Of a stretch of 64,000 nucleotides of DNA, positions 1 to 64,000 are shown one piece after another. The translations under genes and the position numbers were made by a program. Source of the stretch: Pyronema omphalodes (taxonomy: Eukaryota > Ascomycota > Pezizomycetes > Pezizales > Pyronemataceae); assembly GCA_024516155.1 (NCBI GenBank), contig JAJJXM010000031.1:62001-126000 (forward strand), in the 5' to 3' direction. Within the stretch, counting starts at the first letter, position 1, and each line of letters starts with the position of its first letter. The notes beneath the pieces are model-generated. The model did not search any database. It was given only the letters and a program-made list of their open reading frames with translations, and was not told where the DNA came from.

Positions 1-544
1 GGTACATATTCTGCGCGAAATTTGACGGGAAGTTATGTAATCTGAAACGCTTATGATGAGTTAGGGTAGTGGCTCTGCATTTTCCCACACCTCCATCTTT
101 ACCTGGCCCTTGATATGACATAACTATGTGAGCCAAGCGTACACTCTAATTGCTCCTCATTCTCTTGCTTATATTACAATCACGCCCTCCATTCCCCTCC
201 AAACTAGTATGTGAACACAGAGAACTACTGTAAGAACCTCAACTAGCCTTTAATAACCCCAGCAGTGAAAATGGAATGGAAATAACTTTAGGATTCTGTC
301 TCTCGAAAGGTCATTCTGAAATGCATCCATGGAGATTTGTTCTATGGTTAACTGACTTAATCGGCACGTGGCAGTATACTAAAATTCTAGAAGCATTTCC
401 CGATATTGCTACAGCTTCGTTTTTTTTGCAGCTTCCGAGGCATTAGAACCCATGATCAATTAGGTGACTGTACGGTACTTCATCTGGTCATTGAAAGGAT
501 TAATACTGCACGACATTCACTAACATATGACCTGGTAAGATTTA

Positions 545-640
545 AGCAGTTGTTTCAGTCCTGCATGGGCTTTTTAGGCCTCTGTCAGCGTATGATTCAA
601 TAACAAAAATAAAAATAATAAGATGTGAGCAGTGTGTACT
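545..640 (+). mobile_element. Probable truncated 3' end of a Tad-like LINE
   Basis: The stretch TCCTGCATGGGCTTTTTAGG, then GCGTATGATT and an A-rich AATAA-type tail, matches in order and spacing the last 60 bases of the full-length LINE at 20315-20373 (CGCATAGGCCTTAAAGGCC hairpin, GGTGTATGATT, A-rich tail). A related fragment lies at 26470-26530. Dead-on-arrival LINE copies normally keep only the 3' end. I see no clear TSD. It could instead be a SINE that shares the LINE tail. Confidence 0.45.
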
Positions 641-2359
641 GCAATCTTTAATACATATCTACAAGCACAAATGGTGATGGATGCTGATGCGTAGTCTACA
701 TATTATTTAAGCATTCATTATGCGTAACATACGTTGTGATATACAGATATATTAGATGTTACACCAGACTCTGCCTTTTCTTTGTAGCTTTATTAAGGCT
801 TACCAAGTGTGGCCACATGCACGAAATTGATTAAAAAGTGTGCTGATACGAACACAGCAAGACCACTTCACAAGATCACACTAGAGCAGCTGAGGTTTCG
901 TTACATTATGACAAGGTTCCAAATACGCTCCGCAACCCATTTCATTACCACATTAGTTAGGTATGAATGCTTTTGGTAGAGCGTAAAACTATCCATTTAT
1001 GCAAGTAAATCGCACGAACATCAGATTATCGCACCGGTCAAACATATAGAAGTGCTTCAACAAAATCCCTCAAGTTTTATCATACAGGTTCCATGTGAAC
1101 CACGAATCTCACGATCCAATAAAACATTATGTTTTTACAAACAAAAGCCGTACTTCTAGCAGATTTTGTGGCCTCCCAGGTATCGGTTAGATATGATCTG
1201 ATGTTACTTGAACTTTTAGATTCTTTAGGTCATTAGTCGGACTTCGGGCTAATCTTTGATGGATCACAGGCGTAATCTCTGCATATATGTCAACATAGTT
1301 TTCCCAAACGACCTGATTTAGCCCGAAGATAAGACAACTGGACACCAGTTCAAAAGGGAAAGACTTATGGACAGTAGTTTCGTGGGTTCCCAGAGCGGAA
1401 AACTTTTCTCTTTATTTCAACTATTTCAATTGTGTGGCACTACACAGTATTATGGATGCTGACAGATATCTGCATGAACATTAAAATTAGTCCATCCGAT
1501 GTCTCTTCTATTCATCTACAAGTACTGGGCGCATGATTAATGCCCATTTCCAAAAATTTGTGCTCGCTATAGATAACCATTTTAGTAGTATTTCGGTATT
1601 AAAATTATATATGTTAAATAGCATATTCATGTGGCCAATAGGATATACACAGACAAAAAAGGGGAATTAGATCACTAGCTTGTTATCTCGGAAATGATTA
1701 CGGCACCTTTACAGTCTCATCTGTGTAAAAGAAGAGTACAACAAAAGCGTATGTGAAGGGGCAGGGTGTCTTAAATACATCATATCTCATATGATTCGGA
1801 CATAGAAACAGCACAATCATACCTTCAGAGTTTTCCTGCATAATATCGATGGTTTTTCAAGCCCTATAATGGCAAATTATGTAACAGTTCATTGAATGCA
1901 GTAATCTTGGAATTAGAACTGATATGCGGACAAAAACCGAGTGTAGTGATGCAACAGAGCTTTGAACTTAGCTTTGTATCCGATTATATAAAAAAGGTGT
2001 TCATGGGGGCTTCTATCAAAAACATGACACAAACCAAAGAACCCTGATTTTTTATGAAAAACCGATGGCTAAGGATTTTCTTCGGCCATGGGCCATGATA
2101 TTATCAAATGCTAATCATTAGAGGCTTTTTGTAACTGCGGACTTAGGCGAGGCGAACCAGAGAACTCGCGGGCTGTGTGAAGGCGAGTGATGGGTGGTGA
2201 TTGGGTACGAGACAGGACGAAGACGGGGACGGGCGAGACGAGGGAAGGCGGGATCTTGTAACTTGCGAATGGAATTGATACAAGACGTTGTATGGAGACT
2301 ATCTACGGGACGATTTTCCCAGTACCCATACCTTTCCTGTATTCTGATTTTCCCCGAAC

Positions 2360-2700
2360 ACTGAATTTCACCGATTCCTCCTTTTACCTCCTTATCGTCG
2401 TCCTCCCGAATCCTTTTCTTCATTCATCCATAGTCTTCCTTTTCCTACTCCGTTCTAATTTCTTTCCTATCCTTAGTCCCTCGATCCTCCGACTATCATC
2501 CGTCATTCCTGCCTTCCTCCCAATCCTCCGCTCCCTGATCCTCCGCCCTTTCCTCATCTTCTCTAATACTCCATCCCTAGTCTCCCATTCTTAATCCCTC
2601 ATCCCTCCCTCATCCCTCCCTTATCCTCCTAGCCCTTCTCGTTCCCGATCCCCTTCCTTCTACTCCTCCTCGTCCTCCGTTCTTCCTCTCGTTTCCTTTC
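2360..2700. repeat. Pyrimidine-rich low-complexity tract
   Basis: The plus strand is almost all C and T over about 340 bases, with imperfect CTCATCCCTCC-like units near 2590-2640. Overlapping ORFs on both strands are low-complexity artefacts. Confidence 0.6.
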
Positions 2701-3098
2701 CCTATCTAGTTTTCTTGATTTATTTTATTATTTTACGTAGGCCCTGGGCTGGGCCGTGATACTTTTATGCCAATTATATCCCATATTCAATTCCAGTATC
2801 TATTTCAAGATACCAACTCTTAGGTCTTTAATTATTCCCGTGTCTCTTTCGTTTTTTCGTGCGTAGCATCAATCGAATTGTGCTGGGAAGTGTTGTAATA
2901 TGTGTAACATGGCAATTTTTGATCGTTATTAAAAGGTATATATTGCGAGTACGTGGATTGTAACACATTTTCATAAATCGCTACACCCGCCGCACCGCGC
3001 GGGAGCAATTAGGACGCGCCAAGGCCACTACAAACCCCGAACCCTAAGTGCACAGAAACTCTGCTGTTCCATTATTAACGGCAATACCTTTTCCGCCC

Positions 3099-3107
3099 TA
3101 TATATAT
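3099..3107 (+). promoter_or_regulatory. TATA box candidate
   Basis: The sequence TATATATAT lies about 190 bases before the first in-frame ATG of the following gene. That is consistent with a promoter plus a C/A-rich leader. Confidence 0.4.
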
Positions 3108-3295
3108 CCACCGATATCCCCGCCGATATCAAAGCCCCGAATCCAGCTGTTCACCCTCAAATCCCCCGCCTCACTTCTTTGTACAACCACACCACATGTC
3201 TCCCTCTGATTGGCCGGTTGCCACCTCCACCCAAGCCCCTACCTAACCCCTCAACACCAAACCCCTCCTTCCCCTCATCCACGATCCTAACCACA

Positions 3296-3899
3296 ATGGT
3301 AACCCAAACCCTCATCTCCCTCCTCGGCAGCGTCAGCGGCATCAACAGCCACGGGAGCTCTCCGCAAAACCCCATCTCCACACTCCTCGACACAGCCTCA
3401 CACACAAGCCACGCGGCCAGCGAAGTCGCCGCACAGCTCCGGGACACACTCTCCAACCCCGGCGGGGGACTTTCCGGGCAACCTACCATCCCTCGGGACC
3501 AATTCACCCAGAAACTCTGCGCTTTCTATCATTCTGTGTTCAATAAAGATGGGCAAAGGAACCATGTATTGGTTGTTTATGACCGATCGCCGAGGTTAGT
3601 GAGTTTTAGGAGGGTATTGAGTGCTGAGGGAAGATATGTTAATGGTCCGACGGAAATGTGGACTTGTCATAAGAAAATTCATCGTGGGAGGGGGTTGATG
3701 GGATTGTGGGGGTTTCATGTGTGGGTGTTTGGAGAGGGGGAGTTTGAGTTACTGGGTGATGGGGGGTAAGTACGCCTTGCTTTGACTGGATTGGAAGTTG
3801 GGACTGATGCATGGTGGGGGTAGGTTTATTAATTGGTGTTTTCAGAGTGATAATTATACAAGGAATGATAAAAGAGTTAGTTTTCATAAACTCGACTAG
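3296..3899 (+). CDS. Uncharacterised two-exon protein, 181 aa
   Basis: Exon 1 is 3296-3765, the intron 3766-3823 (58 bp; donor GTAAGT, branch ACTGAT, acceptor TAG) and exon 2 3824-3899. The start is the first in-frame ATG, in good context (CACAATGG). Residues 1-70 are Ser/Ala/Gly-rich and probably disordered. The C-terminal half looks like a compact beta-rich domain with many aromatics and Gly: HVLVVYDRSP, then WGFHVWVFGEGEF, then after the splice GDGGFINWCFQ. The TAG acceptor was preferred over a TTTCAG acceptor 22 bases downstream because it continues this domain. There is no clear signal peptide or membrane segment. I do not recognise the family well enough to name it; small secreted or stress-related proteins with a GDGG-INW motif exist in fungi and bacteria, but that link is only a guess. 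Confidence 0.6.
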
Positions 3900-4655
3900 G
3901 TTGCCGGATGCTAGTACCGTACATGTATCGTAGGAGCGAAAACTGGGGAATTGGGGAAGAAAATTGTCAAAAAAAAAAGGATCGGGCTGGAAGGGTTAGC
4001 TATTTCTTGTCTAGGATCATTGGGGCCGCAAAATATATCATGAAATATTACTCGCCCCCTTGTCAATATTTTAGCTGAAACCTGACCTGCGGGCTTATCT
4101 ATAAACTGGCCAAATGTCTCTTGGTGGTTATTATTGATTGAAATTAGCCATTATAGGGCTCTCAATCCTTTACCATTTCTCATGACACCCCTTTCGAGTT
4201 ATGGTTGTTCTATTGCCAAGTGCGAATTGAATAGGGTACGCCCGATATGGCAGCCTACGAGTGCATATTTACAGATGGCTTTCCATGTGTTCCAGAAATT
4301 CTGGAATCGCAGAGCAGAAACGGCTAGAGCCGTCGATCTCCCGTCCCGCGTAATGCTCAATCCGATCCCGGCCAGAATTAAAGTTTAGGTTCCCGTAGTG
4401 CATAAACAATATAACACCCCTGACACTACCCAGCTACGTCATACCGTTGAGGCTCAATAGCAAATAAAACAAAACTCCGCGCCCCTGCACGTCGCGGTAA
4501 CAGCCGCTTTATTCACACTCCGAACGCCTACTCCAAAAATTCTACTCAAAACAGTTTCATGCCTCTCATCACTACTCCCTCCTGTGCAAAAACAATCCTC
4601 CGAGCACTCCCCACAGACTCACTTACGAGTACTAGTCGGATACTATTCCAAGAAT
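3900..4655. other. Intergenic region
   Basis: This stretch is downstream of both flanking convergent genes. I see no coding, RNA or repeat feature in it. Confidence 0.5.
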
Positions 4656-6311
4656 CTAATTGCTACTACTTCTTACCGCTTCCCCCCATCTATCCATAAC
4701 AATCCCCAAGCTTCCCTTACCCACAGCCCAAGCTGAACTTCTCCTACTACCCTGGGGCCTCAATAGCTCCCCCAGACACGCCACGCTAGACCTCCTCCTT
4801 CTCTGCTCTGGCATGAATCCCTCCCCTAACCCACCCACCGAAGATGTAATAGGTGCATCCGGATGAAAAGGATTGTTCATTATCCAATCCCCCTCGAAAC
4901 TCCTGCTGCTCACTAAAACTGGTGCAGTGGTGAAATCGCATACTGCAGTAGTTCCCATTGTCTCCGTGGGTAAAACTCCCGCCACTGGGTTTCTGAACCG
5001 TGGGGGGATAGGTTTTCTGTTCCGAGATAGGGCTTGCTGTAGCTTTGCAAATGGTATTAGGGTATCTGGGAGAGAGGAGGAGCAACGGAGGGTTTCTTCA
5101 TCGACGACGAATTTAGCAGAACGTCGTGATGGGATAGAGGCGGATCCTTGGCGCAAGGTACTTTTATCCGATCCAAGGAGGGAGCTGGAAGAAGCTTCTG
5201 AAAAGTCAGAGAATTCGCTGCAAGTCATAGACAGTGGCGAGGTATCAGTTTCCGCTCCATCGGTGGTGCGGCAAAGATCCTTTCCTTTTGCTCCAGCCCC
5301 GGAATTAGATTTCACGGAGCGAACAGATCCATCTGTGACATTCCCAGACCCGTCCGAATTCTCCATATCCTCCGTTTCTTCTGTCACAATCTTTGGCAAA
5401 TTCCCTAAAGAGTCATTCCGAAGGTTCGCAACCCTGAAAGCACCTACTTGCTCGACATGAGCCTCCTCGGTTGGTAATCCGGGGGAGATACTCGAGCGAT
5501 GAAACACCGGGTCCGGATCTAGATTATCGAACTGCACCGCCTTGATTGACAATCGCTCCTTCGATTGACATTCCGACGTAGCCTGCTCCGGAATTGTCAC
5601 CACCTCCTCATTCCCCTTAAAATCAACCGACTTTACACTCGTCATAGTATTCTGCCGACTCCGCATTCTCGACTGCAGCAATATTGACTGGTAATTTGAA
5701 GGACCAGCCTCATCCTCAGACGACGAAGAATACTGAACATTCTTCCCACTACCCGAATTCAGAGTTGTCCTGGGCGGAGAATCCGAATCCGCATCCTCTC
5801 TCAATGCCGAAAGATCACTATTGCTACTTGACGTAGACCCCTCCAAAGACCCAATCGATGCCGACATACTCCCCGCCGAGGCTACCAACGACGCAACCGA
5901 CCCAGTGATCGAGTCTGTCTGTAATCTGTCCAACGCATCTTCATCGAAATAACTATCGAGAGCCGGAGTAACCACAATACTCGGCGTAGTAGATCCCGAA
6001 GATCTAACTACCGCTTCTCCCTCCATGCTGCAGGTAGCTAAGCACGGTTTACTAGGTCTTCTCTCTAGAGCTCTTCCCGTAGGAACCTTTTCGGCTGGCA
6101 CACCGAGCCCCGGGGTCCTTGGAGTTCTGCTACCGGTATTTGCCCTAGGCCTGGAACCAGAGGCGTGGCCGAGGGAATCGACATCTCTTCTTCTCGGTAA
6201 GGATATGCCTGCGGAGGTAACGGAGCGTTCCAATGGGCATTTGGCAAGGTGAGATTTATCACCGAGTTTGCTAGTTTTGTCTTTCGTGGATGGGGTGGAG
6301 CTTCCAGACAT
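4656..6311 (-). CDS. Hypothetical Ser-rich disordered protein, 551 aa
   Basis: A single open frame. I chose the ATG at 6311 (MSGSSTPSTK) over one 252 bases upstream because the upstream extension is irregular and reads like leader sequence. The protein is dominated by Ser, Thr, Asp and Glu with little hydrophobic core, as expected of a largely disordered protein. It has repeated acidic Ser clusters (SSSSEDE near residue 200) and basic RRRRSS and RRSS motifs near the C-terminus, likely substrates for kinases such as PKA. No catalytic motif, signal peptide or membrane helix is visible. A regulatory or scaffold role is possible but is inference only. Confidence 0.6.
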   Translation of the reverse strand: MSGSSTPSTKDKTSKLGDKSHLAKCPLERSVTSAGISLPRRRDVDSLGHASGSRPRANTGSRTPRTPGLGVPAEKVPTGRALERRPSKPCLATCSMEGEAVVRSSGSTTPSIVVTPALDSYFDEDALDRLQTDSITGSVASLVASAGSMSASIGSLEGSTSSSNSDLSALREDADSDSPPRTTLNSGSGKNVQYSSSSEDEAGPSNYQSILLQSRMRSRQNTMTSVKSVDFKGNEEVVTIPEQATSECQSKERLSIKAVQFDNLDPDPVFHRSSISPGLPTEEAHVEQVGAFRVANLRNDSLGNLPKIVTEETEDMENSDGSGNVTDGSVRSVKSNSGAGAKGKDLCRTTDGAETDTSPLSMTCSEFSDFSEASSSSLLGSDKSTLRQGSASIPSRRSAKFVVDEETLRCSSSLPDTLIPFAKLQQALSRNRKPIPPRFRNPVAGVLPTETMGTTAVCDFTTAPVLVSSRSFEGDWIMNNPFHPDAPITSSVGGLGEGFMPEQRRRRSSVACLGELLRPQGSRRSSAWAVGKGSLGIVMDRWGEAVRSSSN

Positions 6312-6919
6312 GATGAATTTAGTGGCTTTAGTTGAATTAATCGAATAGATCGAGGATTTTGAGGGTCGCAAGGAGGGTGTGGATTGGTTGAGGTGTATTA
6401 GACAGAGGTAGTGGGTGGAGGAGAAACAGTGGATGGTAAGTTGACGGGTGGGTTTACGGCTCGGTCTTGCCCTTAAGGATCTGGAAATTCGGGGGTGGTG
6501 GTCGAAGTTGAGGTCGTAAGATGCAAAGGCTGAAGACGGAGGCCAGTAGATATGACGCTGCAATTTGACGCTTACAGAAAATTAACATTTTGAACAGGAG
6601 TCTAGGAGCCGGCCTACTAACCTTGAAAAGGCCTGCGAAATGCAGGAAGCAACAACTTGCCAGATGTGGACCTATCGACAAATCCCAGTGATAACAATAA
6701 TAATACAAGAATAGCCGAATTATTTGCTGCGAGAGTAGAGGGGAATCAAGGAGGAGGAGCGAGGATGCTGTCGATGGCTACCGGGGCTGAATGGTGTTGA
6801 TACAGCAGTCGATATGGAAGAGAGATCTCATGGAGGTTCCGAGATCACGGGTGACAGGCTATTACACTAACCATACACTATCACTCGTATCTGACGGTTG
6901 GCCGAGATTGGCACACGCC
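6312..6919. other. Intergenic region, probable 5' flank of the 4656-6311 gene
   Basis: This lies between the start of the minus-strand gene and the LINE target site. An alternative in-frame start of that gene lies at 6563. Nothing else stands out. Confidence 0.5.
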
Positions 6920-6934
6920 TTCCTGCATCGTAAA
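6920..6934. repeat. 5' target-site duplication of the LINE
   Basis: TTCCTGCATCGTAAA here is repeated exactly at 20374-20388, directly after the A-rich LINE tail. A 15-bp duplication fits target-primed reverse transcription. Confidence 0.9.
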
Positions 6935-7042
6935 AACACGCCACTCCAACGCTAATAAAACAACACGTTTTTCGCTTAATTATCCTAATCGGGAAGTCGG
7001 AGAGAACTCTCACGGCTTCACGAATTCCACCCTCCGAGGCCC

Positions 7043-8864
7043 ATGGCTCCCATGAAGCCTCCCCCCCCTCCGCGCTTCGGCCTCACCTCCGATATGCGCA
7101 TGTTCGGTGGCAGCAACTCATCCCGAGTCTCCACGCCTGCCCCCGCCGCCGAAGACGACGTGTTTGGGTCCTCCGCACCCGGCACCCCAACGCGTCCCAG
7201 TAAAGACGCCCCCTCCGCAGCCCCAGGATCAGGTTGGTCCTCGGGGAGCTCCCTTTCTTCGTGCCCCAGCACCGTGAAGAAACGCGCACACGTTGCGGCC
7301 TTCGGGTCGCTCGTGCAAAGCGAACTCCGTTCCGCCCCCGCGGTAGGTTCCCAGGCCTCCCCCCAAGTCAGCGTGTCCCTTATGGACAAGTTGTCGGAGC
7401 GCCTCGCCGCTGCGGAGGAACGCTTGAAGGCTCTGGAGGAGCAAATACGTCTCCAGGAAGCCCGCCCATGCTCGTGCCCGCAGGCAAACCCCGCGACGTC
7501 GACCCAGTCTACCGCCCTTCGCCAGCCCCACCCTGTTGGCACCCAACAGTCTGCTCAGGCAGAGAAATCCAGAACTTCCTCCGTTGTCGTAGGCATGCCC
7601 AAGGCTGCCCCCATACCATCCCTCCCCGCCCTCCCGCGTGCGTCCAAACTCACCGTGGCCCAATCCTACGCCGCAAAGCTCCGCAGCAACCTCCCCGAGC
7701 TCCCCCCCCCCGCCCCCCCCTCCGGCGTGGCAGCTTGTTCCCTCACGCAAACAGCTGAAGGCCCCCCAACGCCCTCCCAACTTTTCCGTCCCCGAAAAGA
7801 ACCTCGCCGCTGAAGATCGCCGCATGATCTTCGTCCGTCAGGAAGGCGCCCGCCCCTCGTCGAAACCAGACCAGGATTTCACGGCCGCCATCAACGTCTG
7901 CTTGCACCTCCGCGGTGCACCCCATTTCCACCGTGTAGCCCGAGTCTCCAGAAACTCGAAGGGAACGATCACGGCTACCACCAATCCGGGAGTGAGAGCG
8001 GACTCCCTGATATCGTGCTACCGCAACGAGATCCTCAATGCCATCCGCGAGGTTGACCGCTTTGTGGTGGACGTCAAACCCATGGACAAATGGGTCAAGT
8101 TGAAAGTCCACGCCATCCCCCTCAATCGTTTTCTGGGTAGAGGAAGGAATGGCCTGCAAAAGCTCGAGCTTGAGTTGCAAGCCAACCACGACCAGCTCGA
8201 GGTCATCCCAGGTGCTCGTTGGTTAGGCAGCAGACGACGCATTCGCGAGCGCTTTGAACAGGGCGAGATTCAGTCGTCTTCAGCTGTCTTTTCGGTGAAG
8301 GGAACCCCCGCTGCGCAAACGCTCATCGCTCGGGGCGCCCTCCTAGGATCCTCTCGTTACCGCGTCGAGCTCTTCAACCACGACGGCCCTGACAGTCAGT
8401 GCTCGGGCTGTCTTAAGTGGGGACACATTCGGGAGAAATGTCAAACCCCCAAGCTCTTCCGATGCCGATTCTGTGGTCAGCACCACGCTTCGGAGGAACA
8501 CAAGTGCAGCATGATAGGATGCTCCACCTCCAAGGGACTCCCGTGCCAGCATTCGAAGGAGTCTGCTCGTTGCGTTAATTGCAAAGGCAATCACTACGCC
8601 AACGCTCGCAACTGCCCATCCCGCCTTGAAGCCTTCGCCCTGGCCCGTCAGCGTCGCCAGATGTCTTCCTCCTCCGATCAAGCTTCCCCTGCAGCGAAAG
8701 CCTCGCAACCAGAAGCAGACCCCTCCTCTTCCGCCTCCAGCGATCCAAACGAATCCTCAACCACGGAGACCACATCAGCCCTCTCCACCCCCCGTCCTGC
8801 AGCCACGGCGTCTGACCCAGACGCTATGGTCGATGCCGAAGTGCCGGATAACACTCAATGCTGA
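7043..8864 (+). pseudogene. LINE ORF1 (gag-like RNA-binding protein), frameshifted
   Basis: Two frames join at a C-run (7702-7711, then G, then 7713-7720). The first frame opens at 7043 with a Pro/Ser-rich N-terminus and a short coiled coil (about residues 115-135). The second frame carries the rest to the stop at 8862-8864. It ends in three Cys/His knuckles typical of LINE ORF1: CSGCLKWGHIREKC, CRFCGQHHASEEHKC and CVNCKGNHYANARNC. The product would bind element RNA and form the ribonucleoprotein. The sequence has one base too many (or two too few) for a continuous frame, so this is a slippage mutation, an assembly error or, less likely, programmed frameshifting. Its stop overlaps the ORF2 start (ATGCTGA at 8858-8864). 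Confidence 0.85.
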
Positions 8865-11800
8865 AGTGCCTCACGGTACTTCAACTAAATTGCCGAAAGA
8901 GCGGTGAGGCTCTGACGGCGGTGATGGAGAGCGGTCTCGCTCTGGGTGCGGATGTGGTGTTGGTTCAGGAGCCCCCGACCTTCCAAGGTTGGCGCCATCC
9001 AGCCTACGAGTTCCTCTGGGGAGGAAGGGTTCTGACGGGGAGACGACGGGATTCGGCGTGGCAGCTTCGTCCACGAGAGGACTTGGCTGCGCCCGGGGAC
9101 GGTGACCTCCAGGTGCTGGACGTCACATGCAGAGGTCATAAACAAGTACGTATTGTAAATGTTTATGACGCTCCGCGGACTGATGATGGAGTGCGCCCTG
9201 CACGCAATGCGGACTGGCGCAGGATTATAGGACGGGACACTATTCTTGCTGGCGATTTCAACGCTCACAGCAGAAGGTGGAACCCCCTGTGCGAGAGGCC
9301 ACTCCATCATCAGTTCTTGGAAGATCTGATGGACTCATTCGATCTCCGCTATGTCGGTGATGGTAAGGAAACCCACACCCAAACGGGCCAGATCCGACAT
9401 AGCGTTATCGACTTAGTCCTGACGACGATGGAACTTGAAGCCCACGTGGTTGCGAAGCTCCTCGATGACCCGAATCACTCCACAACGTCCGATCATGAGG
9501 CGCTGATCTGGAAAGTGGACTCTGTGACGGTCCCAGAGGACTTCGACGCCCCAACCAGAGGATGGGCGGTTGGAGAATGGCTGGAGAGTGACGAAGGAGC
9601 GCAGAAAGCGGCGTTAGATTATCGCCATCGAAGCGAACGCAGACCGCTCCTATCCGATCACTGCTCCGAGAACGACGTTGAGGAAGAGGTGGTCTGGGTG
9701 CGTCAACAGCTGGTGGACATGCTGAACGCTCACGCTAGGAAGATCCGAATCACCGCTCGGTCTAAGAAGTGGTGGCACCCCGATGTTAAAGCAGCACGCA
9801 GCGAGTACGGCCGGAAACGGAGGGCAGCCAAGCGCGGTCAATGTTCGATAGAGGAAGAACATCGCCTCCGCAACGCCTACCTCAGCACCCAACGTCGCCA
9901 CAAACGAGAGTGTTGGGTTTCTTTCTTGGAGGGAGCCAACGGGGAGGCGGTATGGAAAGTCCTTCGCGCAACCAAACCGCGAAATGCTGCGGTGGTTGGA
10001 TCTCTTGAGGATGAACACGGCAACCAGGCTGACGAGGAGGATGCCAAACGTCGTATGCTTGCAGACGTTTCTTTCCCTCCCCCGAACCCATACCCCGGTC
10101 ACAGTGGCAACGCAGGCCCCCCAGGACGCGGATTCCTCCGAGTGACCCAAGAACTGGTCTCCGAGTCGATCCACGGTCAGAGCAACTCCAAGGCTCCGGG
10201 TGGTGACGGGTTAGGAGTACCTATTATCAAGGCGCTTATGCGATGGGACCCTGAACGGGTGACTTCCATCGTCTATCACTGCGTGCGGCTAGGATTCCAC
10301 CCAACCGACTGGAAAACTGCCAAAGGAGTCTGTATCCCCAAACCGGGGAAGACTTCCTACCGCAAAGCGAAGAGTTTCCGTATCATCTCTCTTTTAAGCT
10401 GTCTGGGGAAGTTAGTTGAAAAGGTAGTCGCCACCCTCATCGCGGAGGAGGCCGAGAGGCTACACGCTTTTCACGCTGGGCAATTTGGTGGGAGGAGAGG
10501 TCGCTCCGCCGTCGACGCCGCGGCAGTCTTGATTGAGGCGGTGGAATTCGCTTGGGAGAAGCAGAAACTTGCGGGAGCTCTAATGATGGACGTTAAAGGG
10601 GCCTTTCCTACTGTCAACCGAGACTGCCTTATGCGGAAAATGCGGCGAGCAGGCATGGATGAATGCTACGTGCGGTGGGTGTCTTCGTTTATGAGTGGTC
10701 GAAGAGTCGAGATATCACTAGGCGGTGACTCAGGTACACCCATCGAGACGAACACCGGCCTCCCCCAAGGATCCCCCGTGTCCCCAGTCCTTTTCTTGAT
10801 CTATATAGCCGATCTCGCTGATTATGTTGAATCAAGAGTCCCCGACGTGACAGGCCTGTCGTTTGTCGATGACGTGACCTGGATCGTGACCGGTGACTCT
10901 GCTCGGGAGGTCTCCGATAAGCTTGAACGGTGTGCAAACGCTTGCTCGTGGTGGGCCTCCACCAACGCGGTGGTGTTTGAAACAGACAAGACGGAAGCCA
11001 TGCTTTTTTCTCGACGGAGGGGAGAGGCTAACCCTGACGAGGTCACAGTCTCGGTAGGTCCTCACCAGATCCCGTTCGCCTCGTCAGCCATCCGTTGGCT
11101 CGGCTTTTGGCTCGATCCAAAGCTCACTCTTAACCACCATCACCAAAAGTGGTTGACCAAAGCCAGGCAACAGCATGCTCGTCTTGCGAGGCTTTGTCGT
11201 GCTCAGGGACTCCCTCCGGGGAGCACTGCTAACCTGCAAAAGGCGGTAGTCCAGTCAGTGGCTATGTATGGTGCGGAGATTAACGCAGTCCGGCGCCTAA
11301 AAGGCAAGAGCTCGGGACGCACTGCTCGGCTGCAACTGCTCCTCAATAAGCAAGCACGAGCGGTCACGGGGTGCTTCAAAACGACCCCACTCGGCTTCTT
11401 GATGGCTGAAAGTGCCGTACGCCCAGCGGAAGCGCTCATCAAAGGCCGAGAAGCAAAATTTCGGTCACGCCTTCTCACTCGCCCCCGCCCCGCCCCCCCC
11501 CTCGACCGGCACTCAACCGTCCCCGACCGCTGAGGCTATCACTCGGCTGCTTAAACGCACGGAAAAAGCATGTGGATTCGAAGCAGTCGAAAATGTCACA
11601 GTCCCCGACCGCTTTCGTCGCTTCCCCGTGGTGATCGCACCCAGGGCTGAAGCTGAAACCTTCGCCCGGAACTGGAGGAACCTCACGTCCACGACATGCA
11701 TCTGGACAGATGGCTCTCGAATGGAGGGACATACGGGAGCGGGAGTAGTCCGCTACATCAACGGAGCCTTTCGTTCTTCCCAGCACTACTTGGGTCGTCA

Positions 11801-12176
11801 TACGGAGGTGTTTGACGCTGAGCTCTACGCCATCTGGCGAGGGCTCAAGGAGTTCCATTCCAATCACTTCTGGGACCCCAACTCGAATACCAAAGCGATA
11901 GTGTTTTCGGACGCCCAGGCTGCTCTCAAGCGTCTGGAGTCTGACACCCCCGGTCCCGGCCAAGAGCTCGCCAAACTTATCTCCCGCGAAGCCTACTACC
12001 TCCTCTTTGACTCCGGTATCGACGTGGAATTCCATTGGATCCCGGGCCACAGCGATATCCCCGAAAACGAGGAAGCGGATCGAGTAGCTAAAGAAGCGTC
12101 GAAGCATCGCTGCGACTCCCGTATGCTCAAACGGTGTGACGACCCAGTGTGTGCTGTTCCGGCGTGGGCTTCCCTG

Positions 12177-12181
12177 GCGCA
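12177..12181. repeat. Target-site duplication of the Gypsy element (left)
   Basis: GCGCA directly precedes the left LTR and is repeated at 19579-19583 directly after the right LTR. Five bases is the usual Ty3/Gypsy duplication length. Confidence 0.9.
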
Positions 12182-12666
12182 TGTAACGGCGAACAAGGGA
12201 GAGATAGCTGACGGAGAACCTGAGGGCTCTTCTCAATTATCCACTCTTGAGTTCAATGGATATATCCTTATAATAACTTCAACGTTAGAAACTCTTAAGC
12301 TGTGTCTAGCATCAACTTAAAGACTTTCTGTGTTTAGAAGTTAAGGAAATAAACAAAGATTTCAAGGGACAGAGAGATCCAAAGACGGGGACGAGGACGA
12401 GGACGTAAACAAAGATTTTCGACAAAGTATTTGAATTTGTAAATAAACAAATAACTGTGTAAGGAGAAAAGAAAAACAAAATAAACAAACAAAGAAACAA
12501 TCCTCTTATATACAATTTTTCCTCCTTACACGCCGAGCCACTACTTGCAGAATTTTCCCGAAAAATAACTAAGTAAACAACGCGGTCGCGGTTGCGCGTT
12601 CTAGACGCGCTAACGCGTTCGTACCAAATTAGCGTGTTTGCGTGCACAGCCTCGTCGCGCGCTCGT

Positions 12667-12750
12667 TAGCGTATCTCGCGTGCGCGATAGCGTAACTCGC
12701 GTGCGCGGTAGCGTGCTTCGCGTGCGCGTTAGCGTAACCCTAAGCGTAGT
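12667..12750. repeat. 21-bp tandem repeat in U3 of the left LTR
   Basis: Units start at 12667, 12688, 12709 and 12730 with an exact 21-bp period and the core TAGCGTAACTCGCGTGCGCGG. The fourth unit runs into the first CCCTAA motif. The same array is in the right LTR, 6257 bases downstream. Confidence 0.85.
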
Positions 12751-13184
12751 CACGCGCGCGCTTCCGTAACCCTAATCGTGCGCGTGCGTCCGTAACCCTA
12801 ACCCTAGCTGTGCGCGTACGGTCACAAACCTAACCCTAGTTTGTGTGCGTGCGGGCGCAGCCCTAACCCTAGTCACGTGAAACCAGATCAGCTGCGATTG
12901 GAAAGATGGTGCAATACTGATAAGGTCACATGACTAGATCTTATCTTATCGATAAGATGATCGTGCCCTAGCCCTAGTCACGTGTGCGCACATTAGTAGA
13001 ACAGTGCGCGTGCATACTGATCTACTATTGATTAGAACACGTGACCGATCTTATCTAATCGGATAAGATGATCGGTAGACCGTAGGTATGGAATTTCCGA
13101 AAAGGGATCCGAGCTGACCCCTAACCCTGGGGATAAGTCACGTGACCTTTTTGACAATTTGGGAATTGAGCGCAACCCTAACCC
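12738..13184. repeat. Telomere-like CCCTAA motifs in U3
   Basis: At least seven CCCTAA or CCCTAACCC motifs are scattered over about 450 bases (first at 12738-12743, last at 13176-13184). They read TTAGGG in the element's sense direction. TTAGGG is the usual telomere repeat of filamentous ascomycetes. They are separated by 20-100 bases, so this is not a captured telomere tract. The right LTR has the same set. Confidence 0.8.
12943..12958. promoter_or_regulatory. Perfect 16-bp palindrome with GATA cores in U3
   Basis: ATCTTATCGATAAGAT is self-complementary and holds two inverted GATA sites. A second, imperfect palindrome with GATA cores spans about 13045-13075. Both recur in the right LTR. They resemble paired sites for fungal GATA factors; binding is inference. 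Confidence 0.5.
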
Positions 13185-13325
13185 AGGCGAGTGACGAGTG
13201 ATGATCGAAGACCGAAGGATAATAGAAATAAATAAACAAACGAGTGCTGGATAATGAAGCGAATGATAATAGGTGAATGAATGACGAGGAGGGGGAAGGT
13301 AATAATTCTCGAGCCGTGACAGGAT

Positions 13326-13335
13326 CCCCCTTCTT
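13326..13335 (-). promoter_or_regulatory. Polypurine tract of the Gypsy element
   Basis: On the minus strand AAGAAGGGGG lies 4 bases before the 3' LTR. This is the expected place for the plus-strand DNA primer. Confidence 0.65.
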
Positions 13336-13360
13336 GGACTGAGCTCCGGCGAAGTAACTT

Positions 13361-16300
13361 CTAAGATAAGTTGGGGAGGGGTCCCGGTTTATCGGGATAC
13401 TTTTTATGAAAGTCGTCAACGGCTTTACTGTCGAAATGGAGTTCGGCGGGTTCCCAATCGGGCATATCGTATCCAACCCATTTAACCATATACTGAAGTT
13501 TCTTCCGGTGAATTCGGGAGTCGAGGATAGCTTCGATGAAGTATTCGTCTTCACCGTCGATTTCCACCGGGGGTGGTGGGTCTGATTGTTGACCGGGGTA
13601 GGGGTCATTCGCAGCGGGTTCCAATAAGGAAACATGTTGAACGTTGTGACATTTCATTGTCGGAGGTAGTTCTAATCGATAGGCATAGGGGGATACTTTG
13701 GCGATAATCTTGAGGGGTCCGTAACGTTTGTTGTCTAATTTCCGGGAGGGTCGACGGGTTTTCCAATTACGGGCATTCATCCATACCAGATCTCCGGGCT
13801 GATAATTCGGTGACGGGAGTCGATGTTTATCGGCATTCTCTTGATAACGTAGATTAGCTCTGTTGATCTCAGCTCGTAAATGGTTATGGATTTCGGCGAG
13901 GGTTTTCGAAGTTGTGAGAGCCCGTCGATCGTTTACATCGTTCGTAGCTGCTGGAAGTAAATCGAATTGACAACGGGGGTCGAATCCTTTATTAGCAAAG
14001 AACGGGGAAGTTCCCGTTGTCTCGGATGCTTGGTTATTCGCAGCGAATTCCGCTAATGGTAACCAGTCAGCCCAATCGTCTTGAAGATAGTTGACGTGAG
14101 CTCGGAGGTATTGTTCCATAATGGCGTTCATTCGTTCTGTTTGGCCGTCCGTTTGAGGATGGAATGCTGTAGATAATCGAGGCTCGATTCCCAAACGTCG
14201 ACAGAGATTCTTCCAAAACAAAGCAGCGAATTGAGGTCCTCGATCAGAGATAATGGTAAGAGGGAGTCCATGCAATCGAAAGATGTGGGTAATAAACAAA
14301 GACGATAATTCCTTTGCGTCGATGTCTGTTCGACAGGCAATCAGATGCCGTTCTTTGGTTAATCTATCCACAACTACCCAAATTGCATCACACCCATTGG
14401 ACCACGGTAATCCTGTTACGAAGTCCATTGATATGTCCTGCCAAGGTCTTTCTGGAATAGGTAGTGGACGTAGGATACCAAACGGGGCATGTCTGGTAGG
14501 TTTCGAACGTTGGCAGGTATGACAATTTCGAATATATCTCTCCACGTCTGTTCTCATCTGGGGCCACGTATAGGTTCTTGAGAGGTATTCTAATGTTTTA
14601 GATCTACCTGGGTGTCCAGCCGTAGGAGAGTCGTGGTGTTGTTGCATTAGGTGTAATCGTAGGGGTTCGTAATTCGGGACCCATAAACATCCCCGGTAGA
14701 ATAAACGGTTATTGTTTACTGTACATTCAGCTAATGTAATGTCTTTACAATAACGAGTGTTATTGTTTAGCATTTCAATAACCTTAATGGGGAATGGGTC
14801 TTTCTCGTAGGCTTCCGTAAAGAGCTGGGATAAGGTGGGGTTTGTTTGTTGTGGGTCCGGTATTACGGTTTGTTGCGAATTCGTTATTGTTTGTTGATTA
14901 CTGGGGGTAACAGCCGCAGCGTGAAGGATATTCTCTGGCTTAATGATCGTTGTGTGGTTCTCTAGGGAGCGTTCATCCCCCTCTTTAGGCAGATCTCCGG
15001 ATCGACGAGTCAGTGCGTCTGGTTTACCGCCTGCGGTACCGGGGCGGTAAACAATCTTAAAATTAAACTGAGACAAGAACTGGGACCAACGGGCTTGACG
15101 GCGGTTCAAGAGCTTTGTCGAAGTGAAATATTCCAGATTCTTATGATCTGACAGTACTCGGATGGGGTTAATAACAGATTGCAATTCGGGACGCCATTCC
15201 TCGAAGGCCCGGACGATAGCCATGAGTTCTTTATCGTATATCTCATAATTACATTCGGCGGGGGAATGTTTCTTTGAGAAGTAAGCAATAGGATGTAAGA
15301 TTCCTTCATCATCGTATTGAGAAAGAACTCCGGCGGAGACATAATCAGAAGCATCGGTTTCGACAATAACATCCCGGTCTGGGTCGAAACGAGCCAAAAC
15401 GGGGGCGGATGTAAATGTTGATTTCAATGCCTCAAAGGCCTGTTGTTGGGATTCTGACCAGACGAAAGGAACTCCTTTACGTGTGAGTAACGTAAGAGGT
15501 TGGACTATTTTTGAATAGTTCTTAACGAAACGTCGATAGAAGTTTGCAAATCCCAAAAACGCTCTAACATCTTTGAGGTTCCGGGGAGATTCCCAATCTC
15601 GAACCGCAGTAATCTTCTCAGGATCCATCTTTATACCTTCTGTACTAATGATGAGTCCTAAGTACTTTACTTCCTTCTGGTGGAACTCGCATTTCTCTGG
15701 TTTGAGATGTAACCCTGCTTTTTCGAATGCTTCGAGAATCAATTTAACATGTTGTTTATGTTCTTCGAGGTTATCCGAATAGATCAGGGTGTCATCCAAA
15801 TAGGCAGTACAGAATCGATCAAGGTAAGGTGCCAATACGTCGTTAATGAAGTTCTGAAACGTAGCAGGGGCATTGGTAAGTCCGAAGGGCATAACCAATG
15901 ATTCGAATAAACCGTACCGGGTACGAAAAGCGGTTTTCCATTCTTCCCCATTTGCCATACGTATTAAGTTATACGCCCCCCTAATGTCGAGCTTAGTGAA
16001 CCACTTAGCTCTTGAAAGGTTCATTAAGGTATCCTGCATCAGGGGAAGAGGGTAGCGATTCTTGATCGTTCCGGCGTTGATTCCACGATAATCGACCACC
16101 AAACGTAATGAACCATCGCCTTTCTTTACGAAAAGAATGGGAGCGGCCGCTGGGGACGAGGAAGCACGGATGAAACCTTTGGTAAGGTTCTCATCTAACC
16201 AACGTTTCAATTCCTCCAACTCTGGACGTGATAGGGAGTAAAGAGGACCGAAGGGAGGCTGAAAACCATCGACGAGTGATATCTTGTGATCCGACGGTCG

Positions 16301-17218
16301 ATGGGGCGGTAACTTGTCGGCGTTGACCTTTTCGAAGATTCCCAAGTACTGGTGATATTCGGGTGGTACAATAGTCTTAAGATCCGGTTCCTCTTTCTCT
16401 GGTTGAAGAGCTGTGGTGATTTCATTCAAAGATAAGGAGAATTGTTCGACTTTTCCGTAACGGTTGTTGGCATTGTTTACAATGCGTCGAAACGTCGTAG
16501 CTGAAATGGCACAGATCTTATTCTGTTGTTTCGGAGCAATACCCTTAACAGGGGTGGGTGTTAACGTGGTTCGGTGGGGGAGGCAGTTCGGTGATGAGAA
16601 TTTGATATCGTTATCGGCGAAGTTTATTGTAACATCGTGTTTACGAAGCCATGGGATTCCTAAAACGAGGGGATAATGACCAAGCCGAGTAACGTAGGCA
16701 GTTAGTAGTTCATGATGGTCTCCTATTGTACATTCGACTTCAACGTATTCGGTGATGTCTCCTGATGAAATAGGTCGTCCATCAATTACTTCGACCATTT
16801 TGGGGTTTTTCAATTGATAACGGGGGAAGTTGTGTTGGCGTGCGAAGTCTTCGTTCATGAAGGAAATTCCTGTGCATCCGCAGTCTACGAGAGCATGAGT
16901 ATCGATCTTGGTATTGTGTTCAGTTAGTGTACATGGCACGACCAAATGATTCCCATCCAATTCGTTTTCTTGTTTACTTGACAAAGAACTAGCGGATACA
17001 TAAACGATTTCCTGAGATGAAACGAAAGACGAGGCAGGGGCTGGTCCAACAACAGAGCCAACAGGCTGTTGATGGACTACTCTTTTCCCTGGTCGACGTC
17101 GGGGTTTGTTGGAATATCCAAGACCTCGGCGGCGGCTAGGCGAATCTTGCGGGAGTTGTTTGCTGCCAACGTAGAACATTCGTTCTTGAAATGATCGGCT
17201 GATCCACAATAAAGACAA
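13361..17218 (-). CDS. pol: Gypsy pol polyprotein: protease, RT, RNase H, integrase, chromodomain
   Basis: The open frame is 1285 codons with no internal stop. It overlaps gag by 142 bases in the -1 frame, so the translated part probably begins at the slippery site 17083-17089 rather than at an ATG. Domains by residue of the open frame are: aspartic protease (D112 in VDCG, a DCG instead of the usual DSG or DTG); RT (YLDD 473-476); RNase H (about 615-740, TDAS at its start); integrase with a His/Cys zinc region (about 858-902) and catalytic D932, D992 and E1028, the last two separated by 35 residues; and a C-terminal chromodomain (about 1215-1275, YMVKWVGYDMPDWEP). Chromodomains in this family can guide integration to marked chromatin. 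It is probably processed by its own protease in virus-like particles. Confidence 0.95.
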   Translation of the reverse strand: MSLLWISRSFQERMFYVGSKQLPQDSPSRRRGLGYSNKPRRRPGKRVVHQQPVGSVVGPAPASSFVSSQEIVYVSASSLSSKQENELDGNHLVVPCTLTEHNTKIDTHALVDCGCTGISFMNEDFARQHNFPRYQLKNPKMVEVIDGRPISSGDITEYVEVECTIGDHHELLTAYVTRLGHYPLVLGIPWLRKHDVTINFADNDIKFSSPNCLPHRTTLTPTPVKGIAPKQQNKICAISATTFRRIVNNANNRYGKVEQFSLSLNEITTALQPEKEEPDLKTIVPPEYHQYLGIFEKVNADKLPPHRPSDHKISLVDGFQPPFGPLYSLSRPELEELKRWLDENLTKGFIRASSSPAAAPILFVKKGDGSLRLVVDYRGINAGTIKNRYPLPLMQDTLMNLSRAKWFTKLDIRGAYNLIRMANGEEWKTAFRTRYGLFESLVMPFGLTNAPATFQNFINDVLAPYLDRFCTAYLDDTLIYSDNLEEHKQHVKLILEAFEKAGLHLKPEKCEFHQKEVKYLGLIISTEGIKMDPEKITAVRDWESPRNLKDVRAFLGFANFYRRFVKNYSKIVQPLTLLTRKGVPFVWSESQQQAFEALKSTFTSAPVLARFDPDRDVIVETDASDYVSAGVLSQYDDEGILHPIAYFSKKHSPAECNYEIYDKELMAIVRAFEEWRPELQSVINPIRVLSDHKNLEYFTSTKLLNRRQARWSQFLSQFNFKIVYRPGTAGGKPDALTRRSGDLPKEGDERSLENHTTIIKPENILHAAAVTPSNQQTITNSQQTVIPDPQQTNPTLSQLFTEAYEKDPFPIKVIEMLNNNTRYCKDITLAECTVNNNRLFYRGCLWVPNYEPLRLHLMQQHHDSPTAGHPGRSKTLEYLSRTYTWPQMRTDVERYIRNCHTCQRSKPTRHAPFGILRPLPIPERPWQDISMDFVTGLPWSNGCDAIWVVVDRLTKERHLIACRTDIDAKELSSLFITHIFRLHGLPLTIISDRGPQFAALFWKNLCRRLGIEPRLSTAFHPQTDGQTERMNAIMEQYLRAHVNYLQDDWADWLPLAEFAANNQASETTGTSPFFANKGFDPRCQFDLLPAATNDVNDRRALTTSKTLAEIHNHLRAEINRANLRYQENADKHRLPSPNYQPGDLVWMNARNWKTRRPSRKLDNKRYGPLKIIAKVSPYAYRLELPPTMKCHNVQHVSLLEPAANDPYPGQQSDPPPPVEIDGEDEYFIEAILDSRIHRKKLQYMVKWVGYDMPDWEPAELHFDSKAVDDFHKKYPDKPGPLPNLS

Positions 17219-18195
17219 AGTCCCTTAGCCATTCGTTCATCACGACGGCGTTGGTTCTGAGCCTTTTGGGAAGCTGATAGGTCCATGGGGGCCGATCCGT
17301 AATTACCACTATTGGTATTCGTTGGGTGGGACGCCGGGCGAGACGGCGTAGAGCTGGAACGACTGGGGACCGAAGAAACGTGCCGCTTTGTGGTGTTTGA
17401 ATGAGCTCGAATTCTGTAATCTAGCTTCATACAAAGATCCACAAATTTGGTGAAGTTCTGAGGTTCTTCGGCTTGGTAAACAAGACTGGTCTGAAGGTCT
17501 CGAGAGAGTCCACGCTTCAGAGCAGCCTTCTTTGCGTTTTCGTCGTAATTCAAGATGGCCATTAATCGTTGGAATTCTGCGTAGTATTGGCTAAACTCAC
17601 GGTTGCCCTGTTGAAGTTTATCCAATTCCGCAGATGCAGTACCAACTTGATCAGGATCTCCGAAGGCAGCTTCCAGAATTGTAATGAGAGCCTCAACGTC
17701 CTTAAGCTTAATCTTATCTGTAAGGACGTAGGGTTGAATTTGATTCTGAGCGTTGCCTTTGAGGTATCCATAAGTATAACGTAGCTTATGTTGATCGTCG
17801 GTAAAACGGGAGGAGTCTCCGGCGAGCTTGGATCTGACCTTCGAGATGAAGTTCAAGAGTTCCTTGCGTTCACCAGAGAACTCAGGTGGGTGGGGTAATT
17901 CGATGGGACGGGTATTCGGAAGGGGACCGTTCTTCGTAAGGGCTTGTAGAAGTCGAACGGAGGCGTTGGCGCTTTCGAGATCTCTTTCCAAATCGGTAAT
18001 TCGTTGAGCGTAGAGGGAGTTGTCCTTTCGAGCTTCTGTGAGTTCGGCTCGAAGGTCGTCCCTAAGTTGACAGTCTCGTTCGTATTCTTTTACGGCGTTA
18101 CGGACCAATTTGATCTTCGTAGGGTCCTGTTCGACCTCTAGCCTTTCGGCTTCGTTGAGGTACAGGGCCACGACGACCTTGTTGTTTTGGTCCAT
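17077..18195 (-). CDS. gag: Gypsy Gag protein, 372 aa
   Basis: It opens at MDQNN, 243 bases inside the right LTR. It has an N-terminal coiled coil (about residues 35-80), a central capsid-like helical region (about 100-270, the retrotransposon gag fold with its QQGNREFSQYYAEF segment), a Ser/Pro-rich linker and one CCHC zinc knuckle (CLYCGSADHFKNEC, about 327-340). Gag assembles the particle and packages the RNA. The frame ends in TAG at 17077-17079, two codons after the GGGAAAA slippery heptamer, so most ribosomes should make Gag and a minority Gag-Pol. Confidence 0.93.
   Translation of the reverse strand: MDQNNKVVVALYLNEAERLEVEQDPTKIKLVRNAVKEYERDCQLRDDLRAELTEARKDNSLYAQRITDLERDLESANASVRLLQALTKNGPLPNTRPIELPHPPEFSGERKELLNFISKVRSKLAGDSSRFTDDQHKLRYTYGYLKGNAQNQIQPYVLTDKIKLKDVEALITILEAAFGDPDQVGTASAELDKLQQGNREFSQYYAEFQRLMAILNYDENAKKAALKRGLSRDLQTSLVYQAEEPQNFTKFVDLCMKLDYRIRAHSNTTKRHVSSVPSRSSSTPSRPASHPTNTNSGNYGSAPMDLSASQKAQNQRRRDERMAKGLCLYCGSADHFKNECSTLAANNSRKIRLAAAEVLDIPTNPDVDQGKE
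17083..17089 (-). promoter_or_regulatory. Putative -1 ribosomal frameshift site GGGAAAA
   Basis: In the gag frame the codons are CA G GGA AAA GAG TAG, so the heptamer G GGA AAA fits the X XXY YYZ rule in phase. A -1 slip continues in the pol frame with residues KRVVHQQPVG, exactly as seen in the pol ORF. I did not model the downstream RNA structure. Confidence 0.8.
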
Positions 18196-18424
18196 TTCGA
18201 GGGATTAACGGAGGTGCCAGATGTTGGTTTCGTCGTTATATTGAATTCGAGTTGCTGCGTATTCGTTTCCGAGTTGTCGAGCAATTTCGATTTCGTCAAG
18301 GACGACGGGGTTTTCGAGGGAACGGAAGATCGGTAATAGGTTGATGAATTCGTAGAACCAGAGGTTGTGGAGCATGTAAAGCTTGTTGTAATCGAGAGTT
18401 GACGGTAGAGCCGGCAGGTCTTGA

Positions 18425-18436
18425 TTACACAGTTAT
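18425..18436 (-). promoter_or_regulatory. Putative primer-binding site, self-complementary type
   Basis: In the transcript this reads ATAACTGTGTAA and begins 2 bases after the 5' LTR. It does not start with TGG, as tRNA-primed sites do. It is a perfect 12-base complement of the LTR sequence at 18708-18719. Tf1 of fission yeast and its relatives prime from the folded 5' end of their own RNA in this way. Confidence 0.7.
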
Positions 18437-18707
18437 GTTGTAACGGCGAACAAGGGAGAGATAGCTGACGGAGAACCTGAGGGCTCTTCTCAATTATCCA
18501 CTCTTGAGTTCAATGGATATATCCTTATAATAACTTCAACGTTAGAAACTCTTAAGCTGTGTCTAGCATCAACTTAAAGACTTTCTGTGTTTAGAAGTTA
18601 AGGAAATAAACAAAGATTTCAAGGGACAGAGAGATCCAAAGACGGGGACGAGGACGAGGACGTAAACAAAGATTTTCGACAAAGTATTTGAATTTGTAAA
18701 TAAACAA

Positions 18708-18719
18708 ATAACTGTGTAA
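18708..18719 (-). promoter_or_regulatory. Putative self-primer and transcript start
   Basis: The transcript-sense sequence TTACACAGTTAT pairs perfectly with the 12-base site at 18425-18436. In Tf1 the self-primer is the extreme 5' end of the RNA. A TATA box about 43-50 bases upstream (18762-18769) makes a start near 18719 reasonable. Confidence 0.6.
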
Positions 18720-18761
18720 GGAGAAAAGAAAAACAAAATAAACAAACAAAGAAACAATCCT

Positions 18762-18769
18762 CTTATATA
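18762..18769 (-). promoter_or_regulatory. TATA box of the Gypsy 5' LTR
   Basis: TATATAAG on the minus strand, about 43-50 bases upstream of the proposed transcript start at 18719. The left LTR has the same site at 12505-12512. Confidence 0.55.
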
Positions 18770-19578
18770 CAATTTTTCCTCCTTACACGCCGAGCCACTA
18801 CTTGCAGAATTTTCCCGAAAAATAACTAAGTAAACAACGCGGTCGCGGTTGCGCGTTCTAGACGCGCTAACGCGTTCGTACCAAATTAGCGTGTTTGCGT
18901 GCACAGCCTCGTCGCGCGCTCGTTAGCGTATCTCGCGTGCGCGATAGCGTAACTCGCGTGCGCGGTAGCGTGCTTCGCGTGCGCGTTAGCGTAACCCTAA
19001 GCGTAGTCACGCGCGCGCTTCCGTAACCCTAATCGTGCGCGTGCGTCCGTAACCCTAACCCTAGCTGTGCGCGTACGGTCACAAACCTAACCCTAGTTTG
19101 TGTGCGTGCGGGCGCAGCCCTAACCCTAGTCACGTGAAACCAGATCAGCTGCGATTGGAAAGATGGTGCAATACTGATAAGGTCACATGACTAGATCTTA
19201 TCTTATCGATAAGATGATCGTGCCCTAGCCCTAGTCACGTGTGCGCACATTAGTAGAACAGTGCGCGTGCATACTGATCTACTATTGATTAGAACACGTG
19301 ACCGATCTTATCTAATCGGATAAGATGATCGGTAGACCGTAGGTATGGAATTTCCGAAAAGGGATCCGAGCTGACCCCTAACCCTGGGGATAAGTCACGT
19401 GACCTTTTTGACAATTTGGGAATTGAGCGCAACCCTAACCCAGGCGAGTGACGAGTGATGATCGAAGACCGAAGGATAATAGAAATAAATAAACAAACGA
19501 GTGCTGGATAATGAAGCGAATGATAATAGGTGAATGAATGACGAGGAGGGGGAAGGTAATAATTCTCGAGCCGTGACA

Positions 19579-19583
19579 GCGCA
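19579..19583. repeat. Target-site duplication of the Gypsy element (right)
   Basis: GCGCA, identical to 12177-12181. Removing the element and one copy restores an uninterrupted LINE ORF2 frame across the site. Confidence 0.9.
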
Positions 19584-20037
19584 CCTCAACCGGATCGCAA
19601 CGGAAACGACATCGACTATCACTCGTCGCTGGGTTAAGCAACAAACAGCGACCAGCCGTTCCTTCCGCCCCCGCCAGAAATGGGGAATCCGCCCTGAATT
19701 GGTCTCCCTACCCAAACGCCGAGCAGCTGTGTTCCTCCAGCTTGCTTCAGGCCACGCCCTCATCGGCACCCATCTGGTGCGCGTTAAGAAAAAAGAGTCG
19801 GACCGGTGCTGGTGGTGCCAGTCAGAAAAAAGACAAACCAGAGGCCATTTGTTTGGAGAATGCCCCCGCTGGCGAAAGGAGTTCAAGACGTTGAAAGAGG
19901 AGGTTGAGAGAATACGGGGACGGAGGGGAAGGCCGAGAGGAAGGCTTAAGGTGGTGGATTTATTTAGGGACGATCGACTCACGAAAGCGATCTTGGAATT
20001 TTTATCTGCAACGGAGATAGGCAGAAGATACGTATAG

Positions 20038-20373
20038 GCATGGGCAGAAGGGCCAGGTGCTTGGAGGGCGAATTGTAAATTTTTTCATTACTTTTCTTTT
20101 GATTTTCACGGTTTTTTCTTTTTAGTTATAAGAGGGGAAGGTGTGAGCGATACGGGGGACTGTCAGGTTTCGGCTGGGGTTTAGGATTTTTTTTGTTTCT
20201 TTTTGGGTGTTTCTTTATTTACTTATCTTTTCGGGGACGTCACGGGGAGCAGGAGAGTGGGGAGCCTCTTTAGGTGGTCTCGGCCACGAGGACAGGAAAA
20301 ACGGATTTAGTTTCCCGCATAGGCCTTAAAGGCCTCGAACGGTGTATGATTAAAATCAAATCAAAATCAAAAA
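20038..20373 (+). other. LINE 3' UTR with terminal hairpin and AAATC tail
   Basis: About 335 noncoding bases end in a GGCCTTAAAGGCC hairpin, then GAACGGTGTATGATT and an irregular AAATCAAATCAAAATC tail. LINE reverse transcriptases often recognise such 3' hairpins. Similar ends occur at 545-640 and 26470-26530. Confidence 0.7.
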
Positions 20374-20388
20374 TTCCTGCATCGTAAA
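20374..20388. repeat. 3' target-site duplication of the LINE
   Basis: An exact second copy of TTCCTGCATCGTAAA from 6920-6934, directly after the LINE tail. Confidence 0.9.
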
Positions 20389-20847
20389 TCCAGCCTGATA
20401 TTAAAAGAAAATTTCTAAAGAGGGCTAACTATGCAAGTAGAAATAAGGGCAGTGTTTTGTAGTTATTTTCGAGTCATAACTCCATATCACATCTTCAAAA
20501 ACATTATTTCAATATTTTGATGCATAAAGCTGATTTGAGGTCAGACGAGTTATACGGCCACAAGAGCTCTGTTCCTCCCGTTTTCTTCGGTAGCTTCCAG
20601 AGACAACATTACCACCAATCTCAATCACATCTAGAAACGCCTAAAATAAACTCAACGGTGTGGCAGCTTGGGTTAATCTATGTTTTTTCCAGAAGGCCTC
20701 AAATTCTGCGTCGCATACTCTCAAAACCAGAAACACTAATTTAGAAGCTTTCCACTGTCTTTATTCAATCATGGTACTGTGTCTTACTTTAACACCAACA
20801 ACTAATGACCTCCACGTTTGACTAACACTATCATACACTTCCCTCAT
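20389..20847. other. Intergenic region
   Basis: AT-rich sequence between the LINE and the 3' end of the peptidase gene. I see no feature in it. Confidence 0.5.
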
Positions 20848-22722
20848 CTAATCATAACTCGGCTTAAAACACTCCAACCACTGACTTAACGCGTATTTAA
20901 ACATATTAGTCGCTTCTGCTGCTTGTTCACTCGCACGGAAGTCATAACAATGCTGCGAGTTCTTGAGTAGGAATCCAAAAACTTCGTTCCATTTGGTTTC
21001 TTGGTTGCATCTGGGGGTTTGTGCAATGGTGCGGAAAGGAGGGGCGAATGCTTCGGTCGTAAGAGGAGAAAGAGTCCGCCATCTAGAAGAGGAGTCAATA
21101 AGCTACGCCCATAAACTCCGACTGCCTGTTAAGGGAACTTACGGATCGTACTGTCCACCAGTCCAGAAGACGTTGCTGGGACGCATGTACCAACCCTGGG
21201 TGTGGGCGTTCGTCTCCAAAGTTCTAGGAGCAGCCGGCAGCAGGCCAGACCACAAACCGTCCGGAAATTGACGGTAGCATATCTCCTGCTGATGCTGCAG
21301 ACTCTGGTATCGCGAACCAAGAGCGTGTTTTCCAAGGTTTGTGGACTGGAAGTAACCCCACTCAGTGCAGTATCTATACACATCAGTTCTTATTCCCCAG
21401 AATCACGGCCGATCACCACTCACTGCCAAGTCCAAGAAATTCCTAAATCTCCAGTAAACCGCTCATCCACCAAACAATTGGGAGTAGCAGTTTCATTCTT
21501 CACGGGTCCCTCACAGTATCCGAAAGAGTTGTACTCGTTGACCAACCCAATGAAACCCGGCCATGATGCCCATCTGTCCGCATAATGCTTTCCAATCTCT
21601 TCCGGAGTCGCTTTCTTTGGTGGTTCTTTTTCGTTTAGGTATCCACACCAGTCACGAATGACATTATCAATACCGCCCGACTGCCAACCATAGAAAGGAT
21701 AAGTCAACATATCCGCAAAACCCGCATTTGATCCCTTGTCCGCTGTGCGCCCAAGGAACTGCACTTTGATTTCCGCGGATGTATTGTAGTTGTCGAGACG
21801 AGTATCAATGTAATCGACAGCGGCTTTAATGTGGTCAGTGCAGTTTCGAAGGCCGTTGTCAACCATTCCTCGATAGACTTGCTCAAAGTAAATCGACATG
21901 TCCTTCTGAGCTTGTACGGGGGCGGAAGATGCGTAGGCGGCATACACAGTTTCGGGATAGAGATGACGGAGCATGGCCGCTCGCATACCAGGGTAACTAC
22001 CTCCGATGACCACCCACGGGGATTTCTTGGGGTTCACGGGGTATCCTTTCCAGTAGAATTGGTTGGCAAAGACAACAAAGTCCTCGAGGGCCGCTTTTGT
22101 GGTGAGATACTTCATCTTTGAAGATGGGGTATCAAGGGTGACTTCAAAGGGTTTACTTTGGCCGTAGTAACTGTTACAAGTCAGCACGGTGAGAACGGGG
22201 GATAGAATAGAGGATTACCGGTGCTCCCAAACAATTCCCAACCCCTTGAACTCCTGCAGATACTTGTAGAAAAACGTAGTGTTCCTCGTCATATACCCCA
22301 GATACGCGTCGCCGCCATTAGATTCGCCGGTATCGAAAGTAAAGATTGGTCCACCTGGTTCATAGAACTCATCCACGACCCAATATCTGTTTGAGAAGTT
22401 TCCAACTGACGGATCATCATGATCGATAGGTAACTGTTCTTCAATTAGTTCTCTACACAAAGTTGAAAGTATCGCCGGGGAAGGGAAAACTCACAGACAC
22501 ATTAAGCCAATAAACCTTCGGGGTAAAAGCCTGAGCTTCTGTATCCCACAGCATCCCATCAGATTGATCCCAAGTACCGTTGTCCCATTGCTTCGACGTT
22601 TGGAATTGATGGTCCTTGTTGAGAATCTGTAGTTCCTTTTCGATTTCGATTTCTCGCATGTGCTTGCGAGCGAATACCGAAGCCGCAAGGCCAAGGACGA
22701 CGGCGAGCGTCTTGAGTTGCAT
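20848..22722 (-). CDS. Secreted serine peptidase, family S28, 551 aa
   Basis: Five exons: 22722-22495, 22433-22219, 22170-21424, 21373-21143 and 21082-20848, with introns of 48-61 bp. The joins restore family text such as PIDHDDPS, WEHRYYGQ, WQYCTEWGYFQ and QYDPW. A signal peptide is visible (MQLKTLAVVLGLAASVFA), so it is secreted or vacuolar. The nucleophile Ser is about 206 in GGSYPG, the Asp about 473 in QYDP and the His about 518 in SQHCYDF. Members cleave after Pro or release N-terminal dipeptides, usually at acidic pH; which activity applies here cannot be told. The length fits fungal S28 enzymes. The first intron is the least certain: the CAG acceptor at 22434 was chosen because it keeps phase and gives a family-like join. 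Confidence 0.9.
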
Positions 22723-24737
22723 CGTGAGTATCGATCAACTTCGCGGGTCTGAAGGGAGCTGCGACAGTAACTCTGAGCTGCACGAGCCCTGGGTGGAGGT
22801 GGGGTATTTGAAGAATCCATCTCCATCTGATGAAAGTATTCCGAAGGCGTGCTTCCCCCAGTATGGAAAGGCGGTGCGGGTCTTCTCAATCTCATCTCTG
22901 TAAATTGCATCTTTTTTTCTGCAGGCGGGATCATGCGAAGCACAAAGAAATCATCACCTGCAATTATCGAGAGCGAATGAGGCTATTTGCCCCGGTTGTT
23001 TGTGGCGCGTGATATCTGTGCGACATTCCTAATTAACAGATTTCATGCAAGGAACACGTGCAGTGCGGATCCAAGAAGCGCAGGTACGTTTGCTCATCAG
23101 CCGTTAGAAGTCAGTGGAAGCCTGCATATCACCAGTCGATGAAAATTTGCGGAATCCAGCGAAGGTTCATAACCAATTATCAAGATTCTAGGCAACGACA
23201 GGCATTTAAATGCGGTAAACTTAGGAGGGTGCCGCTCGCCGCTGCAATATGTATGCGGGGCCTGTCGCTTGGATGAACGGCATCCCCGGTATCGGGCTTC
23301 TGTTGTTGGAAAGATAAGAAGGAGTTTCCTGGTAATAAGACAAGCAGGTGGGGATACGGATAAATACAAGCTTTTTTGGCGTGTTTGAGGATAGGAAAGT
23401 GCAGTTCAAGCTGATGCTCAAGACTATTGTAGGGATTATGATAGAAGATCTAAGGTATGACGGCACGAGACCTCATGCTGGATAATTTAGAATTAGGGTG
23501 TAACCCCATTATAGATGAATTAATCGAACCAACTGTGATAATTCGACAAAATTCCACCTGCAATTCGTGTGACCTGTTAATATGATCGTCCTCCTTGTAA
23601 AATGATGTGCTTTTTGATATTACCAAAGTGTTGTTTGTCCTAAAAGCCTTGTCAACGTCCAGAAGATAACGTCATATCCAACCTTGCATGCTGTGGTCAT
23701 CCTGTGTGTATTCATATACGAGCGCACTGCACCCATTTCACCTCGGTTTATGTATACTTGCGTTTAATAATCTTCGAAGGAATCGAACACGATAGCTGGC
23801 TCGCATTAGTGCAATTCAGTTGTCTTCTGGGAGCATATCAAACTGTCCTTCGCTGTTAGAAGATCAGTAACGCATTCAGCAATACCACCTTGTCACCCAA
23901 AATGCCAATGGAAACTGAATTAAATATGTATTTGCTATCAAGGTTTCACATGTTTGAAGCCACAAAATCAATAGAATCATTCTGTCAAAAGCGAAATAAT
24001 CCCTGGTGAAAATATCACGATCTTCTGTCTAACCCAAATCACCTTTATTTTCTCACTGAGAACATGCTTCATCTAAACAAGAAAAGTTTTACATTGTATT
24101 TTGTACCGTTGGATCTGAGGAGTAATTCACTTCTAATTATGAGTAGGAGATATCGGGAAACAACTGATGGAAAAAACTGTGAATCGTGGGAGGGAAAGAT
24201 CAGGTGGAGGTGGAGGTTATGGTTTATTGATTGCGGTGAAGATCTAAGGCTACGCATTCTACGGAGGGGAATATGACCATGTACAACCTCCACCTCCACG
24301 ATACAGTCACATCAACCCTAACTGTGGCAACGGGTCAGTGACCTGAGCCCTGATCGTGGCTGAGACACCACAGCCCTAGGCGGCTTTTCAACAAAAACAG
24401 CAAGACATATCCAGTGGTAAGACCATGGCGTAGTTTTTTGATGAGTTGAAAACATCTTCAAAAGATGCAGTTCAAAACCCGAGTCAGATGCCGATTGACC
24501 CTACAAAAACTGGCAATTATTGACGAACCAAACCCTCGATGGAGTAATCCATAACGTAAAGCTATCCAACGCAGATAAACTCCAAGTCCCCAGGAGGCCC
24601 GAAAAACAAGTCACTCCAATATTCCCTCCCCTGCACGCCAAATCACGTGTATGATACCTCCGCCACACACGCTATCCAGCAGCAACGCGGCAACCCTGAC
24701 AACGCCAACCATCACGTCACCCCAACGCGACGCGACC
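22723..24737. other. Shared upstream region of divergent peptidase and kinase genes
   Basis: Two kilobases without a supported gene. The only structure noted is a 15-bp inverted repeat around 24204-24299. Confidence 0.5.
24204..24299. repeat. Perfect 15-bp inverted repeat
   Basis: GTGGAGGTGGAGGTT at 24204-24218 and its exact complement at 24285-24299, with a 66-base loop. It could be a foldback remnant or chance in a purine-rich stretch. Confidence 0.5.
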
Positions 24738-26147
24738 ATGTCCTCACGCTGGACCGACACCGCCGAAGACCTTGCCGAAGCCGCACGACTGAAAGCCGAA
24801 AAAGCCGCGAGAAAAGCTGCAAAAGCTGCCCAGAAAGCACGCGAAGAAGCTGCTGCTGCGGAACAGAAAGCGGCGGAGGAAGCGGCTGCGAATGCCCCCC
24901 CTTCAAAACGACAAAAGACGGAAAATTATACCCAAGATGATGGGGAATTGGCAACAAAGGAGGTTAGGTTGATGAGATTTGAGGGCCCGGAAATTGGGTG
25001 TTGTAGACATGTTGAGGAAACTTATGAGAGGTTGAATCACATCGAGGAAGGATCATATGGAATTGTCTCTAGAGCAAAGGATATGCATACCGGCGAGATT
25101 GTGGCTTTGAAACGACTAAAGCTGGAACGAGAAACCGATGGATTTCCTATTACGAGTTTACGAGAGGTGACGACCTTAATGGCTGCTCGGGGTCATGTAA
25201 ACGTAGTAAAGCTACGAGAAGTAGTAATGGGAGATTCCCTGAAAGAGTATGTCATATCCATTCCCTAATTCCTCTTTTTTTATTCTCACTAACCACCCGC
25301 AAGTGTGTACATAGTAATGGACTTTATCGAACACGATCTCAAAACCCTCCTGGACTCACTACCCGAACCCTTCCTACTATCCGAAACCAAAACGCTACTC
25401 ATCCAGCTTCTTTCCGCTGTCGATTTCCTGCATGATCACTGGATTATTCACCGAGACTTAAAAACCTCCAACCTCCTCCTCAATAACCGGGGCCAGATAA
25501 AACTCGCCGACTTCGGACTCGCACGCTACACCTCCGATCCACCACCACAGTTAACCCAGCTAGTCGTAACCCTCTGGTACCGAGCCCCAGAACTCCTCCT
25601 CGGAGCCACCACCTACGGTCCCGAAATCGATCTCTGGAGTGTGGGCTGCATATTCGGGGAGCTTCTTACCCGTACTCCTTTGCTGCAGGGAAAAAATGAA
25701 ATCGACCAACTCACAAAAATCTTCGAACTCCTGGGAGTACCCACGGAAGAAACCTGGCCCGGATTCCGTCGTCTCCCTAACTCCAAATCTTTAACCTTCC
25801 CGAAATCATCCGCAACAACTGGTTCATTACTAAGAACGAAGTTCCCACTTCTTACCAAGGCGGGAGTGGAACTTCTGGGGGCGTTGCTGTGTTATGATCC
25901 GAAAACTAGGATATCGGCGGAAGATGCTTTGAGACATGTGTTCTTTAAGGAAGAACCAAGACCGAAGAGGGAAGAGATGTTACCGACTTTCCCCAGTAAA
26001 GCGGGGCAGGAGAAGAGGAGAAGGGCATTTTCGCCGGGTGCACCGGTTAGAGGGGATGCGCCGAAATTGGAGGGGGTTATGGAGGGTGTATTTGGAGGGG
26101 AGGAAGAGGAGGTGGGTGCAGGATTTTCGTTGAGGATGGGGAGGTAG
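24738..26147 (+). CDS. CDK11/PITSLRE-type cyclin-dependent kinase, 450 aa
   Basis: Exon 1 is 24738-25246, the intron 25247-25303 (branch CACTAACC) and exon 2 25304-26147. I took ATG 24738 (MSSRWTD, context CGACCATG); no ATG lies further upstream in this frame before the TATA-poor flank. Residues 1-70 are an Ala/Lys/Glu helix. The kinase domain starts near 95: a Gly loop (EEGSYGIV), VALKRLK with the ATP Lys, the cyclin-binding helix PITSLREV that gives the family its name, HRDLKTSNLLL (catalytic Asp), DFGLAR, VVTLWYRAPELLLG (activation-loop Thr) and DLWSVGCIFGELL. CDK11 kinases bind cyclin L and act on transcription and splicing in the nucleus. A CDK10-like identity is less likely because of the exact PITSLRE motif. 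Confidence 0.9.
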
Positions 26148-26884
26148 TGGATACTTGGATACCCGGGCGATGTTATAATGTTTTGGATAATGAATTTAGG
26201 AATAAGCTTGACGCATATATGAGCATTGCATTTTATGTAGCGGCACCTGGGAAATGCGAGGTTATGTTGAATTGTCGGTTCTATTTACGGATTAGATAAA
26301 AATGACTGTTGCGGAGAAAAAGTATATAAATACCCAGACTATGATTCAAATTATCTCCCAGTGCCGTGGTGGGCTTTCGTCATGATGTCACTTGAGCCAA
26401 AGCGCAGGGTCTTGATGCAAGCTGCGGCTTACCTGACATTATGCCATCATAGATTATCACTGACATGAAAACCGCATGTCCTGCATGGGCCTTTCGGACC
26501 TCAATCAACGTGGGATGAAATAATAAATAAGTCCTGGTATCAGCTTGCGTATAAAAACACGATTGTCCAGTGAAATTCTGGTCAGAAAGTTTGAAGATTT
26601 AGCTCGATTCGTTTCATTGGACATTGAACGGAAATAGGTATGCTGGTGTAGATTTGAGAAACAATCATTCTGCCGTATAATAATTCCATCCAAGATCCTC
26701 GAGTCATAGTAATTTAGTAAATCTCATAAGATTTTTTCTTCTGTTGATTGGATACAGTAGCAGCCTTTGCCAATACTTGGGATTATGAATCAATGTTTCC
26801 AACCCAATCAATATTCCTGCGTTGATCCATAAGGATTGAGTTTATAACTATCCCTTTACTTCTCACCACAATTGAACCCTCAAC
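26148..26884. other. Intergenic region between convergent genes
   Basis: No gene seen. It contains the LINE-end-like fragment at 26470-26530. Confidence 0.5.
26470..26530 (+). mobile_element. Probable truncated 3' end of a Tad-like LINE
   Basis: The stretch GTCCTGCATGGGCCTTTCGG, then ACCTCAATCAACG and an AATAATAAATAA tail, matches the LINE terminus at 20315-20373 in hairpin position and order, and is closer still to 545-640. Confidence 0.45.
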
Positions 26885-27649
26885 CTACCAAACACATTTC
26901 TCAACCACTCTCCATTCCAGCTTCTCGACAAGCACCACATCACCCTGCTCCAGCGTCTTTGATACCACAAATCCTAATCCCCTGGCGGATCGAAGATACT
27001 TCCCCCCCTCCCCACCCTCTTCATCCCTATCCAAGCACGCAATACTACACGGCAACCTCCCAGCGCCAGACTTCGCAATTCTTCTCCACCCCCCACGGTC
27101 TCTCATCCATCTCTCCGCCGTGACTTCATTCCCAATCTTCATAACCCCCTGACACCAAGCTCCAACTCTCACCACCATTCCACCACCTTCTGTTAGAACC
27201 ATTACCACCGCCAATCTTGGGTTGACTTCTGAGATTCTCCAAACGGCTTCATATCCCTTCTCAACACCGTCGACGGGGTCGGTTAACATTCCAGTCTCAA
27301 GAATGTCGCCGTTCATCTGGTGGTGAAGCGTGTGGACTTGGTTCTCGGCATCGGCGGTCGAGATGGTGTAGCCCCGGATTCCGTGGGTGGCGGTGCGGAG
27401 GTATGTTCCAGCTGTGGCATGCAGAAGGAGAGGTGTGCTGGTGCGGGAGAAGCGGAGTTCAAGGAAGCGGTTAAGGGGGGTGATTAGGAGGAGGGTGGAG
27501 GTGGGTTCTTTGGCGAGACGGGGAATCTTTGATGGTCAGTGGGAACGAAAGGTTTGATGGTAAGAGAGATATACCCATCGATGGTAAAGACGAGTTAATA
27601 TTAGGGGATGTGTTGCAGTGTTTACTCGCGGATGGTTAGTTGTGGTCAT
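26885..27649 (-). CDS. Hri1-like protein, 238 aa
   Basis: Exon 1 is 27649-27575, the intron 27574-27527 (48 bp; branch CACTGACC) and exon 2 27526-26885. The predicted length is close to yeast Hri1 (about 244 aa). The fold pattern also fits that two-beta-barrel family: an ETG turn followed by an acidic stretch and a conserved Trp (EAVWRI), then VVRVGAWCQG and a terminal LEWRVVEK. There is no signal peptide, membrane segment or catalytic motif. Hri1 is a cytosolic protein of unclear function, reported to be linked to protein secretion in yeast. The assignment rests on remembered family features, not alignment. The first exon, MTTTNHPRV onward, is less certain than the rest. Confidence 0.6.
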
Positions 27650-28113
27650 GGTGAGGTGGAGTTGTGTTGTAAGGTGGAAGATAAAACTGAGATGAAGAGA
27701 AATCTAGTAAAGTTGCATAGGTTATAAGTGAGCATTTGCTTCTTCCACTTCCTCAATGTGTTCGGAATACTGTCCAAATAAAGCCGACAAGCTCAGCCTT
27801 CTCCAGGTTCAAACTTGGGCCTGTAAAAACAAATAAATTGAACCCCCGGTATCACAAGCCCGCTAAATGCCGAGAACGTATGCATAAAATTATGCATCGC
27901 TATTTCTTGTGAGCCATTATTTATCAAAGCTTCTAGAAAAATATTGCAAGGAACATCAAAAGTAGAGAGAATTCAATATTAGATAACTCCAACTACAAAA
28001 AGACCAAGAAGAGATCACATAACACCAGCCCAATCCCCAAAATATATCCTACATTCATCTCAAAAAAAAACAATTACTTTTTAGTAACGCCATCCATACC
28101 CAACATTTTATAA
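27650..28113. other. Intergenic region
   Basis: AT-rich 5' flank of the Hri1-like gene and 3' flank of the haem lyase gene. Nothing else is visible. Confidence 0.5.
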
Positions 28114-29111
28114 TCAAGCATTACGCTTGGCCTCGGCCTGTGCTGCCTTCCGGACATCCATTCCACTCGCTTTGTCCCAGGTCTCGCTGGTCCAGTTGAC
28201 AATTCTCTCCATCATCAATCCAGGTCTGTCGAGAGCTGGTCGAACATCGATGAAGAAAACTGGTTCTCCGGTAGGCTCGGGGTCTCCAGAGTAGTAGTCG
28301 ATAACGTAACGGACCTCTCTTGGCTCGGCCTCACCGGGGAATTTCCGAAGAACATACCAGTCGTGACGGTCGAATGGTGGGGGACCACTAGTCAATCTGT
28401 TAGCGCACAGCCTTACACCTTGCGTTCTAAAAACCTACCCAAAAGTCTCCGGCATCAATCTTCCCAAAAATCCGTAAATCTGTGACTTCGGGGTAGGGTC
28501 ATTTCTCCTTCCCTGGAACCTTGCCAGCCTAGGCTTCCACTCCTTATCGGCCTCTCTCAATCCCATGTAGCCCAACACACCAGCACCGAACTTTCGCTCC
28601 CACGCACAAATCTCATCCCAAGCTCCCTCGTTCAACCAGTTGTGAACAGCAACCATACTCTCAACGGCGTCCTCGGGTGCGTCTTCGTATCCTTTGCGAC
28701 GCATTGCGTTGTACATCTGCTGGGGCGAAGGGTATTCCCAGTTTCCGCCGTCTCCCTTGGGAATGGAGGAGATTTCACGCTCGGTTGGGAGAACGGTCTT
28801 CTGGCCAGGCGCACGAGTCTGGGGGAGGTTGGCGAACATGAAGTTCAGAGGGTTCATGGTCTGGTCGGCGGCTTGTTTTGCCTGCTCGGGGGTGTAGGGA
28901 CATTCTGAGGGAGGAGCGGCGGCAGGAACGCTGGTGTCCGGCTTGTGCATAGGACATGATGGCTGGAGAGACGGGTCAGCTTTGTCAATAAGAAAAGGTT
29001 CAGTGAGATACATACTGGAGGAGTACCAGAGGTAGGGTGTCCTGCTGGGGGAGCTGCGGCAGGCGCTGCGGCAGCGGGAGTAGAAGGTGAATCTGCCCAA
29101 AACCAACCCAT
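28114..29111 (-). CDS. Cytochrome c-type haem lyase (holocytochrome c synthase), 297 aa
   Basis: Three exons: 29111-29016, 28962-28439 and 28387-28114, with introns of 53 and 51 bp. The protein attaches haem to apocytochrome c (or c1) in the mitochondrial intermembrane space. Near the N-terminus are two Cys-Pro haem-regulatory motifs (SCPMHK and ECPYTP). The conserved core follows: [43 protein letters not shown] with its His, and DYYSGDPEP. The length matches the family. The N-terminus is Ala/Pro-rich without a classical presequence, as usual for these enzymes. Whether it serves cytochrome c or c1 cannot be decided by eye. Confidence 0.93.
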
Positions 29112-29720
29112 TATTGTACAATTTGACTGTATACGGTGTTGAGCGTGTAGTGTTTTAGTAGTCGTGTTGCGTTGGAAAGGGAAACGCGAATATAAATATC
29201 GGTAGTAATATAGTGGTTGTAACTGGCTGTTCGGATGGTGGATGCGTTCGCCGTTAAGCAGGACAAAAGAAAAGTCCGGCCTCGGCCAAGCCACTGATGC
29301 ATCCAGCGTAAGCGAGCCGGAAATCTCCGGACCTCCGCGAACCTGTCGTCGTCATCGGTTGCTGAATCACCACTTATCACAAGACCACGTTTGATCTGCG
29401 CTTGAAAGAAGCCAGCGATTGAGCATCAAGGATATCTCATTCACAAAATATACAAACACATTCTGTCTTTTCAGATAAATAATTGCTGATTTGTAAGTAG
29501 AATCTATTTGAATAGATTATTTATTGTCGGCGATACCTAGAGTATTCACCTTTCGTTCACAATATTTTGACCAAATGCCCAAATTTCGTTAGAGATAAAG
29601 TACAGTACATACTGCTAATTATAAACGCGTTACAAAATCGAGATGAGTTGCGAAGTCCCTCCGGACCCGATCCAAACAGGGTCCACCACTGACATCTTCT
29701 TCCAGACGTCCTAGGAAAAT
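29112..29720. other. Intergenic region
   Basis: Promoter side of the haem lyase gene and 3' side of the small membrane-protein gene, both on the minus strand. No further feature is seen. Confidence 0.5.
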
Positions 29721-30119
29721 CTAGCCAGGAACTGTATTATATCCAGCTCTTCTCCTTGCGATAATTGGTCGAACCAACGCCCACGCCAGCAGACCCACGG
29801 TAGCAATGATAAAAACGTAGACCACGAATTTATCCTTTACCGAGTCCCTCTCTGTTCATTAAGTTAGCCATATCCGTCGATCATGGAAAACGTGAAGCTT
29901 ACGAAAGCAAGTCGTGATCACATCCTCTTCCTTTGCGCTGTTGCAGATAGGTAGGTGATAGTCGAGACAGAATTGTCGGTTGCAGTCGTTGCACGTCTTC
30001 GTTTGTGGAAGCGGAATGATCGTGCTATTCGTAAGACATGTGCATTTACAGAAGAGCGCCGGCGAGGTCGCCGCGACTCTGAGGGCGAAGAGGAGGAGGG
30101 AGATGAGCTGCGCGAGCAT
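29721..30119 (-). CDS. Small Cys-rich membrane protein, 115 aa
   Basis: Exon 1 is 30119-29903, the intron 29902-29852 (51 bp) and exon 2 29851-29721. The start MLAQLISLLLFALRVAATSP is a good signal peptide; upstream in-frame sequence lacks such character. A short lumenal domain follows with eight cysteines (CKCTC, CNDCNRQFC and two later) and one NST glycosylation site. One transmembrane helix encoded by exon 2 (about residues 82-100, VVYVFIIATVGLLAWALV) precedes a basic cytosolic tail (ARRRAGYNTVPG). This is a type I membrane protein, probably of the secretory pathway. The layout looks like a conserved ascomycete family with no assigned function. Confidence 0.75.
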
Positions 30120-30582
30120 GTCTGCGGAGCTTGATGAGGTGGAGAGGTGAGGTGTGAATAAGGTAGTGCCAAGACGGAAGCTATCGCAACCAGGGACGCG
30201 GTAGAGCACGAAAGGGGAATGTGTGGTGAGCAGTCATCATGTATATGGTGGCATAGCTACGCATGGAATTTCATTAATCCCATAGAAGCGATGGTTAACG
30301 CATATCTGCTGAGTTTGTAGGAAAGCCTCTCAATTTCAACCGAAAAGATAACATTATTGACCCATCAATTATATAGGCAGGTACATGATCCCCAACTCTG
30401 CTCGTGCAACAAAAATAAAACAACTAACCCTCTTCACATGATAGACACCGGCAAAAAAATATTTGTGCGGAAAAAACAAGCTATAGTACAACTCCGGAAA
30501 TATAACATGCATTTTTCAAGAATCTACGCCCCACGCACTGATTGATACATGCTTAATCCCCCTTCAAAGTGGCTTCAGAATT
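30120..30582. other. Intergenic region
   Basis: 5' flank of the small membrane-protein gene and 3' end of the PAF1 gene. No feature is seen. Confidence 0.5.
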
Positions 30583-31971
30583 CTATTCTTCCTCACCGGG
30601 TGCATCCTCTTCATCATCGTGATCGCTGTCATGATCCTCATGTTTGTTTTCGTGTGACTGCTCATCATCTATGTCGACCGCTGGGGGCTCCACACCTTCG
30701 TAACGACTGATATATTCAACTCTCCGTCTCTTTTCCGGCTCGTTCAATTCTCTGATTTTTAGCTTGAGTGCCTCCGCAGGCTCATCCTCGTCTTCATCCT
30801 CCATTCTCTGAGTCATGGCAACACCATATTTAACCTTTCTCTTGGGCCGGAGAATGTAGCGTGCCATGATAGGATAGTAGTATGCACCGCGTGGCAGATG
30901 CTCATCACCCTTGTGTAGACGAAGTGCAAGCTCATCAGGTTGTTGATCAACTGATATAATACCACGGGTATTCTTTGTCTCGTAGCGTCGGACGTAGTTG
31001 TATCTGAACTCCTCGTCGTCGTCACCATCGGCCTCATATGCGAACTTCCGTTTTACTGCATTTGCGGTATTTTCTGAGTCTGGAATGTAGAAGTCGAATC
31101 CTTCTTTGCGGTCCTCCTGTTCATCTCCATCTGCTGACAACTCCACTGGTTGGAATAAACTGGTATCCATCCTGATATCTCTGTGACCATCCTTCTCGTC
31201 ATCTGCAGGTGTAGTCTGGAATTTGAAAACCATGTAACCACCGGTGTCACTAGAGCCTTCCAAGTGTGGTAGGAAGGGAAATGTTTCTACAGCTTTAACA
31301 CCAGGCTTGTTGGGGTGTTTAAGCTCCTTCCAGTTCCTCTCCGCATTCTGGGCTACCTTATCACCAACGGCAATTGAGGGTGCCGAAGATCCATCTTCGG
31401 ATGGGTTGGCAACATCAAAACCTCTAAGAACTGCAGCCAAAATACGAACAGGATCTGAGTCTTCGGGGCGTGCTTGTGATCTTCTGTTCTTGTTGGGAAT
31501 TGCAACGAGCTGTGTTGATGTTGTAGATTTAAACGAGGACCGCGACTGCTCGGAGGAAATGTATTCGGTACGTCTCAAGAAGGAAACGTTGCTTCCTCCA
31601 GTCGGTGTACGCGTCGTGGGCTTTCCAAGACTTGCTGCATTACGGAGGAGTAGGCGGTCGCGGGGATCGACTGGTGGGGGAGGCTCGAGTGGTCTGAGTA
31701 CGGTGTCGTCTCCTTCGAAAACGCGGGGCATGTGGACGAGGTCTAATGGCATTCCGAGCTCGGAATCAACCTCGATATTAATTGGCTCGGAACGCGCAAG
31801 CTGCGAAGCGAAAGCGGTATCGGTGTATTGTACGAATGCTGCATTGGGGATGTCGAGGAGCTTAGGAGGACCAACGGGCGCGGGAAGGGAGTTGTTGTAG
31901 CGGATACGCGCTATGTAATCTTGTGGATATGTGCGAGGTGCTGACGGTCGCTGCGACGATGAAGAGGACAT
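30583..31971 (-). CDS. PAF1: RNA polymerase II-associated Paf1 complex subunit Paf1, 462 aa
   Basis: One exon, opening at MSSSSSQRPS. The N-terminus has the Paf1 signature: DYIARIRYNNSLPAP, then PKLLDIPNAAF and a PLDLVHMPRVFEGDD segment. Later come RRTEYISSEQ, a long central domain and a C-terminal acidic tail (about 400-462, rich in Asp, Glu and His). Paf1 is the scaffold of the nuclear Paf1 complex, which travels with RNA polymerase II and supports H2B ubiquitylation and H3K4 methylation. Length and domain order are normal for ascomycetes. Confidence 0.92.
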   Translation of the reverse strand: MSSSSSQRPSAPRTYPQDYIARIRYNNSLPAPVGPPKLLDIPNAAFVQYTDTAFASQLARSEPINIEVDSELGMPLDLVHMPRVFEGDDTVLRPLEPPPPVDPRDRLLLRNAASLGKPTTRTPTGGSNVSFLRRTEYISSEQSRSSFKSTTSTQLVAIPNKNRRSQARPEDSDPVRILAAVLRGFDVANPSEDGSSAPSIAVGDKVAQNAERNWKELKHPNKPGVKAVETFPFLPHLEGSSDTGGYMVFKFQTTPADDEKDGHRDIRMDTSLFQPVELSADGDEQEDRKEGFDFYIPDSENTANAVKRKFAYEADGDDDEEFRYNYVRRYETKNTRGIISVDQQPDELALRLHKGDEHLPRGAYYYPIMARYILRPKRKVKYGVAMTQRMEDEDEDEPAEALKLKIRELNEPEKRRRVEYISRYEGVEPPAVDIDDEQSHENKHEDHDSDHDDEEDAPGEEE

Positions 31972-34900
31972 GGTGGCTGCCGATTGGGGAGTGAAGGTGG
32001 TGGTGCAGTTAGCGAGAGGTATTCGTGGAGAAAACAGAGCTCGCGGAAGGTTTGACGCGCCGGGGCTACAGTGCGGCTCAAGTGAGATCGCGCTAGTATG
32101 GAGACAGTGAGCGAGGTTTAGTGAGTGAAAATAATGATATATAAGGGGTCAAAATAAAAGTTTTCACAACAGTTTCGACACATGCAGCCAAAATATCTGG
32201 CAGCAAATACCCCTTGCTAAGAGGTTATGTAGGTAAACTTCAGAAATTGTACCGTATTGATATCTGAGGCTCGGCAAGATGCTGATGTGAGGGTCCGCCG
32301 CACCCATCGATGTCCCTAGAGTACATTTTGTGTGGTTTTTGAGTCAAACAAAATGTCGTGGTATCAACACAATTGTTTGGTGAGGTTTGTGGTTCGTTGA
32401 CCTATGGGTTCGTAGTCCAGTTTGTGTAATTTCAACTAAATTGTCGTTTATTTTCCGTGTACAGTCCACAGCAACATTCAATTTGCGCCTCCTCTGATCA
32501 AAGGAACCTACACAAATTCCTTCTTAGCCATTGACGAGAGGTATATAAATGCGTGAAGCATGTTCGAGGCATTGTTTTTACCCTTCATGCGCATCCATGT
32601 AAGCTAGACTCATTTAGAACGGTACCATTGGCGCTTATTTAACAGGTAAGGTCCAGGATACAATAAAAACGGTATACATCAAGACATGATCCGTTATTTT
32701 TGCCAGATTTACCCTGAGACGTATCATAGAGCTTTAAGGAGATTCCCAGACTAGATTAACTCGTCGAAAAGGGTGCCGGTATCAACGATAGTACTCTTTA
32801 GTTGGCAGTGAACTATGACCAGGAACAGGTAGCGTGGCTCGATATATTGTTGGGAGAAGAAAAACACCCCATAGCTCTTTTCTCAAGACAGTACTCACTC
32901 TGGGATAGCACTGAGTCAGCTTTTTACTATCGTGTTCGAAGTGACACGCGGTTACTAGTAACAGGACCTATTCATCAGGGAATACTCGGAACAATACAAT
33001 CATTTCACAAGTCCGTTTCTTATGAGACTTCATCGTGGATGATACAACGAAAGTATCACCATCAGTGATGTTAGTTTGTGTAGCCGGAATGATATTCTAT
33101 CGGTCTGAGTCTAGCTTGAGATTAGTCACAATTTCTAGTAAAGAATCATGGAGCAGACTCGATCAGGATAAGACGAGCCGGCCTGTAGCTCGAATTATGA
33201 AATGAATCAACCTGCGTCATTTATGTAAACCAAGCTACTGTTGAATATACTCCACGAGGCTAATTCGACCCAGCTGATCATTTGGGCGATCATCACAAGA
33301 CATTCCAATCCTTTCTCCCCCCTTTTTGGGAAAAATCCTCGGCGTCTAGACCGTTCTGTCAGAAACTTCAAACAGACATACTCTTGATAATCACCGATTT
33401 GTGTGTGATAGATATTCCGGATTCGGCAGTAGCTTCATCTCTGAAGGCTTCTCGAAGCCTTTACGTTATAAATACTTTTTTGGAGTAGATCGCTGCGGTA
33501 CATTTTTTGTATACCTAAATCCACTACAAGTTGTACAGTATGTTCCTCATATATTTTGCTTTCGATCCATGTATCTGCTAAACAAACTAAGCGCTGCTTA
33601 AATATTACAAAGTTTAGGTCCGCTGTTAATACCGAGTGATCGACTGTGATAGGTTTTGTTTTATCAGCTATATGTTTCAGCCGCCCAACGCAAAAAGTTG
33701 CCGCTGCAATTTATGCAGACATGAACAAAGTTTCGTGCCAAATAATAATAGTTCTGCTTTGTCTCCCTCAGATTTTCTGGTGCTTTGATACCTATGTTCA
33801 CACTTTCTCTCCATCGACAGCTATGATGTTTTTTCGTCTGGACATCGAGCTATTGCAGTGGTATAGCTCCAGTAGTCTGGTAGTATAATTTACTGCATCT
33901 GTACAAAAAAAGGAATACGAATCCCCTGTCGTTCCCATATGGGTTGTTTGGTCACCGTTGTTTGTCCTCAAACGTTGTTTACCCTGTGCTCGGGATGAGT
34001 GGTTACTCTTATCTGATTCATGTCTTCCTAGATAGAGATAGCTATTAAGATGGGGCTGGGAAGAATGGAGTTTGTAAACTCCTGTGACTCAATATCTGTC
34101 CAATCTATTAAAGTCATCTCGGCTCATATCTCGGAAACATCAAAGTCAGTAAGCACCCTATCTTTAACTTTTCCTGCCTTCGAGATATTACTAGCCATGA
34201 TTCATATACTATCTAGAGTCATACGAGAACTTAATTCTCCATACACCTCGATTACACTGACCTTGATTCAACCTTATCCAATTGTACCATGTGTCTAAGA
34301 AAACCCATTATTTAATCTCAAAATTTCCAGGCACCTAAATTTATTGCGGCTTCTACCACAGCTCACGAGCAAACGTATTAGTATTTATCTAATACAGGCC
34401 AGGTCGAAATTTTAATGATACATTCCAGCAGCCATATGACCTCCAAAGAACAAGCCTAGCGATAGTCGACTATTGATCAACCATCAAGCTTCGGCATGTA
34501 ATATAGTTAAAATGAACTTTCTATTTCTACCAACTCTATTCTCCTTCCCACCACCGGTAGAGGTGCTATGATTATAGTAAAGTAATGCAGAACAGCTTGC
34601 ACGGGAAGCATTTACTAGTCATTAGGTATCACTCGGAGTATGTTGTTCCATCAAACCTGTTTGTTAATACAATCATACAAATAAAGAATGCCCCAGTTAA
34701 TCATTCTTCCGGCTTCATAGCTTGTAGGTTATTCCGAATATTTGTATCATCACATTTCTCCGTCGAACGTAAAAAGAGCTATGAGTGACACGTTGTGATT
34801 ATGATGATTTTTCAACTGTAAACACAACGCCACGGTGGGGAATAGGGAATAGAGGATGGTCTAGGATACCTTGATATGATAATTATATTGTAGTAATGCT

Positions 34901-37900
34901 ATATATAAAGTGTTTTTGAATTCCTTATCACTTATATTGTTTGGTATGAGATTTAACACATGTTTTGCACACTTCACAATTTACACAACACTTCACATTC
35001 TGACATATCTATAAGTGACAGCTCATGACTAGCGATGTACCCAGCATTGCTACCGGTGCTGTCTATCTCTCAAACACTTAAAAAAATTCATTCTTAGTCT
35101 TGACTAGATGCTAGCTGTATGTACATGTAGGGGGATTTTTTATTTACTGATTCGGGTAGTACATGCAGCTGGCGGTACATAGAACGGCAGTATCAGAATT
35201 CAAGCCAGCGTGTATAAATCTTCCGCGTTTGTTTAACCATAGACGCACCGGAACGCAACGCCTTGCACATATTGTGTATCACCCGTGCAGCACTTTGTTT
35301 AAGCCATACCCCATACGCACCGCTGTAGGGGGATAGGTACCACGTCAATTCGTACAAAAACGACTCCCGGAACAGTTCCGTTCGCATGCACGGATGAAAC
35401 TATGGTCCTGTCATCCAGGATCCTCTATTTCTCCGCTACAACTTTCGCCATTGCCATTGCCATTGCCATTACCCCCCCCCCCCCCCCCCCCTGGCAATAT
35501 GTATGTAGGTCTGTTCGTTTTTTAAAATTGAAACTTCCGATACTTGAACTATCTGTGCACCGAAACCTAGCCATTGCCTTTTTCTTATGCTTTTCTAGAA
35601 TACTGGCCCGACTTTCAATTGCCTTACGGCTAATGTAATTTAATTTAATGTCATAGTCCTATGGTGCTTATTATTCGAGCAAGCAAACGAGTCCTCAGTC
35701 CAGTTGGCGATCGCCTATCACCTGTATATGATTACTATTCTACACATCCATGCAGATAGATACCTGAAGATATGAGAGCACAGGACTTCAGAAATCCCAC
35801 CTCGATAACATGCATTGACCCTCGATTCTCGAATGCAAAGGGTAACTTCGGAATGCGAGATATTTATCTAGGTCTGGGTATGAATTACGTACAAAAGTAC
35901 ATCTAATAGATATTTAATTGAAGGATTGACATGAAGATTTCATGTATTTCTTACGTTCGTGGGCCGTTCGCCGATAAGCAGTACTATGTGTTGACTCGGA
36001 TATGGGCATTGAGTTCCATCAAAGTTAAAAATGCATCGGTGTCATTTCTCGGTCCATCTATCAATCGGATACCGACTCCTTAAAGTTAGACGTCGCCACA
36101 CACCGTATATGGTTTTACAGAAGTATATCCACAGGCGGAAAAACTCCCCCCATATTAAGCACGGGGTTCCTGTGAATCTATTGACCCATGGAATTGTGGA
36201 CCTGTGCAAAAGCATAACTTACATATGTAACACACCATACAGCGTTCAGTCCCATGATATGAGTTCTTTTTTTCTTCTAGGGAGTTTGATCTGCGCACGA
36301 GCATTTGATATGAAGCAGTCCTTCACCAGAGCGTTGCATTGCGTAGCTGGCTGCGTTACGGGCGTTGCTTTTTGGATTGGGTTGGGTTATCGCATGCAAC
36401 TTCAACGTCTTGTGGCGCGGCAGTTCGGCACATAACATACATACACGCATCCATTCATCATACAGATTTCCATACATATGTATCCGCATTTTCAAAACAG
36501 TCTAAAAGGTGAAAGAATATTATTTAAGATGGACGCCGTTTCTGCCGGATCCACATCTGCAGCGGAAATTCTAGGGCCCTCGGTCAGAATTAGTAGGTCT
36601 AGTTGGGTTTATCCGGACTCCGAGCCACAGCACCAGGTAACATAACATAAGTCCGGTCAGCGTCTGTGCGCGATCGGCTATTTTGAACAATCTGAGACCT
36701 GGAGCATTATCATATCAGATTGACATGTTCGAACGGTGTGAATTAAGGAGGTTTCTATTCTCGATTTCCAAATTCGATTTTTTCGATTTATTATATCCTT
36801 ACAAATAAAAGTAATTTACTGTCTTTCTGTAGTTTTTCATTTTGATGCGTCAAATACCACCAGTTGTGTTACGTGTCAAATGCACGTTCCCGACGACGAC
36901 GACAACGCGCTTGGGACGGAATGTGATGGGTCGAACGGAGCCCTTAGTGTTCAAACTTCAGATGTACGTTCGCGCTTATCGTCCGTTTCTGGTGTGGCGG
37001 CTATGGCATATCGCCTTACATACGCACCATACCATTGTCGGTTCCTAATTCCGCTAGCGCTGTCATTTTAGATCTGTGTAACGGTAAGGTAAACCATGAT
37101 GGCGCAAAATTTGACAGCGGATGTCCGCGCGATCGAGACAAGACAAAAAAACAGCACCGGCACAATATGTCAACCATAAAAAAAAGCCGGAACCGAACCG
37201 AACCGAACTGAAATAGTTTTTGAAGATAAGGCTTGGACTTCAAGTGGCTAGCATAATACTATAGGGCTGTTGGTGAACTGAAATTTTTATGTTGAAAAAA
37301 GGTTTGAAAAATAGTTAATGAAGGATTTCAAGAAGAAAAGCGTTTGATCCGTCGGATATTGTACATACGGCAATTTGTATCCAGGGGATGGATCTACAAT
37401 CATACATACATAAATCTTCCGACATCGGAATCGGAATTAGCCAAAAAAAAAGGATGATCCACATCTATATGCAGAATCTATCACGATGGTTCGCACTGGC
37501 TCCACTTGACGTTGAAGGCATAGTGAGATTTTCAAGAGGGGTCTTTTGGATCTTTGACCCTGGGTGATCTCGCCAAGTAGTGCATATGTAAAGTTCCTAA
37601 TCAAACGATTGCATGATTTCTCGGCGATGTGTAATGCCGGCGGGCCGCAATGACAAGGATTCTACGGAAGTCAAAATCGAACTCCGAATGGCCCCCACTC
37701 ACTAGGGATGAGGCGGCACTGCAGAGCGGCAATACAGAGTTGTAAAGTTTTAAAGCCTTCATTGACTGTTGTGCCAATGCTTAATTCACGTGGTAAATAT
37801 CGGTAGATTCATTTCTCCGGTTTATTCCTCGGTCTTTTAATTTTGGTATGGGAAATTATCGGGGCACGAGTTCAAATTCAATCGCAAAGTATTAGACTGA

Positions 37901-38094
37901 AAATAATCACTGGACTTGCCTCGTCTGATAGAGACAGTGAAAAAAAAGTTCCCGAGAGAAAAAAATATGATATTACTTGTACTCTAATAATCATCACGTC
38001 TTTCAACCCACCCAACACCAATAATGCTACATAAACCAAAAACAAAGAAAACGCCTTCTAAACCCAAAATTTCGAATATACTCAAAAAATGAAC
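31972..38094. other. Six-kilobase AT-rich region without supported genes
   Basis: ORFs here are short (at most 134 codons) and lack family features or splice context. Notable items are a 20-C run at 35472-35491 preceded by CCATTG hexamers, and a stretch near 37480-37560 that resembles part of the 41-45 kb repeat family. It may be decayed repeat DNA. Confidence 0.55.
35472..35491 (+). repeat. Homopolymer run of 20 C
   Basis: Twenty consecutive C follow four CCATTG-like hexamers. Other long C-runs on the same strand are at 42057, 48182, 55260 and 59222. Confidence 0.9.
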
Positions 38095-39216
38095 TTAGTT
38101 GTTAACCAAAACAGCTCTGTAACGGAGCTTTCCAGTGTCCAACTTGTCAAAAGCCTCAGTGATACCCTCCTCGCTCATGGGGAACTCCTGAATCATGGCC
38201 TTGATGTTGTGGCGAGCAGCGAACTCTAACATCTCGTTGCTATGAAATTGTTAGCAGTGTTTTAATTTATTAATAATCATAACAAAATTGGTAAACTTAC
38301 TGAACCCAGCGAGTGGCAACAACACTTCCGACGATGTGGAGTCCGTTAAGCAAGAAGGTAAAGTAAGGGATATCCATGGTTCCGTTGGCAAGGGTAAGAG
38401 GGAACACAGTTCCCTGCTTCTCCATAATGTCGAGGTACAAGTTCCAGTCGGGAAGGTAGCTGGTAGTGACCAAAAGGTAGTCGCAACGGTGCTCGACCTG
38501 GAGGCTCTCGACACCCTTGGTGGGGTAAAATTCGGTGGCACCCAAGCGAAGGGCCTCCTCACGCTTGTCCTCAGTGCTAGAGAAAACAACAACACGACAT
38601 CCCATAGCAGCAAGGAACTGAATGGCAAGATGTCCAAGACCTCCGATTCCGACAACTCCAACGGTGTGGGTAGACTTCACACCGTAGTTGTGGATGGCAC
38701 TGAAAACGGTGGCTCCTCCACACATAAGGGGAGCGGCGTGAGCGGGAGAAATGCTCTCGGGAATGAGGAAAACGTAGGCCTCCTTCCAGACAGCGTGGGT
38801 TCCGAGAGATCCCTGGTCAGTGTTGGCATCCCCGAACATCTGAGCCTTGCGGCAGAAGACCTCGTTTCCAGAGAGACACTGATGGCAGGAGTTGCAAGTC
38901 TGTAAAAATGGAGTTATTAGACATTTTTCAAAATATATTTTGGAATATATCGATATCTTACCTCGTGGATGTATCCCCATCCTACAACATCTCCAACCTT
39001 GCGCTTGGTGCACCTGGATCCAACAGACTCAATAACTCCAACTCCCTCGTGTCCCAAAACAACACCCGCCTTACGGAAGTGGCAGTCGGTACCACAGAGA
39101 CCAGAGTGGGTGATGCGAACAAGAACCTCATCGTCCTTGACGACACGCTCGGAGGTACCACGAATGATCTTTCCGTCGCAGTCTCCCTTGAAAACGGTGA
39201 ACTTGGTAGAGGCCAT
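38095..39216 (-). CDS. Zinc-dependent alcohol dehydrogenase (NADP-type, CAD/ADH6-like), 332 aa
   Basis: Exons are 39216-38962, 38899-38301 and 38239-38095, with introns of 62 and 61 bp. The GroES-like N-terminal half has catalytic-zinc ligands Cys41 (GLCGTDCH) and His56-Glu57 (LGHEGVG), plus a third Cys in PLMCGGATV. Structural-zinc cysteines lie in TCNSCHQC and the following NEVFC. The Rossmann motif GIGGLGHLAIQF binds the cofactor. Such enzymes reduce aromatic or aliphatic aldehydes with NADPH in the cytosol. It ends in YRAVLVNN, the normal family end. It has no gene partner nearby and is flanked by repeat-rich DNA. Confidence 0.92.
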
Positions 39217-40599
39217 TTTTAAAGATATAAAAAAGTGGATATGTTATAAGATAGAGATGGAAGTTCGAAGTGTTGTACAGTAGAGAAGTGAGGAGATAGA
39301 GAACTTGAAAACTCGAGGGAATTCAATGGGTTTTTGTTACTTCTCGGCCTGCGCTTTTTTTGCTATATCCATTCATCTCATAGATAGTTAGCTTGTTGAG
39401 AAATTAAAAAAAAACCCCTCCCATGGATCGTGCTCGGAGATACGATAGGTTCAGCATCGACTCCTCTCTCCCCTCCTCGAGGGGGTGCATGCATGGTGTA
39501 CCGAGCACAGACCATTACTATACATTTGACGTCGACAGCCGGCGGCGGCAAACTAGCTAGCTACATAGATAGCCAGCGGGCCGAACAAAAAGAAAAAACG
39601 GTGGCACTTCTTTACATCTCGGAAGGCGGCAACGTGCGTTACGCTGCACAATAATAAGGCGATGTCAGTGTCATCACAATAGACAATGAATTAGAGGTCC
39701 AATCGGTTGCAAATTGGATAACACGTTATTGCTGCAATACTCTAACGCGTTTGTGGAATTCGGATACCGCCAAATTTGTTGATGGAGTACTGTACATACG
39801 GAATATCCATCAGAAGTTTGTATTCACCGCATTGTCGCTCGGGGAATCACCGGAACTGTTCCTATGTAAATCCCGTATTTTCCCACTGCGCTAATGATTA
39901 TTCCGTTCGACGGGACAAACGCATAAGTTCGGGGTCGGATTATCTTTGTTCCATGGACACAGATCTAGAGTACACGTAACAGTTTCTTAGTATGGTGCCA
40001 TAGATAGGCAGTAAGCGCAATAAGCGAGCTCTTCCAACGCTTACGAGGCTTAGGAAATTAGAATCCGAGGTCTAACTATCGCTTCATCGGATAAGGGCTT
40101 GTACTAGGGTACATGCAAATGAGATGTATGAAAAATATATAACGTCATCCTCGGGGAACGGGATACACACTCCAAGTGGTTTAAAAGATTGTATAAAACG
40201 TGTGCAAAATTCCCAGGGGAAAAGTGTGGACAAATATGTATGAATTCTAGTGACCGTGCTTGAACTTGGTACAGAATACAGTAACCGCAATATGAAGAGT
40301 CATTGTTGCACGTATCTACCTCGCTCAATATCTGACTCTCATTTCCCCTCCAATCCCTCTAACTCCTACTTTAAGACACCCATTCATGCATCATCACTCA
40401 CCCCATATCCCGTTCATCCCCCAATCAACCTTACTCAACATAGTCATACAACTCTCCTTTCATTTCCTCTTTATTCTCCATTCTTTCTAACTGCGCAAAA
40501 CGGCATAATATGAAAAATCATCGCTATAAACCCTCTCAATGTACAATACATACTAAGCAACCTCCGCCAATACTTGTCACAAGCTAGCTAATAATCATT
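39217..40599. other. Intergenic region
   Basis: 5' flank of the dehydrogenase gene (to about 39450), then AT-rich sequence without supported features. Confidence 0.5.
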
Positions 40600-40700
40600 A
40601 CACCTCACTATGCTTTCCCCACCTCCACACTTCTGTCTCTCCGCCCCCACCCCTCTGTGCTCTACATACAAACCAAACCAAAACTCCGATCTTTAGTACC
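40600..40700 (+). repeat. Degenerate fragment of the 1-kb repeat family
   Basis: The order TGCTTTCCCCACCTC, CTTCTGTCTCTC, CCGCCCCCACC and ACATACAAACC parallels 41748-41840 in copy A, with many substitutions. Confidence 0.4.
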
Positions 40701-40869
40701 CGTGTACCCGGACACAGGTGACGCAGGTGACAGCCCTATCCAATCCTGTTGTATCAATATCAATATCGATATCATGATTTCCCCAGAAGTAAATCTCCCC
40801 AGGACCCACCATAAGTCTTGGCCACGGCTGGAGTCTAGTTCCCAGGATGTGTCTTGAGATCTGACCATA

Positions 40870-41270
40870 ACTGGAATGTAACTTATGGGTACTTATGGGA
40901 CTTCTGGCACTGATGGATCACCCCTACGTTTACCAGATCTATGGATATTAATCCCGTTACCGGTGGGTGGTGTTGGCATAGTATAGCCGTTTTATTCCCC
41001 GTTATATTATGAGATATGACAAACCGTTTCATCGTAGATACACCGGTAGCTTCTAGATCAAGGCTGGCTAGCCCTGACCATTAAGTCTACTGGAATGGGA
41101 ATTGTGGATACTTCTGGAGCTTATGAATACTCATGGGAATTATAGATCTAGCCTACGTTTACCGGATCTCTGGATACTGATTCAGTCACTGGGGGCTGGG
41201 ATGGGGTGAAAGGGGCACAGCACGGAGATTTTGTATTCCGCATTATGATATATGAGTGTTTGCCGTAATG
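40870..41270 (+). repeat. Diverged tandem duplication of about 200 bp
   Basis: Two adjacent blocks (about 40870-41035 and 41085-41260) share the same order of segments: CTGGAATG, ACTTCTGG, CCTACGTTTACC-GATCT-TGGATA, a GGTGGG/GGCTGGG stretch, and ATTATGAGATATGA/ATTATGATATATGA. Confidence 0.5.
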
Positions 41271-41346
41271 CATGAAAGAGATCCTACACATCCCACGTGG
41301 TAAAAAATACTTTTTCTCATGTAACCGCTAACCGGGTTTGTAATAT

Positions 41347-42415
41347 CCTACATAAACCCGGCATCAGCAAAGTGTAAAGCGTAATCGATAAAATGAAATG
41401 TGGAATATGAAACATTGTGCTAGCGATTATGTCTGTAGTCAAGACAGTCATTATATATGCAGTTTTACTAATGTATGAGCCTTAGGATAGTTTGTTTAGA
41501 CCACCACACTGGGGCACTAGAGAGTTGAAGTATGGCGGAAAAAGTGTCGTGATCATAAGGTGTCACTCATAATACCATGATGAAGTGAGAAGTTATGAAG
41601 TCAAAATTCTGCAATCACAGAACCAACTTCACTGCAGAACATATTTTCTTGTTCTTTTGTACATAAATCATAAAAAACTAGTATTTTTGCAGAGTGTAAA
41701 TAACCTACGCAAACACTAACTATATATCATTATTTCCGCGCGCGTTATGTCTGCTTTCCCAACTTCTGTCTATCGATCCGCCCCCACCACCCACACTGGA
41801 ACTTATTATCTGCCTCCACATACATACAAACCATATCTTAAATTCATAGTACTTACCCATATGGAATATTTGTTATATCACAAAATCTTACCGTCTAAAA
41901 GACCATGTATTTTTCTTTACTACATCCCCATACGTCCGAGCCAACTATGTATGAACCGGGTTCCATGAGGAATAGTAATTTATGCCACGTGAAGGAGCTA
42001 TTATCTAACTTATGAAAAACAGACATGATGGAGAATAAAATCTCAGTGTCAACCCTCCCCCCCCCCCCCCCCCATCCAGGACCCGGCGAACGTAGGTAGG
42101 ATATATGTGATGTGTCTCATCCTAGCGATGGTCTCGATTGGGCTGGCTTTAAGGAGACTGCTAATCGATTCTCAAAAGATCCCGGTGACTGTGCTTGGGA
42201 TAATGGGGTAAGTGGGTAGTGATACAACCACGAATCCACGAATCCACGATGGGATCTGGGTCTACGGTGAAGGATTGTGGGGAAATTAATTATTACACGG
42301 CCTTCGTACTAGATAGTGCTGTGACTTTGAATTGCTGCAGGGTATGTACAATGAGATCTGGTAGCTGAGTACATAATCGCCCAAAGATACCAGGGCCTTG
42401 ACTAGCGAGGATCAA
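41347..42415 (+). repeat. Direct repeat copy A, about 1.07 kb
   Basis: It begins CCTACATAAACCCGGCATCAG and matches copy B (42759-43806) nearly throughout, with scattered, mostly transition differences. Copy A has a 17-C run (42057-42073) where copy B has only a few C. An internal ORF of 73 codons is present in both but ends in noncoding-like sequence; I do not call it a gene. Confidence 0.85.
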
Positions 42416-42465
42416 ATGGTTGGTAGCATACGTCATAACCTTAAGGTTGGGAACGTTCAAGAAGA

Positions 42466-42758
42466 TCAAATCAAATCAAATCAAATCAAATCAAATCAAA
42501 TCAAATCAAATCAAATCAAATCAAATCAAATCAAATCAAATCAAATCAAATCAAATCAAATCAAATCAAATCAAATCAAATCAAATCAAATCAAATCAAA
42601 TCAAATCAAATCAAATCAAATCAAATCAAATCAAATCAAATCAAATCAAATCAAATCAAATCAAATCAAATCAAATCAAATCAATCAAATCAAATCAAAT
42701 CAAATCAAATCAAATCAAATCAAATCAAATCAAATCAAATCAAATCAAATCAAATCAA
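42466..42758 (+). repeat. (TCAAA)n microsatellite, about 58 units
   Basis: There are 43 perfect TCAAA units (42466-42680), one 4-base TCAA unit, then about 15 more units. The array lies exactly between repeat copies A and B. ORFs reading IKSNQ repeats through it are artefacts. The LINE tail at 20351-20373 uses the same pentamer. Confidence 0.95.
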
Positions 42759-43806
42759 CCTACATAAACCCGGCATCAGCAAAGTGTAAAGCGTAATCGA
42801 TAAAATGAAATGTGGAATATGAAACATTGTGCTAGCGATTATGTCTGTAGTCAAGACAGTCATTATATATGCAGTTTTACTAATGTATGAGCCTTAGGAT
42901 AGTTTGTTTAGACCACCACACTGGGGCACTAGAGAGTTGAAGTATGGCGGAAAAAGTGTCATGATCATAAGGTGTCACTCATAATACCATGATGAAGTGA
43001 GAAGTTATGAAGTTAAAATTCCGCAATCACAGAACCAACTTCACAACAGAACATATTTTCTTGTTATTTTACACATAAAAGCATAAAGATTTGGTATCTT
43101 TGAAGAGTGTAAATAACCTACGCAAACACTAGCTATATATCATTTTTTCCGCGCGCGCTATGTCTGCTCTCCCAACTTCTATCTCCCGATCCGCCCCCAC
43201 CACCCACACTGGAACTTATTATCTGCCTCCACATACATACAAACCATATCTTAAATTCATAGTATTTACCCATATGGAATATTTGTTATATCACAAAATC
43301 TTACCGTCTAAAAGACCATGTATCTTTCTTTACTACATCCCCATACGTCCGAGCCAACTATGTATGAACCGGGTTACATGAGGAATAGTAATTTATGCCA
43401 CGTGAAGGAGCTATTATCTAACTTATGAAAAAAAGACATGATGGAGAATAAAATCCCAGTGTCAACCACCCCTCCAGGACCCGGCGAACGTAGGTAGGAT
43501 ATATGTGATGTGTCTCATTCTAACGATGGTCGCGGCTGGGCTGGGTTTAAGAAGACTGCTAATCGATTCTCAAAAGATCCCGGTGACTGTGCTTGGGATA
43601 ATGGGGTAAGTGGGTAGTGATACAACCACGAACCCACGATGGAAGCTGGGTCCACGGCGAAAGATTGTGGGGAAATTAATTATTACACGGCCTTCGTACT
43701 AGATAGTGCTGTGACTTTGAAGTGCTGCAGGGTATATACAATGAGATCTGGTAGCTGAGTACATAATTGCCCAAAGATTCCAGGACCTCGGTTAAAGAGG
43801 ATCAGA
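42759..43806 (+). repeat. Direct repeat copy B, about 1.05 kb
   Basis: The second copy of 41347-42415, in the same orientation, starting immediately at the end of the TCAAA array. Confidence 0.85.
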
Positions 43807-44029
43807 TAGCGAGGGGAAATAGATTTAGGAGAATATTGTGTAGGGCTGAATTGATAATGTTCGGTGCATGGACACATTTAAGGTTGAGAAACATGAGCTA
43901 GCAAATAATGCCATAGATTTATGCCACAATCCAGGATATGACAATCACTAACCAGTACAGTAGCAGTGTTGTAAATAAAGTTAACAGCTCCAAGCCGGTT
44001 GAGACGAGTGAGCTACTATGATACATTTT

Positions 44030-44600
44030 TGACTGCAGAATTTTCTAAAGTGTCAGGGGCCATGTACTTACCTCCAACAGACACTATCTTTTGATCAAAC
44101 CCGAAGGAAAGAAAAATTAAATTCATAGCCTATCACTTGGGTAATATGGGTGATAAGTTGTGATTAAGATACTTCTTCTACTATATATACACGCCTCATT
44201 GGGATGATCTGAAGTACTGTTATATTACTACATATTAAATTAGTGGTAGGTATAATTACTTTTCGAAATATCTGATAGCTGGTATAGTTTTTCGTAGTTC
44301 GTGCCATTTGGGGGAAGGTTTCACATGGATTACAAAAAACATCTCACAACGTGGAATAAAATCCTGCCCCCACCCCCTTCCTCTCACATTCCCAGTGACT
44401 AAAACAATATACATATATCCGATGGAAAAAGGGGGAGATTATTACAGAGTCCTATTTTAGTAGTGGTCAGGAGCACTCAAAACTTATCTCGGAAGCCACC
44501 GGTAATTTTGGGGGGATAATATGCAGACCATGGTGGAAACTGGCTCTCAACTGTGGTGAAGGCTTAGAGAGATTAGGATATAGGGTTCTATAGGGCTGCG
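44030..44600 (+). repeat. Decayed copy of the same repeat family
   Basis: Segments in the same order as copy A: GTGCCATTTGGGGGAAGG, GGAATAAAATCCTGCCCCCACC, and CATGGTGGAAACTGG followed by TGTGGTGAAGG. Compare TGCCACGTGAAGGAG, GAATAAAATCTCAG and CACGATGGGATCTGG with ACGGTGAAGG in copy A. Confidence 0.4.
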
Positions 44601-45495
44601 TCCGGGTATGCGGGTACTAAAGATTTGAGTTTTGATATATATGTAGAGCACAGGTTAAAAGCAAACATTCTAAATAATATCCACTAGTCCTTTGGTTCTG
44701 TGTTACCCAAAGAAGCCCCAAATTAGATCTATATATTTAGTTATATTCCCAGCTCCATGAAGATTATGTTTGTGATTCCTATCCTCAGTTTTATGTAGTT
44801 TTTCTTGACTTATTTAATCGGGAGCGGGGCACTAATAGGGAGAAGAATTATTTCTCACCAGCATAGTCGGAATACTATTTTGAAGATGCCCCGGCGATCC
44901 AGTGAATCACCTCATAATCGCCATACCAATAAAGGGGAGAAATAATATTAATTAGGCAAGATAGTGAAGGTACTATGGCATGATCGGTGTGGTATTGAAC
45001 TTGATGTCATGCGGGATCACTCGTTTGGCAAATAGAGAAGATGAAAAACATAGGGGGACCGGATTTAAAGGCTTCGGCTACAGCATAGGTTTTAAGGGGC
45101 TCAAGATTTCTTGATGAGTTGACTTTTGTAATTATCCTTAATGTACAGTGTATGTAGACTGAAGTTGATTTCAATGACATCGAGGATTTCGAGATTGACC
45201 GCAACGCCGGTCCATTAGCCATTGCGGCTTCTGGTGCAAGCTGCAATCAAGTCAACCAGTACCAAAAAAGGAATTATGATATTCCGTGAGGTATAGTATC
45301 TGATATTTGCCTCGGTACTTGAGTGCATGGTTTTGATGGGATACCTTACTTTCAGACGAGACAATCGCATAAATACATATCACCAAACGCCTGCTCCAAC
45401 CCGCTAATATTCACAATATCCATAACGCCATAATAATACAACCAACACCAGCATATTTACTCTCAGCTGACTTTCGTCTGACCTTCAGCAAATTT
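44601..45495. other. Intergenic region
   Basis: AT-rich sequence, possibly more decayed repeat. No supported gene. Confidence 0.5.
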
Positions 45496-46606
45496 TCAGC
45501 TAGCACCCAGCACAGACTGTAACGTCGCCTCGATAGCCTTACTAACCCCGACTTCTTCTACCATCTCCCTAAACCATCCTGCTATCCTCACCCATTCCTC
45601 ATCCTCCGCATATACCCCCGGTACCCTTACCCCCGCCGTAAGTTTACTTTTTACATCCCCCACATCATCAACCTCCAGCTGCCACCTTACCACAACCTCC
45701 GGACCTTCCTTCTCCCGCCGAAAAGTCATAGTATCCACCCCCATCCACGCCGCCTTCTTTAACTTCTTCGTAAATTCCATATATCTCTTCGACACAGCTG
45801 CAAAAGTCGCAGCCCGCTTGACAGCAAGCGGATGATAAGAATTCAAAGCATACAACAAATAACTCGGGTTCAGGGACTCCTCACATTCCCTAACCCAAGC
45901 CGTAAGATCTTTCCGTGCCCAAACCGGGATTTTTGCAGATAAATCCACCACCTGATCTTCTAGGATTCTTAAATCGAGATGAAAATCTAGCATACCGACA
46001 CCGAATTTTCCGACATAACCATGGATGGATTGGTGTCGGAGTATACCGGAGTCTGATGGTTCTAGTGTGGTGTTGCAGCTGGTGAAGGTTATTGAGGAAA
46101 ACATTTTGAGTTGCGGAAGTGGCTTGTCGGTGGGTAATGGTAGTGCACTTGGGATGTCCGCTTCTGCTGTGATGGAGAATTTTGGGGGTTTGGGTATGGT
46201 GATATGGGAGTCATTTGCAGCTAATAATCGTGATCTGAAGCAGGAAGAGGGGGGTTAGCATATTATTGGTATTGGTAATGCTGTTATCGAAAAGAGCGAA
46301 AGCGGGGAAGGAAAGAACAAACATCAACTCCTCAGTATCACTAGGTTTCTTCGTCCTCGCACGCTCCTCTCGCTCTAGTAATGCAATCTCTCTCTGAAGC
46401 TCCGCGATTTCCGCATTAATACTCTCCAGAACCGGTCTCAGGACTTCTTCCTCGGAAGGTTCTTTCCTCTGCTGACTTTGCCGCACGGGGGTTCTCAGCA
46501 ACTCTTCTCGGGCTTGTCGCGGGGGGTATGGTTGTTTCCGCGCATCATGGGTTATCTTTTTACTAGGTGCATTTTTCCGACGAGGTACAGGCGGTGAGCT
46601 TGACAT
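45496..46606 (-). CDS. Possible kinetochore CENP-O/Mcm21-like protein, 340 aa
   Basis: Exon 1 is 46606-46323, the intron 46322-46235 (88 bp) and exon 2 46234-45496. The N-terminus (MSSSPPVPRRK) is basic and disordered. A coiled coil at about residues 50-85 (INAEIAELQREIALLERE) is followed by a globular C-terminal region with LKMFSSITFTSC, an RHQSIHGYVG turn, and VPVCALD-free beta-rich text ending in an alpha helix. A coiled coil before a beta-rich RWD-like domain is the layout of CENP-O/Mcm21, part of the inner kinetochore COMA complex. This is a shape-based guess; another coiled-coil protein is possible. It is divergently paired with the gene at 46906, with 299 bp between starts. Confidence 0.5.
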
Positions 46607-46905
46607 TTCGTTTCGCAGCGGGGGAAGACGCGACTGTGGAGGTTGTTTCTGGGTCGGCGCGGGCGTGCTGTAATTCGCGGGTTGTTTAGTAGAGCGCGTC
46701 GCACATTCGGTAGTTCTCGTTACCAGGACAACCGTCAACACGCATCCCACCCTGTTACTAAGACTCGAGTGATATCTATGACCACGCGACATGCAGCTGA
46801 GAGCTAAGCTTACCTGCCAACTGCCAGCTGCCAGCTGCCAACCGACAGGCCTCGCTCGGTTACCTTCACTTTCCCCGAAATCTCCCGCTGCCTGTCACTA
46901 CCACA

Positions 46906-47445
46906 ATGCCTCGTGTATCCAAAAGACTTCGCGCCAACAGGCAAAACCTCGAAGTAGCCAGACGAAAGTTCTTAGCAGAATTGGCATCACCCATAGCTGA
47001 GGTACCAGATACCGATACAACCAATGAAGCCGACTCTGATCCCCCTCCCCCTCCCGAAATTGAGCCCAGCATACCAGAAACCGAGATTCTACCACTCAAA
47101 AATCCAGTCTTGGGCTGGACTCATGCGGAACGACAGATTCGGGGTTATTCGAAAACAAATACGGGGAAAACAAGACAGTCGAAATGGTATTTGAAGAAGA
47201 AAAAGGAGGGGCTAGAAAAAAAGACGGAGGAGTTGAGGAGTACTTATGGTGATATATCAAGGTGGTTTTCTGGTACTACCGGTAATGCATCGGGAACTGG
47301 AAGTAATGTTACGGCTGTGAATCCTCCTGGCCCGGATTCGGTTCCGGAAGTCTTGATGATTCCGCAATCGCCGCCTCGTCAATCTTACACACCGAATCTT
47401 CCCATGGCTCCCGCTTTATCCTCAACTTTCAATCCACAAATCTAA
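46906..47445 (+). CDS. Hypothetical protein, 179 aa
   Basis: A single exon from ATG 46906 (context CACAATGCC). The N-terminus is basic (MPRVSKRLRANRQNLEVARR), followed by an acidic/Pro-rich linker with five consecutive Pro and a compact basic region at about residues 70-120 (WTHAERQIRGYSKTNTG, then a Lys/Glu helix). The tail is Gly/Pro/Ser-rich. The basic region looks nucleic-acid binding, and similar text sometimes sits in transposon-derived proteins, but I cannot name the family. It shares a promoter region with the gene at 45496-46606. Confidence 0.5.
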   Translation: MPRVSKRLRANRQNLEVARRKFLAELASPIAEVPDTDTTNEADSDPPPPPEIEPSIPETEILPLKNPVLGWTHAERQIRGYSKTNTGKTRQSKWYLKKKKEGLEKKTEELRSTYGDISRWFSGTTGNASGTGSNVTAVNPPGPDSVPEVLMIPQSPPRQSYTPNLPMAPALSSTFNPQI

Positions 47446-48548
47446 AGCGCATTCGCAGCTTTTCAGCCACCGTCAAGTAACGGCCGATGATATCACACAC
47501 CCATACTTTCTCACATTATCAATATTCCTATTCCAAAAAATCCGCATTAGGACTATAAATCACATCGAATCGTTACTTTTACTATGTACAGATATATTTA
47601 TGTACCATCATATACCCTCCCCAATTCGTTTCATTAGAAAACAATACCCATGCAGCAGCTATTTTGAAAGATTAGCAACCTTCATCAACGTCTTCTCTAA
47701 CCCGAGTAGTTCGAATACCATTAGATGGAGGTATCACCTCTAGTATCGTATTAGATCCCGGTTCGGATAATCGTTATTTCTGTATACTTATGTATATTTC
47801 CAGACTCCGGGCACTTCGAAGCACACACTCGAGGATTTTTCAGCTTGTAAGAAGATTATCTATGATGTATACTAGCTTATGCCAACAAACGGGAAGTATT
47901 TAAGGGCCACAAAATTCAGGATTGGGACCCAGGTGGATACTAAGGTTTTCAAGAAGATGGGGGGCTGGTCTAGATGCTGAAAGCGTTGGACACAGAAAAA
48001 TGGCCCAGTCAGTCATCTGAGGAAGGAGTTTAATGTGTTTCCTTTTTTGCCTTGTGAATATATCATAATGCACTATTTATGATGATCTCGTCGGGAGTTC
48101 GCCTTTACGAGGTCGTGAAATTGGAATCATGAATATCATCGCTAACATTCTACAATCTACATTACAATCCCCTCCACCCCGCCCCCCCCCCCAAAAAAAA
48201 AAAAAAAAAAAAAAAAAAACCCGCATAACCCCCTCAACAACAAGTCAGCGTATCTCAAATATCACAATAGCCTCCAGATCAACACCACATGCTAAGTACA
48301 GATCTGGAAAAAACTAGTGACTTCTGTTAGGGTTCTATCACATTTTTAGATACACATAAGAACGGGATGTTTAGTTTGATATAATAATCCCAAAATCCTA
48401 CACAGAATTTGTAGACTTCTCTGCATTACTTTTTTAACCGCTTCATGAAAAAAGCTATACTTCTTTCTATATCCTTTGACCGGCGATATATCTGGTCATT
48501 TAACTAATATCATTACAACCACCTCCTATTCTCCATCTCTCAACGCCT
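47446..48548. other. Intergenic region with C/A homopolymers
   Basis: It contains an 11-C run (48182-48192) followed directly by 27 A (48193-48219). No gene is seen. Confidence 0.6.
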
Positions 48549-50899
48549 TTAAAATCCCCACATACACCTCTGCACTAAAACCCTCTGTCCAAGGATATCA
48601 TACTCCCTCTGTCTAACCCAACTATCATTGGTACCCCTCAACTTCCCAAACACCGAAGCACCCTTCCAACAAATAACCTTACTATCCAATTCTCTGGGGG
48701 GTACACCAATCAGGACCTGAAACTCCCTCCCCTCTCTCACCAACCTATTCCTAATCCTCCCCTCTAGTTCATCCCTGAAACCCGGCACCGCACCTCCTCC
48801 TCCAACTACCATAATCCCCGCAAAAAAATCCCTCATCTTCTTTTCATCCCCCTTTGCAGCATGACTAATGGAATCGATCACCGCTTTATCTAATGCACAA
48901 ACCGGAACTACAGAGTCATAATCCTCCCACATTCTCATTGCCACTTCCTTAGGGCTTAGACCACCGGTGGCGGCAGAGATACCGCCTGTGACGGAACCAT
49001 TTGCGGTGGCGGCTTCACCGGCGCCACTGGGGGTTGCGGCGCCGGGGATTGGGGTGTTGGATTCTGGGGCTGGACTACCGGCGATGGAGGAACGCGGGGT
49101 GGTATCGGATGGGGCGAGGTGTGCGCCGAAGGGTCTAGGGGCTGGAGCTTCTGGAATGGGTTCTTGGGTTTTTGTAGAGAGGCTTTGGTAGATTGCGCTT
49201 TGTGCGGTGGACATGGGGTCGTTTGGCATGTCGTCGTAGATATCGTAGGAACGATCCCAGAGGGAACGACGGCCTTGGAGTTTATGTTGATGGGAGAGAA
49301 GGGTGGGGTTGAAATGGGATAGGGGGGCGAGATAGATTTCGTCGTAGATTCGGAAGGAGAACTTTTTGGTGTCTTTGTCGGGACGACGGAGGTGGAATTC
49401 GTGGGTTGCTACTGTTACATCTCCGTCTGATAGGGAGACGAGTTTGTATTTGAGCTCCTCTGCTAATAGAAAATCGTAGCGTCGGTTTAGGTCTAGTGAT
49501 TTGTAGGGGAAGCTGTTTTGTAGCATTAATCGGAAGAGAAGTTCAGTTACATCCATGCCACCGAATTTTAGGTTGACTCTGAAGAATAGATGTTAGTAGG
49601 CAGGGATTAGGGCTTTGATTAGGGTTAGGTGGGTCACAAACCGTGATTCGGTTACGCACATGCCTTCGTCTACACAGCAGACGGAGGTTTTCTGTGCTCC
49701 AACATCGACAATACATGCCTGGGAGAAGCCAGCGCCGAAACTAGCGGCAACACTCTCTTGGATGATGCAGATTTCGGAAAAGCGGATTTCTTTCATCAAC
49801 ATGTCTACCATGTCGGTGATGTAGTTGCGCTCGTAGAGATCGGGAACCACCAATACGGCTCTATAGCTTGGGAGCTCTCTCCTATCTAGGTTCAGCTCGT
49901 TCTTGATGCCCTCTTCAATGATGATTTGGATGTCCTCCATCAAGCGCCGCTTGGAGGTGTAGTCACGCTCATTGAGCCATCCATGACGGATTGGCCAGAG
50001 GAGCTTATATCGGGGGTTGGAGGAGTCTGGAATCCTCAAAGCTTCTTGGCCAACGTAATATTCCTTTGGAGATTCGGCGGAGACTTCGGTCCATTCCACC
50101 CGGTAGGGGTCATTGTGTTCCTTGATAGTTTCGGGGACTGTTCGGCGGTTGTGAGACAGCACCAAATCCTTGGAGTTGGGGAGCATTCGTCGCTTATTGG
50201 ATCTCATCTTTTGCTTCAACTCAGCGGAGAGCTGGTTAAAAGCCGCATCAAACTGTGATCATTAGTATCCACATCTCCGGCGTTAAAAGAAAACAAGCTC
50301 ACATCCTTATCCCTCTCCACAGCTCCAACAACCTCCTCTCCGTCAATATCCACCGTATCCTCCCCCTCCTCCAACTTGACTCTTTTAGGACACCTTTCCT
50401 CCGTCTCACACTCACTCTTCTCAGCTCTCCTCGCAATAACCATCGGTGTCGTCTTAGGGAGGGCATCTGAAGCAAACCCAATCCTCAAGTTCTGTGATCC
50501 AGGATGAATAACAATAATCTTACTACCATACCTAGCAACCTCCTCTTCCTCCGCTCTTCCCTCGGTTCCTTCATTCTCGTCATCTCCATCTTGGTTCTGA
50601 GGCTGAGGAGCAGGTTGCGCAGCTGACGCGGCTAATCGTGCAGCTTCTTCGGCTTGTTCACGTAATACCATGATCTGGTCATCGCGCTTGAGGTATTCGG
50701 TGTAGTAGTTTTTCTGGTTGATCATTGTGACGACGGGCCATGAGTTTGGTGCGAGGGAATTGTCAGTGCGTTCAAGTCCTAGGAGGGGGATTAGCGGGGT
50801 TCATAATGACGGAGGAGAAGAAGAAGAAATTGGGAACAGCGGAATTGTAATACCTTCTTCCTTTTGTAGGAGCTTGCCGGACTTCTTAGGTGGGGCCAT
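48549..50899 (-). CDS. ARP8: Actin-related protein 8 (INO80 complex), 720 aa
   Basis: Four exons: 50899-50854, 50778-50303, 50252-49642 and 49578-48549, with introns of 75, 50 and 63 bp. Actin-fold landmarks are phosphate loop 1 (IIVIHPGSQNLRIGFASDA), VLVVPDLYERNYI, the SVAASFGAG and ACIVDVGAQKTSVCCVDEG phosphate-2 region, LKFGGMDVTELL, and MVVGGGGAVPGF near the C-terminus. The insertion before MWEDYDSVVPVCALDKAV is Pro/Ala/Gly-rich, and the long N-terminal acidic segment is also typical of Arp8. Arp8 lets the nuclear INO80 remodeller bind linker DNA and nucleosomes. The start MAPPKKSGK is supported by in-frame splicing to VVTMINQKNYYTEYLKRDDQ. Confidence 0.93.
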
Positions 50900-51381
50900 G
50901 GTGACTTTGAACGCGGTGGAAACGCGTTTATTTCGTGATGATGTTTATTCGCGTAGTGTTTAGTCGTCGCCTTATTATCGACAATGGGGTGTTCCGAAGC
51001 TGTAGACGCGTGGATTCGGATGCTGATTCGTGAACAATCGTGTAGCTGAGATAGTTTCGGCGTTGCGGCTCTCTTGCTATCTACCTGCTTGTCCCGCGTT
51101 GTCGGAAGTTGTCAAGCTGTAAAGTATGTACCTTAGGTGGAATAGATGACCTAAGCCTAAGCGCAATAAGCTCTTCGCGTGTCTATGGGGGCAACCAGGG
51201 AGAAGGTTGACAAGACAAGGGACAGACAGCCGACCGACCAATCACCCAACACGCCAAATCACAACACCACGTTACCCCGTTTATCACGAGCTCCATCGCG
51301 AGAAGACAAAAGCAGCAGCAAAGCAGAACCAAGGATTTCAGCAGCGAGAGAAGAAGAGGTCATACACAGATTATATACATC
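50900..51381. other. Divergent promoter region of ARP8 and ARL1
   Basis: About 480 bases between two start codons on opposite strands. No distinct motif was identified. Confidence 0.5.
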
Positions 51382-52544
51382 ATGGGCGCATTTCAGAGTA
51401 TCTTTTCGAGATTATGGAGTAAGAAGGAGGTTAGGATTCTAATATTGGGTTTGGTATGTGTTCCTCCCCCCGCTTGAGATGCCTACCATCCTTTTACCAC
51501 TCTACGCGCTTTACAACATTCGCGAACTTGTCTACCCGGGGGATCCTACGATGGTCAAGCTTCAGCTTGACAAAGTTCGACCAAGCATGACCAAGTTCGA
51601 CGAGGCCCTATAGAGTCCGGCAGTTATCCCCGCTATACTCGCTTCCAACTCGCTTCACCTCGCCGCACTCCCGTGCACTATCCAACCCGCCGAAGAAGCC
51701 GAAGAACTTTTAGCTGACCCCTCCCAGGATAACGCGGGAAAGACAACACTACTATACCGGCTCAAGGTACGCTAGGAAACCCAGAATATCCCATGCTACC
51801 GGTAGATCATGAAGCTTAATGGGGTGGTATAGATCGGAGAGGTGGTTACAACTGTACCTACTATCGGGTTTAATGTTGAGAGCGTTACTTATAAGAATTT
51901 GAACTTTAATGTTTGGGTATGTCTTTTTCCTCTTTGCCTCTTTTGCCCGTGGCTATGAATGATAAAGCTAACGAGTAAAACAGGATCTCGGTATGTCACC
52001 AGCGTCTTCGAGTCTCTCCTCCGCCCCCCCGGAAAATATAGCTAATCTCACCAGGTGGACAAACCTCCATCCGTCCCTACTGGCGCTGCTACTACGCCAA
52101 CACTGCAGCGGTAGTATTCGTAGTAGACGCCACCGACCACCAGCGTTTAGAAACCGCCGCGGAGGAATTATCTGCCATGTTGAATGAAGAGGAGTTACAA
52201 GAGGCGGCATTACTAGTATTTGCGAATAAACAAGACCAACCGGGTGTACTGGGTGCTGCGGAAATCTCGGAGGCGCTGAGATTACCACAATTGAAGGATA
52301 GGAGTTGGAGTATCTTTGGGTGCTCGGCTGTGACGGGGGAGGGTGAGTACTTCCATTCCGTGGTGAGAGCTTGTGATGGAACCTAAACCCTGGTTGAAAT
52401 CCGGGGGATGGACGGGTACCAGGGTGGCGGCTTAGGGCTCGGAACCTTGGGGGCTAGAAGGATACGGCTGACGTATGAATGATATCAGGTGTGACGGATG
52501 GAATGGATTGGCTAGTGGTAAGAATTTGCTTCCCCTCCAGCTGA
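51382..52544 (+). CDS. ARL1: ADP-ribosylation factor-like GTPase Arl1, about 181 aa
   Basis: Six exons: 51382-51453, 51728-51766, 51833-51916, a 7-nt microexon 51984-51990, 52055-52342 and 52489-52544. The joins give an unbroken small-GTPase sequence: [12 protein letters not shown] (Gly2 for myristoylation), GLDNAGKT (P-loop), PTIGFNVE (switch I), WDLGGQ (switch II, made by three exons), NKQD, and SWSIFGCSA, which is Arl1-like. Arl1 acts at the trans-Golgi, recruiting GRIP-domain tethers. The length matches the family (about 181). The first intron is 274 bp, several times longer than other introns here. The last codons are uncertain: a donor GTAAGA at 52518 could splice to a further exon instead of reading to the TGA at 52542. 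Confidence 0.9.
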
Positions 52545-52803
52545 AATGTAATAAACAATCCAGCTGACGATCCATCATAGAAAACGGTTCAAGATTCGCA
52601 GTAAATGCAGCTTTAATACAATCGATAATATGAAGTGGAGCTTACGGATGTAAACGGGGCTACGGGAATGTGGGGAATCCTTGTCCGTTGCCATGTGTAG
52701 GCTGGTGGGGGAGGGGAGGGATGGTGGTGGTGGTGGTGGAGCGGGTCGTGGTGGTAGTGATGGTGGGTTCTGTACTCTCATGTATTCGTTCGGTTAAGCT
52801 TAA

Positions 52804-52925
52804 CGGAACTGGAACTTGAGAACTCGGAACCTGAGAACTCGGAACTCGGAACTTGGGGCTTGGAACTTGGGTGGGACTGGACACTTGGAACTTGGAACTT
52901 GGGACTTGGGACCTGGGACTTGGAA
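52804..52925 (+). repeat. Degenerate GGAACTTG-type minisatellite
   Basis: Repeated 7-8 base units (GGAACTTG, GAACTCG, GGGACTTG) fill about 120 bases. Confidence 0.75.
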
Positions 52926-53465
52926 ACATACGATAGAGACGTTTAGGATGTGTTTTTTTTTTTCTTTTATTCTTTTATTCTCTTTTTTTTATGCAGTTTT
53001 TTTGTTCTCTTTCTTTTTTTTCTATTCCGTCGTTTTAATTTCTTTTTTTTTTATTCCTTTTGATTCCTTTTGATTGGCTCCCTTTTTCTGTTTTCTGTTT
53101 ACTATTTTTTTTTCATGCTTTCATGCTCTTCATGCTTTTCATGATTCTATAAAGATTAAAGATTAAGACTTGTTTGTTACTTTTGTTACTTTTGTTGCTA
53201 CTTCCTATCAACGATATTGGAATAACCAGAAGAACCTGGATAGTCTGAATGGAATGCAAGAATGAAATGTCTGAATGCAACGATGGAACGATGGGAACGA
53301 TGGGAATGAAAGGTCAATGCATAGTAGCAATGCATACACACAGAGAAGATACCGGGCTATAATTGAGTTACTGGTAGTTTCTGGATTCTACATATGTGAT
53401 GTAGAAAATCTGGGTGGGTGGTGGGGGGTGGGTGGGTAAGATGAGTTTTTTTGTTGCTCTTTATT

Positions 53466-53530
53466 GAGACTGGAGATGCTTTGAGACTGGAGATGCTTTG
53501 AGACTGGAGATGCATTGAGACTGGAGATGC
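53466..53530 (+). repeat. 17-bp minisatellite, four units
   Basis: The unit GAGACTGGAGATGCTTT starts at 53466, 53483, 53500 and 53517 with one substitution and a truncated last unit. Confidence 0.9.
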
Positions 53531-54655
53531 GGAGTTGGTAAAAATATCACCACTACACCTTTCGAAGAAGCTTCCTATAGCACTGTGCCACTATGTATCG
53601 CGATAGAGTTATGCCCGTTGGGTATACAATAATTCATGAATCTATAAATCTATAAAGTTCATAGATTCCCAAGTCCTGACTTCATAAAATCCATAAAATT
53701 ATAGTAAATTACAGTAAATTTTCCTGAATTTTATTATTTCATTCCATTTCATTCCATTCCATATGTACAGTATTCCGTATATACATACAAATACATATCA
53801 TAAATATCATAAACAACTCCAGACACATATACATACAGACACATATACACCATACCATGATACATACCAGGATCCATACATACATAACAACTCCCGCTTC
53901 GGTTATATCTTGCCGAGTATGATACCATGCATCATACATACCAGGTTTGTCACCACCACCACCACCACCACCACGCGCAACCACGGAACTGGCCGGCGGG
54001 AACTTATATGTATGCTGCATACTTGCCTTAATACGGGGCTATGTATGTACTAGCGGTGAGATCCTGGGAGCTGCCGATGATATGATGGAGCTGGGAAGGG
54101 AGGAGCGAGGAGCTGTATTCAATTCCTATTCCGATTGCGGAAAATGATAATGATAATGATGATGATAATGATGGTGATGGGGTTCCAGTTACTACATTAC
54201 TGCTGCTGCTGATGATGATGATGATGATGATGATGACGAAGTAACGAAGTAACGAAGTAACGATAAATCCAATTCCAATTCCAATCCATCAATTCCAATC
54301 CCACCAAAGAAAACCCGCCCCTCGACGTGCTTATAGAGCTTCCTTTAAAAGCTCCTGTCGATCCCTTCCCTCCCAGCCGACCGCGCAGCAGCAACCCCAC
54401 ATAACGCTATGTAGCTGCAGCTCTTTACCCCATCATACATAACCCATCTGTAATCTGTAATCTATAATCTGTGGTGTCACCGTACGGCAATGACAGTGAC
54501 AAATCTACCCCGCGAAATTATGGCTCTAGACCTTCCCCGGCGGTTTGTTGCGGATACCTGTTGCCTCCTGCCTGCCTCCTGCTACCTACTGCGGCTGCCT
54601 GCTACCAACTGCCTGCTACCACCTACCACCTGCCACCTGCCACCTGCCTGGAGAC

Positions 54656-54663
54656 TATATAAG
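54656..54663 (+). promoter_or_regulatory. TATA box of the catalase gene
   Basis: TATATAAG lies 320 bases before the catalase ATG, directly after CCACCTG-type repeats (54560-54650). The intervening leader has AGCTTAACAGCTTAGCATC-type repeats and then a CAACAA-rich stretch, typical of highly expressed fungal genes with long leaders. Confidence 0.55.
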
Positions 54664-54983
54664 ACTGTCGCCTGCACTACCCGCACGACCTGCTTGGTCT
54701 TTGACTTGAATTTTGACTTCACTTGAGATTACGACTGTACCTTGGAGTTGGATTTACGGACGACGTTTTGATACGGTATCGAAGCATTGAAGCATAACAT
54801 CGCGGCATAACAGCTTAACAGCTTAGCATCACAGCACAAGCTCATAGCACGACAGCTTAGCATCGCAGCTTAACAGCATATACCCCGACCCAACCACCAA
54901 CAACAGCAACAGCAACCACCAACAACAACGATAACAGCAACAACAACAACCACAACAAAGCACAGCACATCACAGCATCAACA

Positions 54984-55177
54984 ATGGTCAAAACCAAGGA
55001 ATTCACCGACGCCCCAGTCTACACCACCAGCAATGGATGTCCGGTAATGAACCCACAGGCATCGCAGCGTGTCGGGGAAAACGGACCGCTTTTGCTACAG
55101 GACTTTCACTTAATTGATTTGCTTGCGCATTTTGATCGGGAGAGAATTCCGGAGCGGTATGTTGTCTTTGCTTTTTA

Positions 55178-55262
<85 letters not shown>

Positions 55263-56758
55263 CCCCCCCCCCCCGCCCTCAGGATTTCTGTGCCTCGTGT
55301 CGATGTGGCAATTAGGGGTCTCAAGTCGACAGGCTATTGTTACACACATACTAACAACCCCCCAGTGTCGTCCATGCCAAAGGTGCCGGAGCGTTCGGAG
55401 AATTCGAAGTCACTGATGATATTTCGGACCTCACCTCCGCGGCGATGTTTTCACAAGTCGGTAAGAAGACCAAGGCATTGGCTAGGTTTTCTACAGTCGG
55501 AGGAGAAAAGGGATCTCCGGATTCTGCAAGAGATCCAAGAGGGTTTGCGGTTAAGTTTTATACTGAGGAGGGAAATCATGATTGGGTTTTCAACAATACT
55601 CCGATTTTCTTTTTGAGAGATCCTGCGAAGTTTCCCGTTTTTATTCATACCCAGAAGAGAAATCCTCAGACTAATTTGAAGGATGCTACTATGTGAGTAT
55701 TGCGTTGTGATATGATGGGGAATTGAAGTTAATTGAAGATTAGGTTCTGGGATTATCTTTCCCAAAATCAGGAGTCGGTTCATCAGGTAATGCACCTCTT
55801 CTCGGACCGTGGAACTCCCTTCGGATACAGACATATGCATGGTTACTCTGGTCATACCTACAAATTCACCAAGCCTGATGGATCATTCCACTACGTCCAA
55901 ATCCATCTCAAGACCGACCAAGGAGTAAAGACCCTCACCAACGAGGAAGCCGCTGCATTGGCCAGCAGCAACCCAGACCACAGTACCGAGGATCTATTCA
56001 CCGCGATTGAAGAAGGAAACTTTCCATCCTGGACCGTGTACTGTCAAGTCATGACTCCAGAGCAGGCAGAGAAATTCAAATTCTCCATTTTCGACCTGAC
56101 CAAAACCTGGCCACAGAAAGAATTCCCTCTCCGCCGATTCGGAAAGCTCACATTAAACAAAAACCCCGAAAACTACTTTGCAGAGATTGAGCAAGCCGCA
56201 TTTTCCCCCTCCCATGTTGTCCCCGGAATCGAACCCTCCGCAGACCCCGTCCTGCAATCCCGTCTCTTCTCTTACCCCGACACCCACCGTCACCGTCTCG
56301 GCGTAAACTACCAACAAATCCCCGCCAACTGTCCCCTCGCAGGCGTTGCCTTCTCCCCCTTCCAACGCGACGGCTTCATGCAAGTCAACGGCAACTACGG
56401 CGCTAATCCAAACTACCAATCCTCCTTCCGTCCCCTGACGCTTAAGAAAGTGGTCAACCATGACCCCCATGAGAAATGGGTTGGTTCGGCAACAAACTTT
56501 GCGTTCAGAATGTTGGATGAGGACTATGAACAGGCTACTGCGTTGTGGAATGTTTTAGGAAGAACCCCAGGTCAGCAGGATAATTTTGTCCATAATGTTA
56601 GTGTGCACCTAAAAGCGGCGAGAAAGGAGGTTAGGGAGAGAACTTATGGCATGTTTGCGAAGGTGGATAAAGTCTTGGGGGAGAGGATTCAGAAGGCTAC
56701 GGAGGAGGAGGTCGCGAAGTTGGAGGAGGAGAATAAGAAGGCTCAGCCTAGGTTGTAG
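54984..56758 (+). CDS. Haem catalase, small-subunit type, 504 aa
   Basis: Exons are 54984-55156, 55366-55692 and 55744-56758. The join after IPER restores [15 protein letters not shown] with the catalytic His. The distal Asn lies in [11 protein letters not shown], and the haem-ligand Tyr in [14 protein letters not shown]. It splits hydrogen peroxide to water and oxygen. The length and the absence of a signal peptide or a large C-terminal flavodoxin-like domain put it in the small-subunit group (peroxisomal or cytosolic). The C-terminal PRL is only a weak peroxisome signal. Intron 1 is 209 bp and contains 40 TC units and 15 C before a CTAAC branch site and CAG acceptor, so its length may vary between strains. 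Confidence 0.95.
55181..55274 (+). repeat. (TC)40 plus C15 inside catalase intron 1
   Basis: Eighty bases of TC dinucleotide run directly into a 15-C homopolymer. The splice signals are not affected. Confidence 0.95.
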
Positions 56759-59221
56759 GTTGTAGGTGGTAGGTTGTGGATGATTGGATTATGTCGAGGT
56801 TGGAGTTGAGGTTGAAGCTGAGGCTGAAGATGTGAGATTGGAAAGGGAGATGGGAGTTGTTATACCCAAGAGAAGAAGCCGACAACACCATCTATGTACT
56901 CAGAATGATGGTCCGGAGTAATGCGTTATGATATCAATACGTTTTTGTTTTTGTTTTGCTTGCTTTTGCTTTTGCTTTTGATTCTTTTGCTTCAACAGAA
57001 TAATGTTTTTCTTTATCCTTTTCTATAGTTTGGATATCACGATGAAATATGAAATATGATTATGAATATTATCTTCTATTTACCCCGTCTTGCAAATACG
57101 TAGTATATCAGGTACTAATATCCATCATCCTATCAATAAGCCGTCTGAGAAGTAAATACTTCATCGTATATACACTTGCAAAAAAGGGGGGTTTTGAAAA
57201 TGTTTTTGAAATGTTTTTGCATGCGAGAAAAGTTTTTAGCGCCATGTAGACATTTTTTCACGCTGTAAGCGCGTAATATCGAAAGCGTTTTTTTGTGCAG
57301 ACTCTTTGAGCGCTGAAAACGCATTGCGGCATCTAAACATCGGCATACTTAGAGAACGCCATAACACTTCGTAATTTTTAGGTGGTCTGTAGCGCTTTGT
57401 CCAATAATCCATTTTTGAATTCAATACTGTATATACTGTTGAATCGTTTTTTCAACTGCTGCAAAATATATAATCGCATCTTTAGTGTTTACCAGGCGAA
57501 GATAAACGTAGAAGAAAACAAATTGGCTCTGGTCTAGACGTGTAGTTTCTGACGACAGCATTTGCATCATCACTCTTGGAGTACTACAACCGCTTTGCGC
57601 TATGTGGAAGCGTTTTTCTCCTTTCAATTTTTTTCTGCAACGTCGGAAGTGATATGAAGAATCTGCCTATTATTCTAGCTTCTGTGAGGCCAAACTCCAG
57701 CAGTGGTTCGCCGCCGCTGGGTACTGGCAGAAGGTATACCTCGCCATGATGCTACAGTGTAACAGTTGTGTGAGATGTATGAGAAAATAAATTTTTATCA
57801 CTCATTTCCCACTCAATTTGAATTAGTAATTTGGCAATTGATGCTGTTGAAACCCTTTGTGAACAAAGCTGAGAAGCTACAAGTCTACACTTCGTGATGG
57901 TTTCCCCGGCATTGAATACCGGGGGATGAAGAATCAAGTAATGCCGCATCAACTTAGCCCCCGATCTTCTTGTGAAAAAAATATAGATACTGAGGCAAGT
58001 TGATTGAGTTGGCTCTTTGTTCTTGACCCTTTATGCACTTGTGAACCTTTCATTTTGATGACAAGTACTTGTCCAGCGATATTCCAACACTTCTGTTCCT
58101 CCACACTCTTCCACTTTGTCTGCCATGAGACTTCCTTCGCTTTCTTGTCCCGGGCTATCACATTTCTCTCACTCCAACATCCAACCCCCCAATCGCCACC
58201 TCCACCTCCTCCCCGCGCACCGTGGACAAAGTGCTAATCAAGTAACAGGTACAGTCTTTGCCGAAAAGAATTCCATATTTGCATACGCAATTCAGGTTAG
58301 CTAGGACAAATTGCGGATTCTACCACAACCGCGCGAATCATTCCTGTAAGCATCAGAGGGCTGACACCTATCCAGACCGATGCATTTTCATGGGATTCTA
58401 AAGAAGGAACACTGAGTAAGAATTTCACTAATAGATACTGCGTGTGGGAATACGTGTTGACTTTATTGTAGCAACTTCGTGGAGCCACCCCCGAAGCCTG
58501 ATTCCCTCTGGAATCAGCCATATTCAGCAAGCAACCATTTTACAAAACCACCTTCAGGCAATTTAACGCAAACAAATTACCTTTGATGTATACAATAGGT
58601 TTCAAGAATCTTCTGACACGATGCCCTGGTGATAGGCCATTTGAAATAGATAAAGATAAAATGATCGGACTGGTTCTCACCTTAATACCAAGGAAATCGT
58701 GTCTGTATGTCAAGGAATGTTCATCATCCGTGTGACTTGTTTTGATTGTGGTGCTAGTAATGTGGATAATCACGTGAATCTAAATGAATCGGCCTTTCAG
58801 GTGAATTCAGTGCAGAGCTAATGTCTTGCGGCTAGTCCTCATTCAGGAGTTGTTCTCCAACCGTTATTTTTCAAAAAAGGTTTGCATACTGTTCAAAACC
58901 GCTTTTGAAAACGCTTTTGAAAACGCTGCTGAAAAGGCTTCCAATTGCGAAATGTTTGTGACGGTAACAGTTTAAGGATGTTACATGTTTTGCAAAAATA
59001 AAACATTTTTCAGCGCATAAAGTTTTGGAAAAACTAGGCATTATAGGTGCTAAAATATTTTTTGATTGTAATACCATATTGAAATGACTCAAGATTTATC
59101 TCGCGAATATGTATTGAATCTGCCATGTAACTGTTTATTTTTGCTATCGCGTAAAATACCTTACCCTTAACGATAATATGTTAGACCCGTCAGCTTACGC
59201 CTGTAAATGTGTTTTAAACCT

Positions 59222-59239
59222 CCCCCCCCCCCCCCCCCC
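59222..59239 (+). repeat. Homopolymer run of 18 C
   Basis: Eighteen consecutive C, followed by T and six more C. Confidence 0.9.
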
Positions 59240-59756
59240 TCCCCCCGCCGCCTTTTTTTTACAAGCGTAGTGAAGATGTATGCTCATCATGAATTAGCTT
59301 ATATGCCTTTGCTCATTGCTCATATATCATCACCCATCACCCATCCCTTATCATTCATCGCAGCTCACGTGAATACGTAGCCACAGCCAACGGTTGTTTC
59401 AACCCTACAAAACATCCGAACCCTTCAACTAATCAGCTGCTTTAGTACTACGGTTAATAATCTTTACATCATGTAAGCCTCAAGGACCGCTTACCTACTA
59501 TGTACTCATGCAGCCGTGCTACGTTAACCGAGACTTCGTGGGTTTTCTTAACTTGGGTGGAAGTCTGCGTAGGAGTTCCGTGGTTCAAATAGTCTTCGGT
59601 CTTCACCTGGTCTTCACGGCCTTTGTTTCGCCTGGGCTTGCACCGGGCTTGCACCGGGCTTGGTTCTGAATTCTGATGTCGTGACTCGTCGCTGGTGCTT
59701 ACTTCGGCAAACGGGGTTTGGGTGGAGGAGGGGGATGGGAGGAGGGCTTTATTTTT

Positions 59757-59852
59757 CCCCACCACCACCACTACCATCACCACCGTCACCGTCACTACCG
59801 TCACCACCACTACCGTCACTACCGTCACCACCACTACCGTCACCGCCACGTT
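59757..59852 (+). repeat. CAC/CGTCA trinucleotide-like array
   Basis: Units of CACCAC, TACCGTCAC and CACCGTCAC fill about 95 bases. ORFs over it on either strand encode only His or Val repeats. Confidence 0.8.
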
Positions 59853-60158
59853 TCTGGACTTCTGGACTTGACGATCTGTTTGTTTTCTACTATACAGATT
59901 ATATCCGCTCCCAACCTACCTGGGTTTGTTATCTCGACTGCTTGATTGGAGATTATTATTTATAGACCGATGGATTGAAGCTGATACTTGCTATGGATTT
60001 AGGATTGTTGTATTGATTGATTAAACGACTTGATCGACGAGAGCTTATGTTGATGCTGATGCTTCGCTGATGCTTCCTATCAAAAGCTGCAACCGGTTCG
60101 AAATACGATAACACCACACCACATCACATCACATCACGTCCCCGCCGCCACCACCACC

Positions 60159-60614
60159 ATGTGCCACCCCCTCCCCACGCTCCGCGACCGCACCAACTAT
60201 TCCGACTGGTCACGAGCCCACCTACACCTCCTAACAACCCACAACTGTCTCTCCCTAGTCCTAGGGCACAACCCACGACCGCAGGATCCCAGCACAACCA
60301 ATGAATCCCCAGAGTCCCAGATCTATAAGGACTTACAAGCCGCTTGTGAGCTTTGGGATCAGAAAAATGCGGTGGCGAGAAGAATTATTTTATCGAGGCT
60401 GGACACAAAGATTTGGGAGGGGATGCCGTCGGATGTCGTGTTTGAACGGGCGGAGATCTTGTGGAATTGGTTGGAGGGTCAGTATGGAGGGTTGATGAGG
60501 GGGTATAAGGGGAAGAAGCAGCTGGAGGAGGGGTTGCGGGAGGAGGAGGAGGGGTTGCGGGAGGAGGGGGAGGGGTTGCGGGAGGAGGAGGAGGGGTTGC
60601 GGGTTGATGGTTGA
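60159..60614 (+). CDS. Copia-type Gag-like protein with 7-residue C-terminal repeats, 151 aa
   Basis: The ORF opens at MCHPLPTLRDRTNYSDWSR with a CCACCACC leader. Its pattern resembles the N-terminal domain of Copia gag proteins (UBN2/DUF4219 type): TNYSDW near residue 15, a long helix, LVLGHNPRPQDP, a variable loop, WDQKNAVARRIILSRLD and WNWLEGQYG. The usual rest of gag, zinc knuckle and pol are missing. After residue 122 it runs into four 7-residue units (EGLREEE, EGLREEG, EGLREEE, EGLRVDG), encoded by a 21-bp minisatellite. It is either a transposon fragment with fortuitous repeats or a domesticated gag; no LTR is visible nearby. Confidence 0.45.
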   Translation: MCHPLPTLRDRTNYSDWSRAHLHLLTTHNCLSLVLGHNPRPQDPSTTNESPESQIYKDLQAACELWDQKNAVARRIILSRLDTKIWEGMPSDVVFERAEILWNWLEGQYGGLMRGYKGKKQLEEGLREEEEGLREEGEGLREEEEGLRVDG

Positions 60615-61616
60615 TGGTTAATGGTTAATGGTTTGGAAAATAGGGAGATAAAAGATGGAAGGAAATTATGTTGATAGAATGGGATTATGGAGTTTTTGGC
60701 TGGTAATTTGGGTGGAATATGTTTAGAAGGATTTCGGTGGCGCTTTGGTTGGTTAATAGAATGGGACTTTGGACTTGGGAGAGATGTATTTGAGGGTGCG
60801 TTTAGTTCGACAGAAAACAAAAGTTTTCGGCCTATTTTCACAGGTAAAACGGGCTAAAAACTTTGTTTTTGGTTGGAACCAAATGCACCCTAATTGGTTC
60901 TGGCGAAACAACTCAACGTCTGTGGTTTTGATGGAATAATCAATACGGTTTTGTTTTTGAAAGTCTGGTTGTATTTTTCTTCCTCTTTTTGAGATGGATG
61001 GTGTTAGGTATAGAGTTATCAGTGCTGATATAACAGGTTGTTTATGCATATAACTACGGAATTAATCTCTATAATAGCTATACAACGTCCAGATACATTA
61101 TGAGTAATGTACCATGGACTCATTGCTCTGCATAATTTGATACTTGGAGTGAGTGCGGTCGCTATCTTGTGCAAAGAGGCGGGGATGAGGCTCATATATG
61201 AAACTTGGAATTGAGTTGTATACAAGAGGGTTAAATTACTTTAGAAAAGGGTTGCATTTTGTATTTTGATAATGACATTACGGATTCGGAATTTGGTTCA
61301 AAGTGATACGAAAGGGTATTTTTAAATTGTTAATTACATGTTTTGAGGATTCTAGAATATTGCAGAAGTCATGAATGATTTTGACTTTCGCTACTGACTG
61401 TGCCTAAGACTTCCGCATTTTCAGGATCTAATGTCCGTTCCTGTACGCACACAGAATCATGCATGATCATTCGATTAGCTCTAATGAGTGATACACAGTG
61501 ATGCGCTCACGTGCCTCTCGCCCGGGTAAATTCCGGCGGGCGAACCAAGCTTGCAACCAAAGTCCTCCGCAAACGCTACGTAATTGGACGATTCGCAGCG
61601 GCATCACAAAAGTTCA
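60615..61616. other. Intergenic region
   Basis: It holds the MITE-like foldback at 60794-60890 and the SAM50 5' flank. Nothing else is seen. Confidence 0.5.
60794..60890. mobile_element. MITE-like foldback element, 97 bp
   Basis: The left end begins GGGTGCGTTTAGTTC and the right end, read on the other strand, begins GGGTGCATTTGGTTC. The pairing continues for about 38 bases per arm (AAAACAAAAGTTTTCGGCC against AAAACAAAGTTTTTAGCCC), leaving a loop of about 20 bases. Such termini are seen on hAT- and PIF-type MITEs. The flanks (TGA and TAA) do not give a perfect TSD. Confidence 0.65.
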
Positions 61617-63294
61617 ATGGCGTCCACACACCGAAATGACGATGATGTAAGTTTTTTTGATAAGCTGTAGGATATCAATTGACTTACCAGATTCTAGGTC
61701 TTTGAGAGACTTGCGTCGGCAATCGATCCCGTCGTAACCTCGGAACGCGAGAAGGCCGTCCAGGAAAGAGTTAGAGCGCAGTATGAGAAGGCTCAGAAAC
61801 GCTTGTCAGAGCTGGTAGGATAGCTATAAAAGATACGAGGAATTGAGGCTGACATCTGCAAGATTGACTCAAACTCTACCCTCCCTGTCACCATCTCTGA
61901 CATCCGGATACATGGAATCAAGAAGACGCGCGAGGGCTTCTTGCAGGATGTCTTCAAGGAGGCGCTTTCGGCTGAGAAGCAGGCGGACTACACCTTGAAG
62001 ACTGCTATGGAGGCTTTGCAAAAGACCACTGACAAGCTTCACCGGTTTGGTAAGTTCATGTTCGGGGGTGCGGTTCGGAGCGGATTACTGACAGTGTAGG
62101 GAAGGTATTTTCCACCCTACCATTAACATGTACCTCGACCGCGGCGATGCTCCCGGTACTATTTCTGCCGACCTTTCTGTTTCCGAGCGTGGACGTTTGA
62201 TGCTCAACACCGGTACCGAAATCGGAAATGCCGAGGGAGGAGGATACCTTAACGGAACCATCCGCAACGTTTTCGGAGGAGCCGAGACTCTCTACGCTTC
62301 CGCATCTTCCGCTACTTCCACCGCCGATATCGGATCCCGTGCTCGTTCCGCCTACGAGGTCACCTTCGCTACTCCCCTCTTCGCAAACCCCGACACCGTC
62401 GCAGATATCGGTGCTTTCTCCAGCACAAGAAGCAACCACCACGTTTCATCGCATGAGGAGGCTAGCAGGGGTGTCAAGGCTGGATTGAAGTTCTTGAGCA
62501 AATGTGGAAACCACGAGCTCAACTACAATGGTGTTTGGAGACAGATCACCAACTTGGCTGCTGATGCTTCTACCAGCGTTCGCGCAGATGCCGGAGACAG
62601 CGTCAAGAGCTCTATTACCCACACTTTCACCCGCGACCACCGTGACAACACCCTCCTCCCTACCTCTGGATACCTTTTGAAGAACTCCACCGAGATTGCA
62701 GGATTCGGACCCTTGGGAGGAGATGTCGCTTTCGTCAAGAACGAGGCAGAGGTACAGAAGGCTATTCAGTTGAACCACGGAATGTCATTCACTGCCGGTC
62801 TCCGCGCGGGAGTCATGTGCCCTCTTCCCCTCGGATTCGGAGAGAACCAGCAGGCTCCTAAGGCTTCCCGTATTAACGACAGATTCTTCCTCGGTGGAGC
62901 TACCGACATTCGTGGATTCCGTGAGAACGGTCTTGGACCAAGAGACGGAAATGACTCTGTTGGAGGAGACCTATATGTTGCGGGAGGAGCATCAATGTTC
63001 ATTCCCCTCCCCAGGCTGGGAGCCCAGAGCCCACTCCGCATCCAGGCTTTCGTCAACGGAGGAAGATTGGTCGGTATGCAGAGAACTGGAGAGAAAGGAG
63101 ATGTCAAGACAAGCTTGTTGGATGCAGTACGGGAAATTGGTATCGGATACCCTAGCATGGCAGCTGGAGTTGGATTGGTTTACGCACACCCCGTTGCTCG
63201 GTTTGAGCTTAACTTTGCGCTACCTATTGTTAAGCGCGAGGAGGAGAAGGGACGTAAGGGATTGCAGTTTGGTGTTGGCATTAACTTCTTGTAG
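61617..63294 (+). CDS. SAM50: Sam50 (Omp85 family), mitochondrial outer-membrane assembly protein, 507 aa
   Basis: Exons are 61617-61646, 61698-61814, 61863-62049 and 62105-63294. The last acceptor (AAG at 62102-62104) was chosen because it gives LHRFGIFHPTINMYLDRG in frame. An N-terminal acidic/helical segment is followed by one POTRA domain (about residues 52-120, ISDIRIHGIKKTREGFL) and a C-terminal 16-strand barrel. The L6-loop region has DIRGFRENGLGPRDGND with the family RGF motif. The protein ends in the last barrel strand, KGLQFGVGINFL. Sam50 folds beta-barrel proteins such as porin and Tom40 into the mitochondrial outer membrane. Confidence 0.93.
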
Positions 63295-63883
63295 GTACAA
63301 TTTTGCATATTTTCTTTGTATATCGTGGGTTCTTGCTGCTGTTTATATGGGTCGTTTGGGTTGTGTGCAAAAAATGGTGAGCGCAGATGCGTGTAGTATT
63401 ATGTAGAATAGATTGATGGACCAGTAATTTTTCCCATGAAGTTGTCACCGGCGATCTCTAGGTGGTTGCCTTGCCCATTCGTCAATAACCAACCAGATCA
63501 AGATCCAGTGTGCGGCAGGAATTGCTTTTCGAGTGATGAGATGGGATGCATAGCACGTTCTCTATATTATGCATGGATCCATGGACATGTGAGGGCTTGG
63601 CAAGGGCAAGGGTTGTAATGCCTCGCTTGTTTGTTCCATCGACGCTAAGTAATCAAACTAAGGCACGAGAGTAAGCTTGACACAGCCCTCCAGGAGAGCG
63701 ACCGACACGCACAGCAACAACTTGAACCTCGACAAACTACAGCACCAGACCTCGAATCTTCCACAACATCCTTACACGCTCTGTCCTAACCAGCTATTAT
63801 TACCCCTCCGCCGCAGTTCCTCTGGAACAGTGTCTATTCCTTACAACTTCCCTGTGCACGGCTAACCGCACCACGTCGCCACT
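63295..63883. other. Intergenic region
   Basis: 3' flank of SAM50 and 5' leader of the next gene. No distinct element is seen. Confidence 0.5.
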
Positions 63884-64000
63884 ATGGCTACTCCAGCAGC
63901 TAACAAGCGGGTATGATTCCCAACACCATACCTCTGTCCCCAACCTTGAAGTCGCTGAACAACAACTAACTTTCAACGAAACAGTTAACCCGCGAATACA
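63884..64000 (+). CDS. Ubc6-like ubiquitin-conjugating enzyme, N-terminal fragment
   Basis: Exon 1 is 63884-63910, the intron 63911-63984 (donor GTATGA, branch CTAAC, acceptor CAG) and exon 2 from 63985 runs off the window. The visible residues are MATPAANKRLTREY. A Met-Ala-Thr start followed by an RLT-EY helix is how Ubc6/UBE2J-type enzymes begin; these are tail-anchored ER enzymes of protein degradation. Only 14 residues are visible, so other E2 classes are not excluded. Confidence 0.55.

What the first reader, a model, noticed from the sequence alone, without database searches (positions are those of the whole stretch)
18425..18719. Self-priming signature in the Gypsy chromovirus
The site 2 bases inside the 5' LTR (ATAACTGTGTAA in the transcript) does not begin with the TGG of a tRNA-primed PBS. 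It is a perfect 12-base complement of an LTR segment (18708-18719) that lies about 43-50 bases downstream of a TATA box. A specific 12-base match in a 1.1-kb LTR is unlikely by chance. Self-priming is established for fission-yeast Tf1, a chromovirus relative; that it applies to this element is inference.
Basis: partly seen in the sequence, partly recalled or inferred. Interest (0 to 1): 0.75.

Follow-up and report, generated by a model that had tools for sequence, protein, structure and literature searches.

The report
Self-priming retrotransposon in a Pyronema fungus
This jumping gene in a cup fungus very probably starts copying its RNA into DNA with the front end of its own RNA instead of a borrowed tRNA, a trick known from fission yeast; related families in the same genome keep the matching pair of sites although the letters differ, and share a further RNA stem around it.

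Summary
Confirmed. The element (minus strand, 12182-19578) is an open-framed chromodomain Gypsy retrotransposon with identical 1140-bp LTRs and GCGCA target-site duplication. Two bases past its 5' LTR lies ATAACTGTGTAA, the exact complement of the single LTR site TTACACAGTTAT, 50 nt after TATATAAG. Shuffled LTRs match this well in 4 of 20000 trials; of 6241 positions in the element only this one does. The host looks like Pyronema (one gene). The strongest support is comparative: nine element groups in this genome and four elements from other records carry a primer/PBS pair in this geometry, with ten different sequences; exchanging PBS and LTR among five families destroys the match. A TATA-like box lies 31-55 nt before the primer in 13 of 14 rows, against 1.3% of background positions. 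This is Tf1/sushi-type self-priming, a known mechanism; the transcript start is unmapped. Beyond the finding, a covarying U5-leader stem brackets the PBS and holds a 2x2 pyrimidine loop, CC/CC in seven groups; I found no description of that loop in the passages read, but the original Tf1 papers were not available.

The parts
12182..19578 (-). whole LTR retrotransposon (family A), inserted in a LINE-like ORF
   Evidence: identical 1140-bp LTRs and TSD GCGCA
18439..19578 (-). 5' LTR
   Evidence: 100% identical to 12182-13321
12182..13321 (-). 3' LTR
18762..18769 (-). TATA box TATATAAG, 50 nt upstream of the self-primer
18708..18719 (-). self-primer TTACACAGTTAT, proposed transcript 5' end (U3/R border)
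   Evidence: exact complement of the PBS; that the transcript starts here is inferred
18425..18436 (-). primer-binding site ATAACTGTGTAA
18474..18487 (-). U5 strand of the stem that brackets the PBS: AGAGCC CT CAGGTT
18407..18420 (-). leader strand of the same stem: GACCTG CC GGCTCT
17077..18195 (-). gag ORF (372 aa, Retrotrans_gag)
13361..17218 (-). pol ORF in the -1 frame: protease, RT, RNase H, integrase, SH3_Tf2-1, chromodomain
17083..17089 (-). candidate -1 slippery heptamer GGGAAAA, in the right phase, just before the gag stop
   Evidence: function inferred
13322..13335 (-). purine-rich tract AAGAAGGGGGATCC next to the 3' LTR, probable PPT
   Evidence: sequence; role inferred

Best explanation
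The element is a Tf1/sushi-type, self-primed chromovirus. Transcription from the 5' LTR starts at or next to 18719, so the RNA begins with UUACACAGUUAU. That 5' end folds back onto the PBS 283 nt downstream; a U5-leader stem brackets the PBS and presents it. The element's RNase H cuts the RNA after about 12 nt, and the released 5' fragment primes minus-strand DNA synthesis at the LTR edge. Shown here: the complementarity, its position, its covariation between families, the promoter spacing, the protein set and the covarying stem. Inferred: the exact start, the cut and the priming itself. Further inference: because in tRNA-primed elements the primer is itself copied into the new PBS during reverse transcription (recalled general knowledge), a self-primed element may rewrite its PBS from its own 5' end in each cycle, which would keep the two in step.
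For: Exact 12-nt match at the right place, 4 of 20000 shuffles, unique among 6241 positions. Five families: own-pair matches 12, 10, 9, 12, 9 nt, cross-pair 4-7 nt. Further copies fetched: B 4 of 4, C 2 of 3 (L086 turned out to be an E copy), D 1 of 1 (9 bp), E 2 of 2 carry the pair. Four of seven more distant groups, G, H, I and L, and four elements from other records, L106, L108, L111 and L119, have pairs of their own. TATA-like box in 13 of 14 rows against 0.013 background. Predicted primer:PBS pairing probability 0.92-0.94 for the first 295-323 nt of A. Covarying stem around the PBS. Pfam: gag, RT, RNase H, integrase, SH3_Tf2-1, chromodomain. LTR ends TGTCACG and CGTTACA fit the published sushi motifs TGTYANR and CNTNACA, and also those of the rGmr1 clade (PMC3601003 passages). 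Published: self-priming is a common feature of Tf1/sushi elements (PMC10085805, section 28 read in full).
Against: No RNA data. With more downstream sequence the predicted pairing falls (A 0.70 at 363 nt and 0.25 at 403 nt; B 0.08 at 448; C 0.00 at 226 and 266; E 0.00 at 300 and 340). Nine-nt matches are weak singly: 60 (C) and 96 (E) of 20000 shuffles, and 6 and 11 of 1345 pseudo-sites. Five A copies with a PBS mutation all have an unchanged primer, which fits decay after insertion but gives no compensation within the family. Group F has a 12-nt pair two bases after a CA, without TATA-like box or stem, so a match of this length can occur without the rest; J and K gave no convincing pair. The TATA motif set and the 30-56 nt range were fixed after seeing the families. 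LTR ends outside family A were read from sequence, not from a second LTR.
Confidence: 0.93

Rival explanations
1. A host tRNA, or a half tRNA, primes at this site and the LTR match is a coincidence.
For: Most LTR elements are tRNA-primed (general knowledge). My tRNA set is small: 15 distinct sequences of 7 ARAGORN anticodon types.
Against: The PBS has no TGG start. Best tRNA match 6 nt against 12 for the LTR. Coincidence does not explain ten different PBS sequences each matching its own LTR.
Confidence: 0.03
2. The pairing of the two 12-mers is real but serves another role, such as RNA circularisation, packaging or translation control, with a different primer.
For: Sequence alone shows pairing, not priming. 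Retroviral leaders have many long-range pairings (general knowledge).
Against: The pair starts about 2 nt after the LTR edge, where minus-strand synthesis must start to copy the LTR end, in all 14 rows counted, and the element has the proteins of the group for which this pair is the primer.
Confidence: 0.04
3. The complementarity is a passive relic: shared ancestry of repeats, or chance in a C/T-rich leader.
For: Family A copies are nearly identical, so their agreement is not independent evidence. Group F shows a 12-nt pair without promoter box or stem.
Against: Swap control 4-7 nt against 9-12 nt; one of 6241 positions; compensated changes A to B and L106 to L108.
Confidence: 0.01

Closest known systems
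Tf1 of Schizosaccharomyces pombe
   Same: Chromodomain Gypsy element; first bases of the RNA complementary to a PBS beside the 5' LTR; reported RNase H release of the primer (first 11 bases; PMC7175516 passage); U5-IR-like structure needed (title of Lin and Levin 1998, seen only in reference lists).
   Different: Here 12 nt, 281 nt from primer start to LTR end, 1140-bp LTR, gag with a CCHC knuckle (sequence) and a -1 frame gag-pol overlap; Tf1 has a single ORF and no CCHC.
Tj1, Tosmo1-3 and Tcry1 of other fission yeasts
   Same: PBS complementary to the RNA 5' end, potential pretzel structure with two more duplexes (PMC4600332 section 3; PMC10085805 section 28).
   Different: Those have an in-frame stop between gag and pol; this one has a -1 overlap, which PMC10085805 gives as the predominant mode of Tf1/sushi elements outside fission yeasts.
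Tcn1 elements (Cryptococcus, non-seed plants)
   Same: Chromoviruses proposed or predicted to self-prime (PMC7175516 and PMC6317226 passages).
   Different: Treated as a clade of its own in PMC6317226. [quoted passage not shown]

Membership tests
Tf1/sushi self-primed chromoviruses | PBS complementary to the RNA 5' end, beside the 5' LTR | tested here: met
   complementarity and position met; that the site is the RNA 5' end rests on TATA spacing only
Tf1/sushi self-primed chromoviruses | C-terminal chromodomain on integrase, gag-pol with RT before integrase | tested here: met
   Chromo 27.4 bits over cut-off 25.1, residues 1228-1273; domain order
Tf1/sushi self-primed chromoviruses | placement in the clade by RT phylogeny | tested here: inconclusive
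   the five Pyronema families form one set (98/96) inside a 12-row set of filamentous-ascomycete elements (99/99), but no named Tf1, sushi or skippy row was available
Tf1/sushi self-primed chromoviruses | no tRNA-type PBS | tested here: inconclusive
   no TGG; best match 6 nt, but only 15 tRNA sequences tested
Tf1/sushi self-primed chromoviruses | two extra duplexes between PBS-adjacent and 5' LTR sequence (pretzel) | tested here: inconclusive
   one is supported: the downstream flank pairs with U5 (as strong in 14 of 1000 flank shuffles and 31 of 1000 U5 shuffles for A); the upstream 4-bp duplex is not above shuffles for A (214 of 500 as strong)
Tf1/sushi self-primed chromoviruses | RNase H release of the primer | not testable with these tools
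   needs RNA and enzyme
tRNA-primed Gypsy elements | PBS starting TGG, complementary to a tRNA 3' end | tested here: not met
   PBS starts ATAACTG

The most novel reading that the evidence does not exclude
In self-primed fungal chromoviruses the PBS lies in the loop of a U5-leader stem whose two helices change freely while a symmetric 2x2 loop of pyrimidine mismatches between them is kept: C-C/C-C in C, D, E, G, H, I and L, one C-to-U change in A and B, U-U/U-U in L119. The loop would be a fixed recognition or hinge element of the self-priming complex, read by the element's RT/RNase H or Gag, and a structural signature for finding such elements. The primer/PBS pair would be rewritten from the RNA's own 5' end in each cycle, so that families drift to mutually incompatible primers.
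Probability: 0.4. Interest if true: 0.6.

Novelty: new member of a known kind. Interest (0 to 1): 0.42.

Why it matters
In the papers read here self-priming is demonstrated for Tf1 and otherwise proposed or predicted from sequence. One fungal genome with nine related element groups, six different primer/PBS sequences and many near-identical copies is a natural covariation experiment. It turns the prediction into a tested pattern, offers ready-made natural variants for biochemistry, and exposes a conserved stem and loop whose role can be probed directly.

Tried and rejected
tRNA priming was tested on the tRNA genes in the loci and found no support; the set is too small to close the question. 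A 3' splice-site reading of the pyrimidine run before TTACACAG was considered and dropped, since it explains neither the PBS match nor the other families. Within-family compensation was sought in the five PBS-mutated copies among the eight single-mismatch rows that one search listed; none was compensated. The other 14 sites with mismatches were not listed and not examined. The upstream 4-bp pairing (UUGU with ACAA) is not better than shuffles in A, B and C (214, 196 and 397 of 500), better in D (55) and E (5). Viral contigs gave no relatives. L072 holds an inverted copy of family E and was not used; L086 was an E copy, not C's leader. F, J and K: first stretches, then 3.6 kb each on both strands. 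F has a 12-nt pair (CCTTAAGTTTAT) two bases after a CA, without TATA-like box and without stem (958 of 1000 shuffles as strong); the same sequence occurs inverted in L073, so it is a wider repeat, and it was not counted. Alignment of the leaders by MAFFT used wrong minus-strand coordinates for several rows and cannot align the stems; it was discarded and the pairs were counted with the loop as anchor. C2 (L074) was left out of the pair table as a near copy of C, and H as a near copy of G with one mismatch. Of the 32 loci, 29 were scanned; L130, L134 and L135 were not. Four gave a pair of 9 nt or more with a TATA-like box; L113 and L114 gave 8-nt matches with a TATA-like motif nearby and were not counted. 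A second scan of the other 25 for a primer held in a 3' LTR gave nothing convincing (one AT-rich 12-nt match in L131 was set aside). A host gene at 21420-22187 was uninformative on the species. Paper searches; three original Tf1 papers are not held, so absence of the loop from print is not established.

Full report
What is there. The window comes from an ascomycete, probably Pyronema: a CDK11-like ORF at 25305-26147 is 100% identical over 280 residues to a Pyronema omphalodes protein; a second host gene was uninformative. The element lies on the minus strand at 12182-19578 (7397 bp). Its LTRs are identical over 1140 bp and it is flanked by GCGCA, so it inserted recently. Gag and pol are open, pol in the -1 frame with a GGGAAAA heptamer in the right phase before the gag stop, and pol carries RT, RNase H, integrase, a Tf2-type SH3 domain and a chromodomain.

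The observation. Directly from the sequence, the minus strand reads ...CGTTACA|AC|ATAACTGTGTAA|TCAAGACC at the 5' LTR edge, and TATATAAG...CTCCTTACACAGTTATTTG inside the LTR. The two 12-mers are exact complements, the match ends at 12 nt, and the LTR holds the partner once. Against first-order shuffles of the LTR, 4 of 20000 reach this with the start fixed and 10 of 20000 with six allowed starts. No other position among 6241 in the element has a 12-nt complement in the 1140 nt before it.

The comparative test. RT searches of the same genome gave related families at 90, 75, 73 and 67% RT identity (B, C, D, E) and more distant groups, whose identities to each other I did not compute. Their leaders show the same layout with other letters: B ACTCAGTTAT/ATAACTGAGT, C ACAGAACGT/ACGTTCTGT, D GATATGCAACGT/ACGTTGCATATC, E ATCGAACGT/ACGTTCGAT, and ACGCAATCAA/TTGATTGCGT in G, H, I and L (G and H have nearly the same leader). 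The PBS starts 2 nt after an LTR end in ...ACA; in G, H, I and L the pairing takes in one of those two bases. Each PBS of A to E matches its own LTR over 9-12 nt and the other families' LTRs over 4-7 nt. From A to B one pair changes from A-T to T-A on both sides. Nine groups with six different pairs thus come from this genome. Groups F, J and K did not fit: F has a 12-nt pair without promoter box or stem, J and K none that convinces. The K stretch holds an inverted element with the TTGATTGCGT motif and a C-C loop stem, but no primer for it was found in 3.6 kb. Only family A has both LTRs compared.

Outside this genome. A scan of assembled prokaryote genomes returned 32 loci, evidently eukaryotic contaminants. 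Of 29 scanned, four have a pair of 9-12 nt with a TATA-like box: L106 AAGGTGAACAA, L108 AAGGCGAACAA, L111 ACTCTTGATCAA and L119 AGCAATTAG. L106 and L108 differ by one compensated pair; both come from the same assembly.

Promoter spacing. A TATA-like motif lies 31-55 nt before the primer in 13 of 14 rows, against 658 of 49519 background positions. The motif set and range were chosen after looking at the families, so the contrast is somewhat flattered. The exception, L074, is an altered copy of family C. This is the best indication without RNA that the primer is the transcript 5' end.

Folding. For the first 295-323 nt of the A transcript the primer:PBS pairs have mean probability 0.92-0.94; with 403 nt this falls to 0.25. 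B falls to 0.08 at 448 nt, C to 0.00 at 226 nt, E to 0.00 at 300 nt; D is 0.35 at 187 nt and 0.97 at 267 nt. Plain folding neither proves nor excludes the structure in a full transcript.

A second structure. The 3' flank of the PBS pairs with U5, bracketing the LTR edge and the PBS in a loop of 43-58 nt. In A the stem is AGAGCC CT CAGGTT with GACCTG CC GGCTCT; in C ACTGCGTA CC TTGGA with TCCAA CC TACGCAGT; in I GGTTGTATCG CC TGTCG with CGACA CC CGATACAACT. Nine rows compared at eleven pair positions (two positions with eight rows) are all standard pairs, with two to four pair types per position. The rows were lined up by their pairing, so this shows covariation rather than an unbiased rate. 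Shuffled PBS flanks reach the same energy in 0-34 of 1000 and shuffled U5 in 0-65 of 1000 for the ten Pyronema rows; for L119 0 and 1 of 1000; for L106, L108 and L111 in 166-478 of 1000, so those three lack it. The 2x2 loop is CC/CC in seven groups (six in the scan, plus H, whose stem has one mismatch), CT/CC in A, CC/TC in B and TT/TT in L119. Of 152 stems with a 2x2 loop in 16 stretches, seven have CC/CC, and all seven are this stem (C, its copy C2, D, E, G, I, L). Lin and Levin 1998, known to me only by its title in reference lists, reports a U5-IR-like structure needed by a self-primed element, and PMC10085805 (section 28) describes two duplexes beside the PBS of Tf1; I take this stem as the equivalent of one of them. 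The conserved loop is the part I did not find described, with the limits given under Tried and rejected.

Within the family. Eight of eight copies from the loci have primer, PBS and both stem strands unchanged; they had been picked by an exact PBS match, so only primer and stem are informative. Five copies picked for a PBS mutation keep the primer. Genome-wide there are 114 PBS sites and 263 LTR primer sites within 3 mismatches, so solo LTRs or fragments are likely common.

Verdict. The element is a new member of a known kind. The added value is the covariation across families and the bracketing stem with its pyrimidine loop.

Noticed in passing
18992-19441: The U3 of the LTR holds eight TAACCC motifs, all on one strand, among degenerate tandem units of 21-32 bp; the flanks have about 0.6 per 1140 bases. 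They look telomere-like and could be binding sites of a telomere-repeat factor in the promoter. The 2.5-kb stretches of other families (L069-L074) hold 0 to 4, but may not cover their whole U3.
   Followed up: partly
8858-12181 and 19584-20037: The element sits inside what looks like a LINE (an endonuclease/RT-like ORF, then an RNase H-like ORF that resumes after the insertion); judged from the translations, not searched against families.
   Followed up: no
G000, family E (e.g. L073, L088, L089): Family E has at least 130 RT matches in this genome, all listed ones 97-100% identical in protein to the query, so more than one chromovirus family seems recently active.
   Followed up: no
L104-L135: Thirty-two contigs filed in bacterial or archaeal assemblies encode chromovirus-like RT; they are probably fungal or algal contaminants.
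   Followed up: partly
L099: The stretch fetched for group K holds an inverted element with the TTGATTGCGT motif and the C-C loop stem on the other strand; no primer for it was found.
   Followed up: partly
L101/L094 junction and L073: A repeat with the 12-nt pair CCTTAAGTTTAT/ATAAACTTAAGG occurs in group F and, inverted, in the E locus, without promoter box or stem; its nature is unknown.
   Followed up: partly
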